Made by a program: the position numbers and the translations under genes. Of a stretch of DNA of 64,000 nucleotides, positions 1 to 64,000 are shown one piece after another (within the stretch, counting starts at the first letter, position 1; each line of letters begins with the position of its first letter). This stretch comes from Arcobacter venerupis (GTDB lineage Bacteria > Campylobacterota > Campylobacteria > Campylobacterales > Arcobacteraceae), in the NCBI RefSeq assembly GCF_013201665.1, contig NZ_CP053840.1, positions 372,001 through 436,000 of the forward strand, in the 5' to 3' direction. The notes beneath the pieces are model-generated. The model was not told the origin of the DNA and ran no database searches. It worked only from the letters and a program-made list of their open reading frames with translations.

Positions 1-1743
1 GATGATTCTTTTGAACTAAACTCAAAATATAAAATTGCTCTTGTAAAAGTTGGAAAAAACTTAGTAATACTTGAAGATTTAATAAGCGAACATAAAAACA
101 TAAAAATAGAGTTTGATGATTTAAATGGGGCTTACGATGGAGATTTAGTTTTAGCAAAAAGAGTTTTTAATCCAAGAAGTAGAACCAAAGCAAAAATTGT
201 ACAAATTCTTGATGGCAAAAAAAATGATGTTTTAGTTTACATAAAAGATAAAGCTTTTTATACGGTAAAAGAAAATATAAAATTAGAGAATAATAATGCT
301 TTAAAATACAATGAAGGAGACGTTTTATTAGTTGATAATAAATCTTTAGAACTAATAAAAAATCTAGGGAATATAAAAGACCCTGAAATTGATGAACTTA
401 TTTCATTAAATCTTTATAATGAAACATACAGACTAGAAAAACATTTAGAAGTTATTGCAAATATGGATGACCCAAAACAAAGGGTTGATTTAAGAGATTT
501 ATACTTTTGTACAATTGACCCAAATAGTGCAAAAGACCACGATGATGCAATCTATTTTGATAAGAAAGAGAATATTTTATATGTAGCAATTGCAGATGTT
601 TCATATTTTGTAAAAGAGGGCAGTGAACTTGATTTATTAGCATTTAAAAAATCAACTTCTGTTTATCTTCCAACAAAAGTTTTACCAATGTTACCACCAA
701 TATTAAGTGAAGAGATGTGTTCACTTAAAGAGGGAGTTGATAGATACTCTTATGTATTTAAACTACATTTAGATTTAGAAAATTTAAGTGTAAAAAAAGC
801 TGAACTTTTTGAAGCGATTATAAATTCACATAAAAACTTCTCTTATGGAAGAATTGATAGGGTAATTGAGGGACATTTAGACCAATACTCAAAAACTGAA
901 AAAACAATATTTGATTATTTAATTCCTTTGTATGAACTCACTAAAAAATTTAGAAAAAGAAGATTATTAAAAGGTTATGATTTTAGAACTACTGAAAATA
1001 GATTAAAACTAAAAAATGATAATTTAGAATCAATAGAAGTTGAAACTTCAACAGCTTCACACCAACTTGTAGAAGAGTGTATGCTTTTAGCCAACATAGA
1101 AGCAAGTAAAAAAGTAAATACAGTGGGAATTTATAGAATTCATGAAGAACCACCTTTTAAAGCTATTTCAAAACTTGTTGATGATGTGAATATTTTAGGA
1201 GTTAATGTAAAACTTCAAAGTGATGTTCATGATACAATTGTTCATATTCAAGAAAAAGCAAAAGTTTCTATGATGGGTGCTGAAATTGATGAACTTATTA
1301 TTCAAGCCCAAACTCAAGCAAAATATTCTTCAAAAAATTTAGGGCATTTTGGTTTAGGATTTTCTTCATATTCTCACTTTACAAGTCCAATTAGAAGATA
1401 TTCAGATTTAGTTTTACACCGAATTTTAAAAACAAAACAAACACCAAAAAATATAGAAGATATTTGTGAACATATTTCATTAAATGAAAGAAAAATAGAT
1501 CAACTTGTCTGGGATTTTGAAGACAGAAAATATGCAAGATGGGCAAGTTTAAATATTGATGAAGAGATAAAAGTAAAAATAGTTGATACGGAAAAAGCAA
1601 AAGCTGTTTGTTATGAAAAAATGTTTGGAATGAAAGTAATTATAGAAAATTACAAAGGTCAAAAACTCTTTACAAAGCTAAGAGTAAGAATAAAATCAGC
1701 GGATATAGTAACAAAAGTAATTGTTGCCACTATAAAATATTAA
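1..1743 (+). CDS. rnr: Ribonuclease R (RNase II/RNB family), 5'-truncated by window edge
   Basis: 3'-5' exoribonuclease that degrades structured RNA in the cytoplasm. The reading frame is open from the first base, so the N-terminus lies outside the window; 580 codons are visible. The RNB catalytic core begins near 490, with the CTIDPNSAKDHDDAIYF segment carrying the metal-binding aspartates, and runs to the conserved HFTSPIRRYSDL motif near 1377-1412. A short S1-like C-terminal region follows. It sits 33 bases before holA, the usual Campylobacterota arrangement. Family assignment is firm; RNase R rather than RNase II is inferred from gene order. Confidence 0.93.
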   Translation, partial: DDSFELNSKYKIALVKVGKNLVILEDLISEHKNIKIEFDDLNGAYDGDLVLAKRVFNPRSRTKAKIVQILDGKKNDVLVYIKDKAFYTVKENIKLENNNALKYNEGDVLLVDNKSLELIKNLGNIKDPEIDELISLNLYNETYRLEKHLEVIANMDDPKQRVDLRDLYFCTIDPNSAKDHDDAIYFDKKENILYVAIADVSYFVKEGSELDLLAFKKSTSVYLPTKVLPMLPPILSEEMCSLKEGVDRYSYVFKLHLDLENLSVKKAELFEAIINSHKNFSYGRIDRVIEGHLDQYSKTEKTIFDYLIPLYELTKKFRKRRLLKGYDFRTTENRLKLKNDNLESIEVETSTASHQLVEECMLLANIEASKKVNTVGIYRIHEEPPFKAISKLVDDVNILGVNVKLQSDVHDTIVHIQEKAKVSMMGAEIDELIIQAQTQAKYSSKNLGHFGLGFSSYSHFTSPIRRYSDLVLHRILKTKQTPKNIEDICEHISLNERKIDQLVWDFEDRKYARWASLNIDEEIKVKIVDTEKAKAVCYEKMFGMKVIIENYKGQKLFTKLRVRIKSADIVTKVIVATIKY

Positions 1744-1776
1744 AATTTATAAAAGAGTTTAGGATAAAATTTCAAC

Positions 1777-2757
1777 ATGTATAAAAATGAATTTGATAAC
1801 TATTTAAAACAAAATAAAAAATTTAAAGCTTATTTATTTTATGGACAATCTATTTTTTTAATAGAACAATATGCTTTAGTAATTGCCCAGTCTTTAGGAA
1901 ATAATGATGAAATAGAAAAATTATATTTTGAAGATTATGATTTTAAATATGTTAAAGATAAACTCTTACAATCTTCACTATTTTCAAGTAATAATATTGT
2001 TTTAATAAAAATAGATAAAAAACTTCCAAAAAAAGAGCTTGATTCTTTAATTGAAGCTTGTAATACAAATCCAGATAGCACACTAATAATTGCAGCTTTA
2101 GGTGATAGTGATTTTAAAACTATGGAGAGTAGTTTTTCTTTAAAAACAAATTCTGCGGCTGTAAGATTCTTCCTCCCAACAGATACTGAAGCTATAAAGT
2201 TTTTGGAATACGAAGCAAAGATGCTAAATATGAAAATAGAACCAAGTGCTTTAAATCATTTATATTTTATGCATAAAAATGATTTAGCATTATGCGTAAA
2301 TGATATGAAAAAGTTAGCAATTTTTGATGAACTTGTTACAACTCATCTTGTGGATGCACACTGTTTTGGCATTGGAACTGTTAATTTCGAAGATTTTTTA
2401 CATGATTTATTAAGTGGAAAAGATATAAGCAGTGATTTAAGTTTACTTCTTGATGAGGGAATGAATGAGATTTATTTACTGAATCAAATAACTTCTTTTG
2501 TGCAACAACTTTTCATGATTAGTTCATATGCAAGAACTTTAGGACAACCAAATCCAAAAGAGATTTTAGGATTTATCCCACCAAAAAATATTTGGGAAAA
2601 AAAATCAAAATTAGCAATAAATAAAAAACCAGAAGTTTTTCAAGAGATATTAGAATATTTGTTAGATATTGAATTGGACTTTAAAACTTCAAAGATTGAC
2701 AATCAAAATTTATATCTTCAAGCAAGCTTAAGAAAGTTTACAGTTTTATTTAGATAG
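1777..2757 (+). CDS. holA: DNA polymerase III subunit delta
   Basis: Clamp-loader delta subunit, which opens the beta sliding clamp together with the DnaX and delta-prime proteins. The 326-residue length fits HolA. The N-terminal part has the AAA+-like fold without a functional P-loop (KAYLFYGQSIFLIEQYA, where RecA-like members have Walker A), and the C-terminal helical region ends in LYLQASLRKF. It lies between rnr and the rpsF-ssb-rpsR cluster, as in Helicobacter and Campylobacter. The family is divergent, so the call rests on length, weak motifs and synteny. Confidence 0.85.
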   Translation: MYKNEFDNYLKQNKKFKAYLFYGQSIFLIEQYALVIAQSLGNNDEIEKLYFEDYDFKYVKDKLLQSSLFSSNNIVLIKIDKKLPKKELDSLIEACNTNPDSTLIIAALGDSDFKTMESSFSLKTNSAAVRFFLPTDTEAIKFLEYEAKMLNMKIEPSALNHLYFMHKNDLALCVNDMKKLAIFDELVTTHLVDAHCFGIGTVNFEDFLHDLLSGKDISSDLSLLLDEGMNEIYLLNQITSFVQQLFMISSYARTLGQPNPKEILGFIPPKNIWEKKSKLAINKKPEVFQEILEYLLDIELDFKTSKIDNQNLYLQASLRKFTVLFR

Positions 2758-2766
2758 AATCTCGCA

Positions 2767-2816
2767 CTTTACAAAGAAAGAAATCCTTGCTGATATTAGG
2801 AAATGTAAAGATACCG
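2767..2816 (+). promoter_or_regulatory. Candidate S6:S18-binding leader of rpsF mRNA
   Basis: In the short gap before rpsF, CTTTACA (2767-2773) pairs perfectly with TGTAAAG (2804-2810). A nested TCCT/AGGA stem (2784-2787 with 2798-2801) sits inside. The sequence ATACCGG follows the outer stem, placing CCG at 2814-2816. In many bacteria the S6:S18 complex represses its own mRNA through a CCG displayed beside such a hairpin. The stem is seen directly; the regulatory role is inference, and the closing P1 helix is not obvious. Confidence 0.4.
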
Positions 2817-2838
2817 GCACAAACTATAAGGAGAATTA

Positions 2839-3195
2839 ATGTCAAAAATCAAACATTATGAAACAATGTTTATCTTAAAACCTACATTAACTGAAGAAGA
2901 AACTGTAGGACAAATTGAAAGCATCAGAGCTATTATTGAAAAAAATGGTGGAGAAATCATATCATTTGACAATGTTGGTCAAAGAGAATTAGCTTATGAA
3001 ATCGAAAAATGTAAAAGAGGTTACTATTATGTAATCTATTTCCAAGGTAACCCAGCAGGAATTGCTGAAATCGAAAGAAATTACAGAATGAACGAAAATT
3101 TAATTAGATTTATCTTCATTAAATACGATAGCAAAAAAGAAATCGCTTCATGGACTAAAATGAGTGATGAGGCAGCTAAAAAAGCTAATAAATAA
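2839..3195 (+). CDS. rpsF: 30S ribosomal protein S6
   Basis: Small-subunit protein that binds 16S rRNA as a heterodimer with S18 on the platform. At 118 residues it shows the S6 signature KHYETMFILKPTLTEEE at the start and the RNYRMNENLIRFIFIK strand near residues 80-95. Length and layout are typical. The start follows an AAGGAG ribosome-binding site. It is the first gene of the rpsF-ssb-rpsR operon; the partner S18 is encoded two genes downstream, fitting joint autoregulation. Confidence 0.97.
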   Translation: MSKIKHYETMFILKPTLTEEETVGQIESIRAIIEKNGGEIISFDNVGQRELAYEIEKCKRGYYYVIYFQGNPAGIAEIERNYRMNENLIRFIFIKYDSKKEIASWTKMSDEAAKKANK

Positions 3196-3214
3196 TAATA
3201 TTTAGGAATCTTAC

Positions 3215-3721
3215 ATGTATAACAAAGTAATAATGGTAGGAAATTTAACAAGAGATATTGAATTAAGATATTTACCATCAGGTTCTGCAATTGCAAAATC
3301 TGCTGTTGCAACATCTTATAAATACAAATCTTCAACTGGTGAACAAAAAGATGAAGTTTGTTTTTTAGATTTTAATATTTTTGGAAGATCTGCTGAAGTT
3401 GCTAATCAATACTTGAAAAAAGGTTCAAAAGTTTTATTAGAGGGAAGACTTGTATTTGAACAATGGACAGCTCAAGACGGATCTACAAGAAGTAGACACT
3501 CTTTAAGAGTTGATACTATGAAAATGTTAGATGCTAAGGGTGAATCTATGAATACTGGGGACAACCAAGGTTATAATCCGCAAGGATCTTATAATCAACC
3601 AGCAACTCAATACGATGAAGCATCTTCTCCAGCAAGCTATGGTGGTATGAATCAGGCAAAACCAAGAGTTGAGCAACGAATACCTGAAATTGATATAGAC
3701 GAAGACGAAATACCGTTTTAG
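3215..3721 (+). CDS. ssb: Single-stranded DNA-binding protein
   Basis: Tetrameric OB-fold protein that coats single-stranded DNA during replication, recombination and repair. Of 168 residues, the first ~110 form the OB fold (YNKVIMVGNLTRDIELRYL, then a LEGRL strand). A flexible Gln/Asn/Gly/Pro-rich linker follows. The protein ends in the acidic tip DIDEDEIPF, the conserved docking tail for partner proteins. It lies between rpsF and rpsR with gaps of only 19 and 12 bases, so the three are almost certainly co-transcribed. Confidence 0.97.
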   Translation: MYNKVIMVGNLTRDIELRYLPSGSAIAKSAVATSYKYKSSTGEQKDEVCFLDFNIFGRSAEVANQYLKKGSKVLLEGRLVFEQWTAQDGSTRSRHSLRVDTMKMLDAKGESMNTGDNQGYNPQGSYNQPATQYDEASSPASYGGMNQAKPRVEQRIPEIDIDEDEIPF

Positions 3722-3733
3722 AAAGGACATCAA

Positions 3734-4000
3734 ATGGCAGAAAGAAGAAAGTACGGAAAAAAATATTGTAAATATACTGAGATGAAAGTAGATTTCATTG
3801 ATTATAAAAATACAGAATTATTAAAATTATCTATGAGTGAAAGAGGTAAAATTATGCCTAGAAGACTTACTGGTAACTCTAAAAATTCACAAGAAATGGT
3901 AGAAAAAGCAATCAAAAGAGCTAGACATATGGCATTAGTTCCTTACATTGTTGATACTAAAAATATTACTGATTCTGCATACGCAAGATCATTTTACTAA
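3734..4000 (+). CDS. rpsR: 30S ribosomal protein S18
   Basis: Small-subunit protein that pairs with S6 on the platform of the 30S subunit. It has 88 residues and the family core ([34 protein letters not shown] split over residues 20-55, then the basic [11 protein letters not shown] stretch). A GAAAGGA ribosome-binding site precedes the start. It is the last gene of the rpsF-ssb-rpsR operon and is followed within about 20 bases by a strong terminator. Confidence 0.97.
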
Positions 4001-4020
4001 GAATTATTTTTAGTAAATAA

Positions 4021-4054
4021 AAAAGGGAAGAAGTTTAACTTCTTCCCTTTTTTT
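4021..4054. terminator. Bidirectional intrinsic terminator between rpsR and cysS
   Basis: A perfect 14-bp stem (4021-4034 with 4038-4051) encloses a 3-base loop. It is flanked by an A-run on the left and a T-run on the right, so it can stop transcripts arriving from both convergent operons. Confidence 0.92.
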
Positions 4055-4076
4055 ATGTTTGAGAGTTATAAATAAT

Positions 4077-5477
4077 TTATAACTTTTCCCAAACAGTTCC
4101 ATTAACCGTGTCCATTACAGAGATTTCAAGTGCAATTAATTCATCTCTTACAGCATCAGCAGTAGCAAAATCTTTTATTTTTTTTGCTTCATTTCTTTTT
4201 TCTATTAATTCTTCAATTTTAGATTTTGTTTGCACATCTATTCCAAATTGGAAATATTCATAAGCATCATTAAATCCAATACCTAAAATATCATTAATAA
4301 ATAAAATATTTGCAACTAATTCTTTTTTTAGATTTTTATCTTTTGGATTAGCATCTAATTTATCATTTGCATTTCCAATCATTTCATCAATAACTGAAAA
4401 AGCTTTTGATGTATTCATGTCATCGTTTAAAGCTTTGAATATCTCTTCAGAGAAGTTTTTATTCACACTTGAAGCTTCAACTGCATAAACTCTTTTTTTA
4501 ACTCTATAAAGCTTATCCAATCTTTTTTTAGATGAAAGCAAGTCCTCTTCATTGAAATTAAAGTTTGCTCTATAATGTGTTGACATTAAATAGAATCTAA
4601 TAACTTCACCTGAATATGATTTTAAAACATCTTTTAGAAAAAAAGAGTTTCCTAAAGATTTACTCATTTTTTCCCCATCAATATTTACAAAACCATTATG
4701 CATCCAATATTTTGCAAGATTTTGTCCACTTGAACATCTTGTTTGTGCAGCTTCATTTTCATGGTGAGGAAAAAGTAAATCAGCTCCTCCTCCATGAATA
4801 TCTATTTGAAACTCTGAATCTTTATAAGCTAAATGTTTTTCAATCATAGCACTACACTCAATATGCCAACCTGGCCGTCCAAGTCCAAACGGTGCTTCAA
4901 AACTAACATCATTAGCTTTAGCAAACTTCCAAAGAGCAAAATCTGATGGATTTCTTTTTTCATTATTTGATTCAACTCTAGCTTGTGAGTTTTCATCACT
5001 TGCTTTGTGAGACAATGTTCCGTAAGAGTTATCTTTTGAAGTATCAAAATATACGCTGTCACTTGTTTTATAAGCAATATCTTTTTGTAAAAGATTTGAA
5101 ATCATATCTTTCATGCTTTCAAGGTTTTCTGTAGCTTTTGGTTCTATTGTATTATCTAGGATATTTAAAGCTTTCATATCAGCTTTATAAGCGTTTATAT
5201 AAGTAGTTGTAATCTCTTCGAGGGATTTATTAGAGTCATACATTTTTTTGATAATTTTATCATCAATATCAGTGAAGTTTTTTGTCATAATAACTTCATA
5301 ATTATTAGCTTTTAAAACTCTATGAAGTAAATCAAAGGCTATTGCACTTCTTGCGTGACCTAAGTGAGAATCATCATAAACAGTAGGTCCACAAACATAA
5401 ATCTTAGCTACATTAGGAAGAATAGAGTTAAACTCTACTTTTTCCTTTTTTACTGAGTCGTAAATATGTAGTTTCAT
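4077..5477 (-). CDS. cysS: Cysteine--tRNA ligase
   Basis: Class I aminoacyl-tRNA synthetase that charges tRNA-Cys. The 466 residues contain the HLGH signature (residues 38-41, HIGH variant) after a zinc-ligand Cys29 in YVCGPTVYDDSH. The GWHIECSAM and HHENEAAQ zinc-site segments lie mid-protein, and KMSKS is in GEKMSKSLGNSF near residue 270. The C-terminal helical anticodon-binding region is complete. The start lies one base after the nusA stop, so the two genes form one transcriptional unit. Confidence 0.97.
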   Translation of the reverse strand: MKLHIYDSVKKEKVEFNSILPNVAKIYVCGPTVYDDSHLGHARSAIAFDLLHRVLKANNYEVIMTKNFTDIDDKIIKKMYDSNKSLEEITTTYINAYKADMKALNILDNTIEPKATENLESMKDMISNLLQKDIAYKTSDSVYFDTSKDNSYGTLSHKASDENSQARVESNNEKRNPSDFALWKFAKANDVSFEAPFGLGRPGWHIECSAMIEKHLAYKDSEFQIDIHGGGADLLFPHHENEAAQTRCSSGQNLAKYWMHNGFVNIDGEKMSKSLGNSFFLKDVLKSYSGEVIRFYLMSTHYRANFNFNEEDLLSSKKRLDKLYRVKKRVYAVEASSVNKNFSEEIFKALNDDMNTSKAFSVIDEMIGNANDKLDANPKDKNLKKELVANILFINDILGIGFNDAYEYFQFGIDVQTKSKIEELIEKRNEAKKIKDFATADAVRDELIALEISVMDTVNGTVWEKL

Positions 5478-5478
5478 C

Positions 5479-6654
5479 TTATTTAAATAGTGCTTCTAAA
5501 GATGCAGTATCAGTTATTTTCTCTTCAGTAATAGTTTTTTCATTACTGTTTGTAGAACTTGATAATGAAGCAATTTCAATCAATTCAATATCATATTTTG
5601 TAAGCATTGAAGCTAATCTAATATTTAAACCAGCTTTTCCAATAGCTTTTGATTTTTGATCACTTGGAATTGTAACAATTGCTTTTCCTTTTTCACCATA
5701 AGAAGGTGCTTTCTCAATTTTTACACTAGATACAAGTGCTGGTGATAATGCTCTTGAAATAAACATTTCTGGAATTGTAGAGAATTCAACACAATCAATA
5801 TTTTCTCCATGAAGTTGTTTTGAAACTGAACCAATTCTAACACCTTTTACTCCAACAACTGAACCAATTGGGTCTATTTGAGGATCAATAGATGAAAGTG
5901 CAATTTTAGATCTAGTTCCAGGAATTCTAGCACTTGCTTCAATAGTTACTTTTTTATCTTTTAGTTCAGGAACTTCAAGGATTAAAAGATTTTCTAAGAA
6001 TTTTGGAGAAGTTCTTGAAATATCAATTAATAAACCATTTGTTTTATCAATATTTACGCCTTTTACAATAGCTTTAACAACATCACCAACTTTAAAAGTT
6101 TCACCTTTTATTCTACTTTTTCTCTGTAAAATACCTTTTACTTCACCTATTTCAATAAATGTATTCTCTTGTCTATCAATTCTTGTAACAGTTCCTGCTA
6201 TAGTTTTCCCGATTTTGTCTTTGTATTTACTAACAAGATTTTCTTCAATAAATCTTTGAAGTCTGTATTCAAAATTATTATGTAATATAGTAGCTGCATT
6301 TCTACCCATATTTTCGAATTCTAAATCGTAGTTCATAAAATCGCCAATTTCTAAATCTGGGTCAATTTCTTTTGCTTCATCAAGAGTAATATAATTTTCA
6401 TAATTAAGTGCTTCACCATATTTATTAACTGCATTTGCATGTAGTCTTTCGTCATCTTCTGATACAACTTCAATTTTTTGAAATAGTTCAAGTTTTTTAT
6501 TCGCTCTATCAATATTTGCATCAAAAGTAAGTGTTTCATCAACCATTTTTTGAGCTGTTTTAATCAAAGCTTCTTTTAGTGCATTTTCAACATCATCAAT
6601 TTTGAGACCTTTTTCATATGCAATTGAATCTAAAATATCTATTATTTTATCCAT
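5479..6654 (-). CDS. nusA: Transcription termination/antitermination protein NusA
   Basis: RNA polymerase-associated factor that modulates pausing, termination and antitermination. Domains in order are the NusA N-terminal domain (residues 1-125), an S1 RNA-binding domain (GKTIAGTVTRIDRQ onward, ~130-195) and two KH domains (GVKGVRIGSVSKQLHGENID, then KAIGKAGLNIRLASML). The roughly 391-residue protein ends soon after KH2 and lacks the acidic repeats of gamma-proteobacteria, as usual outside that class. The chosen ATG at 6654 follows an AAAGG ribosome-binding site; an upstream in-frame ATG at 6702 has no such site. Confidence 0.94.
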   Translation of the reverse strand: MDKIIDILDSIAYEKGLKIDDVENALKEALIKTAQKMVDETLTFDANIDRANKKLELFQKIEVVSEDDERLHANAVNKYGEALNYENYITLDEAKEIDPDLEIGDFMNYDLEFENMGRNAATILHNNFEYRLQRFIEENLVSKYKDKIGKTIAGTVTRIDRQENTFIEIGEVKGILQRKSRIKGETFKVGDVVKAIVKGVNIDKTNGLLIDISRTSPKFLENLLILEVPELKDKKVTIEASARIPGTRSKIALSSIDPQIDPIGSVVGVKGVRIGSVSKQLHGENIDCVEFSTIPEMFISRALSPALVSSVKIEKAPSYGEKGKAIVTIPSDQKSKAIGKAGLNIRLASMLTKYDIELIEIASLSSSTNSNEKTITEEKITDTASLEALFK

Positions 6655-6804
6655 TAATAACCTTTTATTTGTTGACATTGAAATGATTGTTTTGATTTCC
6701 AATGTAGTATAGGTTATTAGTATAGCTAAAAAAGCCTTTTATAGAAATTAAAGTAATTTTGGGATAAAATATATCACTAATTAAAAAAGAAAAAGGCTTA
6801 ATAA

Positions 6805-7047
6805 ATGGAATTATTATTTGCAAGAAATGAGTTAAATGAAAAACCAAAAAAAGTGCAACTTGAAAAAATCAAAGAAGATTTAAATAAAGACGGACAAAAA
6901 ATCTTTTATTTTGACAGAGATAACTCTCACAAAGATATGATGGCGTTAGTAGATGCTTTAGAAGCAGATGGAAATAATGTTTACTTCAGAGAAGTAAAAT
7001 ACGGTTTAGCAGATGATGAATATATGTATGAGGTTCATGCACTTTAA
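6805..7047 (+). CDS. HP0268-like conserved Campylobacterota protein
   Basis: An 80-residue protein resembling Helicobacter pylori HP0268 along its length: an MELLFARNE-type start, IFYFDRDNSHKDMMALVDAL in the middle and YMYEVHAL at the end. HP0268 has been reported as a small nuclease, but that activity should not be assumed here. A GAAAAAGG ribosome-binding site precedes the ATG. It is divergent from nusA and 26 bases before miaB, so it may be co-transcribed with miaB. Confidence 0.8.
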   Translation: MELLFARNELNEKPKKVQLEKIKEDLNKDGQKIFYFDRDNSHKDMMALVDALEADGNNVYFREVKYGLADDEYMYEVHAL

Positions 7048-7073
7048 TATTTAGGTATTTAAGTAAAATAATT

Positions 7074-8384
7074 ATGAGTTCAAATAAAAAACTATTTATA
7101 CAAACGTTAGGCTGTCAGATGAATGACACAGACAGCCAACATATTGCTGCTGAGTTAAAAAAACACAAAGATTATATTCAAACAGATATTATGGAAGAAG
7201 CTGATTTAATTATAATCAATACTTGTTCTGTAAGAGAAAAACCTGTTTCGAAACTTTTTTCTGAAATTGGGCAATTTAACAAAAAGAAAAAAGCAGGTGC
7301 AAAAATCGGTGTTGCTGGTTGTACGGCATCACATTTAGGTGAAGATATTATAAAAAGAGCACCTTATGTAGATTTTGTTCTTGGTGCTAGAAATATCTCA
7401 AAAATAAAAGATATAGTTGATATAAAAGGCTCAGTAGAAATTTCAATTGATAATGATGAATCAACTTATGACTTCTCAACTGCAAAAACAAATCAATATA
7501 GAGCTAGTGTTAATATTTCTGTTGGATGTGATAAAAAATGTACTTATTGTATAGTTCCAAGTACAAGAGGTGAAGAAATTTCTATTCCTCCTGAAATGAT
7601 AGTTGAACAGGTTCGAAAATCAGTTGAACAAGGTGCAGTAGAAGTTACATTGTTAGGTCAAAATGTTAATTCTTATGGAAGAAATTTTTCAGATGGAAGA
7701 GGTAAATATTCATTTACAAATCTTTTACAAGATGTTTCAAAAATAGAAGGATTAGAGCGAATTAGATTTACTTCTCCACATCCTTTGCATATGGATGATG
7801 ATTTTATTGAAGAGTTTGCTAAAAATGATAAAATTTCAAAATGTATTCATATGCCTTTACAAAGTGGTTCTACAAATATTTTAAGAGCTATGAAAAGAGG
7901 CTATACTAAAGATTGGTTCTTAAATAGAGCAAATAAACTACGAACCCTTGTACCAAATCTCAGAATTACAACTGATATTATTGTTGCGTTCCCAGGTGAA
8001 ACACAAGAAGATTTTGAAGATACATTGGATGTAGTTAATCAAGTTAAATTTGATCAAATTTTCAACTTTAAATACTCTCCAAGACCAGGAACTGAAGCTC
8101 TAAATATGGCAGATATTGAGATTGCTGATGAAATTGGAAGTGCTAGGTTAATTGAATTAATTGAACTTCACAAAAGACATTTAGAAGAGACAATGCCTAC
8201 TTATGTTGGCGAAACTTTAAATGTATTAGTGGAATCATTGAAACCAAATGGTGAAGTTTGTGGTTTTACAGATAATTTTTTACAAGTATTTACAAAAGGA
8301 AGTGACGAACTTTTAGGTAAATTTGTGAATGTTAAGATTACTGATGCTTCACGAACATCTTTAAAAGGTGAAGTTGTACTTTAA
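7074..8384 (+). CDS. miaB: tRNA (N6-isopentenyl adenosine(37)-C2)-methylthiotransferase MiaB
   Basis: Radical-SAM enzyme that adds the 2-methylthio group to i6A37 of tRNAs reading UNN codons. The 436 residues carry the UPF0004 domain with cysteines C14, C51 and C83 for the auxiliary Fe-S cluster. The radical-SAM CxxxCxxC follows at C152, C156 and C159 (GCDKKCTYC), with a C-terminal TRAM domain (LNVLVESLKPNGEVCGFT onward). The stop TAA overlaps the next start (TAATG), coupling it to the acyltransferase gene. Confidence 0.95.
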   Translation: MSSNKKLFIQTLGCQMNDTDSQHIAAELKKHKDYIQTDIMEEADLIIINTCSVREKPVSKLFSEIGQFNKKKKAGAKIGVAGCTASHLGEDIIKRAPYVDFVLGARNISKIKDIVDIKGSVEISIDNDESTYDFSTAKTNQYRASVNISVGCDKKCTYCIVPSTRGEEISIPPEMIVEQVRKSVEQGAVEVTLLGQNVNSYGRNFSDGRGKYSFTNLLQDVSKIEGLERIRFTSPHPLHMDDDFIEEFAKNDKISKCIHMPLQSGSTNILRAMKRGYTKDWFLNRANKLRTLVPNLRITTDIIVAFPGETQEDFEDTLDVVNQVKFDQIFNFKYSPRPGTEALNMADIEIADEIGSARLIELIELHKRHLEETMPTYVGETLNVLVESLKPNGEVCGFTDNFLQVFTKGSDELLGKFVNVKITDASRTSLKGEVVL

Positions 8385-8998
8385 TGAAAAATTATTTTAA
8401 ATTTAAAGTATTACCTTACTTATTATATTTATTAATAAATTTTTTATATTTTACAAATAAAAAAGTTTTTCATCATCCCAAATTAAAAGATGATGAAGCT
8501 TTTATTTTTGTAGCTTGGCATGGAGATCTAGTTTCACAACCCTTAAATTATTTCAATAAAAGACCAAATGGTACAGTAAAAACAATGATTAGTCAGAGTA
8601 AAGATGGAGAAATAATAACGAAAGTTTACTCTTTATTTGGAATAGGTGCGATTAGAGGATCTTCTTCTAAAGGTGCAACTAAAGCATTAATTAGTACAAT
8701 TAAAGAGATTAAATCAGGTTCTGACGTTGCAATATCTCCAGATGGACCAAGAGGACCACGACATAGTTTTGCTGGTGGTGTAATAAGTATTGCACAAAAA
8801 AGTGGCGCTAAAATTGTTATTTTAAGTTCTAAACCGACTAAATATTGGCAATTTAACTCATGGGATAGATTTGTATTACCAAAACCATTTGGAAGAGTTG
8901 ATTTTTATATGTCTGAACCTTTAGATGTTACTAATCTAGAGTTTGAAGAAGCAAGGGATTTTGTCAGAAATAAAATGTTACTGAATATTGTAAGTTAA
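8384..8998 (+). CDS. DUF374-family acyltransferase (lysophospholipid acyltransferase superfamily)
   Basis: A 204-residue protein with an N-terminal hydrophobic segment (KVLPYLLYLLINFLYF). The DUF374 pattern follows: a WHGDLVSQP motif (in place of the HxxxxD of PlsC-like acyltransferases), SQSKDGEIITKVYSLFGI, and ISPDGPRGPRHSF near residues 124-136. DUF374 enzymes are assigned to lipid A or lipid acylation at the inner membrane, but the substrate cannot be read from sequence. It overlaps the miaB stop by one base and is translationally coupled. Confidence 0.85.
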   Translation: MKNYFKFKVLPYLLYLLINFLYFTNKKVFHHPKLKDDEAFIFVAWHGDLVSQPLNYFNKRPNGTVKTMISQSKDGEIITKVYSLFGIGAIRGSSSKGATKALISTIKEIKSGSDVAISPDGPRGPRHSFAGGVISIAQKSGAKIVILSSKPTKYWQFNSWDRFVLPKPFGRVDFYMSEPLDVTNLEFEEARDFVRNKMLLNIVS

Positions 8999-9016
8999 AA
9001 GTTAGATAGGAAATGT

Positions 9017-10612
9017 ATGTTTACTAAAGAGTCTTTGTATATTAATGCTGTGAAATATGATACTCAACTAAAACTTGATTATAAAAAATTAAGTAATGAA
9101 GAAATTATTAATACTACCAATTCAGTTTTTTTAGTCGATAGTGATTTATTACCTTTAAATATTGCTGAAAAATTAAATGCTTCTCAAACTGAAATTGATA
9201 ATAGTTATATTTCTACACTTTTAATTAATGATACAACTAGACTTGTTCCTAAAGCATTATCTTCAAAATTAAAAGATTGTGAAATTGCAAAGTTCAATAA
9301 TGAATACGATATTGCAGTTCTTAAAACAACCCTTTTTGAAACAAAAAACTATTTTATAAAAACAGGAATAGATTATATTTATTCTGCCTTTCATTTAATA
9401 AATCTTCATATTGATAAAAATATATCTAGAAGTGAATTTATAGTATTTTTATTTAATAGCAAAGCTTTTATTGTTATTTTAGATGCGGCTGGCGTAATAG
9501 TTCATAATACTATTTTAGACTTACCAACTTTTGAGTCAGTTAAAAAAACACATTTTTATGAAGATGATATAGATGGACAAAAACTTTTTGATGAAATTTA
9601 TTATTTAGAGTTAAATGAAATTATTCATAACACATTAAATAACTTTTATGAAAAAAAGAATAATACATTTGTAGAAAAAGTAACATTACTTTATGTATCA
9701 AAGCAATTAAATCAAGAGCAAATAGAGCAATTATGTGAAGATTTACTTCTAAAAGTTGATTATCATCCTATAAATATTGATGAAGAGATTTTTGAATTAT
9801 CAAGAGATAAACATCTAAAGAAAAGTTTTATTAAACCTAGAAAAAAGAAAAAGAAGAGAAATTATACTAATTTTTATATATTTTTATTTGTTGTTTTAAT
9901 TGCTTTTATTTCTTATGAAGTTTATCTAAGAGTTGATTTTAATGCTTTATTTAATACTAAAGAGACAATATCACAAAAAGTAGAAGAAACTCAAAATACT
10001 AATGAATCTTCAAATTTACCAGATCACATAAATTTAAATGACAAAATAGAGCAAAAAGTAAGATCAGTATTTGAATCAATTACAGATGATGTAGTTGTAA
10101 ATGAATTTAAATTTGATAAGAATATACTAGAGATTAAAGGTATTTTCTTAAAGGAAGATACTTTTGCAAGTTCTTTAAAACCCAATTTAGATAAGTTATA
10201 TAAAGATATAGTTTATTCAACTGTATCTAAAGATAAAAGTGTAAAACTTGATGGAGTTGTACTTGCAAAAGAGAGTATAGACTTAGATAAAACTTTTAAG
10301 ACATTTACTAAAGAGTATTTAACTGATGAGTTTATGCCACTAGATAGAGTAACAGAACAATTAAAAATATTATTACCATTAGATTCAATAATTAAATACA
10401 ATACAACAAGTTCAAATACTAACATTACAAGATTTATATATACTGTAAATATTTTAGTTAAAGAACCAAATGAGTTTTTTGATATGTTAGATGTACTAAA
10501 TAATGAATTATATTCAATTTATATCTCTTATCCTTTGAGTATGCTAAAAACTGATGCAGGTATTGAAATAGAGTTTATTTTAGTATTTAATCAGAAGAAT
10601 GAAGTGAAATAA
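9017..10612 (+). CDS. Unrecognised single-span membrane protein
   Basis: 531 residues with no confident family match. Visible layout: a ~270-residue N-terminal domain without a signal peptide; a very basic patch KPRKKKKKR at residues 273-281; one transmembrane helix at about 285-301; and a ~230-residue C-terminal region rich in Asp, Lys and Ser/Thr. By the positive-inside rule the N-terminus is cytoplasmic and the C-terminus periplasmic. This topology resembles GspL/PilM-PilN scaffolds, but no ATPase motif is evident. It lies 18 bases after the acyltransferase gene. Confidence 0.75.
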   Translation: MFTKESLYINAVKYDTQLKLDYKKLSNEEIINTTNSVFLVDSDLLPLNIAEKLNASQTEIDNSYISTLLINDTTRLVPKALSSKLKDCEIAKFNNEYDIAVLKTTLFETKNYFIKTGIDYIYSAFHLINLHIDKNISRSEFIVFLFNSKAFIVILDAAGVIVHNTILDLPTFESVKKTHFYEDDIDGQKLFDEIYYLELNEIIHNTLNNFYEKKNNTFVEKVTLLYVSKQLNQEQIEQLCEDLLLKVDYHPINIDEEIFELSRDKHLKKSFIKPRKKKKKRNYTNFYIFLFVVLIAFISYEVYLRVDFNALFNTKETISQKVEETQNTNESSNLPDHINLNDKIEQKVRSVFESITDDVVVNEFKFDKNILEIKGIFLKEDTFASSLKPNLDKLYKDIVYSTVSKDKSVKLDGVVLAKESIDLDKTFKTFTKEYLTDEFMPLDRVTEQLKILLPLDSIIKYNTTSSNTNITRFIYTVNILVKEPNEFFDMLDVLNNELYSIYISYPLSMLKTDAGIEIEFILVFNQKNEVK

Positions 10613-10620
10613 AACTTGTT

Positions 10621-11682
10621 TTACCAAGTTTTTATTTCATTATAAATAGAGTCTCTCTCAACTGGTATAAAACCAGAATTTTTAATTAAATCTACAAATT
10701 CTAATTGTGCTATTCCATTTGCACTAGAAGCTCCCGCCGCACTTTGAATTGATTCTTTTTCAATTGTTCCATCCACATCATTTGCTCCAAACTCTTGAGC
10801 TATTAGAGCTAATTTTACGGTTGAAGTAGCCCAATAAGCTTTTATATTTGGAATATTATCAAGTAAAATTCTAGCTATAGTGTAAGTTTTTAGTATTTCT
10901 TGACCAGTTAATGGCTCTTTTACTTTTAAATAATTATTTTCAGTTTGATATACAAGAGGAATAAAGGCATTAAAACCACCTGTAAGGTCTTGCAAAGCTC
11001 TTAATCTTAACATATGGTCAATTCTATGGTTTCTATCTTCTATATGTCCAAAGAGCATTGTTGCATTACTTTTTTTACCTTTTTCATGCCAAAGTCTATG
11101 AATTTCTAACCATTGCTCTGATGTAACTTTTCCACCACAAATTCTTTTTCTAACTTTTTCATCAAAAATTTCTGCACCACCACCTGGCATTGAATCAATT
11201 CCATGTTCAACCATCATATCAATTATCTCTTGATATGAAAGATTATATTCAGTGCTTAAAAAGTGAATTTCAGCAGCTGTTAATGCTTTTACATGAATAT
11301 TTGGGAAGTTCTCTTTTATTTTTTTAAATACATCCATATACCATTGTAATCCAGTATGAGGATTATGAGCAGAAACTATATGAACTTCTTTTATATTATT
11401 TTTTGAAGAATTTTTTACAACTTCAAGAATCTCTTCATGGCTCATTGTATATTGGTGTGGATTTTTTCTACTTGCACTATAGGCACAAAATTGACAGACA
11501 TCTTTGCAAATATTTGTTGGATTTATATGTCTATTTATATTAAAGTAAGTCTTTTTACCATGTTTTTCTTCTCTAATTTTATTGGCAAATGATGCAAGTG
11601 TGAATAAATCTAAATCATATAATTTTATTGCATCTTCATACTCTAAACGTTCATTTCTTTCTAATTTTTCTATAATATTCAT
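10621..11682 (-). CDS. mqnE: Aminofutalosine synthase MqnE (radical SAM)
   Basis: Catalyses an early step of the futalosine route to menaquinone, joining SAM-derived adenosyl to 3-[(1-carboxyvinyl)oxy]benzoate. The 353 residues hold the radical-SAM motif CKDVCQFC (C59, C63, C66). GGGAEIFDEKVRKRICGGK and TMLFGHIEDRNHRIDHMLRL match MqnE better than the paralogue MqnC, which normally has ILSDRVR and FGHVET-type segments. Campylobacterota use this pathway. The gene starts 8 bases after the stop of a small membrane protein gene, in an operon-like run. Confidence 0.88.
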   Translation of the reverse strand: MNIIEKLERNERLEYEDAIKLYDLDLFTLASFANKIREEKHGKKTYFNINRHINPTNICKDVCQFCAYSASRKNPHQYTMSHEEILEVVKNSSKNNIKEVHIVSAHNPHTGLQWYMDVFKKIKENFPNIHVKALTAAEIHFLSTEYNLSYQEIIDMMVEHGIDSMPGGGAEIFDEKVRKRICGGKVTSEQWLEIHRLWHEKGKKSNATMLFGHIEDRNHRIDHMLRLRALQDLTGGFNAFIPLVYQTENNYLKVKEPLTGQEILKTYTIARILLDNIPNIKAYWATSTVKLALIAQEFGANDVDGTIEKESIQSAAGASSANGIAQLEFVDLIKNSGFIPVERDSIYNEIKTW

Positions 11683-11689
11683 AATTTTC

Positions 11690-12010
11690 CTATTCGCAAT
11701 TTAAATCTTGAGTATATTTATTATCTCTTTCTTGATGAATGAATCCAATACAACTTTGTTTTAAATCATCATCGTAAAATATTACCTTAAAAACACTACT
11801 TTGGTATCTTGTTTCTTTATCTTCAACATTTAATTTATTTATGACTTTTAGTTGTGAAATATTTGCATGACCAATGGTAGCTAGTACTTCTTTTAATTTC
11901 TCTTCTTTTAAATCTTTTATTACATAAAATATAATAAAACCAAGGGCAATTAATATACTAATTATAATAACAGTTTTTTTTGGTAATCTTCTTACTTGAT
12001 GAGTATTCAT
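11690..12010 (-). CDS. Small membrane-anchored hypothetical protein
   Basis: 106 residues. The short basic N-terminus (HQVRRLPKKT) is followed by one transmembrane helix at about residues 14-31 (VIIISILIALGFIIFYVI), then a ~75-residue soluble domain, probably periplasmic, with two cysteines (QSCIGFI and the C-terminal LNCE) that could form a disulfide. No family recognised. It starts one base after the carbonic anhydrase stop and ends 7 bases before mqnE, so it belongs to the same unit; function unknown. Confidence 0.75.
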   Translation of the reverse strand: MNTHQVRRLPKKTVIIISILIALGFIIFYVIKDLKEEKLKEVLATIGHANISQLKVINKLNVEDKETRYQSSVFKVIFYDDDLKQSCIGFIHQERDNKYTQDLNCE

Positions 12011-12011
12011 C

Positions 12012-12653
12012 TTAGTTCTCCTTTAATGGTTTAAATGAACACTCTTCCCCATCGTAATATTCGATAGTTCCATCTTCAATTCTGTAATACCAACCATGGA
12101 TTTGTAATTCACCACTTTTTATTTTTCTTTCTATATCAGGAAAAGTCAAAAGGTTTTCCATTTGATGAACAATAGAAATTCTCTCCGTTGCTCTATACAA
12201 TTTCTCTTTATCATCTTTATCTTGAATTGCTAAAAGAGTGTATTCTTTCGCTCTTTTACCAAGTTCTAACCATTTTTTTACATGGATTAAATCAGGAGAA
12301 TCCCCTAAATCTTGGTATAAACTTTTACATGCTCCACAATGTGAGTGACCACAGATAATAATATGTTTAACACCTAAAATAGAAACAGCATATTCAATAG
12401 CTGCTGAACTTCCATGGTAATCATCATCTGGGTTATAAGGTGGAACAAAATTTCCAACATTTCTTAGAATAAACATGTCACCAGGTTTAGTATCAAGCAT
12501 TAAATCAGGTGTAACTCTGCTGTCACTACATCCAACAAAAAGAATTTCTGGTCTTTGACCATTTTCAACTAATTCTTTTAAATTACCTTCATATTTAGGA
12601 AAGCTAGCTTCTCTAAATTTTTTATTACCTTTTATTAAGTCATTTATTAACAT
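12012..12653 (-). CDS. Beta-class carbonic anhydrase
   Basis: Zinc enzyme interconverting CO2 and bicarbonate. The 213 residues contain the metal and catalytic motifs CSDSR (C42, D44, R46) and GHSHCGAC (H103, C106), and the C-terminal GWYYRIEDGTIEYYD typical of beta-CAs. No signal peptide, so likely cytoplasmic. The start overlaps the end of the upstream PLP-enzyme gene by 14 bases, implying co-translation. Bicarbonate supply fits a capnophilic or microaerophilic organism; that role is inference. Confidence 0.94.
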   Translation of the reverse strand: MLINDLIKGNKKFREASFPKYEGNLKELVENGQRPEILFVGCSDSRVTPDLMLDTKPGDMFILRNVGNFVPPYNPDDDYHGSSAAIEYAVSILGVKHIIICGHSHCGACKSLYQDLGDSPDLIHVKKWLELGKRAKEYTLLAIQDKDDKEKLYRATERISIVHQMENLLTFPDIERKIKSGELQIHGWYYRIEDGTIEYYDGEECSFKPLKEN

Positions 12654-13743
12654 TTGAATCCTTTAATAAGTTACATACTTTTGTTAAATCATTTTCATTT
12701 ATATCAGTTTTTGCAATTAATCTAATAATTGCTTCTTTTACAGTTGGTTGCCTAATTGCACCTACTAAAAAACCATTTTTTTTTAAATTTTCTTGTATAA
12801 TTTTTACTTTTTTATTATCACCTATTAAAATAGGAATAATCAAACTTTGGGACTTTAAACCCAAGATGTTATAAATAATAGTTAAATTTGTTTTTATTTT
12901 TTCTTTTAATATCTCTTTGTTTTTTATAATAAAATCTAAAGATTCATGTGCAAGTGCCGTATCAAATAGTGATGGTGCAGTTGAGTATATTATAGGTTTT
13001 GCTCTATTTGTTAAAAAATCAATAATCTCTTGAGAAGCCAAAATATAAGCTCCATATGAGCCATAAGCTTTTCCTAAAGTTCCCATTTTCACATGATATT
13101 TATTTGGCTTAATTTTGTAATAATCAAAAATACCTAAAAGATTATCACCAATAACTCCAAAACTATGGGCTTCATCAACAATTAAAATAGCTTTTTTTTC
13201 ATTTGCTATTTCAAATATTTCAAATGGAGCTAAATCCCCACCCATTGAATAAACACCCTCAATTGCTATTATATTTCTTCCTGTTCTTTGATTTTTAGAA
13301 ATTTTCTCTTCTAAATCTTTGAAATCATTGTGGTTAAAAATAATAACTTGTTCAGGTCTTAAAAGTTTTGTGGCTAATATTCCACTTGCATGGTACTCTT
13401 CATCAATAAATAAAGTGTCATTTTTTCTTACAAGTGCTTCAATCATAGAAATATTTGCCAAAAATCCAGAACCAACAATAACTCCAGCTTCAAAGCCATT
13501 TACTTCACATAATCTATTTTCAAATTTTTTGTGGATTTTACTATATCCATTTACAAGCATTGAGGCTTTTGGTGAGTGATAATTTTCTTTTAGAACATTT
13601 TCATAAGCATTTTGGAAAAGCGTTTTATTTGTAGAAAGACCTAAATAATCATTTGAGGCTAAATCAATTAAACTATCATCAAAAACTTCTCTTGTTCTAA
13701 ATCGATTGGCTTTTTTGATAGATTCTAATTCTTTTGAGTACAA
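12640..13743 (-). CDS. bioF: 8-amino-7-oxononanoate synthase-type PLP enzyme
   Basis: Alpha-oxoamine synthase family. BioF condenses pimeloyl thioester with alanine in biotin synthesis. The 367 residues show the family start LASNDYLGLS (residues 28-37), VDEAHSFG with the PLP-contacting D190, and the PLP lysine K225 in MGTLGKAYGSYGAY. BioF rather than KBL or ALAS is inferred from the DYLGLS form and the short length; no other bio genes are nearby. A GGAG site lies just upstream of the start. Confidence 0.78.
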   Translation of the reverse strand: MYSKELESIKKANRFRTREVFDDSLIDLASNDYLGLSTNKTLFQNAYENVLKENYHSPKASMLVNGYSKIHKKFENRLCEVNGFEAGVIVGSGFLANISMIEALVRKNDTLFIDEEYHASGILATKLLRPEQVIIFNHNDFKDLEEKISKNQRTGRNIIAIEGVYSMGGDLAPFEIFEIANEKKAILIVDEAHSFGVIGDNLLGIFDYYKIKPNKYHVKMGTLGKAYGSYGAYILASQEIIDFLTNRAKPIIYSTAPSLFDTALAHESLDFIIKNKEILKEKIKTNLTIIYNILGLKSQSLIIPILIGDNKKVKIIQENLKKNGFLVGAIRQPTVKEAIIRLIAKTDINENDLTKVCNLLKDSNVNK

Positions 13744-13928
13744 ATATTTCTCCGTAAGTATTTTTGTATGATAACTAAAAAGTGCTAATAAAAAATTAAA
13801 TTTTGAAATTTGTATTAAGTGCTAGATTATTGCTACTATGAATTGTTATAATTCCTATACTAATTTTATATACAAGTCCATAATAGTAAGAGGTGTTTTT
13901 GCGACCTTCATCTCTTACTTTTATCTTT
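13744..13928. other. Non-coding gap with an 11-bp inverted repeat
   Basis: 185 bases without a convincing gene. They hold the promoter region for the leftward bioF unit and an inverted repeat: AGTAAGAGGTG (13885-13895) with CATCTCTTACT (13909-13919), one G-T wobble and a 13-base loop. On the + strand it is followed by a T-rich tail, like a terminator, yet no + strand gene lies upstream. On the - strand it sits just past the yraN stop without a T-run. Confidence 0.5.
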
Positions 13929-14261
13929 TTAAATTGTAATATTTTCAATAAAATCAATAGTCTCATCTGTTACAATAATTGCATCAATACAATATGAAAT
14001 ATCTAATTTTTTTGTTTGAATATAATAATCAACACTTCTTTTTATTTTAGAAAGTTTTGATTTAGTAAGATTATTAATAGCAGTTTCATAATCAAGTGCT
14101 GATTTTACTTCACAAAAGTGATAAGTAGAGTTTTTTGTAGCAATAATATCAATTTCACCTAGTTTTTTTGCATAGAAGTTTTGTTCAATTATTTTAAAGT
14201 CTAAATCTTCTAAAAAAGAGATAGCTTTTTTTTCTGCAAAGTCACCTTTTTCTCTACTCAT
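13929..14261 (-). CDS. YraN/UPF0102 family endonuclease-fold protein
   Basis: 110 residues of the YraN family, a compact PD-(D/E)xK nuclease fold of unsettled function. Seen motifs are the N-terminal GDFAEKKAISFLEDLDFKI, GEIDIIA with the acidic residue, and FCEVKSA with the ExK pair near residues 50-54. Length is typical. It starts 17 bases after thiS. DNA-processing roles are proposed for relatives; nothing here identifies a substrate. Confidence 0.87.
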   Translation of the reverse strand: MSREKGDFAEKKAISFLEDLDFKIIEQNFYAKKLGEIDIIATKNSTYHFCEVKSALDYETAINNLTKSKLSKIKRSVDYYIQTKKLDISYCIDAIIVTDETIDFIENITI

Positions 14262-14278
14262 ATTCTTTTACTTTTATT

Positions 14279-14479
14279 TCATCCACCACCAACAAATTGA
14301 AGAAGTTCGATTTTGTCATCATTTTTTGGAATAAAACTGTTCCAATCATCTTTTTTTACGATATTCATGTTTACAGCTGCTGCCATTACTTTATTTTCAA
14401 TTTGTAAATCTGTAATAATATTTTGAAGTGTTAATGAGTCATTAAACTCTTTTGTTTCGCCATTTATTATAAGTGTCAT
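14279..14479 (-). CDS. thiS: Sulfur carrier protein ThiS
   Basis: 66-residue ubiquitin-like protein whose C-terminal glycine is thiocarboxylated to deliver sulfur to thiazole synthase ThiG. It starts with MTLIINGETKEF, has the typical AAAVNMNIVKKDDW segment, and ends ELLQFVGGG, giving the diglycine tail plus one extra glycine. Other thi genes are absent from this window. It sits before yraN and after the MidA-type gene on the same strand. Confidence 0.88.
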   Translation of the reverse strand: MTLIINGETKEFNDSLTLQNIITDLQIENKVMAAAVNMNIVKKDDWNSFIPKNDDKIELLQFVGGG

Positions 14480-14530
14480 TTTTATACCTTATTATATTTT
14501 TTATAAAGTTTGATTATACAAAGAGTTAAC

Positions 14531-15538
14531 TTATTTCCTAATATTCAAAGTTTTAAATCTATCACCCATTCCAGTTGGTTCAAGTAAAACTTTTACTTTT
14601 TGAGTCTCTTTTAAATATGTTTTTTCATCCACATTTGCTTTTAAAATTTCAAGTAAATCTAAAATACCAAACTCAATTAAAGATTTTAGTTGAGTTTGGA
14701 ATTTTATATCCAAAATACCGTTATTAAAAAAACAATCACTTATATAATTAAAATGAACATCATAGGTAATATCTGAGTTTTTAAATAGTTTTTCTAAAGG
14801 TAAATTTTCTTCAAAAATAGGGTAAACACTGTGCTTTTCATAAACCCTTGCTGAGAAATCATTTCTTGGAAATCTATCTCCATAATCAAAAGTTAAAAAT
14901 TCAAAAGTTTTGATATTTGAACAAAGTGTATTTACAAAATCTTTGTAGGAAAGGGCAACTTCACCTTTTGTAATGTGATATTTTTTGCAATGATATATGA
15001 TATTTTCATCAATACAATCAAAAAATTCTATTTTATGATTTGAAACAAAAGCTTGCTGTAAAGTTCCTTTTTTATTTGTATAAACTAAATCACATGAAAA
15101 GGCATCAAATATCTCATTTGCCAGAATATAAGCATTTTCTAGTTTTACTTCATTTATATCATTGTAATGTTTTAGTTTTATTATTTCTCCAAAAGAGTCA
15201 CTTAGATACTTTTTTTGTTGCTCTTGAAGATTTGGAAATCGCTCAACTATTGCAAAATTTAAAGTCTCTAAAAGTTGAGGTTTTAAAGTGTAAATAAACT
15301 GAATAATATCAGCTAGCAAATATCCATGATGAGCACCAATTTCTAAAATAGTTGTATTGCTTGGTAAAAATCCATCTTCAATAGAAGTGATTATTTTTTT
15401 AGCAATAGATCCACCAAAAAATGATGAGGTGGAAACAGAAGTGAAAAAATCACCATCTTTCCCTATTTGTTTGTAATTTGAGTAGTAGCCATCTTGGCCA
15501 TAAAGCCAATCATTAAAGTAGTCATTAAATTTAATCAT
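14531..15538 (-). CDS. MidA/NDUFAF7-type class I SAM-dependent methyltransferase
   Basis: 335 residues of the DUF185/SAM_MT family that in mitochondria methylates an arginine of complex I. The SAM-binding motif ILEIGAHHGYLLADI (about residues 64-78) is followed by LNFAIVERFPNLQEQQKKYL. The family signature ILANEIFDAFSCDLVY (about 133-148) and a conserved EFLTFDYGDRFPRNDFSARVY stretch (split over 217-237) complete the pattern. It may act on the respiratory NADH dehydrogenase; that is extrapolation from relatives. Confidence 0.85.
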   Translation of the reverse strand: MIKFNDYFNDWLYGQDGYYSNYKQIGKDGDFFTSVSTSSFFGGSIAKKIITSIEDGFLPSNTTILEIGAHHGYLLADIIQFIYTLKPQLLETLNFAIVERFPNLQEQQKKYLSDSFGEIIKLKHYNDINEVKLENAYILANEIFDAFSCDLVYTNKKGTLQQAFVSNHKIEFFDCIDENIIYHCKKYHITKGEVALSYKDFVNTLCSNIKTFEFLTFDYGDRFPRNDFSARVYEKHSVYPIFEENLPLEKLFKNSDITYDVHFNYISDCFFNNGILDIKFQTQLKSLIEFGILDLLEILKANVDEKTYLKETQKVKVLLEPTGMGDRFKTLNIRK

Positions 15539-15566
15539 AAAAAGATTGTATCAAAAAGTAGATTTA

Positions 15567-15596
15567 GTAGATAAAAAGATCTCTCTTTTTATCTAC
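15567..15596. terminator. Hairpin at the end of the OmpA-like lipoprotein gene
   Basis: A perfect 13-bp inverted repeat (15567-15579 with 15584-15596, 4-base loop). The right arm contains the lipoprotein stop codon. It lies between two leftward genes and probably ends or attenuates the lipoprotein transcript, although no long T-run follows on the - strand. Confidence 0.45.
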
Positions 15597-16314
15597 AAAC
15601 ATCGATTACAGATTGTTGATTTGGATATAAATAGACTTCAACTCTTCTATTTAATCCCATATTTGCATCACTTGTATTTGGTGCTACTGGTTTATCAAAA
15701 GAACAACCTCTTGAGAAAATTTGGTTTTGAACACCTGTATTATTTATAATATTTCCTACATTTGTAGCTCTTTTTTCTGATAGTGTAAGATTGTAAGCGT
15801 GTGTTCCTCTGCTATCTGTATGACCGACTACTTGAACTAAAGTATTTGGATATTTTTGTAAAACAGTTGTAATTTTAGCAATTTTTGTTCCAGCACTATA
15901 TGTTGGATTTGCTGAATTTGTTTCAAACATCATATCATCTCTAAACATGATTTTTACGTAGTTATCAGTATTTGAAACAATTAAGTCTTGATTTGGATCC
16001 AAAGCTGCTGTTGGACTATTATTTACATTTGTATTTAAACTTTGAGCAACTTCTTTTGCTTGATTATCCATACTATAACCAACAGCTCCACCAATTGCTG
16101 CACCTGCAACTGCACCAATTACTTTGTTTCTTCCTTTATTCCCACCACCAATATTATTTCCAAGAACAATACCTGCAATTGCTCCAAGAGTAGTTCCAAT
16201 TATTGCATTTTGATTTTCATCATAAGTTTGATTTCCAGTTTTTTGAGCACAACCACTAATCATTGTTGCGATTGCTATTGAAGAAATAAATGTTTTAAAA
16301 TTTAATAATTTCAT
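15589..16314 (-). CDS. OmpA-like peptidoglycan-binding lipoprotein with glycine-zipper segment
   Basis: 241 residues. A lipoprotein signal ends at ISGC (lipidated Cys22). It is followed by a glycine-zipper region (GTTLGAIAGIVLGNNIGGG and AVAGAAIGGAVGYSMD, residues ~39-85), as in YiaD. The OmpA domain has MMFETNSANPTYSAG, VQVVGHTDSRGTHAYN, LSEKRATNVGNII and the Arg of NRRVEVYL that contacts diaminopimelate. It should anchor the outer membrane to peptidoglycan. Similar to Pal or YiaD; no tol genes adjoin it. Confidence 0.9.
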   Translation of the reverse strand: MKLLNFKTFISSIAIATMISGCAQKTGNQTYDENQNAIIGTTLGAIAGIVLGNNIGGGNKGRNKVIGAVAGAAIGGAVGYSMDNQAKEVAQSLNTNVNNSPTAALDPNQDLIVSNTDNYVKIMFRDDMMFETNSANPTYSAGTKIAKITTVLQKYPNTLVQVVGHTDSRGTHAYNLTLSEKRATNVGNIINNTGVQNQIFSRGCSFDKPVAPNTSDANMGLNRRVEVYLYPNQQSVIDVCR

Positions 16315-16393
16315 ATAAAGCCTTTAAAATTTTAATTTGAATTGTAGATTTTATCATCTTTATTGTGAAATAATTGTTATGTAATAAAGTAAC

Positions 16394-16421
16394 TTGATTT
16401 GTAATAATTGTATGTTATAAT
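16394..16421 (+). promoter_or_regulatory. Promoter of pyk
   Basis: TTGATT (16394-16399) and TATAAT (16416-16421) are separated by 16 bases and lie 25 bases upstream of the pyk ATG. A good sigma-70 promoter by sequence; not tested. Confidence 0.6.
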
Positions 16422-16446
16422 TAATACAACTCAAAAAGGAGAAACT

Positions 16447-17913
16447 ATGGAAAAAAGAACAAAAATATTAGCAACTTTAGGCCCAGCAAGCCATAGCGTG
16501 GAGATGATTGAAGGACTTATAAAAGCCGGTGCAAATATGTTTAGATTAAACTTTTCACACGGAAGTCATGAATATCATTTAGAAACATTAAATAATATTA
16601 GAACTGCAATGAAAAATCTAGATAAAACAGTTGGAATTTTACAAGATATTTCTGGACCAAAAGTAAGAATTGGTGATTTAAAAGAACCTTTTGAACTTCA
16701 TAGAGATGATGTAATAACATTTTTAAAAGATGATATGGTTGGATATAAAAAAGCAGAAAAAGAATTTATTGTATCTATTAATTATCCAGATATCTTAGAC
16801 AAAGTTAAAATTGATGAATATATATATTTATACGATGGAACAATTAGAGCTAAAGTTATTGAAATTGGAAAAGAAGTAAAAGCTAGAATTGAAAATCATG
16901 GAACACTTTCTTCAAGAAAAGGTGTGAATTTCCCAAATACTGTAATTGACATTGATGTAATTACAAAAAAAGATGAAATTGATATTGCGTGGGGAGTTGA
17001 ACACGAAGTTGATTATTTTGCTATTTCATTTGTTCAAAATGCAAAAGATATGAGAAGAGCTAGACATCTTTTAGGTTCATATAAAGGTAAATTAATTGCA
17101 AAAATTGAAAAATTTGATGCTGTTGAAAATATTGATGAAATTATAGAAGCTAGTGATGGATTAATGGTTGCAAGGGGAGATTTAGGAATTGAAGTTCCTT
17201 ATTATGATGTTCCTACTATTCAAAAAATGCTTATCAAAAAAGCAAATTTAAAAGGAATTCCAGTAATTACAGCAACTCAAATGCTTTTATCAATGACTCA
17301 AAATGAAAGAGCAACACGTGCTGAAATCTCAGACGTTGCAAATGCTGTTTTAGATGGAACTGATGTTGTAATGTTAAGCGAAGAGAGTGCAGTTGGTGAA
17401 GACCCAATTAATGTTGTTGATACAATGCATAATATTATCGCAAAAACTGAGGGTATTTATAACTATGATAAACAATACAAATTCCCATATTTAGATGAAT
17501 TTGATGTTATTCAAGCAACAGTTACAAAACTTGCAGATGACTTAAAAGCAAATGGTATTTTAGCACTTACAAGTTCTGGAAAATCAGCTTTAAAAATGTC
17601 AAGATATAGACCAAGAACTCCTATTTTTACATTTACTCATAAAAGAAAAGTTTTAAATTCTTTAACAGCTGTTTGGGGAGTTGAACCAATAGGAACTATT
17701 AAAGAATCACAAGCTTCTAAAATGTTTCAAAGAATGCTAAAAGAGCTTGATGGAAGAGGACTGTTAAATAAAAATGGATTATATGTAGCAACTGTTGGTT
17801 ATCCTGTTGGAATGCCAGGAAGTACAAATACTATTAAAATATTAACTCCATCTGAAATTGAGTATTACTTAAATTTTAAAGAGAATAAAGAAAAAGACAA
17901 AAAGTCTAAATAA
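16447..17913 (+). CDS. pyk: Pyruvate kinase
   Basis: Converts phosphoenolpyruvate and ADP to pyruvate and ATP. The 488 residues include TKILATLGPAS at the start, MFRLNFSHGSHEYH, the LIAKIEKFDAVENIDEI catalytic segment with the PK signature lysine, and MVARGDLGIEV. The C-terminal allosteric domain ends TNTIKILTPSEIEYYL. The ATG at 16447 follows AAAAAGGAG and gives the usual N-terminus; an upstream TTG at 16408 does not. It is transcribed alone between a promoter and a hairpin. Confidence 0.96.
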   Translation: MEKRTKILATLGPASHSVEMIEGLIKAGANMFRLNFSHGSHEYHLETLNNIRTAMKNLDKTVGILQDISGPKVRIGDLKEPFELHRDDVITFLKDDMVGYKKAEKEFIVSINYPDILDKVKIDEYIYLYDGTIRAKVIEIGKEVKARIENHGTLSSRKGVNFPNTVIDIDVITKKDEIDIAWGVEHEVDYFAISFVQNAKDMRRARHLLGSYKGKLIAKIEKFDAVENIDEIIEASDGLMVARGDLGIEVPYYDVPTIQKMLIKKANLKGIPVITATQMLLSMTQNERATRAEISDVANAVLDGTDVVMLSEESAVGEDPINVVDTMHNIIAKTEGIYNYDKQYKFPYLDEFDVIQATVTKLADDLKANGILALTSSGKSALKMSRYRPRTPIFTFTHKRKVLNSLTAVWGVEPIGTIKESQASKMFQRMLKELDGRGLLNKNGLYVATVGYPVGMPGSTNTIKILTPSEIEYYLNFKENKEKDKKSK

Positions 17914-17920
17914 ATAAAAA

Positions 17921-17948
17921 GAAGAAATAAATTTAGATTTATTTCTTC
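17921..17948 (+). terminator. Putative terminator after pyk
   Basis: A perfect 12-bp inverted repeat (17921-17932 with 17937-17948, loop TTAG) starts 7 bases after the pyk stop and is followed by a mixed T-rich tail. Confidence 0.6.
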
Positions 17949-18213
17949 TTCCTACATTTTATGATTTCATCAATTTAATTATCTGTTTTAACTTTATTAA
18001 TTGTAGTTATTTTAAATTCTTTTGATAAGCACATAAAATACCCTAAATTATGTGCTTAAAAAACTATAGTGAAAATGAACTACATCAAATTATTGGCTTT
18101 AAAAATTTATAGTAACCTGTTTTAGTTGCGAAAATTAGATAGAACTTTTAAGTATTTTTTTATTAAATCATTATTTTTGTATAATAAATGAAATTACAAT
18201 AAAAAGAATTTTA
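17949..18213. other. Non-coding leader before the Avs4-like gene
   Basis: About 265 bases without a gene. It contains a perfect 11-bp inverted repeat, TAAGCACATAA (18026-18036) with TTATGTGCTTA (18048-18058), and an 11-base loop. TATAAT at 18180-18185 is a likely -10 box for the gene starting at 18214. No flanking target-site duplication or tRNA was seen. Confidence 0.55.
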
Positions 18214-21200
18214 ATGCAAAATATAAATTGGGATAAGTTACAACCATATTCAGGTGATACTAAAAAAAGTTTTGAGGAATTATGCTATCAAATAGTATCA
18301 GAAAAATTTAAAGATGATATTTTAAATGGTGCAATTTTAACTTCTATTGATGATAGTGGTGGAGGAGATGGAGTTGAATTTTATCTAACTTATCAAAATG
18401 GTGATGTTTATGGTTGGCAAGCTAAATATTTCTGTCGGTTAAATGAAGGTGGAAGAAAAGAACAAATTAAAAAATCTCTACAAACTACATATGATAAACA
18501 TCCTAATATAAAAAAATGGTTTCTTTGTAATAAATGTAACTTTACACCTGATGAAAAAAAATGGTTTGACGATGATTTAGCAAACTCAACTAAAAATGGG
18601 AAAACTGTTTTACCAACTAACCATAATGTAGAGCTTATACATTGGGGAGAAAGTGAATTACTTAATTACTTAAAAGATTATTCAAATATTCATAGGTTTT
18701 TCTTTTCTGAAAAATTCCTAACACAAGAATGGTTTGAGAATAGATATAAAATTGATATTGATAAAACACAAATAAAAACTAAATATATATCTGAAATTCA
18801 TATCCAAACAGATATTGATATGACAATTTGTAAAATGCTAGGTGGAAATAGACTTATAGAAGTTCTTGAAAGAACAATGGAGCAACACCAAGTATTAATG
18901 TATGCAGAACAATATAAAGAGTCTTATTTAAGACTATTTTCTGAAGATGTAAATGATGAGTATAAAAATATACAAACTTTTTTTAGAAAGTTTTTAGAAG
19001 AAAAAGAAAGCATAATTGTAATTGCTATTAATAAGTTAGATGAAATAAAAGAAATAATATCAATTAAAAATGAACAAAAGCTAAAAGCTAAAATAAAAGA
19101 ATTTGAAGAATACATTAGTGCTTTAAGCGAATTTTATAAAAAATATGATGATTTATCAGAATCAAACTTATGTGAACCTATAAAACATCTTAGGATAGAA
19201 AAAGAAAATGGTTCAGATTTAGATAAAAAAGAAAAAGATAAAATTGAAACTGAAAATAGAAAAAGAAAAAAAGTTAGGGATATTCTTTTTTCTCCTTTAT
19301 ATGATTTAAGTGAATATGCTATTTCTTCATTAGAAGGAATTTTTAGAGTATTTGATTTATTAGAGCAAAATGAAGTTCATATTTCAGGTAAAGCAGGTAT
19401 GGGAAAAACTCATGTCTCTTTTAATATTTTTAAAAATCAAATTGTAAATCAAAAAGAGCCTGCTATTTTTATTTTAGCTAAAGAAATATATACAGACCAA
19501 AGTTTAGAAAATCAATTAAAAGATAACTTTTCTATGCCAGTTGATTGGACATTTGATGATTTTTTAGGTGCTTTAGAAATTAGTGCAAGAGTATATAAAG
19601 TAAAAATACCAATTATTATAGATGGATTAAATGAATCTACACATTGGAATTCTGTTTGGAAAAATGGTTTAGAAAAATTTATTTTAAAATTAAAACAATA
19701 TCCCCATATAGTTTTAATAACAACATATCGTAACTCTTATGAAGACCAATTATTTCCAAATAAATATTTTAACTATGATAATAGATGGAGATTAAAAGAG
19801 TTTATTCATGGTTTTGAGGGGTTAAATTGGAAAGCTATAGAAACTTATTTTAAATTTTATAAAATAAAATTAGAAAATCGCTCAAATGCAATAGGTTATT
19901 TCGAACATCCATTACATTTAAAGATTTTTTGTGAAACAAAAAATCCAAGTCGTAATAAAGTTGTTAAAGTATCATTTCAAAATGAAGATTTATTTGATGT
20001 TTTTGAAGAATATATACAAATAAGTAATGAAAATATAACAACTTTATTAAAAGAACTTGACCCTAAATATAATAATGACTTTACGCAAAAAAAATTGTTA
20101 AAGCTTTCTAAATATTTTTGGGAACATAATACTAGAGGAATGCCCCGCTCTGAAAAACTGTTTAGTGATGATGAGTTAAGAATTTTTGAAGGAGAAAACC
20201 TACTTATTTATAGAGATTGGAATATTAATAATGATAAAGAAGAAATACAATTTACCTACGATTTATTAGGTGGTTATCTTATCTCTAAATATCTTATTCA
20301 ATCCTATGAAGAATATTATCCAATTATAAAAGTACCCTCAAATAATTGGATAGTTAAAGTTGCAAAAGTATTTTCTGATGAATATATACCAGAAAGAGCC
20401 ACAGATTTATGTTATGAGAGCTTTAAAAAAACTAGTATTTTAATAAATACTGTAATGAGTAATAAAGTTGCACTCGAAAAATTTATTACTTCAAAAGAAT
20501 TTAGAAAAAGATTATTAGAGTTTAAAACAGAGCACCCGTTATATGATGATATTCTCAGAACAATTACTATTTTAATTATTAAAAAATCTACTATTTTTTT
20601 ATTTAATATTTTAGAAAATGAAAGAGCAAGAAAATATTCAATCGAATCTCTTTTTGAAATTAATTCAAAATTTATTAAAGAAAATGAAGAATTAATTAAG
20701 AATTTTTTAGAAAATGAATTCATATCTAATAGTGAACAATTATTAAATTTATCTAAACAAATAGAATTTGACTCTGAACATCCTTTAAATTTTCATTTTT
20801 GGTCTGATTTACTTAAAAAATCATCAATGTTAGAAAGGGATTTATTTTGGAGTGAATATATTAGAAAAAATCATTCTTGGTATAGGGATTCTTATTTTAC
20901 ACAATTTGTTAATAATTTTGAAAAGGCATGTATAGAGCAAAAAGAAATATCTAATAGAGTTCACATAGGTGCTAAAAAAGTTATGTGGGTTTTTACTACA
21001 AATATAAGAAGACTTAGAGATGAAGCAACTAGAGCATTATATTATTATGCAAGGAGATACCCCAAAGAATTTTTAGACTTGTTAAAATATTCAATTGATA
21101 TAAATGATCCTTATGTAGTGGAACGAATGTTAGCTGTAACTTATGGATTAGCAATGGCAAGACAAAATGATTTTGATGATGAAAGCTATAGAAAAGTTTA

Positions 21201-22863
21201 TTTACCTCTATATGGAAGATTTCTTTTTGATAATATGTTTTCAAGTGAAGCGAAATATCCTACAACACATATTTTAGCTAGAGATTATGCAAAAAGAACT
21301 ATAGATATTGCATTAATACATCATTCATCTTTATTTACTAATTCAGAAAAAAAGTTAATTAAATATCCTCTAAAAGATTATTTTCATAAAGAATGGGGAA
21401 CAATACCAAACTACAAAGAATTAAAATATAGATTTGGTACACCTATTCATATGGATTTTGAAAATTATACTATTGGTAGATTGGTAGAGGAAAGAAGTAA
21501 TTATGATAGTGAACATAAAGAATATAAACTCATATTATCTCAAATTTATTGGAGAATGTATAATTTAGGATATTTATTTACAAAATTTGAAAAAATTGAT
21601 AAACAAATTGGGAATGATAGTTGGCGTAATTCAAATAATGAAAGTGCTAGTAAAATAGATAGATATGGCAAAAAATATTCTTGGATTGCATTTTATGAAA
21701 TGGCAGGACATAGAAGTGATTTAGGTTTACTAAAAAAGTGGGGAAATGAAGATGAATTAAGAATCTCAGATACAGATATTGACCCGAGTTTTCCTATTGA
21801 ACTAAGAAAATATAATTTATTTGAAGAAATAAATAAGAATAATTTTTTAGGAGATTTAGGAAAAGAAGCTGTAACATGGTATTCAAATGATAAGGACTTA
21901 GATATTAGTAATTATATTAAATTAAATAGTCATTTAGGAACAAATGAAAAAAATGATTGGTTTCTTTTAAAAGGTTCTATATCTCAAAAGGATAAAGAAG
22001 ACCAAACTAGAGATGTTAATATTGGAATAAATGCTATTTTAGTAGATATAGAAGAATATAAAAAAATCGAAAATTTAACAGACAAGTATCATGATTATAG
22101 TTTTGATTATTTACAAAATATAGAAGACCATTATATATATGATGGAGAAATACATTGGTGTGACTTAATACCTAATGATTATTCAAGAGATTTCCAAATT
22201 TCTTATAATTATCATGAGGTGGAAAGAATAAAAAAAGAATTGAAAATTTTCAATAATGGTAAAAATTTATCAGAAATTGAAAATAATGAACTTGAAAAGA
22301 AAAAGAAGGAATTTTTAGATAAAGCTTGGGATAAAGTTTTTGATGGAGATTTTGATGTTAATATTCCATCTTTATCTAATAATGATGAAATAACGAAAAA
22401 AATAGCAGAAGAAATGGGGTATACAACAGAATATATAGATACTACTTATACACAACAAGATAATGATAATATAGAAATAAATATAGAAACAACTATATTC
22501 AGAAATTCTTGGGAAAGTTATCATAGTGAAATTATTTCAAGCGGAGAAACAATTGTTCCTTCAAAAAATATTTCTAATTATTTTGGACTACATTTAAGAT
22601 CTCAAAGTTCCGATTTATATAATCAAAATGGAGAAATAATATCAACATCTCTAAAATTTGGAGAAAGTTATGATAACAAATCAACATTTACTTATATTAG
22701 GAAAGATTATTTAGAAAGGTACATGGAAGAAAAAAATAAACAATTAATTTGGTTGCAATGGACTGAAAAAAGATATTTCCCAAATGGTGTAAAAAAATTA
22801 ATCTATAGTGGTGAACGTGAAAAAACTGAATATAGAAATTATTATAAAATAATTTATGATTAA
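18214..22863 (+). CDS. Avs4-like STAND NTPase with Mrr-like nuclease domain (antiphage)
   Basis: 1549 residues. Residues 1-160 resemble Mrr/PD-(D/E)xK nucleases, with an SGGGDGVEFYL segment containing D52 followed by GWQAKYF with Q69 and K71 (a QxK site). A linker with charged coiled-coil character follows (~250-350). The STAND/NACHT-type NTPase has Walker A GKAGMGKTH (392-400), Walker B IPIIIDGLNE (465-474) and LITTYR (501-506) as a sensor segment. The remaining ~1000 residues look helical and HEAT/TPR-like (DEATRALYYYARRYP, NDPYVVERMLAVTYGLAMA). Domain order and size match Avs4, which senses phage portal protein and then cleaves DNA. It is a lone gene with no partner. The Avs subtype is inferred. 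Confidence 0.8.
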   Translation: MQNINWDKLQPYSGDTKKSFEELCYQIVSEKFKDDILNGAILTSIDDSGGGDGVEFYLTYQNGDVYGWQAKYFCRLNEGGRKEQIKKSLQTTYDKHPNIKKWFLCNKCNFTPDEKKWFDDDLANSTKNGKTVLPTNHNVELIHWGESELLNYLKDYSNIHRFFFSEKFLTQEWFENRYKIDIDKTQIKTKYISEIHIQTDIDMTICKMLGGNRLIEVLERTMEQHQVLMYAEQYKESYLRLFSEDVNDEYKNIQTFFRKFLEEKESIIVIAINKLDEIKEIISIKNEQKLKAKIKEFEEYISALSEFYKKYDDLSESNLCEPIKHLRIEKENGSDLDKKEKDKIETENRKRKKVRDILFSPLYDLSEYAISSLEGIFRVFDLLEQNEVHISGKAGMGKTHVSFNIFKNQIVNQKEPAIFILAKEIYTDQSLENQLKDNFSMPVDWTFDDFLGALEISARVYKVKIPIIIDGLNESTHWNSVWKNGLEKFILKLKQYPHIVLITTYRNSYEDQLFPNKYFNYDNRWRLKEFIHGFEGLNWKAIETYFKFYKIKLENRSNAIGYFEHPLHLKIFCETKNPSRNKVVKVSFQNEDLFDVFEEYIQISNENITTLLKELDPKYNNDFTQKKLLKLSKYFWEHNTRGMPRSEKLFSDDELRIFEGENLLIYRDWNINNDKEEIQFTYDLLGGYLISKYLIQSYEEYYPIIKVPSNNWIVKVAKVFSDEYIPERATDLCYESFKKTSILINTVMSNKVALEKFITSKEFRKRLLEFKTEHPLYDDILRTITILIIKKSTIFLFNILENERARKYSIESLFEINSKFIKENEELIKNFLENEFISNSEQLLNLSKQIEFDSEHPLNFHFWSDLLKKSSMLERDLFWSEYIRKNHSWYRDSYFTQFVNNFEKACIEQKEISNRVHIGAKKVMWVFTTNIRRLRDEATRALYYYARRYPKEFLDLLKYSIDINDPYVVERMLAVTYGLAMARQNDFDDESYRKVYLPLYGRFLFDNMFSSEAKYPTTHILARDYAKRTIDIALIHHSSLFTNSEKKLIKYPLKDYFHKEWGTIPNYKELKYRFGTPIHMDFENYTIGRLVEERSNYDSEHKEYKLILSQIYWRMYNLGYLFTKFEKIDKQIGNDSWRNSNNESASKIDRYGKKYSWIAFYEMAGHRSDLGLLKKWGNEDELRISDTDIDPSFPIELRKYNLFEEINKNNFLGDLGKEAVTWYSNDKDLDISNYIKLNSHLGTNEKNDWFLLKGSISQKDKEDQTRDVNIGINAILVDIEEYKKIENLTDKYHDYSFDYLQNIEDHYIYDGEIHWCDLIPNDYSRDFQISYNYHEVERIKKELKIFNNGKNLSEIENNELEKKKKEFLDKAWDKVFDGDFDVNIPSLSNNDEITKKIAEEMGYTTEYIDTTYTQQDNDNIEINIETTIFRNSWESYHSEIISSGETIVPSKNISNYFGLHLRSQSSDLYNQNGEIISTSLKFGESYDNKSTFTYIRKDYLERYMEEKNKQLIWLQWTEKRYFPNGVKKLIYSGEREKTEYRNYYKIIYD

Positions 22864-22975
22864 TGACAATAATTTCAGTTTATTTAAGATAGTTGAATTA
22901 CAACTCTAGCCGTTCATCTAAACAACTAACTTTTAATCGCCTAAATATAATCATTTGGCTTAAACTTATAAGAGG

Positions 22976-23059
22976 AAAAAAAGAGCATTTGAAGCAAATG
23001 CAAAATCTATTATAATTTCTGATGAGTTGATAAATACATTAATTAATCTAAAAAAGTAG
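22976..23059 (+). pseudogene. Remnant of a flagellar hook/rod protein C-terminus
   Basis: Reading from 22976, the frame gives KKRAFEANAKSIIISDELIN followed by a few residues ending NLKK and a TAG at 23057-23059. This is the hallmark end of the FlgE/FlgF/FlgG family (QRAFEANAK-type C-terminal domain that packs in the hook or rod core). No start codon or upstream hook sequence remains, and the frame is closed by a stop at 22961-22963. It appears to be the tail of a lost flagellar gene stranded between the Avs4-like gene and the TolC gene. Confidence 0.7.
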
Positions 23060-23071
23060 GTTTTTAATTAT

Positions 23072-23097
23072 TGCAAAACTTCTATTGAAGTTTTGCA
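23072..23097 (-). terminator. Hairpin at the 3' end of the TolC-family gene
   Basis: A perfect 11-bp inverted repeat (23072-23082 with 23087-23097, 4-base loop) overlaps the last codons of the leftward gene. The T-tail on the - strand is weak. Confidence 0.45.
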
Positions 23098-24275
23098 TAC
23101 ATTTCAAGAAGTTCGATTTGTTTATCAACTTCATAGATTTTCAGATCTAAAGATTTGATTTTTTGTGAGTTTTGAAGGGTGTCTAAATCACTTTGGGTTT
23201 TTAATTGGGCTTCTTTCTCTTCATTTATGATTTTTAAAATAGAGGTATAAACTTCTAAATCATCTCTTGTAATTTGTAATCTTTCTTCAATCATTGATAT
23301 TTTTTGAAGTTTACTTTTGAAAAAAGTTTTTTCATCATCTAAGCTATTTTCTAAATTTAATTTTGATTTTAGATAATCAATCCTTTTACTTTGAACATCA
23401 TTAAAAGTTCTTGAATCAAAAGGTACAGTTACACTTAATCCAAAAGTTTGGTCATTCTCTTTTGAGTATTTTGTATTATTATCTGTATCATGGTATTTTG
23501 AATAAGTATAATAAGCATTTACACTTGGAAGATATTTAGCCATTGTCATATATGAATAATTGCCTTTTTTATCCACATCAGCTTCTATTTTTTTTAGATT
23601 TATATTATTTTCTAAAAACTCTTTTTCACTAAATATTGTAAAAGTTGGTAACTCAAAATTTGTATAATCATTTGAAGAGATATTATTAAAATTATTAATT
23701 AATTCTTGTTTTTGATATTTTAAATCAACCAAGTTATTTTTTGTAGTATTCAAAGTTAAAAGGGCATCATCTAAAAATGAAGCATCTAAAAAACCATTTA
23801 GAACTTGCTCTTTTTTTCTATTCACATCTATTTTTGCATTTTCTAAAGTGTATTTTGCTTTTTCAATATTTAAGTTTGCTTTTTCAATATTATAAAGATA
23901 ATTTAATGCTTCTTTTATTAGCTCTTTTTTTTGTTGAGCTAAATCTAAATCAGCATATTTATAACTATTATCCGCATATTTTATAGCTTGATAGATTCCT
24001 CCACTTTGAAAAATAGGCTGATTAATAGATATCATTGACCTTTGAGTTTTATCATCTTCACCCAAATTATTTGTATATTGATAAGTAATTGGATTTATCC
24101 AATCTTTTCTCAGTTTTGAACTATCTTCTTTAATCTGTTCTTGCGATAAATCAAAATTTTTTAATCTTTTTTCTGAAAGTATTTTTTCATCAAAAGTTTC
24201 AGTTTGGGCATATAAATTTGAAAAGATTAAACTACATAAAAGTAGTTTAATCTTGTTTGATTTTATCAAGTGCAT
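23082..24275 (-). CDS. TolC-family outer membrane protein
   Basis: 397 residues with a signal peptide (KIKLLLCSLIFSNLYA, cleaved near residue 23). Long coiled-coil helices typical of outer membrane efflux proteins follow (LDLAQQKKELIKEALNYLYNI, NVNRKKEQVLNGFLD and the C-terminal mirrored repeat). Such proteins form the trimeric exit duct of efflux or type I secretion systems. No membrane-fusion or inner-membrane pump gene is adjacent, so the partner is elsewhere. Its start overlaps the argD 3' end by 29 bases, so it is probably translated from the argD transcript. Confidence 0.85.
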   Translation of the reverse strand: MHLIKSNKIKLLLCSLIFSNLYAQTETFDEKILSEKRLKNFDLSQEQIKEDSSKLRKDWINPITYQYTNNLGEDDKTQRSMISINQPIFQSGGIYQAIKYADNSYKYADLDLAQQKKELIKEALNYLYNIEKANLNIEKAKYTLENAKIDVNRKKEQVLNGFLDASFLDDALLTLNTTKNNLVDLKYQKQELINNFNNISSNDYTNFELPTFTIFSEKEFLENNINLKKIEADVDKKGNYSYMTMAKYLPSVNAYYTYSKYHDTDNNTKYSKENDQTFGLSVTVPFDSRTFNDVQSKRIDYLKSKLNLENSLDDEKTFFKSKLQKISMIEERLQITRDDLEVYTSILKIINEEKEAQLKTQSDLDTLQNSQKIKSLDLKIYEVDKQIELLEMYAKLQ

Positions 24276-25446
24276 TTTCTAATCTTTTAAATCCTTCATT
24301 CATCTCTTCTTTTGAGATAGTTAATGCTGGAAGAAGTCTTAAAGTATTTTTCCCTGCTTTTAAAACTAATACACCATGTTCAAAGGCAGTTTTAATAACA
24401 AGTGCTAAAGTATCAGCATCTTTAACTCTTAGTCCTCTCATTAGTCCTAAACCAACATTATCAGTGAAGATTTCTCTATGGTTTTCATAAATTTCATTTA
24501 ATTTTTTATTAAAATAAATAATAGTTTCAGCTAAAGCCCCACTATCTTTTACCTCTTCTAAAATATCTAAAACTTCTAAAGCAGCAGTAGTTACTAAATA
24601 ATTCCCACCAAAAGTAGAACCATGATCACCTGGACTAAAAATATCTTTTAGTGTTGTCATAATAGCACCAATTGGAACTCCACCACCTAAACCTTTTGCA
24701 AGAGTAACAATATCTGGTTCAATTTCATAAAGATTAGCAGCTAAGAACTCACCTGTTCTATAAACTCCTGTTTGAACTTCATCAATGATTAATAAAATAT
24801 CATTTTCTTTTAAGAATTTTGCTAATTCTTGAATCTCTTTTTTATCAAAAGGTTGAACACCACCTTCCCCTTGAACAAGTTCAATCATAACAGCAACTGT
24901 TTCATTATCAATTGCATTATAAATATCATCTATTTTATTATGATAAGAAAAACCATCTGGATATGGAGCAAAGTTTGGAGTATGCATTGAGCTTTGTCCA
25001 GTTGCTTTTACAGTTGTAATAGTTCTTCCATGAAAAGAGTGTTCTAATGTGATAACTTTATATCTTTTATTTTCAAATTTAGTTTCACCATATTTTCTTG
25101 CAATTTTTATAGCACCTTCATTTGCTTCAGCACCACTATTTGCAAAAAAAGTTCTAATGTCATATCCACATAATTCTTTTAATTTTTTTGCTAATTTTGC
25201 TTGTGGTTCAATTGCATATAAATTTGAAATATGAGTTATATTTAAAATTTGTTCATAAATTTTATCAGCAACTCTTTTATTTCCATGTCCTACACTACAA
25301 ACTGCAATTCCTGATGTAAAATCTATATAATCTTTATCATTTTCATCAAAAAGTGTAGCATTTATACCTTTTTTAAAGTTAACATAATTTCTAGAATAAG
25401 TATGTAATACATACTCTTTGTCTATTTGTTCTATTTGTTCATTCAT
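24247..25446 (-). CDS. argD: Acetylornithine aminotransferase
   Basis: PLP enzyme of arginine synthesis (and possibly of succinyl-diaminopimelate formation). The 399 residues include the family landmarks FTSGIAVCSVGHG, TFFANSGAEANEGAIKIAR, LEHSFHGRTITTVKATGQ, the LLIIDEVQTGVYRTG segment and the PLP lysine in VTLAKGLGGGVPIGA, then GDHGSTFGGNYL. ArgD rather than GABA or ornithine transaminase is the usual annotation for this subfamily. It overlaps the downstream TolC-family gene by 29 bases. Confidence 0.92.
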   Translation of the reverse strand: MNEQIEQIDKEYVLHTYSRNYVNFKKGINATLFDENDKDYIDFTSGIAVCSVGHGNKRVADKIYEQILNITHISNLYAIEPQAKLAKKLKELCGYDIRTFFANSGAEANEGAIKIARKYGETKFENKRYKVITLEHSFHGRTITTVKATGQSSMHTPNFAPYPDGFSYHNKIDDIYNAIDNETVAVMIELVQGEGGVQPFDKKEIQELAKFLKENDILLIIDEVQTGVYRTGEFLAANLYEIEPDIVTLAKGLGGGVPIGAIMTTLKDIFSPGDHGSTFGGNYLVTTAALEVLDILEEVKDSGALAETIIYFNKKLNEIYENHREIFTDNVGLGLMRGLRVKDADTLALVIKTAFEHGVLVLKAGKNTLRLLPALTISKEEMNEGFKRLENALDKIKQD

Positions 25447-25518
25447 TTATTTTCCTAAAAAAATTTAGATGTGATTTTAAGGGAAAATTATATCTAAAAT
25501 ATTTAAACCATTTATTAA

Positions 25519-27849
25519 TTATTGCTCTATAGCTTGACTTATATATTTATTTAAATCAAATAAACCATATTGCAAAGAATCTTGTTTTTTAAACTCTTTA
25601 TCAAACCAATCAAAAATTTCCCAAAAATTAGGGTTTGCTCTGTTTACAACATAGTTTAAGAGTCTTTTATTATGTATATCATTATCATGATAATTTTGTA
25701 AAAGATTAAAAAAATCACTTAATTGATTTTGTTTTACAATAACAAAAGCATTTGGATAAGAACCTATAAAACCTTTTATAACATTTATTCTATCTTTTGA
25801 AGAATCTAATCTTGACTCTTCATCAAAAAGCAAGGCAACATTTTTATGCCATCTGTTTATTACTAAAGTATAAACAAGATTTTCACCAGAATTTAGCTCA
25901 ATTTTTATATAAGCTAGATTTGAATCTGCATCATTGAAATTTTTTATTAATTCAGAACTATTTGGAAGAGTTAATGTTTTAAAACTCTCTTCTATCTCTT
26001 CTTTTGAATTATAAATATTTTTTATAGGAGTCTTTTTGTAACCATCTTCAATAAAGTTTATAGAGTCTTTTTTAGTATTTGTATATGCAAATAGTTTTTG
26101 CACAAACTCTTTTTTGTAATCTGTTGTTTTATATGAAATATCCACATCATTATTTGAAGGAATATAAACACTTAAATATTGAGCTAACCAACCTTCATAC
26201 CAAGAATCAAAATAATCAATTCTAGATTTTTTTGGTAAAAATTCTAAGAAGTTACTTTCTCCTTCTATTCTTAATCTATCCATGTGAGTTCGTACAAGTA
26301 ATTGATGAGCGGTATTTCCAAATACATCAAATCCAGCAACTAATGAATAATAAATTCGTTCAAGAAGTGGATAATCTATAACCCACAAAGTTTTTGGAAT
26401 ATCTCCTAATGCACCTTTATGAACTGATGCTGAATCAAAATGTCTATAAATTGTTAAAATAGAATCATTTTCTTGATTTGGATTCCCTTTCCAAATCGCA
26501 TCCATAAATAAACCTTTTGGATAATATTGTTTATAAATTTGTGCTTTGTTTGTTTCATATTTTTTAGCTAATTCATAATTATCCAAAGCTTTGAAAGTTT
26601 TATATAAACTAGGGTCTTCTCCATATTCATTTGGTATTGAAAGATTTGCAATATTATCATGTAAAAAAAACTTATCTTGAACTGATAAATCATATTTTGG
26701 ATCTAAAAACATTACCCAAAATTGGTCTTGAATTACATTCAATGCAATTTGCCCTTTACAAACTGGCCCTCTAATAAAAGTCATAATAATATAATGAACA
26801 TCATCAAGTAAAAACTGGTATCTACTATTTACTGGAATTTGTTCAAAAGTTCTTAATGCATTTGCCGAAATATTTGTATCATAAGTTGGCAAAAATGCTT
26901 TTCGTTCCCAATTTGTCTCTATGAATAATTCGTTATATCTTTTTAGTTTTTCATCATTTAATTTATAAACCATGTGAGTTTTATGTACTATTGTTGATTC
27001 TATTTTTTGAAATCTATAATAAAATCTTCCATTAATTCCCTCATAAGGAAATCTTGTTGGAATAACTTGTGGTTTCTCTCCTGTTGGCGTTTTTGAGCGA
27101 ATTAATTCATAAAAGTTTCCACTAGTATCTTCAAAAGAGATGTGTGCTAAAAAAAGATGTTCGTAGATATATCTGGCACTTACTTGATATTTAATATTTT
27201 GATTATTGAAAAAATCTTCAAACTTTTTGATTTGTTCTTTTTCTAAATTAGTACTAATATCTTTTTGCGTGTCATCAATTGCACCTTGTTTGAGCCAAGT
27301 CATCAATAAATTATATTCTTGTTTTTTTAAAGCAGGAAAACCATATGGCATTCCTTTATGTGGATTCTCATCAAAAAAATCTGTTAATTCATCTTTATCT
27401 TTAACACAAGTTAATTCATCTTTTTCAGGAGAATATTTTCCTATATTCAAAGGATTTTTATTTTTTTGAAAAAGATATTGCATCATTATAGATTCATTTG
27501 ATTCATCCATTGAATCAAGAACTGAAGAGAAACCTTTTCCTCTCCATTGTTTTTCATTAACAGCATCAACAAAAAGTCTTGTTGGATTATCTGCACTCAT
27601 TCTATTTTCATAAATATTTTTTTTAGAAGAACCTCTTTGAATTCCCTCAAAAGATGATAATTTTAATTGGCAAGGTGAATTATAACAAGAGTGACAAGAG
27701 ACGCATCTTTTGTCCAAAATAGGTTTTATATCATTTATAAATGATATTTCTCTTTGTAATTCATCAAATTGTACAGGGTCTAATGGTTTAGTAGAACAAG
27801 CTGTAAATAGAATAATAAATAGTGTAAGTATAAGAATTTGTAGTTTCAT
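25519..27849 (-). CDS. cti: Fatty acid cis/trans isomerase (CTI), lipoprotein with c-type haem motif
   Basis: 776 residues. The signal ends in the lipobox LFTAC (Cys18), so it is a periplasm-facing lipoprotein. Haem c binds at CVSCH (49-53), followed by a Cys-rich loop (HSCYNSPC). The large CTI domain follows, with FVDAVNEKQWRGKGFSSVLD and DKFFLHDNIANLSIP segments. CTI converts cis- to trans-unsaturated phospholipid acyl chains without ATP to stiffen membranes under solvent or heat stress. The ATG at 27849 follows AGGA and gives a proper lipoprotein signal; an in-frame ATG at 27924 does not. Divergent from pyrB. Confidence 0.87.
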   Translation of the reverse strand: MKLQILILTLFIILFTACSTKPLDPVQFDELQREISFINDIKPILDKRCVSCHSCYNSPCQLKLSSFEGIQRGSSKKNIYENRMSADNPTRLFVDAVNEKQWRGKGFSSVLDSMDESNESIMMQYLFQKNKNPLNIGKYSPEKDELTCVKDKDELTDFFDENPHKGMPYGFPALKKQEYNLLMTWLKQGAIDDTQKDISTNLEKEQIKKFEDFFNNQNIKYQVSARYIYEHLFLAHISFEDTSGNFYELIRSKTPTGEKPQVIPTRFPYEGINGRFYYRFQKIESTIVHKTHMVYKLNDEKLKRYNELFIETNWERKAFLPTYDTNISANALRTFEQIPVNSRYQFLLDDVHYIIMTFIRGPVCKGQIALNVIQDQFWVMFLDPKYDLSVQDKFFLHDNIANLSIPNEYGEDPSLYKTFKALDNYELAKKYETNKAQIYKQYYPKGLFMDAIWKGNPNQENDSILTIYRHFDSASVHKGALGDIPKTLWVIDYPLLERIYYSLVAGFDVFGNTAHQLLVRTHMDRLRIEGESNFLEFLPKKSRIDYFDSWYEGWLAQYLSVYIPSNNDVDISYKTTDYKKEFVQKLFAYTNTKKDSINFIEDGYKKTPIKNIYNSKEEIEESFKTLTLPNSSELIKNFNDADSNLAYIKIELNSGENLVYTLVINRWHKNVALLFDEESRLDSSKDRINVIKGFIGSYPNAFVIVKQNQLSDFFNLLQNYHDNDIHNKRLLNYVVNRANPNFWEIFDWFDKEFKKQDSLQYGLFDLNKYISQAIEQ

Positions 27850-27944
27850 AAATAGTCCTAATAAAAATAAAGTGAACATTATACAAAAAGTTTCATTTTT
27901 AAACAGCTTTTTGCTAGAATCCAAACTAAAATTAAAGGAAAAAA

Positions 27945-28823
27945 ATGCAGCACTTAATTAGAACTTCTGATTTTTCAAAAGAAGAAATATTAAGCATATT
28001 TGATGATGCTAGAGAGTTTTTAAAATTTAAACCAAATGAAATTTTAAAAGGTAAAATAATTGTTACTTTATTTTTTGAAAATTCTACTAGAACTAGAAGT
28101 TCTTTTGAAATTGCAGCAAAAAGATTGGGAGCTGAGGTTGTATCTTTAGATGTTAGTACTTCATCAACATCAAAAGGTGAAACTATTTTTGATACAGTTG
28201 CAAATATAAATGCTATGAAACCAGATGCAATTATTATTAGACATTCTGAGTGTGGTTTACCTGAATCATTAACTCAATATGTTGATTGTTCAATTATCAA
28301 CGCAGGTGATGGTAAACATGCCCACCCAACTCAAGCTTTATTAGATTTATTTACAATTTATGAACATTTTAATGGTCAAACAGAAGGTAAAAAAATCGCA
28401 ATTGTAGGTGATGTTAGAACTTCAAGAGTTGCTGGTTCTAATAGAAGATTACTTCCAAGATTTGGAATAGATGTGAGCTTCATTGCACCAGATTGCTTTA
28501 AATACGAGGGAACTGACTTTAAACATTATGACAAAATCTCTGATATTATTGATGAACTTGATGTTATTATGAGTCTTAGAACACAACTTGAAAGACACTC
28601 TGAAATATATTTTGAGTCACTAAATGAATATGCAAAAGATTATTGTATTACAACTGAAGTAATGGGAAATAGAGATATTATTCTTCTACATCCAGGACCT
28701 GTTAATAGAAATGTTGACATTAGTGATGAAATGCTAAAAGATCCAAGATCAAAAGTATTAACACAAGTTACAAATGGTGTTGCAATAAGAGCTGCTGTTT
28801 TAAAAAAATTAATTCTAAAATAA
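27945..28823 (+). CDS. pyrB: Aspartate carbamoyltransferase catalytic subunit
   Basis: Joins carbamoyl phosphate and aspartate in pyrimidine synthesis. The 292 residues contain the carbamoyl-phosphate motif STRTR (47-51) in [13 protein letters not shown], the [15 protein letters not shown] segment, and [11 protein letters not shown] near the C-terminus. A ribosome-binding site AAAGG precedes the start. It is followed after 3 bases by pabB and then pabC, linking pyrimidine and folate genes in one unit. Confidence 0.96.
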
Positions 28824-28826
28824 AAT

Positions 28827-29795
28827 TTGAGTAAAGAGTTAATAAAAGAAAAGTTAAATAAATTTGGCTCAGAAAAAGAGCCATTTTTATTTGTTTTGTC
28901 TTACGATTTAAGTAAGTTTTATATAGAAAAATTATCTAAGCTTCCAAATTCCATAAAGTTTCAATTAAATCAAAAAGAAGATTTTAATAAAGTTTTTACA
29001 AAATCAAAACTTGAAAAGTTTCCTATTTCTTTTGAAGAATATAAAAAAAAATTTGATAGATTACAAGAAGAGATAAAAGCTGGAAATACTTATCTTTCAA
29101 ATCTAACTGTAAAAACCAAAATAAAAACTTCTTTATCTTTGGATGAAATATATGAAAATACAAAAGGTAAATATAAAATAAGATTTCAAAATCAAGAAGA
29201 TAATTTCACTTGCTTCTCTCCTGAAACATTTATAAAAATAAAAGATAATAAAATTTTTACATATCCTATGAAAGGAACAATTGATGCTGATATTTCAAAT
29301 GCTAAAGAGCAAATTTTAGCAAATAAAAAAGAGATGGCTGAACATACAATGGTTGTAGATTTACTAAGAAATGATTTAGGAATAATAGCATCAAATGTGA
29401 GAGTTGAAGATTTTAGATATATTGATACTATAAATGCAGGAGATAAAAGACTTTTACAAGTAAGCTCAAAGATTTCAGCAAATTTACAAGAAAATTGGAT
29501 AAAAAATATAGGAGATATTATTACTTCAATTTTACCAGCTGGTTCAATTACTGGAACTCCAAAGAAAAAAACTGTTGAAATTTTAAAAGAAATAGAAAAT
29601 TATGATAGAGATTTTTATACGGGAATTTTTGGAGTTTTTGATGGAAAAGAGTTGGATTCTTGTGTGATGATTAGGTTTATCCAAGAAGATATAAATGGAA
29701 ATAAATATTATAAAAGTGGTGGTGGAATTACTTGTGATTCTGATGTTTTAAATGAATATCAAGAGTTAATTGATAAAATTTATTTACCCTTTTAA
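28827..29795 (+). CDS. pabB: Aminodeoxychorismate synthase component I
   Basis: 322-residue chorismate-binding enzyme, shorter than E. coli PabB because the N-terminal half of the fold is reduced. The motif YPMKGTIDAD carries the lysine that distinguishes PabB from TrpE. HTMVVDLLRNDLGIIA, SSKISANL and the LPAGSITGTPKKKTVEIL signature follow, with DFYTGIFG near the end. It makes 4-amino-4-deoxychorismate for folate. Translation starts at a TTG (28827), three bases after pyrB. The amidotransferase PabA is not in the window. Confidence 0.92.
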   Translation: MSKELIKEKLNKFGSEKEPFLFVLSYDLSKFYIEKLSKLPNSIKFQLNQKEDFNKVFTKSKLEKFPISFEEYKKKFDRLQEEIKAGNTYLSNLTVKTKIKTSLSLDEIYENTKGKYKIRFQNQEDNFTCFSPETFIKIKDNKIFTYPMKGTIDADISNAKEQILANKKEMAEHTMVVDLLRNDLGIIASNVRVEDFRYIDTINAGDKRLLQVSSKISANLQENWIKNIGDIITSILPAGSITGTPKKKTVEILKEIENYDRDFYTGIFGVFDGKELDSCVMIRFIQEDINGNKYYKSGGGITCDSDVLNEYQELIDKIYLPF

Positions 29796-29806
29796 AAGGT
29801 TTGAGA

Positions 29807-30379
29807 ATGCAAGAAAATATATATTTTGAGACAATAAAATGTGAAGATAATGAGATTTTTAATTTAGAATATCACAATAAAAGAGTAGCAAATACAATAG
29901 GTTTAAATATAAATCTACAAGAATATATTTATCCAATAAGTGAAGAATTACTTAGATGTAAAGTTATTTATAATGATTTTGAGATTATAAATGTGGAGTA
30001 TTTTCCCTATAAAAAAAGAGAGATAAACACTTTTAAACTAATATTTGATGATGAAATTTCATACTCAAAAAAGTATTTAAATAGAGAAAATTTAGATGAT
30101 TTGTTTTCTAAAAAAGAAAATTGTGATGAGATTATTATTATAAAAAATGGTATTGTAACAGACACAAGTATTGCAAATATAGCGATACTTTATGAAGATA
30201 TGTGGATAACATCAAAAAGCTACTTATTAAGTGGAACTACAAGAGCCAGACTTTTAGAAGAAAAAGTTTTAATAGAAAAAGATATAAGTGTTAAAATGCT
30301 TAAAAAAGCTTCTAAAATTGCACTTATGAATGCAATGATAGGCTTTGATATTAAAGAAGATTATTCATTTAAATTATAA
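29807..30379 (+). CDS. pabC: Class IV aminotransferase, probable aminodeoxychorismate lyase
   Basis: A 190-residue fold-type IV PLP protein. Motifs seen are YFETIKCEDNEIFNLEYHNKR at the start (split at residues 4-24), DEIIIIKNGIVTDTSIANI and LLSGTTRARLLEE, matching the ADC lyase/BCAT family. Position directly after pabB supports PabC, which releases p-aminobenzoate. The ATG at 29807 has AAGG 7 bases upstream; an in-frame TTG at 29801 is too close to that site. The 3' end overlaps the convergent transglutaminase-like gene by 19 bases. Confidence 0.82.
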   Translation: MQENIYFETIKCEDNEIFNLEYHNKRVANTIGLNINLQEYIYPISEELLRCKVIYNDFEIINVEYFPYKKREINTFKLIFDDEISYSKKYLNRENLDDLFSKKENCDEIIIIKNGIVTDTSIANIAILYEDMWITSKSYLLSGTTRARLLEEKVLIEKDISVKMLKKASKIALMNAMIGFDIKEDYSFKL

Positions 30380-30999
30380 ACTCTATTTAAAAGTTTTTCC
30401 CATTTATTTTCTTTTCCAAAATTTACATTTGCTTTTTGCGTAAATTTTGTTGGAGTAAATAAGTAAGAGTCAATTTCATTAAAAGCAACTTTTGGAATAA
30501 GTTTTGGTCTTTTTGTAAAGGGAATTACAACTGAACTTAGATTATCTAATACCAAAGGAGTGGAATTTTTATTTTCTAAATATAACAAAACCATATGAGC
30601 CGTTTTTTCACCTTTTATATTTACAATAGCAAAATATAATTTTTCTTTTGGAATACCAACTTCTAAAAGAGTAAAATACTTAGCAATTGCATAATCTTCG
30701 CAATCTCCATGACCTTCAAGTAAAAACTCTTTAGGTGTTGCCCAATAATCAATAGAAGCTTGCGTTGATATATCAAGAGCAGGAAATATCTTGTTTATAA
30801 AAGAGTTCACATGGGAAAGTTTTCTAATAAGTTCATAATCTTTTATTTTGAGTTTTAATTCTTCATATTTTGTTAATCTATTTAAGATGAATGATTTTTT
30901 ATCTGAATTATTTATATAATTTATATCTTTTTGGTTTAATTTAAATTCATAAGCAAAGGCAGAATTAATAAGGAAAATAAGGAAAATAATTTGTTTCAT
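30361..30999 (-). CDS. LapG-like periplasmic transglutaminase-type cysteine protease
   Basis: 212 residues with a signal peptide (IIFLIFLINSAFA). The bacterial transglutaminase-like cysteine protease (BTLCP) domain contains the catalytic triad C100 in EGHGDCEDYA, H135 in KTAHMVLLY and D152 in LVLDNL. In Pseudomonas, LapG cleaves surface adhesins and is sequestered by the c-di-GMP receptor LapD. No lapD or adhesin gene is next to it here, so the substrate is unknown. Overlaps the pabC end on the opposite strand. Confidence 0.85.
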   Translation of the reverse strand: MKQIIFLIFLINSAFAYEFKLNQKDINYINNSDKKSFILNRLTKYEELKLKIKDYELIRKLSHVNSFINKIFPALDISTQASIDYWATPKEFLLEGHGDCEDYAIAKYFTLLEVGIPKEKLYFAIVNIKGEKTAHMVLLYLENKNSTPLVLDNLSSVVIPFTKRPKLIPKVAFNEIDSYLFTPTKFTQKANVNFGKENKWEKLLNRVYNLNE

Positions 31000-31039
31000 G
31001 AGCTATAATAACATTAAATTTTTGAAATAGGTATTAATT

Positions 31040-31474
31040 ATGATAAAAGATATAATAGAAAATAACGAATATAAAGAATTAGTTGAGCGACAAATAAAAG
31101 AGAATATTATGTTCTTATTAGCTAAGAATCAAGAGTTTTCAATAACAGCAAATTTAGAGCCAATTAGCTTTACTCCAGAACTTCCAAAAGTTATAAAAGA
31201 TCAAATGCATAAATTTTCTTTATTTATTTTGAGTAATTATACATATACAACAGTTCAAGTTGATGATGAGTTTCTTAGTTTTGAAGCGGGATTTGGAAAT
31301 GAGAACTTTGGAAGTGTTGTAAAAATTCCATTACATGCAGTTTTTCAAATAGTTGTAGATGAATCAATATTATATATAAATTCAGTAGCAACAGTTGATA
31401 AATTTAATAAAAACTTGAAGAAAAATTCTTTTAATATATTTAAAAATAATCCTAATAATAAAAAATTCAATTAA
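31040..31474 (+). CDS. SspB-like protein, possible ClpXP adaptor
   Basis: 144 residues, soluble. The central region (residues 28-110) follows the SspB-fold pattern of alpha-proteobacteria: an FTPELPKVIKDQ turn, a hydrophobic strand FILSNYTYTTVQVDDEFLSF, and VKIPLHAVFQIVVDESILYI, equivalent to the IPF-AI-F-DPS segment. The tail is basic and Asn/Lys-rich, as where SspB binds ClpX. SspB hands ssrA-tagged proteins to ClpXP. This is a pattern-level match only. Confidence 0.5.
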   Translation: MIKDIIENNEYKELVERQIKENIMFLLAKNQEFSITANLEPISFTPELPKVIKDQMHKFSLFILSNYTYTTVQVDDEFLSFEAGFGNENFGSVVKIPLHAVFQIVVDESILYINSVATVDKFNKNLKKNSFNIFKNNPNNKKFN

Positions 31475-31489
31475 TAGGTAAAACTAAGA

Positions 31490-32176
31490 TTGAAATATAA
31501 AAATGAATTAATAAAGGCATTTAAAATCTCTATTCCTATTATGATGGGATATTTAGTTTTAGGTTTTGCTTTTGGCTTATTATTAGTCTCTTTTGATTAT
31601 TCTTGGTATTTAGCACCTATTATGTCTTTTTTCATATATACAGGTGCTTTACAATTTGTTGCAATAAACTTTTTTAATATCAAAGCTGGTTTTGTTGATA
31701 TTGCAATCGCTTCTATATTTATAAATGTTAGACAATCATTTTATGGGTTATCTTTGTTAAAAAGGTTTAGAAATACAGATAAGTTAAAACCTTATTTAAT
31801 TTTTGCTCTAACTGATGAAACTTATGCCTTATTGACTTCAATTAAAGATGATGAGAGTTTGAATAAAAAATGGTATTACTTCTTTTTACTCAGTTTTAGC
31901 CAGTTTTATTGGCTTGTAGGTTCTACTTTAGGTGCATTAATTGGTGTTAATCTTAAATTTAATACTTTAGGTTTAGAGTTTTCATTAACAGCACTTTTTG
32001 TTGTACTTTGTATCGAACAATATAAAAACTTACAAAATATTGCTCCTTTTATTTTGGCTTTGATTTCTTCTACTATTGCGCTTATTTTTATTCCAAGTGA
32101 TAAAATGTTGATTGCTTCAATTATTTTATCTTTGATATTGATGTTTACTTTTGAAAGAAAAATAGAAAATGAATAA
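31490..32176 (+). CDS. azlC: AzlC family branched-chain amino acid exporter, large subunit
   Basis: 228-residue integral membrane protein with about six or seven helices, starting at a TTG. Family hallmarks are PIMMGYLVLGFAFGLLL, the FFIYTGALQFVA segment and INVRQSFYGLSLL (usually NxRHxLYG). With AzlD it exports branched-chain amino acids or azaleucine. The stop overlaps the azlD start by 8 bases, so the two subunits are made together. Confidence 0.9.
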   Translation: MKYKNELIKAFKISIPIMMGYLVLGFAFGLLLVSFDYSWYLAPIMSFFIYTGALQFVAINFFNIKAGFVDIAIASIFINVRQSFYGLSLLKRFRNTDKLKPYLIFALTDETYALLTSIKDDESLNKKWYYFFLLSFSQFYWLVGSTLGALIGVNLKFNTLGLEFSLTALFVVLCIEQYKNLQNIAPFILALISSTIALIFIPSDKMLIASIILSLILMFTFERKIENE

Positions 32177-32489
32177 TTATGAAATATTCATAGCAATTGT
32201 TATTATGTCAAGTATTAGTTATTTTATGAGAGCACTACCTTTTTTGTTTTTTAGAAAAAAAGAGTTACCACATTATCTTGTATTTATTGAAAAATATTTT
32301 CCTGCTGTTATAATGACAATCTTAGTTATTTACACCTTAAAAGATGTGAATTTTTCATTAGTTCCATATGGATTAAAGGAGATAGGAAGTATTTTAATAA
32401 CAGCAATTTTACATCTGATATTTAAGAATTATTTGATTTCAATTTTCTTAGGAACGGTTTTTTATATGTTTTTAGTACAGTATATTTAG
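32169..32489 (+). CDS. azlD: AzlD family branched-chain amino acid exporter, small subunit
   Basis: 106 residues with four predicted helices; motifs YFMRALPFLFFRKKE and VIMTILVIYTLKD are typical of AzlD. It overlaps azlC by 8 bases, the usual AzlCD arrangement. Ends before a convergent fabH. Confidence 0.9.
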   Translation: MNNYEIFIAIVIMSSISYFMRALPFLFFRKKELPHYLVFIEKYFPAVIMTILVIYTLKDVNFSLVPYGLKEIGSILITAILHLIFKNYLISIFLGTVFYMFLVQYI

Positions 32490-32538
32490 AGAAAATTTAT
32501 AAATATTTTAAGAAGAATATTTGGGAATTTCCCAAATA

Positions 32539-33540
32539 TTAAGATTTTTTAGGTGAGAATTTAAATAGAGCAGAACCCCAAGTTAAACCACCACCAAAGG
32601 CGTCAAAAAGTACTGCATCACCAGCTTTTATTCTACCTTCTTCATATGCATCATTCATAGCCATAGGAATTGAAGCAGCAGATGTATTACCATATTTATG
32701 TACAGTAACTACAGTTTGCTCTTCAGTAAATCCTAAAGCTTCACCTACAGCTTTTATGATTCTAAGGTTTGCTTGATGAGGAATAAAGTGATTTATATCC
32801 TCATTTGAAAGATTATGCTTTTGCATCATTATTTTAACATCTGAAGTTAATGTTTTTACCGCTAATTTGAAAGTTTCATTACCTTTCATTTTAATGCAAG
32901 CCATTTTATTTTCTAAAACTTCAGCAGAACAAGGATGTTTACTTCCTCCTCCTGGAGTTTTAATTAAATCTTCATAGTTTCCATCACTTGAACAATTAAC
33001 ATCAATAATTGCTTCATTTTTATCAGTTGTAGCAGAAATAATTGCAGCTCCCGCACCATCTCCAAAAATAAAACAAGTACCTCTATCTGTATAATCAAGA
33101 ATTGAAGAGTATGTTTCTGCCCCAATAATTAGTACATTTTTTTTCATACCTGATTCAATAAATGCTTTAGCAATTGAAACAGCGTATACAAATCCTGTAC
33201 ACGCAGCACTAATATCAAATGCCATAACATTTGGTAATTCAAGTTTTGCTGCAATTAAACATGCAGTTGATGGCATACATAAATAATCTGGTGTCACTGT
33301 TGCACAAATAACTAAATCTATTTCTTCTTTAGAAATACCAGATCTTGAGATAGCAACTTGCGCTGCTCTTGCCCCTAAATCAGATGAAGCTTCATCAACT
33401 TCAGATATTCTTCTTTCTTTGATACCAGTTCTTTTTGTTATCCACTCATCACTTGTATCTATAATTTTTTCAAAATCTGCATTAGTCATAATCTTTGGAG
33501 GAATATAAGCCCCAATAGATCTAAAAGCTGCATATGTCAT
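32539..33540 (-). CDS. fabH: 3-oxoacyl-ACP synthase III
   Basis: Starts type II fatty acid synthesis by condensing acetyl-CoA with malonyl-ACP. The 333 residues contain the active-site cysteine C114 in SAACTGFVYA, the histidine in FIPHQANLRII and the asparagine in HKYGNTSAASIP. GGGLTWGSALFKF closes the protein. It follows plsX by 31 bases in the conserved fabH-plsX-rpmF-yceD order. Confidence 0.96.
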   Translation of the reverse strand: MTYAAFRSIGAYIPPKIMTNADFEKIIDTSDEWITKRTGIKERRISEVDEASSDLGARAAQVAISRSGISKEEIDLVICATVTPDYLCMPSTACLIAAKLELPNVMAFDISAACTGFVYAVSIAKAFIESGMKKNVLIIGAETYSSILDYTDRGTCFIFGDGAGAAIISATTDKNEAIIDVNCSSDGNYEDLIKTPGGGSKHPCSAEVLENKMACIKMKGNETFKLAVKTLTSDVKIMMQKHNLSNEDINHFIPHQANLRIIKAVGEALGFTEEQTVVTVHKYGNTSAASIPMAMNDAYEEGRIKAGDAVLFDAFGGGLTWGSALFKFSPKKS

Positions 33541-33571
33541 TTACATATCCTTAAATTGAATATAGTAATAA

Positions 33572-34576
33572 TTAAATTTCTTGATTACTACTATATTTTT
33601 CTAATCTTTGTTCAATTATATTATCTAAATTTGAACTAGCTGCATTTATCGCTTGAAATATGGCATTTTGTATTGCTTTAGGATTTGATTTTCCGTGAGC
33701 AATAATTACAGGTGCTTTTACTCCAAGTAAAGGCGCTCCACCATATTCAGCATAATCAACTCTTACTTTTAAGTTTTTGAAAACTTTTCTCATAAGAACT
33801 GCACCAGCTATTGAAATTAGTGATCTTTTTAAATTTTTCTTAATAATTTTTCCGATTGTATCTGCAACACCTTCGGCTGTTTTAAGTAAAATATTACCAA
33901 CAAAACCATCACAAACAACAACGTCAACTGTACCTTTAAATATATCACTACCTTCAACATTTCCAGCGAAATTAGGAATTTTAGATATTAGTTTGTAAGC
34001 TTCTTTTGTAACTTCATTACCTTTACTATCTTCTTCACCATTACTTAAAAGTCCAACAATAGGTTCATCAAGTCTTAATGCATATTGTGCATAAACTTGT
34101 CCCATTACTGCAAATTCAAATAAATTTTTAGCATCACTATCTACATTCGCTCCAACGTCTAATACTAAAGTATTTTGATTTTCACTTGTTGGCATTAATG
34201 TGGCAATAGCAGGTCTTGTTACACCCTTGATTCTTCCGATTCTAAGTGTTGCTAAAGACATAGTTGCCCCTGAATGACCAGCTGAAACAACAGCATCAGC
34301 CTTACCATCACGAACAAGTTCAATTGCTTTATAAATAGTTGATTCTTTTCTTTTTAGTGCATCAGTAGCAGAATCACTCATACTAATTACATCATCTGTA
34401 TCTAGTATTTCAATTCTTGATAAAAAAATTTGTGGAATTATAGGTAAAAGTTCATCTTTTTTACCAACTGCAATAGCAGTAAAATTATTGTTTTTTCGTA
34501 GAGCGGCTAATAAGCCTTCTATTATAGGTTCAGGACCGAAGTCCCCACCCATAGCATCTATTGCAATTCTTAGCAT
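33572..34576 (-). CDS. plsX: Phosphate acyltransferase PlsX
   Basis: Makes acyl-phosphate from acyl-ACP for phospholipid synthesis by the PlsX-PlsY route. The 334 residues show the start [25 protein letters not shown]-type [24 protein letters not shown], and [12 protein letters not shown]. Its ATG overlaps the rpmF stop (TAATG), coupling it to ribosomal protein L32. Confidence 0.96.
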
Positions 34577-34728
34577 TAGTTTTTATATTCACCAGTAGTT
34601 GGATTAACCATGTGAGGCATTTTCCAAGTTCCATCACTATCTTTAACAGGTTTTTTTAATGTTATTTTGTAGTGAGTTCTTCTTTTCGCTGATCTAGTAT
34701 GAGATACTCTTCTCTTAGGTACTGCCAT
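34576..34728 (-). CDS. rpmF: 50S ribosomal protein L32
   Basis: A 50-residue basic protein beginning [20 protein letters not shown] and ending NPTTGEYKN, the standard L32 pattern. It lacks the zinc-binding cysteines found in some homologues. An AGGAG site precedes the ATG, and the stop overlaps plsX by one base. The yceD-rpmF-plsX-fabH order links ribosome and lipid synthesis, as in many bacteria. Confidence 0.97.
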
Positions 34729-34739
34729 TTTAATTCTCC

Positions 34740-35117
34740 TTAAAATTCTTTTTCAAAATTATCACCAAGTTGTGCACAATCGTCACACATGTGATAATCA
34801 CTTTTGATACTATTTAATTCACTTTGAATTATTTCATCAAAATCAATTAAATTGTTTTCAACTTCTATTACCAAAAATTCACTTTCATCATTTTTATAAA
34901 TGCCATCACTCAATAGTATATGAAGCTCTTCATCAACTTCAATTTCTTCAGTTTTTCCACATCTACAACAATCAATTTCAGTACTACCTTTTAGTACAGC
35001 ATCAATTTTTACTAACGATTGCGATATTCTACAAAAAGTACCTTCAATTTTAACTGAATTGGAAATATACTCCAACTCTTTTTCTATTTGAGGAACTTTT
35101 CTAAATTCAATTTTCAT
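34740..35117 (-). CDS. YceD/DUF177 family protein
   Basis: 125 residues preceding rpmF by 11 bases, the classic place for YceD/DUF177, linked to 23S rRNA accumulation in other organisms. Visible features are [16 protein letters not shown] (residues 50-65) and a C-terminal CDDCAQLG, together a possible four-Cys metal site, and an acidic [12 protein letters not shown] helix. The direct role is not established from sequence. Confidence 0.83.
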
Positions 35118-35143
35118 TATAAAATTTATTAATTAATAGTTAA

Positions 35144-35557
35144 TTAACAAATTTCTTTTTGTGCAAAGAAGAAATTAATTTCATTTGCTGCATTTTCTAA
35201 TGAATCAGAACCATGAACTGCATTTGCATCAATTGATTCTGCAAAATCTGCTCTAATTGTTCCAGCTGCTGCTTCTTTAGGATTAGTAGCACCCATTAAT
35301 TCTCTATTTTTTGCCATTGCATTTTCACCTTCTAAAACTGAAACTACTACTGGACCTGAGATCATGAATTCAACTAAATCTTTAAAGAAAGGTCTTGCTG
35401 CATGAACCGCGTAAAAAGCTTCAGCATCTGCTTGGCTTAATTGCATTTTTCTAGTTGCTGCAATTTTTAATCCAGCTGATTCAAATCTGTCTAAGATTTT
35501 TCCAACTACATTTTTTGCTACAGCATCTGGTTTAATGATTGATAATGTTTGTTCCAT
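35144..35557 (-). CDS. ndk: Nucleoside diphosphate kinase
   Basis: Balances NTP pools by phosphate transfer through a histidine. The 137 residues hold [13 protein letters not shown] at the start, the P-loop region [16 protein letters not shown], and the active-site segment [18 protein letters not shown] with the catalytic His in AVHGSDS. Length is typical. It is 26 bases upstream of yceD on the same strand. Confidence 0.97.
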
Positions 35558-35610
35558 TACTTATATTCCTCGATTTTTTTTAAGTCGCGGATTATACCTA
35601 AAAAATAAAA

Positions 35611-35647
35611 AAAAGGCAAGCAGTGTAAAACTACTTGCCTTTTTTAC
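35611..35647 (-). terminator. Intrinsic terminator between ferredoxin and ndk genes
   Basis: AAAAGGCAAG (35611-35620) pairs with CTTGCCTTTT (35634-35643), extended by AGT/ACT past one mismatch. A- and T-runs on both sides allow it to stop the leftward ferredoxin transcript. Confidence 0.88.
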
Positions 35648-35666
35648 TAGAAAAAATTAGTTAAAA

Positions 35667-35942
35667 TTAGTCTTCAACTACAGGAGAACCAACAGTTCCT
35701 CTGTCTTCTCTTTCAACTGAACTAGAACCAGTTTCATCCCAAACAATACATCCTTCAGTAGGACATGCATCAGCACATGCAGGAGCATCATTATGACCTA
35801 CACACTCAACACATTTGTCAGCGTATACATAATATGTATCTGCCCCTGTTGGATTTTCATCATTGTCAACAATCGCTTCTACTGGACACTCATCTAAACA
35901 AGCATCACAACTAATACAGATATCAGTAATTTTTACTGCCAT
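35667..35942 (-). CDS. 2[4Fe-4S] ferredoxin
   Basis: 91-residue electron carrier. Cluster motifs are CISCDACLDECP (residues 8-19) and CVECVGHNDAPACADACP (residues 44-61). The second has the longer loop typical of Allochromatium-type ferredoxins. The acidic C-terminal tail (EREDRGTVGSPVVED) is unusual in length. It probably serves pyruvate or 2-oxoglutarate:acceptor oxidoreductases, which is inference. A terminator follows, and the promoter region is shared divergently with the peroxiredoxin gene. Confidence 0.93.
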   Translation of the reverse strand: MAVKITDICISCDACLDECPVEAIVDNDENPTGADTYYVYADKCVECVGHNDAPACADACPTEGCIVWDETGSSSVEREDRGTVGSPVVED

Positions 35943-36200
35943 AGTATATCTCCTAATTAAAATTTAGAAAACTTTATCACAGTAAATATAAAATTATCTT
36001 TAAAATATAGAAGTTATCATTCTGCAAATACCTTATTGTAATAAATGAATAATTATTCGTTAATATAAAATTAACTAAGGATAAATTTTATCATAAGATA
36101 ATAGTTTTTATAAATTTAAGAATTTAAGGAAAATCACAGTTTGTTTTAAAAAAATTGTTATATAATTTTGCACATAAATTATAATATTAAAGGAAAAGAT
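35943..36200. promoter_or_regulatory. Divergent promoter region of ferredoxin and peroxiredoxin genes, with palindrome
   Basis: 258 bases without a gene. AATGAATAA and TTATTCGTT (36044-36061) form an 18-bp palindrome with one mismatch, of the size bound by Fur/PerR-type repressors. TATAAT at 36161-36166 is a likely -10 box for the peroxiredoxin gene. Control by PerR or Fur is inference. Confidence 0.45.
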
Positions 36201-36797
36201 ATGTTAGTAACAAAAAAAGCTCCAGATTTTACAGCAAAAGCTGTACTTGCAGATGGTCAAATTGTAGAAAATTTTAACTTATATGAAAACATTGGTGAGA
36301 AAGGTGCAGTATTATTTTTTTACCCATTAGACTTTACATTTGTTTGTCCATCAGAAATCATTGCATTCTCAAAAAGAATTGAGGATTTCACTTCAAGAGG
36401 AGTATCTGTAATTGGTTGTTCAGTAGATTCACAATTTTCACACTTTGCATGGAGAGAAACTGCTGTTGAAAATGGTGGAATTGGAAGAGTTAAATTTCCA
36501 TTAGTAGCAGATTTATCAAAATCAATTTCAAGAGATTATGATGTATTATTTGGAGAATCAGTAGCATTAAGAGGTTCTTTCTTAATTGATGCAGATGGAA
36601 CAGTAAGACATGCAGTAATAAATGACTTGCCACTAGGAAGAAATATTGATGAAATGATTAGAATGGTAGATACAATGTTATTTACAAATGAGCATGGTGA
36701 AGTTTGTCCTGCTGGATGGACTAAAGGTGACGAGGGTATGAAAGCTTCTACTTCTGGTGTTGCTGAGTATTTAGCTAAAAACGAAGGTAAATTATAA
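36201..36797 (+). CDS. 2-Cys peroxiredoxin (AhpC/TSA family)
   Basis: Thiol peroxidase that reduces hydrogen peroxide and organic peroxides. The 198 residues contain the peroxidatic cysteine C49 in DFTFVCPSEI and the resolving cysteine C169 in HGEVCPAGW, with Thr46 and the conserved Arg in VALRGSFLID. The ATG at 36201 follows AAAGGA and gives the normal N-terminus. Transcribed alone with its own terminator. Confidence 0.95.
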   Translation: MLVTKKAPDFTAKAVLADGQIVENFNLYENIGEKGAVLFFYPLDFTFVCPSEIIAFSKRIEDFTSRGVSVIGCSVDSQFSHFAWRETAVENGGIGRVKFPLVADLSKSISRDYDVLFGESVALRGSFLIDADGTVRHAVINDLPLGRNIDEMIRMVDTMLFTNEHGEVCPAGWTKGDEGMKASTSGVAEYLAKNEGKL

Positions 36798-36818
36798 TAT
36801 TTACTATGTTATATATGT

Positions 36819-36853
36819 AAAAGGTATCAAAATTCTTTTTGATACCTTTTTTT
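36819..36853 (+). terminator. Intrinsic terminator after peroxiredoxin gene
   Basis: Perfect 14-bp stem (36819-36832 with 36837-36850) with a 4-base loop, followed by a T-run. Confidence 0.9.
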
Positions 36854-36916
36854 ATGTAAAGCTTTTTTATTGACAATTTTTGAAATTATCACTACAATAA
36901 CGCCAATACTTTAATT

Positions 36917-36943
36917 AAAACTACAAAAACTACAAAAACTACA
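36917..36943 (+). repeat. Three tandem copies of AAAACTACA before rho
   Basis: Three perfect head-to-tail copies of a 9-mer at 36917-36925, 36926-36934 and 36935-36943, ending 34 bases before the rho start. They lie in the probable leader RNA. C-containing, unstructured repeats could act as a Rho-loading site for autoregulation, but this is speculation. Confidence 0.8.
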
Positions 36944-36977
36944 TAAACTTATGTAAAATCAAAGGTAAAAAACACTC

Positions 36978-38306
36978 ATGGAAGAGTCTAAAGAAGAAAC
37001 AAAAACAAAAACCACAGCTTCAAAAAAGGCAAGAACACATATTCCTGTTGAAGGTTATAAAATTGAACAACTAAGGGAATTCCCTTTAGAGACACTTATT
37101 AATATAGCAAATGAACTTGAAGTTGAAAATCCACAAGAATTAAAACGACAAGATTTAATGTTTACAATTTTAAAATCACAAATCGATGCAGGTGGTTTTA
37201 TTTTATTTACTGGTATCTTAGAGATAAAAGAGGGTGGATTTGGATTTTTAAGAGCAATTGATGGGAATTTTTCTGATACATCAAATGACTCTTATGTAAG
37301 TGCAACACAAATTAGAAAATTTGCTTTAAGAACTGGTGATATTGTTTCTGGACAAGTTAGACCTCCAAATAAAGAGAGTGAAAAGTACAATGCTTTATTA
37401 AAAATTGAAGCAATAAATTATCTACCTGTAAAAGAATCAAAAAACAGACCTCTATTTGATAACTTAACTCCTTTATATTCTACTAAAAGATTTAACTTTG
37501 AATATGAATCAACAAGAATGACAGGAAGAATGCTTGATTTATTTGCTCCAATGGGTAAAGGTCAAAGAGGACTTATTGTTGCACCTCCAAAAACTGGTAA
37601 AACTGAATTATTAAAAGAGTTAGCTCACGCAATTGCAAGAAATCATCCTGAAGTTACATTAATGGTTTTATTAATTGATGAAAGACCAGAAGAAGTTACT
37701 GATATGCAAAGAAGTGTAAGAGGTGAAGTTTATTCTTCTACTTTTGATTTACCTGCACATAACCATGTAAGAGTTGCCGAAATTGTTATTGAAAAAGCAA
37801 AAAGACTTGTAGAAATGAAAAAAGATGTAGTTATCTTATTAGATTCTATCACAAGATTGGCAAGAGCATATAATACAGTAACACCATCTTCTGGAAAAGT
37901 ACTCTCAGGTGGAGTTGATGCAAATGCTTTACATAAACCAAAAAGATTTTTTGGAGCTGCTAGAAATATAGAAGAGGGTGGAAGTTTAACAATTATTTCA
38001 ACTGCACTTATTGAAACTGGTTCAAAAATGGATGAAGTAATTTTTGAAGAGTTCAAAGGAACTGGAAATAGTGAAGTTGTACTTTCAAGAAACGCAGCAA
38101 ATAAAAGAGTTTACCCAGCTCTTGATATTACAAAATCTGGAACTAGAAAAGAAGAATTACTTCTTACTCCTGATGTTCTACAAAAAACTTGGATTTTAAG
38201 AAATGCAATTTCTCAAATGGATGAAGTTGAAGCACTTAAATTCTTATACTCAAAAATGCAAAAAACTAAAAATAACGAAGATTTTTTTAACTCAATGAAT
38301 GAATAG
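36978..38306 (+). CDS. rho: Transcription termination factor Rho
   Basis: Hexameric RNA helicase that ends transcription. The 442 residues start with a Lys/Glu/Thr-rich extension. The Rho N-domain ([18 protein letters not shown]) and cold-shock RNA-binding fold ([12 protein letters not shown]) follow. The ATPase has Walker [12 protein letters not shown] near residue 200, [16 protein letters not shown], and [14 protein letters not shown] with Walker B. The Q-loop and R-loop regions are intact. Confidence 0.97.
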
Positions 38307-38328
38307 AAGAAGTGTTTTACACTTCTTT
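38306..38328 (+). terminator. Hairpin after rho
   Basis: A ~10-bp stem (38306-38315 with 38319-38328, loop TTT) immediately after the rho stop. The T-tail is poor, so it is a weak terminator or an RNA-end stabiliser. Confidence 0.5.
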
Positions 38329-38433
38329 ATTCTACTAATTGCAAATAAATTTCAATAAAACACTCAATAATTATACTTTAACTCATATCTTATTCATTTT
38401 TCTATATTATTGCATCTCTTATAAGGATAAAAA

Positions 38434-39390
38434 TTGATTAACATTAAAAATTTAAACAAACATTATGGTGATACTAAAGTTTTAAATGATATTTCTATTG
38501 ACATAAAAAAAGGTGAAATTTTTGCTATTGTTGGACATAGTGGTGCGGGAAAATCCACATTAATGCGTTGTATTAATGGCCTTGAAAATTATACTAATGG
38601 CTCACTAAAAGTTAATGATAAAGAGATTAAAGATTTACAAAAAAATGAATTAAGAGAATTTAGAAAAAATGTGGGAATGATATTTCAACACTTTTCTTTG
38701 ATTCAAAGAAAAACAGTATTTGAAAATATTGCTTTGCCAATGCAATTATGGGGATATAAAAAAGAAGAAATTTTAAAAAAAGTAAATGATTTATTGATTT
38801 TAGTTGGTTTAGAAGAGAAAATAGATTCTTATCCAAATCAATTAAGTGGAGGTCAAAAACAAAGGGTTGCAATAGCTAGAGCTTTAACTTTAGATCCAGA
38901 TATTTTACTTTCAGATGAAGCAACTTCTGCTCTTGATCCAAATACAACTACATCAATTTTAAATCTATTAAAACAGATAAATGAAAAGCTAAATATAACT
39001 ATTATTTTAGTTACACATGAAATGGAAGTTGTAAAACAAATAGCTCAAAAAGCACTTTTGTTAGATCATGGAAATATTATTGGTTTTGATACAACAGAAG
39101 AGTTGTTTTTAAAGCCAGATGTTAAAATGAAAGAATTCTTAGGTGAAACGGAAGTTGTACCAAAAGATGGAATTAATATAAAAATATATTTTCCTAAAGA
39201 TAATGCTTTTCAATCTTTTATTACCAAAATGGCAAGGGAACTTGATAAGGATTTTAATATTGTATGGGGAAAACTTGAAGAGATAAATGGTCATATTATT
39301 GGAAATATGGTTATAAATATTGAAGAAAAAGATAAAGAGTTAGTTATTAATTATATAAAAGAACATGATATTGTTTGGGAGATATTATAA
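38434..39390 (+). CDS. metN: Methionine ABC transporter ATP-binding protein
   Basis: 318-residue ATPase of the MetNIQ importer. Walker [10 protein letters not shown] (34-42), the ABC signature [15 protein letters not shown], Walker [15 protein letters not shown], and a C-terminal NIL domain (~240-318) that senses methionine and inhibits transport. It begins with TTG at 38434 after AAGGA, and its stop overlaps the metI start. Confidence 0.94.
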
Positions 39391-40028
39391 TGACAGATAT
39401 TTTAATTAATGCACTTGGCGAAACTATTTATATGTCATTTGTATCTACATTTTTTGCTGTTATGATAGGTTTCTTTTTAGCAATTATCTTAACACTTACT
39501 TCAAAAGATGGATTAAGAGAAAACCTAAAAGTATATGCTACTCTTGATGTGGTAATTAACACTTTACGGTCTTTCCCTTTTATTATTTTAATGATAGTTT
39601 TATTTCCTGTTACAAAATTCTTAATAGGTAAAAGTATTGGAACAACGGCTGCCATTATTCCTCTTACAATTGGAGCTGCACCTTTTATTGCAAGATTAAT
39701 TGAAAGTGCATTTAAAGAAGTAGATTTTGGTGTAATTCAAGCTGCAAAATCATTTGGAGCAAGTGATTTTCAAATCATATTCAAAATTATGTTAGTTGAA
39801 GCCCTTCCCTCTATCATCTCAGCAATTACCTTAACTTTGATTACAGTAATTGGATTTTCAGCAATGGCAGGTGCTGTTGGTGGTGGAGGATTGGGTGATG
39901 TTGCCATTAAATATGGTTATTATAGATTCCAAACAGAAACAATGATTTATACAGTATTAATCTTAATTGCATTGGTACAAGTTGTTCAAAGTTTGGGCAA
40001 TTATTTATACAAAATTACAAAAAAATAA
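39390..40028 (+). CDS. metI: Methionine ABC transporter permease
   Basis: 212-residue inner-membrane permease with five hydrophobic segments. LRSFPFIILMIVLFP and the EAA loop VIQAAKSFGASDFQIIFKIM, which docks MetN, are clear. The ATG at 39390 overlaps the metN stop (TAATG). Placed between ATPase and binding-protein genes, it completes MetNIQ. Confidence 0.93.
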   Translation: MTDILINALGETIYMSFVSTFFAVMIGFFLAIILTLTSKDGLRENLKVYATLDVVINTLRSFPFIILMIVLFPVTKFLIGKSIGTTAAIIPLTIGAAPFIARLIESAFKEVDFGVIQAAKSFGASDFQIIFKIMLVEALPSIISAITLTLITVIGFSAMAGAVGGGGLGDVAIKYGYYRFQTETMIYTVLILIALVQVVQSLGNYLYKITKK

Positions 40029-40038
40029 AGGAAAATTT

Positions 40039-40866
40039 ATGTTAAAAAATATTTTAAAGTTTACGCTTGCAAGTGCTTTAGCACTTGGATTTAGTGCTTG
40101 TAATGATTCAAAAGAATCAAAAGAAGTTAAAGAAACAAAAGTTGAGAAAAAAGAGATAGTTATAAAAGTTGGAGCAACACCAGTTCCCCATGCGGAAATA
40201 TTAGAAGCAGTTAAACCTATATTAAAAGCAAAAGGTTATGATTTACAAATCGTAGAATTTACAGATTATGTAACTCCAAATATTGCTGTAAATGAGGGTG
40301 AATTAGATGCAAACTTCTTCCAACATTTACCATACTTAGAAGAGTTTAATAAAAACAAAAATACAGATTTAGTAAAAACTGTAAATGTACATTTAGAGCC
40401 AATGGGATTATATTCACATAAAATCAAAGCATTAAGTGAACTAGCAGATGGGGCAACAATAGCAGTTCCAAATGACCCAACAAATGAAAGTAGAGCTTTA
40501 GATATTTTAGCTAAACAAGGTCTTTTATCATTCAAAGATGTTCCATTTAAAACAATAGTTGATATTGTAAATAATCCAAAAAATCTACAAATTAAAGAGT
40601 TAGATGCACCACAATTACCAAGAGTTTTAGATGAAGTTGATGCTGCAATTATTAATACAAACTATGCACTTCCTGCAAATTTAAATCCATTAACAGATGC
40701 AATAGTTTTAGAATCAAAAGATTCTCCTTATGCAAATATTATTGTAGTAAAAAGAGGAAATGAAAATAAAGATTCTATAAAAGCATTAGATGAAGCTATT
40801 AATTCAGAAGATATTAGAACATTTATCAAAGAAAAATATAAAGGTTCTATAGTAGAAGCTTTTTAA
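40039..40866 (+). CDS. metQ: Methionine-binding lipoprotein MetQ
   Basis: 275-residue substrate-binding lipoprotein. The signal ends at FSAC, and a Lys/Glu-rich linker follows. The NlpA/MetQ fold starts at IVIKVGATPVPHAEILE and includes FTDYVTPNIAVNEGELDANFFQHLPYL (split over ~70-100) and the C-terminal DIRTFIKEKYKGSIVEAF. The ATG at 40039 follows AAAGGA and gives a correct signal peptide. Followed by a terminator. Confidence 0.93.
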   Translation: MLKNILKFTLASALALGFSACNDSKESKEVKETKVEKKEIVIKVGATPVPHAEILEAVKPILKAKGYDLQIVEFTDYVTPNIAVNEGELDANFFQHLPYLEEFNKNKNTDLVKTVNVHLEPMGLYSHKIKALSELADGATIAVPNDPTNESRALDILAKQGLLSFKDVPFKTIVDIVNNPKNLQIKELDAPQLPRVLDEVDAAIINTNYALPANLNPLTDAIVLESKDSPYANIIVVKRGNENKDSIKALDEAINSEDIRTFIKEKYKGSIVEAF

Positions 40867-40873
40867 TTTTAAT

Positions 40874-40900
40874 AAGAGAGATTAATTTCTCTCTTTTTTA
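40874..40900 (+). terminator. Intrinsic terminator after metQ
   Basis: AAGAGAGA (40874-40881) pairs with TCTCTCTT (40888-40895) around a 6-base loop, followed by T residues, 8 bases after the stop. Confidence 0.8.
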
Positions 40901-40995
40901 ATCTATTCTGTAACTTTATTTCCAAAAAATATATATAAAATATACAATTGTTTAAAAAATATATAATTATTTGATAGAATAATCCTTCAATTTAG

Positions 40996-42363
<1,368 letters not shown>

Positions 42364-42368
42364 TTTTT

Positions 42369-42412
42369 ATGTAATACTCTAATTATAGAGTATTACATCT
42401 TTTCTTTTTTTA
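42369..42412 (+). terminator. Intrinsic terminator after gdhA
   Basis: A perfect 13-bp stem (42369-42381 with 42386-42398, loop ATTA) followed by a T-rich tail. Confidence 0.9.
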
Positions 42413-42473
42413 CTAATCATTTTCTTTATAAACTTATGATAAAATATTCCCTTATTACTAATAAAGGCACAAA

Positions 42474-43259
42474 TTGAAAGTAGGTGTATTTGATTCAGGA
42501 TTGGGAGGATTAACTGTTGTTAGTTCTATTCAAAAAATATTTAAAGGGGCAGAACTTTTTTATATTGCAGATACTGCATATGCTCCTTATGGCGAAAAAA
42601 CTCCCGAACAAATCTTAGATAGATGTGTTAATATAACTAATTATCTTTTAGAAAAGCACGAAATAAAGGCTTTAATAGTTGCTTGTAATACAGCAACCAG
42701 TGCTGCTATAAAACATTTAAGAGAAAAATTTCCTTTTTTAATTGTAATTGGAACAGAACCTGGAATTAAACCTGCAATTTTAAATACAAAAACTTCTCAT
42801 GTTGGAGTTTTAGCAACACCCGCAACACTAAAAGGTGACAAATATCAACTATTAGTAAATAAGCTATCAAGTATAAAAAATGTGACTCTTTATGAACAAG
42901 CTTGTGTTGGATTAGTTGAGCAGATTGAAAAAGGTGAAATAAATACACCAAAAACACTTGAAATGCTAGAAAAATGGTTAAAACCAATGAGAGAAAATAG
43001 TGTTGATACAATAGTTTTAGGTTGTACTCATTATCCATTGGTAGATGAAGTTATAAAAAAAGTTATGGCAAATGATGTAACTTTAATAGAAACAGGAAAT
43101 GCAATAGCAAAAAGATTAATTCTTTTAAGTGCACATTTAGGTCATATAAATGAGGGAAATCTTGAAATAAGTGTTTGCCATACTGGTGAAATAAACAAAC
43201 AAATGATAGAAAAAATTTTAGAAAATAAAAATATAGAAGTTAGGAAATGTACAATATGA
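42474..43259 (+). CDS. murI: Glutamate racemase
   Basis: Supplies D-glutamate for peptidoglycan. The 261 residues include VGVFDSGLGGLTVV, the first catalytic cysteine in ALIVACNTATSAA, TEPGIKPAI, and the second in TIVLGCTHYPLVDEV. Translation starts at TTG (42474) after AAAGG. The stop overlaps the dnaX start at 43256 (ATGA). Confidence 0.95.
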   Translation: MKVGVFDSGLGGLTVVSSIQKIFKGAELFYIADTAYAPYGEKTPEQILDRCVNITNYLLEKHEIKALIVACNTATSAAIKHLREKFPFLIVIGTEPGIKPAILNTKTSHVGVLATPATLKGDKYQLLVNKLSSIKNVTLYEQACVGLVEQIEKGEINTPKTLEMLEKWLKPMRENSVDTIVLGCTHYPLVDEVIKKVMANDVTLIETGNAIAKRLILLSAHLGHINEGNLEISVCHTGEINKQMIEKILENKNIEVRKCTI

Positions 43260-45289
43260 GTCAAGAAATTTTAGAAAAAAGAGTTTTAGCCTTAAAATAT
43301 AGACCTCATAGATTTGAAGATTTAGTTGGGCAAAGTACAGTTTCTCAAACTCTTTCATTAGCTTTGGATTCAGATAGATTATCTCATGCATATCTATTTT
43401 CAGGGCTTAGAGGAAGTGGAAAAACTTCAACAGCTAGAATTATGGCAAAAGCATTATTATGTTCAAATGGTCCAACTTCAAAACCTTGTGAAGTTTGTGA
43501 TAACTGCAAAAGTGCAAATTCAAATAGACATCTTGATATTATTGAAATGGATGCTGCATCAAATCGTGGAATTGATGATATAAAAGATTTGATAGAACAT
43601 ACAAAATATAAACCAAGTTCTGGAAGATTTAAAGTATTTATAATCGATGAAGTTCATATGCTTACAACTCAAGCTTTTAATGCACTTTTAAAAACTTTAG
43701 AAGAACCACCAGGTTTTGTGAAGTTTATTTTAGCAACTACAGACCCATTAAAATTACCAGCTACTATTTTGAGTAGAACTCAACATTTTAGATTTAACAA
43801 AATTGCAACTTCTGATGTAATTCATCATTTATCTCATATTTTAAATGAAGAAAATATTAATTATGAAAAAGATGCTTTGGAAATTCTTGCAAGAACTGGA
43901 CAAGGAAGTTTAAGAGATACTTTAACTTTACTTGACCAAGCAATAATCTTTTCAAAAGGGAAAGTAAATACAACAAGTGTTGTGGATATGTTAGGTTTAA
44001 TTGACCCTAAACTTATGGATAATATTTTTTCAATTATTTTAAATAAAGGTGATATAAGTCAAATAATTAAAGATTTAGAAAGTTATGAAGTTTCTCAAAT
44101 CTGTGATGAAATGGCTATTTATTTAAAAGATAAAATGCTTTCTAAAAATACAAAATTTGATTTACTTTTATTTGATAGATTTTTTAGAATTTTAAGTGAT
44201 GCAAAACATTTATTGGCAATAAATAGCGATGGTGGTTTTGTTCTAATTTTAACTTTTATGAAAATGATTGAAGCTACAAATTTAAAAACTATTGATGATA
44301 TTATAAATCAAGTTGAAAAAATAGAAGTAAAAAAAGAAACTCCAATTTCTAAGCCAGTTGAAAAAATAGTAGAAAAAGTTGTTGAGGCTCCTATTGAAAA
44401 AATTGAAGAAAAAGTAATTGAAAGAGTTATTGAAAAAGTAGAAGAGATAAAATCAGTTTTTGTTGAACCTGAAACAAAAATAGAAGAACTAACTCCCTTT
44501 GATGAAGTTTTAGTTCAAAGTGATAATATTATGGATTTAGGAATGATTGATGCTATTGAAGTTGTTGATTATTCAACTCCTTTTGATGAATTACCTACAA
44601 CTCCTATTGTTCAAAAAGAGCAAATAATAGAAAAACCAAAAGATATAGAAATTGTTGAACATAAAATCGAACATCAAGTGCAAGCAAATATTTTTGAAGA
44701 GATAGAAATCGTTCCTATTGAAGAAGTATTTGAAGGGGAAGATGATGTTCAAAATGAATTATATGAAAAATTAACTGCAAAAGTTTATGATAGAGACCCT
44801 GATTTAGGTGAATGTTTTGAAAAGAATTTTATATTTAATGGATTTGAAAATAAAAAGTTATATATAACTTCTTATGCTCAAGATGAAGATAGAAAGTTTT
44901 TATATAAACATTTTGGAATAATAAAAACTTTTGCTCAAGATATATTTGGAAATGATGTTGAGTTAGATTTTAAAAAGGAAGAACCCTCCGTACTAGAGAA
45001 TAAAAACGAAGAAAAGATTGAAAAAGTAGAATCTGAAATTATTCATGAAGAACTCAGTTTAAAAAAACAAGAAACTCAAGAGTTAATTCAAGAGCCAAAT
45101 GATGATACAGGTTCAATGCTTGAAGAGATAGAAATGGGTTCAGGTTGTGTGGCAGATATGCACAAAGGTGAAATAACTAAACCTTCACAACAAGAGTTAC
45201 AGTTAAATGATATTTTAAATTCAAAGATGCTTGATAAAGCAAAAGAGTTATTTGATATAAAAAAAATCACTGTAAAAGCTAGAAGTTAA
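43256..45289 (+). CDS. dnaX: DNA polymerase III subunit tau (possibly also gamma)
   Basis: 677-residue clamp-loader ATPase. Domain I has Walker A in GLRGSGKTSTAR (near residue 50), the zinc cysteines of CSNGPTSKPCEVCDNC, and FIIDEVHMLT. Domains II-III end near residue 350. A long Glu/Lys/Val-rich linker (EKIVEKVVEAPIEKIEEK) and a C-terminal polymerase-binding region follow. The ATG at 43256 overlaps the murI stop and has better spacing from TAGGA than the ATG at 43247. An A7 run at 44329-44335 may allow a short gamma form. Confidence 0.94.
   Translation: MSQEILEKRVLALKYRPHRFEDLVGQSTVSQTLSLALDSDRLSHAYLFSGLRGSGKTSTARIMAKALLCSNGPTSKPCEVCDNCKSANSNRHLDIIEMDAASNRGIDDIKDLIEHTKYKPSSGRFKVFIIDEVHMLTTQAFNALLKTLEEPPGFVKFILATTDPLKLPATILSRTQHFRFNKIATSDVIHHLSHILNEENINYEKDALEILARTGQGSLRDTLTLLDQAIIFSKGKVNTTSVVDMLGLIDPKLMDNIFSIILNKGDISQIIKDLESYEVSQICDEMAIYLKDKMLSKNTKFDLLLFDRFFRILSDAKHLLAINSDGGFVLILTFMKMIEATNLKTIDDIINQVEKIEVKKETPISKPVEKIVEKVVEAPIEKIEEKVIERVIEKVEEIKSVFVEPETKIEELTPFDEVLVQSDNIMDLGMIDAIEVVDYSTPFDELPTTPIVQKEQIIEKPKDIEIVEHKIEHQVQANIFEEIEIVPIEEVFEGEDDVQNELYEKLTAKVYDRDPDLGECFEKNFIFNGFENKKLYITSYAQDEDRKFLYKHFGIIKTFAQDIFGNDVELDFKKEEPSVLENKNEEKIEKVESEIIHEELSLKKQETQELIQEPNDDTGSMLEEIEMGSGCVADMHKGEITKPSQQELQLNDILNSKMLDKAKELFDIKKITVKARS
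44329..44352 (+). promoter_or_regulatory. Candidate -1 frameshift (slippery) site in dnaX
   Basis: In the reading frame the codons are gtA AAA AAA G, an ideal A AAA AAA heptamer. A -1 shift reads Arg-Asn-Ser-Asn-Phe then a TAA at 44350-44352. The product would be ~365 residues, ending just after domain III, like the gamma form of E. coli. No stimulatory stem-loop was identified, so shifting or transcript slippage is unproven. Confidence 0.4.
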
Positions 45290-45354
45290 ATATTAACTTT
45301 TTATTAATGTAAAAAAGATAGACTACAAGTTAGTTTTAAATAAGGAAAAAATAA

Positions 45355-46191
45355 ATGAATAAATTCTCGACAATATTGTCAATTAGTGTTTTATTGACAA
45401 GTGCCTTATATGCTTCAAGTGATGAAGATATTATTAGTTTTGAGCAAAAAAGAATAGCACAAAATCCAAATGTAAAAATTAAAAGTGTAAAAATAAATAC
45501 AAAGAAAGAGTTACCTTTAAAAGGTTGGTCTGGTTATATTTTAGATGTTGAAGCAAATGTTCAAGGAAAAGATATAAATGCAAAAGATATACTTTTTTCT
45601 GATGGAAAATATATCTCTTTAGAACTAATAGATGCTGAATCTGGGAAATCTTTAAAAGATTTAGTAACTCCAAATTTAACAGATAAATATTATGATAAAT
45701 CAAAAATAATTGCAGGAAATCCTAATGCAAAAAATAAATTAGTAATTTTCTCTGATCCTTTATGTCCATTTTGTAAAGATTTTGTACCTGAAGTAATTAA
45801 ATATGTAAATAAAAATAGTGATAGCATTGTTTTATATTATTATCATTTTCCATTAACAGGACTTCATCCAGCAGCAGAACCAATGTCAAAAATAATTGAA
45901 GTTGCAAAAGAAAAAGGTATGAAAGATGTTGAGTTAAAAGTTTATGAAAAAGACTGGGAACCATATTTCACTGTTAAATCTACAGATGAAAAAGTGATAT
46001 TAGATGCCTTTAATAAAGAGTTTAAAACTAGTATTAAATTAGAAGAAATTTCTGCAAAAAAAATAACTGATATTCTTCTAAAAGACCTTGCAATGGGTGA
46101 AGAAGTTATGGTTTCAGGAACACCAACTATATTTGTAAATGGAGAAAAAGATTCTTCAAAACTTAAATATGAAACATTAGGTAAAAAATAA
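45355..46191 (+). CDS. Periplasmic thioredoxin-fold thiol:disulfide protein (DsbA/DsbC-like)
   Basis: 278 residues with a signal peptide (SISVLLTSALYA, cleaved near residue 20). An N-terminal ~110-residue domain may serve dimerisation as in DsbC. The thioredoxin fold has the redox motif CPFC (C137-C140) in FSDPLCPFCKDF and the cis-proline in SGTPTIFVNGE. The CPFC active site and LHPAAEPMSK helix suggest an oxidase or isomerase of exported proteins. Independent unit upstream of hemC. Confidence 0.87.
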   Translation: MNKFSTILSISVLLTSALYASSDEDIISFEQKRIAQNPNVKIKSVKINTKKELPLKGWSGYILDVEANVQGKDINAKDILFSDGKYISLELIDAESGKSLKDLVTPNLTDKYYDKSKIIAGNPNAKNKLVIFSDPLCPFCKDFVPEVIKYVNKNSDSIVLYYYHFPLTGLHPAAEPMSKIIEVAKEKGMKDVELKVYEKDWEPYFTVKSTDEKVILDAFNKEFKTSIKLEEISAKKITDILLKDLAMGEEVMVSGTPTIFVNGEKDSSKLKYETLGKK

Positions 46192-46209
46192 ATTTATTAA
46201 GAAGGTAAT

Positions 46210-47148
46210 ATGGAAAAATTAGTAATAGCAACAAGAAGAAGTCAACTTGCTCTTTGGCAAAGCGAATATGTAAAAGCAAAACTTCAAGAACATTATCCAG
46301 ATATGCAAATTGAACTTCAAGAGTTTGTAACAAAAGGTGATAAAATTTTGGATGTTCCTTTGGCAAAAATTGGTGGGAAAGGACTTTTTACAAAAGAGCT
46401 TGAAGTAGCAATGCTTGAAGGAACTGCACATTTAGCAGTTCACTCTTTAAAAGATGTTCCAACACAATTTGAAGATGGTTTACAACTTGCTGCTGTTACA
46501 AAAAGATTTGACCCAAGAGATGCTATCTTAAGCAATAAATATGCTTCTTTAGAAGAATTACCACAAGGTGCAATTGTAGGAACAACAAGTTTAAGACGAA
46601 GAATGGCTATTAAAATGTTAAGACCAGATATTGTTTTAAAAGATTTAAGAGGAAATATCAATACTAGAATTGCAAAATTAAATGCAGGTGAATATGATGC
46701 AATTATACTTGCAGCTACTGGTATTCAAAAACTTCAAATAGAAAATGAAGTTAAATTCTTTACTCCAATTGAAACAGATGTAATGATTCCATCTATGGGA
46801 CAAGCAACACTTGGAATTGAAACTACAAATAATCCAGAAGTATTAGAAATAGTAAAAGTATTAAATGATAATGATGCACACATAGAGTCAACAATTGAGA
46901 GAAGTTTTGTTGATACACTTCAAGGTGGTTGTCAAGTTCCTATTGGTGTAAAAGCAACTATTATTGATGAAAATTCTGTTAGAGTTCAAGCAATTGTTGG
47001 AATGCCTGATGGAAGTGAATATATAAGTGAAGATATAACAGCTGATATTAATGATTTTGAAAAAGTTGGTCGAAATTTAGCTCAACTTTTTATTGACCAA
47101 GGTGCAAAAGAGTTACTAGAGCGAGCTGAAAAATTAGCTTTTAAATAA
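46210..47148 (+). CDS. hemC: Porphobilinogen deaminase (hydroxymethylbilane synthase)
   Basis: Polymerises four porphobilinogens in haem synthesis. The 312 residues contain RRSQLALWQSEYV, FVTKGDKILDVPLAKIGGKG (in part), HSLKDVPTQ, TTSLRRRMAI, and C241 in LQGGCQVPIG, which carries the dipyrromethane cofactor. An AGAAGG site precedes the ATG. The isochorismatase-family gene follows at 20 bases. Confidence 0.97.
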   Translation: MEKLVIATRRSQLALWQSEYVKAKLQEHYPDMQIELQEFVTKGDKILDVPLAKIGGKGLFTKELEVAMLEGTAHLAVHSLKDVPTQFEDGLQLAAVTKRFDPRDAILSNKYASLEELPQGAIVGTTSLRRRMAIKMLRPDIVLKDLRGNINTRIAKLNAGEYDAIILAATGIQKLQIENEVKFFTPIETDVMIPSMGQATLGIETTNNPEVLEIVKVLNDNDAHIESTIERSFVDTLQGGCQVPIGVKATIIDENSVRVQAIVGMPDGSEYISEDITADINDFEKVGRNLAQLFIDQGAKELLERAEKLAFK

Positions 47149-47168
47149 ATTTAAATCAAGGAGATAAT

Positions 47169-47711
47169 ATGAGAATAAATGTTGAAGATGCACTTTTTTG
47201 TTTAGTTGACGTTCAAGATAAGTTATACCCACATGTTACAAATAAAGAAGAAACAGAGAAAAATCTAGTTACTTTAGTAAAAGGTTTAAAAGTTCTTAAT
47301 ATTCCTTTTATTATAAACGAACAATATAAAAAGGGAATTGGAGAAACAATTCCCTCTTTAAATGAGTTAGTTCAAGATTATCCACATTTTGAAAAAGTTA
47401 CTTTTTCTTGTTGTCAAAATGAAGCAACAATGGATGCAATTAATGCAACAAATAAAAAAGTTGTAATTGTAGCTGGAATTGAAACTCATGTTTGTGTTTT
47501 ACAAACTTGTATTGATTTACTTGAATCAGGTTTTGAAGTTGTTTTAGTTACAGATTGTTGTACTTCAAGAAAACAAAAAGATACTGATATGGCAATTACA
47601 AGATTAGTTCAAGAAGGAGTAATTCCTACAACTTATGAATCTTTACTTTTTGAGTTAACTTTAACTGCAAAAAATCCAGTTTTTAAAGAGATTTCATCTT
47701 TAGTAAAATAA
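47169..47711 (+). CDS. Isochorismatase-family cysteine hydrolase
   Basis: 180 residues with the catalytic pattern of the family: D14 in CLVDVQDKL, a mid-protein Lys in FEKVTFSC, and C109 in VAGIETHVCVLQT. LVTDCCTSRKQKD follows. Members include nicotinamidases, ureidoacrylate hydrolases and uncharacterised housekeeping hydrolases of this ~180-residue size; the substrate is unknown. It lies downstream of hemC on the same strand and ends head-on with the diguanylate cyclase gene. Confidence 0.88.
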   Translation: MRINVEDALFCLVDVQDKLYPHVTNKEETEKNLVTLVKGLKVLNIPFIINEQYKKGIGETIPSLNELVQDYPHFEKVTFSCCQNEATMDAINATNKKVVIVAGIETHVCVLQTCIDLLESGFEVVLVTDCCTSRKQKDTDMAITRLVQEGVIPTTYESLLFELTLTAKNPVFKEISSLVK

Positions 47712-47721
47712 GAGTTTTTTC

Positions 47722-48726
47722 TTATTTTACTATAGAATTTTTACCACTATTTTTGGCTTTGTACATTTTTTTGTCAGCTAAACTTAGGATCTCTTCGTAA
47801 GAAGAAAATCCTTTGTTAAACTCAACAATTCCAATACTAAGAGTAATTTCACCAAATCTTGTTGATGTAAATTTGCTCGAAGTTATATTCATAAGTCTAT
47901 TCATATGTTCATTTGCACTATCAAGTGTATTATCAACACTAATTATACAAAATTCTTCACCACCAAGTCTAAATACATAATCTAAACCTTTTCTTGAGTG
48001 TTCTAATAATATTTCTGCAAAATATTTAAGAACAAAATCTCCACCTTCATGGCCAAATTTGTCATTTATATTCTTGAAATTATCTATATCAATATAAGCT
48101 AAAGTTGCTTTTGTAGAATCTCTATTTACTTGGGCATAGACATCAGAACAAACTTTTGTAAAATATCTTCTATTATATAAAGAAGTTAATGTGTCAGTAA
48201 TTGTTAACTCTTGTAATTGATTTCTAATTATTTGATTCTCTTTTTCTAACTCTATTCTTCTTGTTTCTCTTTGAATTTTTCTTGAGTATATTAATGCTAT
48301 ATCATTTAATTCTTCGGGTAATTCTCTGATTAATTTAGAATAAATTGCAATATGTCCTATGCAATTGTTATTATTATCAGTAATAGGTATCCCATAAAAA
48401 CTTTCAAATTTTTCATCTAGTAATTCTAAAAAATTGTATTTTACATGTTCTTTTATTTTTATTATTTTATTGTCAAAAACAAATTTTCCAGGGATTCCAT
48501 TTAAATCTATAATTTCAGGAAGTTTATTATTTGTTGAGTATAAAACTTCTACTTTTGTAGTTGGATTAAAATCTATAGCTTTAGTGATATATACTAAATC
48601 AGCTTGAAATAGTTTTTTTATCTCAATTGCTGTGTGTTCTATAAATTCATCACCTGTATAGTAAGAAGTTATTTCAAGTATTGATTTTAGGGCTTCATAT
48701 GGATTAAATTTAAATGAATTATCCAC
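47722..48726 (-). CDS. GAF-domain diguanylate cyclase
   Basis: 334 residues. A GAF-like sensory domain (~residues 15-150) and a short coiled coil precede a GGDEF domain (~175-334) with TDTLTSLYNRRYF and the active-site FRLGGEEFCII. It should make c-di-GMP in the cytoplasm. At the inhibitory I-site position the sequence is KGLD instead of RxxD, so product inhibition may be weak. Substrates of the GAF domain are unknown. Single gene. Confidence 0.92.
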   Translation of the reverse strand: MDNSFKFNPYEALKSILEITSYYTGDEFIEHTAIEIKKLFQADLVYITKAIDFNPTTKVEVLYSTNNKLPEIIDLNGIPGKFVFDNKIIKIKEHVKYNFLELLDEKFESFYGIPITDNNNNCIGHIAIYSKLIRELPEELNDIALIYSRKIQRETRRIELEKENQIIRNQLQELTITDTLTSLYNRRYFTKVCSDVYAQVNRDSTKATLAYIDIDNFKNINDKFGHEGGDFVLKYFAEILLEHSRKGLDYVFRLGGEEFCIISVDNTLDSANEHMNRLMNITSSKFTSTRFGEITLSIGIVEFNKGFSSYEEILSLADKKMYKAKNSGKNSIVK

Positions 48727-48790
48727 TATTACTTATCTCCTAGATTTTAGTAGAAAGATAATAACATAATATTAATAATTAAGGGATAAA

Positions 48791-48820
48791 AAAAGCTTGA
48801 AGTTTAATCTTCAAACTTTT
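48791..48820 (-). terminator. Intrinsic terminator of the prp operon
   Basis: 48791-48802 pairs with 48809-48820 (12 positions, one G-T wobble on the - strand, 6-base loop), followed on the - strand by a T-run, 16 bases past the prpF stop. Confidence 0.85.
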
Positions 48821-48835
48821 TATATATTATATTAA

Positions 48836-50014
48836 TTAGTTCATAGTTCCTTCAGGAACATGAACATAACCTTCCATTATGATTCTAGCACTTCTACTCA
48901 TAGTTGCTTTATCAACTATAAATTTACCATTTTCTTTTTGAATAACTGCACCAACTTTTAAAGTTCCAGATGGATGTCCAAATTCAACGGCATTTTTTTC
49001 TCCACCACCAGCAGCAATATTTACTAAAGTTCCAGGAATACAAGCAGCAACACCAATAGCAACAGAAGCTGTTCCCATCATTGCATGGTGTAATTTTTGC
49101 ATAGATAAAGCACGTACGTGTAAATCAATCTCATTTGCTTTAATCTCTTTTCCACTTGAAGTAATAAAATCAGATGCAGGTGCAACAAAAGCAATTTTTG
49201 GAGTGTGTTGTCTAGTTTCTGCTTCTTTTAAATCAGAAATTAATCCCATTTTTAATGCAGCATAAGATCTGATTGTTTCAAATCTAGCAAGTGCTGCTGT
49301 ATCTGAGTTAATATCACCTTGAAGTTCAGTTCCTTTGTATCCAATATCACAAGCATTAACAAAACATGTTGGAATTCCAGCTGTTATCATAGTTGCTTTA
49401 AATGTACCAATTCCTGGAACTTCTAAATCATCAACTAAGTTTCCAGTTGGGAATAATTCTTCACTTGGATCTACAGGTTCAGCAAATTCTAAAACGATTT
49501 CTTCAGCTGGAAATGCAACACCATCGATGTAGTAATCTCCCATTTCTTTAACCATTCCATTTTCCATAGTTACATAACAAAGAATAGTTTTTTTGATATT
49601 TGCTTGCCAAATTCTTACACAACAAACACCATTAAGAGGTACATTATCAACTAAACCTTCTTTTATCGCAAAAGGTCCAACTGCACTTGATAAGTTTCCA
49701 CAGTTTCCACTCATATCCACAAAGTCTTGATCAATTGAAACTTGACAGAAATAGTAATCTACATCATGATTTGGAACAGAACTCTTACCAACTAAAATAG
49801 CTTTAGATGTACTTGAAGTTGCTCCTCCCATACCATCCATTTGTTGTTTATAAACATCAGGACTTCCTACGATTCTTTGAAGTAGTTTATCTCTTTTTTT
49901 TGGATCTTCTTGAGCCTCTTTTGGTAAATCAGCTATATTAAAAAATGTTCCTTTAGAAGTTCCACCTCTCATATATGTAGCTTTAACTTTGAATTGTGGT
50001 TTGTAATTACTCAT
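48836..50014 (-). CDS. prpF: 2-methylaconitate cis-trans isomerase PrpF
   Basis: AcnD-accessory isomerase that turns 2-methyl-trans-aconitate into the cis form. The 392 residues start PQFKVKATYMRGGTSKGTFF, the PrpF signature with the catalytic lysine. DMSGNCGNLSSAVGPFAI, PKIAFVAPASDF and VEFGHPSGTLKVGA follow. Last gene of the methylcitrate run, 110 bases after acnD. Confidence 0.95.
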   Translation of the reverse strand: MSNYKPQFKVKATYMRGGTSKGTFFNIADLPKEAQEDPKKRDKLLQRIVGSPDVYKQQMDGMGGATSSTSKAILVGKSSVPNHDVDYYFCQVSIDQDFVDMSGNCGNLSSAVGPFAIKEGLVDNVPLNGVCCVRIWQANIKKTILCYVTMENGMVKEMGDYYIDGVAFPAEEIVLEFAEPVDPSEELFPTGNLVDDLEVPGIGTFKATMITAGIPTCFVNACDIGYKGTELQGDINSDTAALARFETIRSYAALKMGLISDLKEAETRQHTPKIAFVAPASDFITSSGKEIKANEIDLHVRALSMQKLHHAMMGTASVAIGVAACIPGTLVNIAAGGGEKNAVEFGHPSGTLKVGAVIQKENGKFIVDKATMSRSARIIMEGYVHVPEGTMN

Positions 50015-50124
50015 GTGTTTTTTCCTTGAAAAAATAGTTTTTGCTTTAAAAACTCTCTAAAAAAATCTTTTGAATTCTTTAAATAGTTTTATAAAATACT
50101 AAAGAGCATAAGCTCCTTAGATAT

Positions 50125-52725
50125 TTATTTTTTTGAAGATGCAATAACATCTTTAGCGAATTTTTGTAAAATACCACCATTTTTGTAAACATCAACTTCA
50201 GCAGAAGTATCTAATCTACAAATAACTTGGAATTCAACTTTTTCACCATTTGCTCTTGTCATAACAACTGTTAAATCACATCTTGGAGTAATATCACCTA
50301 CGATGTCAAATGTTTCTGTTCCATCAATAGCATAAGTATTTCTAGTATCACCTTTTTTAAATTGTAATGGTAAAACACCCATTCCAACTAAGTTAGTTCT
50401 GTGAATTCTTTCTATTGATTCAGCAATTAAAACTTCAACACCTGCAAGTCTTACCCCTTTTGCTGCCCAGTCTCTTGAAGACCCTTGACCATAGTTTGTT
50501 CCAGCAATTATAATTAAAGGTTGTTTTCTAGTTGTGTAAGTTTCAATAGCTTCCCACATTCTTGACTCAACACCCTCTGGCATGATTTTTGTCAAACTTC
50601 CTTGTTTAACTTTTCCATTTTCATCTTTAACCATTTCGTTAAATAGTTTTGGATTTGCTAAAGTTGCTCTTGAAGCAGTATGATGATCCCCTCTATGTGT
50701 TGCATAAGAGTTTAAATCTTCAACAGGTAATCCCATTTTTAAACAATATTCACCAGACGCAGATGTTGGTAAAATTGCATTTGATGGAGATAAGTGGTCT
50801 GTTGTAATATCATTAGGGAATACACCTAATGGTCTCATGTTTTTAAGAGCTGGCATTTGCATATATTCATCTTCCCAATAAGGAGGCTTGTTAATATATG
50901 TTGATCTTGTATTCCATTTATAAAATGGTTCAACTTTAATTCCAGCTAAACCATTTCTTGCAAACATTGGGTCATAAATCGCAGCAAACATTTCAGGTTT
51001 AACAGCAGTACTTACAACAGCATCAATTTCAGCATCAGATGGCCATAAATCTTTTAACTTAATATCATTTCCATTTTTATCTTTTCCTAAAACATCAGTT
51101 TCAATATTAAATCTAATACTTCCAGCAAGTGCATAAGCAATTACAAGAGGAGGTGATGCTAAAAATGCTTCTTTAATAAATGGATGAATTCTTCCATCAA
51201 AGTTTCTGTTTCCAGATAATACAGCTGTTGTATAAATACCAGCATCAGCAGCAGCTTGTTGGATTTTTGGATCTAAAGCACCTGACATACCATTACAAGT
51301 AGTACAAGCAAAACCTACAATTCCAAATCCTAATTTTTCAAGTTCTGGTAATAGTCCTGATTCTTTTAAATATAATTCAGCAACTTTTGAACCTGGTGCT
51401 AAAGATGATTTAACCCATGGTTTTCTTGTAAGCCCTAGTTCATTTGCTTTTTTAGCTAATAATCCAGCTGCAACAACATTTCTAGGATTTGATGTATTTG
51501 TACATGAAGTAATTGCTGCAATTAAAACAGCACCATCTGGCATAACATCATTAGAAATTGTAATATGTTTAGAAATTCCTGCTGCTTCTAAAGTTGAAAC
51601 AGGAAGTAATTTATGAGGTTGAGAAGGACCTGCTAATGTTCTTGTAACTGTTGATAAATCAAATTCAATAGTTCTAGCATAAGTAGCATGTTCAAAAGCG
51701 TCAGCCCATAAACCATTTGCTTTAGCATAAGCTTCTACTAATTTAACTTGTTTTGCTTCTCTACCTGTTATTTTTAAATAATCAATAGTTTTGTCATCAA
51801 TAGCAAACATCGCAGCACTTGCACCATATTCAGGAGTCATATTAGAAATCGTTGCTCTGTCTCCTAAATCAAGATATTTAATACCTGTTCCAAAGAATTC
51901 TAAGTATGCAGAAATAACATTGTTATCTCTTAAGTAAGAAGTCATAGAAAGTGCAATATCAGTTGCAGTTATTCCCTCAGATCTAACACCAGTGATATTA
52001 ACACCAATGATTTCTGGAACCCTCATATAAGAAGGATTTCCTAACATTACATTTTCAGCTTCTAATCCACCAACACCAACAGCAATAACACCAAGTGCAT
52101 CAACGTGAGGAGTATGTGAGTCAGTTCCAACTAATGTATCAGGAGATGCAATACCATCAATATTGTGAACTACTGGAGACATTTTCTCAAGGTTGATTTG
52201 GTGCATAATTCCATTACCTGGAGGAATAACATCAACATTATTAAATGCTTCTTTAGTCCAGTTAATAAAGTGGAATCTATCTGCATTTCTTCTATCTTCA
52301 ATATCTCTATTTTTTTGGAATGCATCTGGATCAAATCCACCACACTCAACTGCTAATGAGTGGTCAACGATTAATTGAGTTGGAACAACAGGATTTACTT
52401 TTTGAGGATCTCCCCCACCAAGTGCAACTGCCTCTCTAAGACCTGCAAGGTCAACGAAAGCTGTAAGTCCAAGAATATCGTGACAAATAACTCTTGATGG
52501 GAACCAAGGGAAATCTTTGTCTGTTCTTTTTTCTATTAATTGAATAAGTGAATCTTTTAAATCTTCACTTGGGCATTTTCTGATTAAGTTTTCTGCTAAT
52601 ACTCTTGATGTGTAGTTTAATTTTGCAAAAGAACCAGGAGTGATATCTTCAACCGCTGATTTTACATCATAATACTTAACACCATCAACACCTGCAAGGT
52701 CTTTAAGATATTTTTCGTTTGTCAT
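50125..52725 (-). CDS. acnD: Fe/S-dependent 2-methylisocitrate dehydratase AcnD
   Basis: 866-residue aconitase-superfamily enzyme that dehydrates 2-methylcitrate to 2-methyl-trans-aconitate. The Fe-S cysteines lie in ITSCTNTSNPRN and FACTTCNGMSG; GTDSHTPHVDALG and the C-terminal swivel domain motif GTNYGQGSSRDWAAKG are present. AcnD rather than AcnA is chosen because prpF lies next to it, the pairing needed for this variant of the cycle. A terminator lies between it and prpC. Confidence 0.93.
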   Translation of the reverse strand: MTNEKYLKDLAGVDGVKYYDVKSAVEDITPGSFAKLNYTSRVLAENLIRKCPSEDLKDSLIQLIEKRTDKDFPWFPSRVICHDILGLTAFVDLAGLREAVALGGGDPQKVNPVVPTQLIVDHSLAVECGGFDPDAFQKNRDIEDRRNADRFHFINWTKEAFNNVDVIPPGNGIMHQINLEKMSPVVHNIDGIASPDTLVGTDSHTPHVDALGVIAVGVGGLEAENVMLGNPSYMRVPEIIGVNITGVRSEGITATDIALSMTSYLRDNNVISAYLEFFGTGIKYLDLGDRATISNMTPEYGASAAMFAIDDKTIDYLKITGREAKQVKLVEAYAKANGLWADAFEHATYARTIEFDLSTVTRTLAGPSQPHKLLPVSTLEAAGISKHITISNDVMPDGAVLIAAITSCTNTSNPRNVVAAGLLAKKANELGLTRKPWVKSSLAPGSKVAELYLKESGLLPELEKLGFGIVGFACTTCNGMSGALDPKIQQAAADAGIYTTAVLSGNRNFDGRIHPFIKEAFLASPPLVIAYALAGSIRFNIETDVLGKDKNGNDIKLKDLWPSDAEIDAVVSTAVKPEMFAAIYDPMFARNGLAGIKVEPFYKWNTRSTYINKPPYWEDEYMQMPALKNMRPLGVFPNDITTDHLSPSNAILPTSASGEYCLKMGLPVEDLNSYATHRGDHHTASRATLANPKLFNEMVKDENGKVKQGSLTKIMPEGVESRMWEAIETYTTRKQPLIIIAGTNYGQGSSRDWAAKGVRLAGVEVLIAESIERIHRTNLVGMGVLPLQFKKGDTRNTYAIDGTETFDIVGDITPRCDLTVVMTRANGEKVEFQVICRLDTSAEVDVYKNGGILQKFAKDVIASSKK

Positions 52726-52750
52726 TTTTTATATCCGTATATTTTAATTT

Positions 52751-52781
52751 TAAAAAAGGATGGAATTTCTCCCATCCTTTT
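52751..52781 (-). terminator. Intrinsic terminator inside the prp operon, between prpC and acnD
   Basis: 52754-52763 pairs perfectly with 52772-52781 around an 8-base loop. On the - strand a run of T follows, 26 bases before the acnD start. It should reduce read-through from prpBC into acnD-prpF. Confidence 0.82.
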
Positions 52782-52844
52782 ATTTCGCTAAAAATTAGCA
52801 CTGTTAAGTTAAATAAATTTTCTCTAAATTTATTGAAAGAATAA

Positions 52845-53999
52845 TTATGCTCTATCTTCTAAAAGAGTAAATTTTAAACCTTCAGGTCCTGTATAAGTAG
52901 CTGATGGTCTAATGATTTTTCCATCTTCTCTTTGTTCAATTACGTGTGCACCCCATCCAGTAACTCTAGCGATAATGAAAATTGGAGTAAACATATCTGT
53001 TGGAATTCCCATTTGGTTATAAGAAACAGCAGAGAACCAGTCAAGATTTGGGAACATTTTCTTTTGATCCCACATGATTGTTTCAATTCTTTCAGCAACA
53101 TCATACATTAACATATTTTTATTTTCTTCAGATAAATCACGAGCGACTTTTTTAATTACTACGTTTCTTGGGTCACAGATAGAATAAACTGGGTGTCCAA
53201 ATCCGATAATAATCTCTTTTTTAGCCATTCTTTCTTTGATATCAGCTTCTGCTTCATCAGCTGAAGAATATCTTTCTTGAATTCTAAATGCAACTTCATT
53301 AGCTCCACCGTGTTTTGGACCTCTTAAAGCTCCAATTGAACCTGTAATACATGAATACATATCAGAATTTGTACCAGCAATTACTCTTGAAGTAAATGTT
53401 GATGCATTAAATTCATGTTCTGCATAAAGAATTAAAGATACATGCATAGCTTTAACCCAAGATTCTCTTGGCTTTTCACCATGTAATAAATGTAAGAAGT
53501 GCCCACCAACAGTATCATCATCAGTTACAACATCAATTCTTTTTCCGTTGTATGCAAAGTGGTACCAGTATAATAAAATTGAAGAGAATGATCCCATTAA
53601 TCTATCAATAATATCTTGAGCTTCATTTTTTGGATGTTCTTCTTTTTCTTGATTTAAAGCACCAAGTACTGAACAGCCAGTTCTCATAACATCCATAGGA
53701 TGACAAGTTTTTGGTAATTGTTCAAGAGCTACTTTAACACCTTGAGGAATATCTCTATAAGATTTAAGTTTTGCTTTATAAGCTGCTAATTCTGCTTTAT
53801 TTGGTAGTTTTTCATGTACAATTAAGTATGCAATTTCTTCAAATTCTGCTTTATCAGCAAATTCTAAAATATCATATCCTCTATAGTGTAAGTCATTCCC
53901 ACTTTTTCCAACTGAACATAAAGCTGTATTTCCAGCAGAAGTTCCAGATAGTGCAACAGATTTTTTTGGTTTAAATCCTGAAGTTGTTTCAGTACTCAT
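52845..53999 (-). CDS. prpC: 2-methylcitrate synthase
   Basis: Condenses propionyl-CoA with oxaloacetate. The 384-residue length and motifs [39 protein letters not shown] and [14 protein letters not shown] match the PrpC branch of citrate synthases, including the catalytic His and Asp ([16 protein letters not shown] region). It follows prpB by 51 bases and precedes acnD. Confidence 0.95.
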
Positions 54000-54050
54000 A
54001 TTTTCTCCTTAGTTTTATTTATTCAAATTTTGTTTTTTGTAAAGCTAAAA

Positions 54051-54935
54051 TTATTTAGCTTTACCTTTTGAGAATAATTCATCCATTTTTTGCTCATAAG
54101 CATGGTAATTTAACATATCGTATAATTCCATTCTTGTTTGCATTGTATCAAGAACACCTTCTTGAGTACCTTTGTCTTTTAATTCTTGGTAAACTGCAAG
54201 TGCAGCTTTATTCATTGCTCTAAATGCAGATAATGGGTAAAGAACCATTGCAATACCAACTGAAGCTAATTCTTCAGTAGTGAACATTGGAGTTGCTCCA
54301 AATTCAGTAATATTTGCAAGTACTGGAACTGTCATTTGATCTGTAAATTCTTTGTACTCTTTTAAAGTGTGAACAGCTTCAGCAAAAATTGCATCTGCTC
54401 CAGCTTCAACATAAGCTTTAGCTCTAGCGATTGCAGATGCTTGACCCTCAGAAGCATGTGCATCAGTTCTAGCAATGATGTAGAAATCTGGGTCTAATTG
54501 CATTTTAGCATCAACAGCAGCTCTGATTCTGTCACACATTTCTTCAGTAGATACTAACTCTTTATTTGGTCTGTGTCCACATCTTTTTGCAGCAACTTGA
54601 TCTTCAATATGCATACCAGCTGCACCAGATCTGATAAATTCTTTAACAGTTCTTGCAACATTAAATGCATGTCCCCAACCAGTATCAGCATCAACAATTA
54701 ATGGAGTATCACAAATAGAAGTAATTCTTCTAACATCAATACATACATCTTCAATCATTGTCATACCTAAGTCTGGTAAACCGTAAGAAGCATTAGCAAT
54801 ACCTCCACCTGATAAGTAGATTGCTTTGTGTCCTACTTTTGTTGCTTGTAATGCTTGGTAAGCATTAATAGTTCCTACGATTTGTAAAGGAGACTTTTCT
54901 TTCAAGGCTTCTCTAAATTTTTTTCCTGCGCTCAT
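54051..54935 (-). CDS. prpB: 2-methylisocitrate lyase
   Basis: Cleaves 2-methylisocitrate to pyruvate and succinate, the last step of the methylcitrate cycle. The 294 residues contain [19 protein letters not shown] (start of the barrel), VDADTGWG for metal binding, and the active-site loop [14 protein letters not shown] with C119. The ATG at 54935 lies 5 bases after AAAGGA; an in-frame ATG at 54941 would overlap that site. First gene of the operon, divergent from the HTH regulator. Confidence 0.95.
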
Positions 54936-55045
54936 ACACATCCTTTAAATTTAAGTTATGAAATTATTATACATGATTTACAGATGCTAGTAGTGTATGT
55001 TATTTGTAATAGAAACCACAACTTTTTATGGAAAACTGATTAAAT

Positions 55046-55084
55046 GTACAATATTTGGTTTTTTTGTAAAAAATGGTACAATAT
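55046..55084. promoter_or_regulatory. Direct repeat GTACAATAT x2, candidate operator
   Basis: GTACAATAT occurs at 55046-55054 and 55076-55084, exactly 30 bp apart (about three helical turns), in the 175-bp gap between prpB and the divergent HTH gene. Each is preceded by an AT(G)-type context. They may be operator half-sites, or their TACAAT cores may be -10 boxes of the rightward gene. Confidence 0.4.
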
Positions 55085-55110
55085 CCAAAATATTACTTTA
55101 AGGTGTAATT

Positions 55111-56088
55111 ATGAATTATAAGAATTCAATAGAAAAATTTATAGAAATTTTTAAAAGATCAAACTTAAGTATTTCTAAATTTGCAGTACTATTAAATAAA
55201 GATAGAAGAACGGTTACATCGTGGATTGATAAGGTTACAGACATAGAACCTAACAAAGAAATACGAGACAAAATTTGTCAGACATTTAGGTACCCTGATT
55301 ATATTTGGGAAGATGGCTGTTATGGTGAAGAGTTTTTAAAATCAATAACTCAAATACCTCAAAAAGAAGTAAGAATCATTGATGAAGATTATCATGGACG
55401 ACTAAAATATATAATGGAGCAAGAACAAAATAGAAGATTTGTTATCCAAGCACAGTTTCCAGGACCTATGTATAGAGATTCTGCTGTACGAAAAGTGTAC
55501 AAATCAACAACAAGTTCTGATATAGAAGAATTAAAACAAGCAAGAATCGATCAGATGTTAAGATATGATTATGATACAACAGAGTGGTACTCAATTAAAT
55601 CAATTTTATCTTTTTGTTTTGCAATTATTGGGAACTTTTATACTAAAGAAGAGAAGATAAAAATTTTAGAGTTAATCTATGAACTTTTTAATAATAACTA
55701 TAATAAAAAACTTTTCTTATTTGATTCATATTCAAGAAAAATTTATGGAATGGAAACAACATATATTTCAATAAATGTAAAACAAAAGGTGCTATTTTTT
55801 AAATCACCAATTGAGTCTGTATTTATAGAAATTAGAAATAAATCACTAGTTGAGCGAATGCATAAATATTACTCTTCACCACTTGAAGCACCATCACATG
55901 TGAATTTTTTGGAGTCAGTAAAAATCATAAAAATTTTACAAGATGCACTAAAATATAATAATGACATAAAACAAGCTTATGAAGTAATAAATAGAGAGAC
56001 AAACTACGGGGAACTTTTTTATAATAATCTAAGTATTGATTTACAAAAAGAAGTAACTCCTCCAAAACCAGGTCAAAGAAGAAACTAG
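55111..56088 (+). CDS. HTH protein divergent to prp operon, candidate propionate regulator
   Basis: 325 residues. The N-terminal 75 residues form a helix-turn-helix of XRE-like type (LSISKFAVLLNKDRRTVTSWIDK). The remaining ~250 residues match no family I recognise. They contain aromatic-rich helical segments (DYDTTEWYSIKSILSFCFAI) and a basic C-terminus. It is not PrpR: there is no sigma-54 AAA+ domain. Divergence from prpB suggests it controls the methylcitrate genes, perhaps by sensing a cycle intermediate. Function is inferred from position only. Confidence 0.7.
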   Translation: MNYKNSIEKFIEIFKRSNLSISKFAVLLNKDRRTVTSWIDKVTDIEPNKEIRDKICQTFRYPDYIWEDGCYGEEFLKSITQIPQKEVRIIDEDYHGRLKYIMEQEQNRRFVIQAQFPGPMYRDSAVRKVYKSTTSSDIEELKQARIDQMLRYDYDTTEWYSIKSILSFCFAIIGNFYTKEEKIKILELIYELFNNNYNKKLFLFDSYSRKIYGMETTYISINVKQKVLFFKSPIESVFIEIRNKSLVERMHKYYSSPLEAPSHVNFLESVKIIKILQDALKYNNDIKQAYEVINRETNYGELFYNNLSIDLQKEVTPPKPGQRRN

Positions 56089-56097
56089 AAGAAGATT

Positions 56098-56223
56098 TTA
56101 TTTTCCGAAGAAAAATCTTTTGATTTTTCTAAAGAAAGAAAATTTACTTTTTTTCTTTAGTTTTTCACTTACCTCAGTCCTTAGAGCTTCTAGCTTTTTA
56201 GGTTCATAGAGTTTTTCACTCAT
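56098..56223 (-). CDS. Small basic protein coupled to the motor genes
   Basis: A 41-residue ORF whose ATG lies inside the end of the preceding gene (8-base overlap, ATGAGTGA), so it would be translated by coupling. The start is MSEKLYEPKKLEALRTEVSE; the C-terminal half is strongly basic and aromatic (Lys/Arg/Phe), like a membrane-binding amphipathic tail. No family recognised. Because it begins inside the upstream gene and fills the gap exactly, it may be a real third component; translation is unproven. Confidence 0.5.
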   Translation of the reverse strand: MSEKLYEPKKLEALRTEVSEKLKKKSKFSFFRKIKRFFFGK

Positions 56224-57250
56224 TTTTTGTTCCTAAATAGTTTTGAAGTTCTTTTACTGCTTCGTCATTTTTGATGATAAATTTAATTTCTATTCTTCTT
56301 GAATTATCTTTATCTTCAGAACCATCTTTATTATAAATCAAATCAGAAGATGATTTTCCACTTGAACTTACATATTTATTTAATAAATTTTTATCAATAC
56401 TATTTGATTCATATAAAAACTGCATAACTTCCAAGGCTCTTTGTTGAGAAAGTTGAAGATTACTAATATATGAACCATCACTATTTGTATGACCCTCTAT
56501 TGTAATTCCATAAATATATTTTCTAATCTCTTTATCTTCAAGTAGTGTTGAGATATATTTTTTTAGAACTATATTTAACTCTTTTTTTGAGTCCTCTTTT
56601 AGTTTATATGCACCTTGGTCAAATAAGATATTTGAAGAGAATTTTATAGCTCCACTTTTTTCATCAATATTTATTGAATTTCCAAGTTTTTGTTTTAGTT
56701 TTGTAATAACATTTAGTTTTATTCCCGTTAAGCTTTTGATTTTAGCTTTAGTTATATCAAACTCTTCAACGGTTCTTTGATGAGTTTTTTCTTGTTCTAA
56801 TAATTTATTTACTAAAACAGTTAGTTCACTATCTTTTAGAGTTATTTGATTTTGACTATTTGCAAGATCTTGTGATAATTTTGAATTAGTATCTGCTTGT
56901 TCTTTATCTTTTAATTCATAACCTAATAATAAATCTTTTAATTTTTGAAGTTCTACACTATTTAATTGTATTGTTTCATTTGATTTTGACAATTGATTAG
57001 AAAGTTCAGTTTTTTCTTCTTCAAGTTTTTTAAGTAAACTGTTTAATTTACTTAATACTTCATTTTTATTTATTAAGGCTTCTTGACTTTGACTTAAGGC
57101 AAGTTTTTCATTTTCTAAAGTTTTTTGAGTGTAAAGATATCTAATTACAATTGCCCCAATTACTAAAATAAATACGAAAAGTAAACCAGCCATTAAATCA
57201 GCATATGAAATCCAAAAGTTATCTTCATTTTTTTGTTCGTTTTTATACAT
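56216..57250 (-). CDS. MotB/ZorB-like OmpA-domain stator protein
   Basis: 344 residues. One N-terminal membrane helix contains the conserved acidic residue D18 in WISYADLMAGLLFVFIL, the proton-binding site of MotB/ExbD/ZorB-type units. A long coiled coil (~45-165) follows. The OmpA-like peptidoglycan-binding domain (~200-335) has ILFDQGAYKLKEDS, TIEGHTNSDGSY, LQLSQQRALEVMQFL and NSRRIEIKF. It should form the rotor dimer inside a MotA-like pentamer. It starts 6 bases after the partner gene. Confidence 0.85.
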   Translation of the reverse strand: MYKNEQKNEDNFWISYADLMAGLLFVFILVIGAIVIRYLYTQKTLENEKLALSQSQEALINKNEVLSKLNSLLKKLEEEKTELSNQLSKSNETIQLNSVELQKLKDLLLGYELKDKEQADTNSKLSQDLANSQNQITLKDSELTVLVNKLLEQEKTHQRTVEEFDITKAKIKSLTGIKLNVITKLKQKLGNSINIDEKSGAIKFSSNILFDQGAYKLKEDSKKELNIVLKKYISTLLEDKEIRKYIYGITIEGHTNSDGSYISNLQLSQQRALEVMQFLYESNSIDKNLLNKYVSSSGKSSSDLIYNKDGSEDKDNSRRIEIKFIIKNDEAVKELQNYLGTKNE

Positions 57251-57256
57251 TTATGG

Positions 57257-58477
57257 CTACTTTGATAGTTCTTTAAATTCTGTTAAATCTTCAATAATTT
57301 TTACTGTTTGTTGGTCAATTGATTCAAGTGAATTTTGTAATTTATCTGTAAACTTAGCATCATATTCATCAATACCTTGTTTAAATTTCCACTCAATTTT
57401 TTCCATATCACTTTTCATAGTTTCGATACTTTTTATGATATTTGTATAAATCGCTTTTAAATTGTCCGAGCTTAAATTGTCTAAATGATTATTTAATTTT
57501 TCAATACTATTATTTAGCAATTGAGCACTTAATACATAAGCATCTTTTTGGTGCTCAAAACTTTTTATTGTTGTGCTCATATTTAAAGTCATATCTCTTA
57601 ACATAATAGATAATTTTTCATTATTATCAATATTATCATCAATTTTACTAGAAAGTAAAACCTCTTTTTTCAAAATATCATCAAGTAAGCCAACTCTTTT
57701 TTCAATTAAAAGATTTATATTATCCATCATATCACTTGAAGTTAATTTTTCAAATACTTCTGACATTTTTGAGAAGTTATCAAGATTACTTTTTATGTGA
57801 ATTGATTCAATATCAATTCTTGTCCAGAAGAATGTTTTTGTATCTTCTTTGATTAAATAAGTGTCATGTTCAAATCTACTCATTCCAATTTTTTCAAAAA
57901 AAGTCCACCAAATTGATAAGAAAATACCATAAATAGAAACATAAAAAGCAGTTCCAACTCCACCTAAAAGAAGGGAAATCTCTTTCTCAAGGGCATCTGT
58001 AGTTCCAGATGAAAAATCTGGCATACTAAGTGCAATTGATATAAAAGTTCCTAAAATACCAAGGGTTGGGAAAATACTTGAAGCAATTGAAGAAAAATTG
58101 TTATTTCTTAGATTACTTGTATAATCTTTTAAAAAGTCGTCAACACTTCCATTTGCTTTTGTGATATTATCAATTGTTAATAAGTTATTATCAACATAAT
58201 CTTTTAGAGAAAAGAACATTCCCTCTTGTTGAGTTTTGAATTTGCATGAAGCATAATAAGCATTGTGTCTTGTAAAAAATAAGTAAATAAAATAGATAAA
58301 TCCTATTAAAATAACACTATGAATTTCAACTTTTAATGGTAATTTACCAAGATAACATAAAATTATTAATGCAAATAATGCAGTAGGAACTGTAAGTAAA
58401 ATAAATATTCTTGACATTGGTTTGCAGGTTGTCTGAAATTTTGTACCTAAATCTATAAAACTGTCGTTTGATAACAT
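57257..58477 (-). CDS. MotA/TolQ/ExbB-like proton-channel protein with coiled-coil tail
   Basis: 406 residues. Two hydrophobic segments lie near residues 20-65. The MotA/ExbB core helices follow: SSIFPTLGILGTFISIALSM and LLLGGVGTAFYVSIYGIFLSIW (about residues 130-195). The last ~180 residues are cytoplasmic and form a predicted coiled coil, as in ZorA. It pairs with the MotB-like gene 6 bases downstream. The ATG at 58477 follows AAGGA; an in-frame ATG at 58525 lacks this. The driven process is unknown. Confidence 0.82.
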   Translation of the reverse strand: MLSNDSFIDLGTKFQTTCKPMSRIFILLTVPTALFALIILCYLGKLPLKVEIHSVILIGFIYFIYLFFTRHNAYYASCKFKTQQEGMFFSLKDYVDNNLLTIDNITKANGSVDDFLKDYTSNLRNNNFSSIASSIFPTLGILGTFISIALSMPDFSSGTTDALEKEISLLLGGVGTAFYVSIYGIFLSIWWTFFEKIGMSRFEHDTYLIKEDTKTFFWTRIDIESIHIKSNLDNFSKMSEVFEKLTSSDMMDNINLLIEKRVGLLDDILKKEVLLSSKIDDNIDNNEKLSIMLRDMTLNMSTTIKSFEHQKDAYVLSAQLLNNSIEKLNNHLDNLSSDNLKAIYTNIIKSIETMKSDMEKIEWKFKQGIDEYDAKFTDKLQNSLESIDQQTVKIIEDLTEFKELSK

Positions 58478-58644
58478 AAATATTCCTTGTGAAAACATAT
58501 ATAAATTAATCTGCAAGTTTAGCATATTTATTATTTTTTAGGATAAAATTTTTGTTACTTCAGTAAACATTTTAATTATTTTGCAAGTTTATAAGAATTA
58601 AAAGGTAAAATACTAAAATGACAAGAATAGGAATCATATAAAAA

Positions 58645-60132
58645 ATGATAAAAAAAGTTTGGCCTTTATTATTACTACTTATTAGTAACTCATTTATCTA
58701 CGCTGCAAATGAAAAATATAGCATTTCTGTTTGTATAACATCAAGTCTTGAAAATGCAATACAATGTAAACAAAAATTAATTGATGAATCACATACAGAA
58801 GTTTTTATTATAAAAGATAAAAGTAGTAAATATCTAACATATTTGGGAATTTATGGTGATGAAAATAGTGCAAAATATGCAATGAAATTTTCTTCAAAAT
58901 ATGTAAAAAAACAAAATCCATTTATTAAGAAATTACCAAATAATATTTTGACACTTAAAAATAAAAAAGAAGAGTTTATAGATTTATCAACACCTATTGA
59001 AGAAACGATTATACAAAATGAACCTATTAAAGAAAAACCTGAAAAATACGATGAATCATTAGAATTTATTTCAAATTCTCCAAGTCCTGAGCAGTTACAA
59101 TTAGTAAGTTCATACCCTTTTGATGAAGGACAAAATCTTTCAAAAGGTTCTATTAAAAAAGAGAAAAAAACGATTATTTCTGCTAAATTTAAAGAAGAAA
59201 AAGTAGTAGAGCAAAAAGAAGTAGAGCCAAAACTACAAGAACAAAAGAGTGTAGCTGAAGAAAAACAAGTAGAACAAAAAACACAGCAAATAAAGAGAAT
59301 TGAACAGCCAAAATCTGTAGAAGTAAAAGTATCTGAACAAAAAATTGAAGAACCAAAAAAAGTAGTAGATAAAGAGATAGTAAAACCACTTGAAATACAG
59401 AAAAACACAATTGTGAAAAATCAAATAAATAATCAAAAAGAATACGAAGAAGAACTAAAACAAATAAGTATGGATGAGTTTGATAAAGCTGAAGATGCAA
59501 AAGCTCCAAAATTGCCACCTGTTCCAAAAATGAATAAATTAATAAAAAGCCTTGAAACTGATGGCCCACGTAGAATAATGTTTCAAAGTGAGAAAAAACC
59601 TGCAGTTGTAAAAGTGATAAAAAAAAGTACTAATGTTGATCCTTTGAAAAATGTAGCAGAATATGAAGAGATATTAATTGAAGTTGATTCTGTAAAAAAT
59701 AGAATGAGTTTAAAAGCAAAAATTGATGATGAATTTCAAGAGTTAAAAACTTATATTGTATCAACAGGAAAAGATAATATAGAAAAACCTTTTGGTGTTG
59801 GAATGGTTTCTAAAATATCATTAAATCCAATTTGGTATCCAACAGCTGATACAATTAAAAGCTTTAAAAAAAGAGGAATAAATCTTCCAAATGTTGTACT
59901 TCCTGGTGACAAATACAACTATATGGGTGCTGCAAAAATAAATCTTACCCATGAAGTAAATGGAAAAAGTACTTATAGAATTCATGGAACACTAAATGAA
60001 AAAACATTAGGTACAAATGAATCAGCTGGTTGTATTAGAATGAAAAATAGTGATGTAGTTCAATTAGCAACACTATTAAATAAATTTTCAGCCTTAAAAG
60101 GTTTAGATGAAGTGAAAGTAATTTTAAAATAA
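58645..60132 (+). CDS. SPOR-domain L,D-transpeptidase (YkuD family)
   Basis: 495 residues with a signal peptide (LLLLISNSFIYA). A SPOR-like domain (residues ~25-95, binding denuded glycan) comes first. A low-complexity Glu/Lys/Gln/Val linker (~190-270) follows. The YkuD domain (~345-495) has H447 in YRIHGTL and C463 in SAGCIRM, the catalytic pair. It should crosslink or remodel peptidoglycan in the periplasm. It is divergent from the motor genes across 167 bases and precedes the TetR gene by 15. Confidence 0.9.
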   Translation: MIKKVWPLLLLLISNSFIYAANEKYSISVCITSSLENAIQCKQKLIDESHTEVFIIKDKSSKYLTYLGIYGDENSAKYAMKFSSKYVKKQNPFIKKLPNNILTLKNKKEEFIDLSTPIEETIIQNEPIKEKPEKYDESLEFISNSPSPEQLQLVSSYPFDEGQNLSKGSIKKEKKTIISAKFKEEKVVEQKEVEPKLQEQKSVAEEKQVEQKTQQIKRIEQPKSVEVKVSEQKIEEPKKVVDKEIVKPLEIQKNTIVKNQINNQKEYEEELKQISMDEFDKAEDAKAPKLPPVPKMNKLIKSLETDGPRRIMFQSEKKPAVVKVIKKSTNVDPLKNVAEYEEILIEVDSVKNRMSLKAKIDDEFQELKTYIVSTGKDNIEKPFGVGMVSKISLNPIWYPTADTIKSFKKRGINLPNVVLPGDKYNYMGAAKINLTHEVNGKSTYRIHGTLNEKTLGTNESAGCIRMKNSDVVQLATLLNKFSALKGLDEVKVILK

Positions 60133-60147
60133 AAAAGAAAGAAAAAT

Positions 60148-60717
60148 ATGATTAGTTCAAGAGATAAATTATTAGATGTAGCCTTTGATGAAATTTATCA
60201 CAATGGATATGCTGCAACTTCTGTTGATAAAATTTTAAAAGAAGCGAATATGAATAAAGGAAGTATGTATCACTTCTTTAAATCAAAAAAAGAGTTAGTT
60301 GTTGCAATGATAAAAGAGAAGATTTATGAATACATTGATATAAAATATAGCAAACTCTTAAAATATGAAGAGAATATTATTGATGAATTAGTGGCTTTTT
60401 TAAAAGAAAGAAAAGGTTTTAATTTTAATTTTGGTTGCAAACTTAATAATTTAGTTCAAGAACTCTCTCCTAAAGATAAAGATTTTAAAGAGGCTTTAGA
60501 ATATGTATATCTTCACTTTGAAGATATTATCAAACAAGTACTTGATAAAGCAGTATTAAAAAATGAGATAAACTGCGTAGATACAAAAAATATGTCTATT
60601 TTCATAGTAGCTTCACTTGAAGGGTGTTTGGGAACTGCAAAAAAATCTCAAAATGGTCAAGTTTTTACTGACTGTATTTCTCAATTAGAATTCTTTTTAA
60701 ATAACCTAAAAAAATAA
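60148..60717 (+). CDS. TetR-family transcriptional regulator
   Basis: 189 residues. The N-terminal HTH (ATSVDKILKEANMNKGSMYHFFKSKKELV, in part residues 23-51) is typical TetR. The C-terminal ligand domain resembles the AcrR/YcdC class (FGCKLNNLVQELSPKD, ASLEGCLGTAKKSQN). Two matching palindromes just downstream flank the promoter of the next operon, so it probably represses the transporter/dehydrogenase genes. Ligand unknown. Confidence 0.92.
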   Translation: MISSRDKLLDVAFDEIYHNGYAATSVDKILKEANMNKGSMYHFFKSKKELVVAMIKEKIYEYIDIKYSKLLKYEENIIDELVAFLKERKGFNFNFGCKLNNLVQELSPKDKDFKEALEYVYLHFEDIIKQVLDKAVLKNEINCVDTKNMSIFIVASLEGCLGTAKKSQNGQVFTDCISQLEFFLNNLKK

Positions 60718-60723
60718 ATTTTA

Positions 60724-60751
60724 AAAGTCTTGACTAATTAGTCAAGACTTT
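60724..60751. promoter_or_regulatory. 28-bp perfect palindrome: TetR operator 1 (and hairpin)
   Basis: Perfect palindrome with core TTGACTA-AT-TAGTCAA (60730-60745). The same 7-bp arms recur at 60765-60780. It overlaps the -35 box TTGACT (60730-60735) of a promoter whose -10 TATACT lies at 60754-60759 (18-bp spacer). As RNA it can also form a hairpin that ends the TetR transcript. Confidence 0.75.
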
Positions 60752-60764
60752 GTTATACTTCTAG

Positions 60765-60780
60765 TTGACTATGTAGTCAA
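60765..60780. promoter_or_regulatory. TetR operator 2
   Basis: TTGACTA-TG-TAGTCAA, the same arms as operator 1, 35 bp centre to centre. It covers the expected transcription start region of the promoter at 60730-60759, so bound repressor would block initiation. Confidence 0.72.
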
Positions 60781-60798
60781 GTTAAAAAGGAGAAAATA

Positions 60799-60900
60799 AT
60801 GCCATATATTAATATAAAAATAAAAGAGCTTAAAAATCTTTTAGGACAATTTGAGGGATTAACCCAAGAGTATCGATATATAAAAAGTAAAATCCTATGA
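60799..60900 (+). CDS. 33-codon leader ORF with tautomerase-like N-terminus
   Basis: ATG after AAAAAGGAG at the start of the TetR-controlled operon. The product begins MPYINIKI, the N-terminal strand of 4-oxalocrotonate tautomerases whose Pro2 becomes the catalytic residue. The rest (KELKNLLGQFEGLTQEYRY and a few more) does not fit that fold, and the usual ~60-70 residues are not reached. Its TGA overlaps the transporter ATG (ATGA). Either a truncated tautomerase or a leader that couples translation. Confidence 0.5.
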   Translation: MPYINIKIKELKNLLGQFEGLTQEYRYIKSKIL

Positions 60901-61769
60901 GTTACTATATAAAAAAATCTATTTTGCCATTTCTTTTTATGTTTTTATATGGAAGTGGATTTATTTTTTGTGAATATGGTTTACATAATTCATCTCCGAT
61001 GGCTTTTTTAGAAGTACGATTTTTTATTGCTTTTTGTATCTTACTTTTGATTACTATAATCTTTAAAATGCCAATCCCAAAAAGTAAAAAAGAGTTTTTA
61101 CATATAGTAATCGCTGGAAGTTTAACTGTAGGAACATTTTCTATAGGAGGATTTTTATCAATTTCTTATGGAATATCAGGAGCAACAAATGCTTTGATAA
61201 TATCTTTACAGCCAATAGTTGTAACGGTTTTAGCGATGAAGTTGCTAAATGAAGATATAAATCTAAGAGTTTGGTTAGGACTAATAATAGGTTTTGTAGG
61301 TGTTGGTTTTGTAGTTTTTTCTAAACTTGGAACTTCCTTTTCATCTCTTGGACTGTTTTGGTCTTTTATTTCATTATTGGGACTTAGTTTTGGAAGTTTG
61401 TATCAAAAGAAGTATTGCTCACATATGAATCTTTACTCAGGTGGTGCAATTCAGACTTTAAGTTCGACGATTTTAGTTTTACCATTTTTATTTTTTGAAG
61501 ATATTCATATAAATTTGAATGGTGAGTTTATTATTGCTTTACTTTATATGGCAATAGGAGTTAGTATAGGTGCTTTGTCACTTTTATATATTATGATAAA
61601 AAATGGTGAAGTTTCAAAAGTCTCTTCTATTTTTTATTTAGTACCAGTAAGTGCAGCTATTGTTTCATATTTTTTATTGGGTGATAAAATAGAATTTAGT
61701 GAAATCATAGGAATTATTACTATAATAATTGGAATAATATTAATTAATAAAAGAAAAGGAATAAAATGA
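60897..61769 (+). CDS. EamA-family (DMT) membrane transporter
   Basis: 290 residues, ten predicted helices in two EamA repeats. LPFLFMFLYGSGFIFCEYGL opens the first and LGLIIGFVGVGFVVFSKLG closes it. GALSLLYIMIKNGEVSKVSSIFYLVPVSAAI (in part) marks the second. Such proteins usually export amino acids or small metabolites. Its start overlaps the leader ORF and its end overlaps the dehydrogenase gene by 4 bases, so the three are co-translated under TetR control. Confidence 0.9.
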   Translation: MSYYIKKSILPFLFMFLYGSGFIFCEYGLHNSSPMAFLEVRFFIAFCILLLITIIFKMPIPKSKKEFLHIVIAGSLTVGTFSIGGFLSISYGISGATNALIISLQPIVVTVLAMKLLNEDINLRVWLGLIIGFVGVGFVVFSKLGTSFSSLGLFWSFISLLGLSFGSLYQKKYCSHMNLYSGGAIQTLSSTILVLPFLFFEDIHINLNGEFIIALLYMAIGVSIGALSLLYIMIKNGEVSKVSSIFYLVPVSAAIVSYFLLGDKIEFSEIIGIITIIIGIILINKRKGIK

Positions 61770-62695
61770 AAATAGTTATTTTAGATAGAGTAACTCTAGG
61801 TTCAGATATAGATATAAATATTTTTAAAGAGTTTGGAGAGCTTATTTCTTATGATAAAACAAGTGCAGATGAGACAAAAGATAGAGTAAAAGATGCAGAT
61901 ATTGTAATTACAAATAAAGTTGTTTTAAGAAAAGAGCAAATGGATGATTCAGATATAAAACTTATTTGTATCACTGCAACTGGAACTGATAATGTAGATT
62001 TAGAGTATGCAAAAACTAAAAATATTGTAGTAAAAAATGTGGCTGATTATTCTACATCAAGTGTAGTTCAAGTGGCTTTTGCGATGATATTTTATTTTGT
62101 TCAAAAACTAAATTATTACAAAACTTATGTTGATAATGGAGAGTGGGAAAAAGCACCAGCATTTACTCATATAGATGAAATATTTTTTGAGTTAGATAAT
62201 AAAAGAGTTGGAGTTATTGGTTTTGGAAATATTGGAGAAAATTTAGCAAAAAAAGCTCAAGTTTTTGATTGTGAAGTTGTTTATTACTCTACAAGTGGAA
62301 GAAATTCTAATTCAAATTACAAGAGAGTTGAACTTGACGAGTTATTACAAACCTCAGACATCATAAGTATTCATTGCCCACTAAATAATGATACAAGAAA
62401 TTTATTGACATATGAAAATATGAAAAATATAAAAGAGGGTGCAATTTTATTAAATCTAGGTCGTGGTGGAATTATAAATGAAGATGATTTAGCCAAAATT
62501 ATAGATGAAAAAGAGATTTATTGTGGTATTGATGTGGTTTCAAAAGAGCCAATTGAGAGTTCAAATCCATTATTAAAAGTTAAAAATAAAGATAGACTAC
62601 TTTTAACTCCACACATTGGTTGGGGTTCAAGTGAATCAAGAAATAGACTTATAAAAAAAGTAGCACAAAATATAAGAGATTTTTTGAATAAATAA
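61766..62695 (+). CDS. D-isomer-specific 2-hydroxyacid dehydrogenase
   Basis: NAD(P)-dependent oxidoreductase of 309 residues. The Rossmann motif GVIGFGNIGENLAKKA (~residues 147-162), NLGRGGIINEDDLAKII with the conserved arginine region, and the catalytic histidine in LTPHIGWGSSESR are present. Substrate (2-ketoacid, glycerate or similar) is not clear. It overlaps the transporter stop by 4 bases. A pseudogene reads in frame after its stop. Confidence 0.9.
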   Translation: MKIVILDRVTLGSDIDINIFKEFGELISYDKTSADETKDRVKDADIVITNKVVLRKEQMDDSDIKLICITATGTDNVDLEYAKTKNIVVKNVADYSTSSVVQVAFAMIFYFVQKLNYYKTYVDNGEWEKAPAFTHIDEIFFELDNKRVGVIGFGNIGENLAKKAQVFDCEVVYYSTSGRNSNSNYKRVELDELLQTSDIISIHCPLNNDTRNLLTYENMKNIKEGAILLNLGRGGIINEDDLAKIIDEKEIYCGIDVVSKEPIESSNPLLKVKNKDRLLLTPHIGWGSSESRNRLIKKVAQNIRDFLNK

Positions 62696-62910
62696 AATAT
62701 AAAAGAGTTAATGATCTGTGGAATGATGAGTCACATGAGTGTGGATTCAACTACAAGAGCAGCTTTTGATTTAGGGTTTGATTGTACAATTAGAGATTTG
62801 GAGTTTTTAGGTAAAAAGTAAAAGCAAGTGAAGTTCATAACTCTTTTGTGTCAGTACTTGGAAGTGTTTTTGCTAGAGTTGCTAGTTGTAAAGAAATAGT
62901 TTTTAATTAG
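62696..62910 (+). pseudogene. Truncated, frameshifted cysteine hydrolase (isochorismatase family)
   Basis: From 62696 the frame reads IKELMICGMMSHMSVDST, then RAAFDLGFDC and DLEFLGKK, where a TAA interrupts at ~62819. One base (probably a G) is missing: in the next frame the match continues VKASEVHNSFVSVLGSVFA to a TAG at 62908-62910. This is the C-terminal third of an isochorismatase-like hydrolase. The N-terminal part is gone, and the catalytic cysteine (normally SHMCVD) is Ser. A dead gene fused behind the dehydrogenase stop. Confidence 0.85.
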
Positions 62911-62965
62911 GATAGAGTGACTTTTTACAAAAAATTAATTCTTATTTAGCTACTATTTTTTAAAT

Positions 62966-63106
62966 TTATTTCTCAGGGCAAGGTGAAATTCCTTACTGGT
63001 GGTAACTATACTTAATAGAAGTCCACGAGCGCTTTATTTTATAAAGGTCAGCAGATTTGGTGTAAATCCAAAACCAACAGTTAAAGTCTGGATGGAAGAG
63101 AATATA
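62966..63106 (+). ncRNA. FMN riboswitch (RFN element)
   Basis: Contains the conserved RFN blocks in order: TCAGGGCAAGGTGAAATTCC (62973-62992), ACTGGTGGTAA, CCACGAGCG, GGTCAGCAGATTTGGTGTAA, and AACAGTTAAAGTCTGGATGG near 63077-63096. It binds FMN and lowers expression of the downstream ribB. TGCCCTGA at 63154-63161 is a perfect complement of TCAGGGCA (62973-62980) and can act as the alternative-pairing strand of the expression platform. Confidence 0.95.
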
Positions 63107-63194
63107 ATATCACTTTTATTGTTACACAATTAGGAGTATATTGCTATATGCACTGCCCTGATTCATAGGTTTACTTAATATTAAAGGTATAACA

Positions 63195-63827
63195 ATGAAT
63201 CAAAAAATGACTACTGAAAAATTTCCTCGTATGGAAAAAGTACTTCACTCTTTACAAGAAGGTAAAGGAGTGATTGTTTTAGATGCTTACAATCGTGAAA
63301 ATGAAGCTGATTTAATCTTCTCAGCGCAAAATCTAACAATAGAACAAATGGCACTATTAATTAGAGAGTGTAGTGGTATAGTTTGTTTATGTTTACCCAA
63401 ACAAAAAATTCAATCGCTTGGTTTATCTATGATGGTAGAAAATAATAACTCAGCTTTTCAAACACCTTTTACTGTTTCAATAGAAGCAAAAGAGGGCGTT
63501 ACAACTGGTGTATCTGCAAAAGATAGAGTTACTACAATAAAATCAGCTATTGATGATGATGGATATTTAAAAATTGTATCCCCTGGACATATATTTCCTT
63601 TGAGTGCAAATGAAAAAGGAGTATTAGGTCGAGAAGGTCACACAGAAGCTAGTGTTGACTTAATGAAACTTGCAAAATTAAAACCATATGCAGTATTGTG
63701 TGAATTGACAAATGAAGATGGTAGTATGGCAAAAGGGGAACAAATAGAACAATTTTCAAAAAAATATGATATGCCAATTATTAGTATTGAAGAAATCATT
63801 AAATATAGACATACTTTAGGAGTTTAA
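63195..63827 (+). CDS. ribB: 3,4-dihydroxy-2-butanone 4-phosphate synthase
   Basis: Makes the four-carbon precursor of riboflavin from ribulose 5-phosphate. The 210 residues show the RibB pattern VIVLDAYNRENEADLIF with the metal-binding Glu, CSGIVCLCL, TGVSAKDRVTTIKSAI, SPGHIFPLSANEKGVLGREGHTEASVDL (in part) with the catalytic His and Glu. It has no fused GTP cyclohydrolase domain. An FMN riboswitch 90 bases upstream controls it. Confidence 0.96.
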   Translation: MNQKMTTEKFPRMEKVLHSLQEGKGVIVLDAYNRENEADLIFSAQNLTIEQMALLIRECSGIVCLCLPKQKIQSLGLSMMVENNNSAFQTPFTVSIEAKEGVTTGVSAKDRVTTIKSAIDDDGYLKIVSPGHIFPLSANEKGVLGREGHTEASVDLMKLAKLKPYAVLCELTNEDGSMAKGEQIEQFSKKYDMPIISIEEIIKYRHTLGV

Positions 63828-63885
63828 TATTGTAAAGTGAATTTAAACCAATTTTTGTAAAATAAGAAAAAACATTGGATTACTA

Positions 63886-64000
63886 ATGATTAAAAAGATT
63901 TCTATTTTATTTCCTCTATGGGCTGTATTATTCTCTATAGTTTCATATTTCCAACCAAGTTTGGTGGTTGGATTTAAGTCTTGGATTATTCCACTTTTGA
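63886..64000 (+). CDS. Bile acid:sodium symporter-family protein, 3'-truncated by window edge
   Basis: The first 38 codons are visible: MIKKISILFPLWAVLFSIV, then a second hydrophobic part ending WIIPLL. This resembles the N-terminal helix region of BASS-family transporters (LFPLWAVLFSL...W.IPLL). It follows ribB by 58 bases on the same strand. Such transporters near RFN elements may carry pantothenate, riboflavin-related or other organic anions; substrate is not known. Short match, so moderate confidence. Confidence 0.6.
   Translation, partial: MIKKISILFPLWAVLFSIVSYFQPSLVVGFKSWIIPLL

What the first reader, a model, noticed from the sequence alone, without database searches (positions are those of the whole stretch)
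18214..22863. Lone Avs4-type STAND NTPase: likely antiphage sensor with nuclease head
Seen: an Mrr-like nuclease pattern (D52, Q69, K71), Walker A at 392-400, Walker B at 465-474 and a ~1000-residue helical C-terminal region in one 1549-residue ORF with no partner gene. Known: Avs4 has an Mrr-STAND-repeat order and recognises phage portal protein. Inference: this is a divergent Arcobacteraceae Avs4, possibly with a different phage target. Recognition in Campylobacterota is little described, so it may widen the known ligand range.
Basis: partly seen in the sequence, partly recalled or inferred. Interest (0 to 1): 0.78.

Follow-up and report, generated by a model that had tools for sequence, protein, structure and literature searches.

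The report
Divergent Avs2-like phage-sensing nuclease
This single large bacterial gene most likely encodes a phage alarm protein of the Avs2 kind (not Avs4): it probably feels a phage DNA-packaging protein with its tail and then cuts DNA with its head, and it belongs to a divergent, widely scattered branch that nobody has tested yet.

Summary
The ORF and its motifs are real (18214-22863 +, 1549 aa; Mrr-like nuclease head, STAND/NACHT NTPase, ~950-residue C-terminal region). The Avs4 label is wrong. All six PADLOC hits are Avs2 models (best E=4e-125) and none is Avs4; the only convincing PDB hit is Avs2 (9o4e). True Avs4 genes in the same genus score 1,900+ bits on the Avs4 models, while this protein and its genome score nothing. 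The sensor aligns end to end with canonical Avs2 (hhalign E=1.6e-82) and not with Avs4; by fold its best PDB match is Avs3 bound to terminase. Only the nuclease head is shared with Avs4, which explains the misreading.

It is nevertheless not ordinary Avs2: 283 bits against NCBI's 1000-bit Avs2 cut-off, in a separate family with relatives in Cloacimonadota, Peregrinibacteria, Bacteroidota and Poribacteria. That family has two branches: a 'lone gene' branch (this one) and a sister branch in which every locus with readable upstream DNA (38 of 41) carries an upstream radical-SAM gene next to DUF6375. The gene is a 5.1-kb insert between pyk and a tolC-like gene, a variable slot in the genus. Predicted trigger: phage large terminase rather than portal (untested).

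The parts
18214..22863 (+). Divergent Avs2-like STAND NTPase with nuclease head, 1549 aa
18214..18711 (+). N-terminal Mrr/PD-(D/E)xK-like nuclease domain, about residues 1-166; predicted catalytic residues E55, Q69, K71
   Evidence: AF2 topology; conservation; profile match to the Avs4 head, residues 1-106
18712..19371 (+). Helical linker, about residues 167-386
   Evidence: AF2 secondary structure; boundaries approximate
19372..20313 (+). STAND/NACHT NTPase core with winged-helix region, about residues 387-700; Walker A 392-399, Walker B 465-474, conserved R506
   Evidence: NLRC4 and other NLRs are the top structural aligner rows
20314..21918 (+). Helical-repeat part of the C-terminal sensor, about residues 701-1235
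   Evidence: AF2; homologous to canonical Avs2
21919..22860 (+). Beta-rich C-terminal part of the sensor, about residues 1236-1549
   Evidence: AF2; aligned with the end of the Avs3 chain
17918..23066 (.). Insert relative to empty pyk/tolC-like sites in relatives (boundaries within roughly 10 bp)

Best explanation
A divergent Avs2-family anti-phage sensor. Inferred mechanism: at rest the C-terminal helical/beta sensor holds the NTPase inactive. During infection the sensor binds a conserved phage packaging protein, most likely the large terminase subunit. ATP-loaded NTPase domains then oligomerise, the Mrr-like heads are brought together and cleave phage and host DNA, stopping the infection by killing or arresting the cell. 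Shown here: domain order, conserved catalytic and NTP-binding residues, end-to-end homology of NTPase and sensor with Avs2, no partner gene, variable insertion site. Inferred from Avs2/Avs3 literature: trigger identity, oligomerisation, DNA cleavage, abortive outcome.
For: Six PADLOC Avs2 models hit, best E=4.2e-125 from residue 2, none Avs4. PDB by sequence: Avs2 9o4e, E=2e-25; by profile E=5e-41 (N-part) and 6e-76 (sensor). Sensor vs canonical Avs2 profile: probability 100, E=1.6e-82 over 759 columns. Sensor model: best Foldseek hits are Avs3-terminase 8dgc (E=1e-8), VIA Z 12.7 over 476 residues against 9.9 for the next row. Near-invariant E55/Q69/K71 and invariant G397-K398, D470, E474, R506; AF2 pLDDT 90.6 and 88.7. 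Third codon positions change most (0.47 vs 0.29 and 0.20) against the Peregrinibacteria relative, so the protein is under constraint. Literature: Avs1-3 sense large terminase and Avs4 portal, a Klebsiella Avs2 binds terminase and Ksap1 (PMC12724215); Avs1-4 nuclease effectors cleave phage and host genomes (PMC12931631).
Against: It fails NCBI's Avs2 equivalog cut-off (283 vs 1000 bits), and full-length identity to canonical Avs2 is only about 21-22%, so the trigger may differ. The Avs2 structure 9o4e never appeared in the Foldseek results, so the fold of the sensor was not compared with Avs2 itself. VIA Z 12.7 lies within the range that helical repeats can reach by chance. No experiment known to me shows anti-phage activity for any member of this branch.
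Confidence: 0.72

Rival explanations
1. It is a divergent Avs4 that recognises phage portal protein.
For: The nuclease head (1-106) is homologous to the Avs4 head (hhalign probability 95.6, E=1e-8); Foldseek of the first 700 residues ranks Avs4 8dgf first.
Against: No Avs4 model hit in PADLOC or NCBIfam, while true Avs4 genes of the same genus and family score over 1,890 bits. Sensor vs Avs4 profile: probability 0.2. Closest profiles and solved chain by sequence are Avs2.
Confidence: 0.03
2. A separate Avs lineage: this family (lone branch plus radical-SAM/DUF6375 branch) is a sister of Avs2 with its own, different trigger.
For: Canonical Avs2 falls outside the family with SH-aLRT 99; the family scores 270-410 bits on the NCBI Avs2 model, where canonical Avs2 scores 900-1675; the sister branch has its own operon partners.
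Against: Sensor homology to Avs2 spans the whole C-terminal region. The tree has no Avs1/Avs3/Avs4 outgroup, so the root is assumed and nesting inside Avs2 is not excluded.
Confidence: 0.2
3. A STAND protein used for something other than phage defence (for example stress or developmental signalling).
For: The window's neighbours look like housekeeping genes, not a defence island; no direct test exists.
Against: Patchy distribution in distant phyla, variable insertion slot, relatives between HsdM- and HsdS-like genes, clear Avs2 homology with conserved nuclease residues.
Confidence: 0.05

Closest known systems
Avs2 (AVAST type 2; PADLOC PDLC02161-02166, NCBIfam NF041813, PDB 9o4e)
   Same: Single gene; nuclease head (in many Avs2), STAND NTPase and long C-terminal sensor; sensor homologous end to end.
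   Different: About 21-22% identity; 283 bits vs the 1000-bit equivalog cut-off; separate branch in the tree.
Avs4 (AVAST type 4; NF041815, PDLC02169, PDB 8dgf)
   Same: Mrr-like head with an E...QxK motif; STAND NTPase; lone gene.
   Different: No sensor homology, no model hit; real Avs4 genes in the same genus are clearly distinct.
Avs3 (PDB 8dgc, terminase-bound)
   Same: Best fold match of the sensor, including the beta-rich end.
   Different: Only 12% identity and no PADLOC Avs3 hit.
Radical SAM + DUF6375 + STAND operon branch (e.g. L013 Vibrio plasmid, L077 Picosynechococcus plasmid)
   Same: Nearest sister branch; 23-28% identity over the full length, E=5e-135 for the Picosynechococcus protein.
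   Different: Has two conserved upstream genes that the window gene lacks.

Membership tests
Avs2 | Matches Avs2 profile HMMs better than other Avs models | tested here: met
   Six PADLOC Avs2 models, no other Avs; positive control for Avs4 works.
Avs2 | Reaches NCBI's Avs2 equivalog cut-off (1000 bits) | tested here: not met
   283 bits; canonical Avs2 sequences 901-1675 bits. So it is filed as Avs2-like, not as Avs2 in the strict sense.
Avs2 | C-terminal sensor homologous to the Avs2 sensor over its whole length | tested here: met
   hhalign E=1.6e-82 over 759 columns; 9o4e E=6e-76.
Avs2 | Active STAND NTPase motifs | tested here: met
   G397, K398, D470, E474, R506 conserved.
Avs2 | Activated by phage large terminase subunit; abortive DNA cleavage | not testable with these tools
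   Needs experiment; literature for Avs2 in PMC12724215.
Avs4 | Matches the Avs4 models NF041815 / PDLC02169 | tested here: not met
   No hit at E<=1 in PADLOC or NCBIfam; whole genome G000 no Avs4 match.
Avs4 | Avs4-type C-terminal (portal-binding) sensor | tested here: not met
   hhalign probability 0.2. The Avs4 profile was shallow (5 sequences), but the same profile did detect the shared head.
Avs4 | Mrr-like nuclease head | tested here: met
   the feature is shared with Avs2-type proteins, so it is not diagnostic.
Radical SAM/DUF6375/STAND operon branch | Adjacent radical SAM and DUF6375 genes | tested here: not met
   Absent beside the gene. DUF6375 gave no match in genome G000, though that search had no positive control.

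The most novel reading that the evidence does not exclude
The window gene represents a separate, untested Avs lineage, sister to Avs2, with a phage trigger different from terminase and portal, and with a sister branch that has become coupled to a radical-SAM enzyme and DUF6375.
Probability: 0.2. Interest if true: 0.6.

Novelty: new variant of a known kind. Interest (0 to 1): 0.42.

Why it matters
It corrects a family assignment that changes the predicted phage trigger (terminase instead of portal). It also defines a divergent Avs2-like family that the strict Avs2 cut-off misses, across many bacterial phyla and one archaeal (Promethearchaeota) contig, and shows a clean split between stand-alone sensors and sensors tied to a radical-SAM/DUF6375 pair, which makes the role of such partners testable.

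Tried and rejected
Avs4 assignment: rejected with positive controls. D52 as the catalytic acid: rejected, E55 is the conserved one. Partner gene: none found; DUF6375 not detected in the own genome (no positive control). Single-sequence scans of genome and viral contigs found nothing; profile scans worked. No Avs3a or Avs5 match turned up in the phylum sample, so no outgroup was available for rooting. One guessed NCBIfam number was a beta-lactamase-type model and one PADLOC guess was Drt3a. Pfam gave only weak P-loop hits. The radical-SAM proteins match viperin models weakly (55-70 bits PADLOC; 44-54 vs a 180-bit NCBI cut-off) and match other radical-SAM families about as well, so they are not called viperins. 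The 9o4e Avs2 chain did not appear in the Foldseek or VIA results, so fold comparison with Avs2 itself was not possible. The original Avs paper (10.1126/science.abm4096) is not in the library.

Full report
OBSERVATION. The ORF at 18214-22863 (+) is intact, 1549 aa, with an ATG start. No ORF of 60 aa or more lies between pyk (ends 17913) and this gene, or between this gene and the opposing tolC-like gene (23082-24275). The Walker A (392-399) and Walker B (465-474) motifs are present. G397, K398, D470, E474 and R506 do not vary in 87 aligned homologues, and N473 varies only in five radical-SAM-branch members. AlphaFold2 on residues 1-700 with 63 sequences gives pLDDT 90.6, pTM 0.89. The first ~110 residues have the alpha-beta-beta-beta-alpha-beta order of PD-(D/E)xK nucleases: helix 20-31, strands 41-44, 56-59, 65-71, helix 81-95, strand 99-106. 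Residues 600-1549 fold with pLDDT 88.7, pTM 0.85; they are helical to about 1235 and then beta-rich, so the 'helical 1000 residues' is only partly right.

FAMILY. PADLOC lists six families and all are Avs2; the best, PDLC02164, has E=4e-125 and starts at residue 2. NCBIfam lists Avs2 at 283 bits, below its 1000-bit cut-off. The only convincing PDB hit is Avs2 9o4e; profiles of the N-terminal and sensor halves give 9o4e at 5e-41 and 6e-76. To be sure that Avs4 would have been seen, Avs4 (NF041815) was searched in 298 genomes of the phylum. Four genomes, two of the same genus and one of the same family among them, carry true Avs4 above the 1500-bit cut-off. Two of these proteins, scanned against PADLOC, hit only Avs4 (1910 and 1712 bits), and one hits Avs4 8dgf in the PDB. 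The window genome has no match to that model.

FOLD OF THE SENSOR. Foldseek's only hits below E=0.001 are two chains of Avs3 bound to phage terminase (8dgc). VIA-align gives Z 12.7 over 476 residues running to the last residue, against 9.9 for the next row. For helical repeats such a Z is suggestive, not proof. The N-terminal model matches NLRC4 and other NLRs (Z up to 18.6), with Avs4 and Avs5 at 12.6 and 12.5. This is shared STAND architecture and says little about the subtype.

RELATIVES. A profile scan of 85,000 genomes found 206 relatives, of which 80 loci were read. The nearest are a Cloacimonadota MAG (58% identity in its best segment; the reading frame there is broken into three ORFs) and a Peregrinibacteria MAG (54%). 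Next come Flavobacteriaceae (34-39%), Poribacteria and others. A tree of the NTPase and most of the sensor (84 rows), rooted by assumption on canonical Avs2, shows (i) canonical Avs2 apart (SH-aLRT 99), (ii) the window gene in a branch of 31 rows (94) without conserved partners, and (iii) a branch of 41 rows (100). In branch (iii) 38 loci have a radical-SAM gene, almost always with a DUF6375 gene, directly upstream. The three exceptions (L079, L084, L107) are contig edges, and L084 still shows its DUF6375 gene. In four Poribacteria loci a lone-branch gene lies beside type I modification/specificity (HsdM/HsdS-like) genes (identified by inspection of the sequences). Against the Peregrinibacteria relative, third codon positions differ most (0.47 vs 0.29 and 0.20), as expected under purifying selection. 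Members of this family are already picked up as 'avs2' by defence annotation tools: Tenacibaculum larymnensis LAR25, whose L047 gene is in the tree, is reported to carry avs2A (PMC10013915).

LOCATION. In six related genomes pyk is followed almost directly by the terminator of the tolC-like gene. In the window 5.1 kb (about 17918-23066) stands in that place; in other relatives different genes fill it: histidine kinase/response regulator, a P-type ATPase-like gene, a sensor-like protein, flagellin (names by inspection). No terminal repeats that would mark a transposon were found. One genus member holds a short relic of a related C-terminal end elsewhere (31 residues, 84% identical), so such genes have come and gone in the genus.

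MECHANISM. From Avs2 and Avs3 work (PMC12724215; PMC12931631): Avs1-3 sense the large terminase, Avs4 senses portal, the NTPase oligomerises with ATP, and nuclease heads cut phage and host DNA. The window protein has the parts for this route. The trigger is inferred by family and fold only. Because identity to canonical Avs2 is about 21-22%, a different trigger remains possible; a Klebsiella Avs2 already has a second one (Ksap1).

VERDICT. Real, very likely a defence sensor, misassigned subtype. It is a new variant: an Avs2-like protein in a divergent family. The more surprising fact lies beside it, in the sister branch with the radical-SAM/DUF6375 pair.

LIMITS. Root and sister/nested status relative to Avs2 are unresolved. 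I found no functional data for this branch.

Noticed in passing
L013:1695-7132, L077 about 5641-11263, L012:1821-7378, L015:2378-7741, L106:680-6140 and about 36 more loci: A three-gene operon, radical SAM + DUF6375 + Avs2-like STAND nuclease, on plasmids, chromosomes and one viral contig in many phyla. The radical SAM protein is weakly viperin-like; no paper in the library mentions DUF6375. It looks like an undescribed variant of Avs defence.
   Followed up: partly
window 17914-23070: The pyk to tolC-like interval is a variable slot in the genus: nearly empty in six genomes, filled by different cargo in at least seven others.
   Followed up: yes
window 22978-23059: Relic of a flagellar hook/rod-type C-terminal end (RAFEANAKSIIISDELINTLINLKK), also found downstream of pyk in a relative (L132:315-386).
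   Followed up: partly
L021:8957-9046 (minus): Short relic of the C-terminal end of a related STAND gene (31 residues, 84% identical) in another genome of the genus, near other accessory genes.
   Followed up: partly
L030, L036, L039, L043: In Poribacteria the lone-branch STAND gene lies beside type I modification/specificity (HsdM/HsdS-like) genes, resembling the Avs2 next to hsdM/hsdS reported in Staphylococcus aureus (PMC12829572).
   Followed up: partly
L109, L110, L111, L112: True Avs4 genes occur in the same genus and family as the window genome; good material for testing portal recognition in this group.
   Followed up: no
window 9017-10612: A 531-aa ORF in the most AT-rich kilobase (22% GC) with no Pfam match at E<=1e-5.
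   Followed up: no
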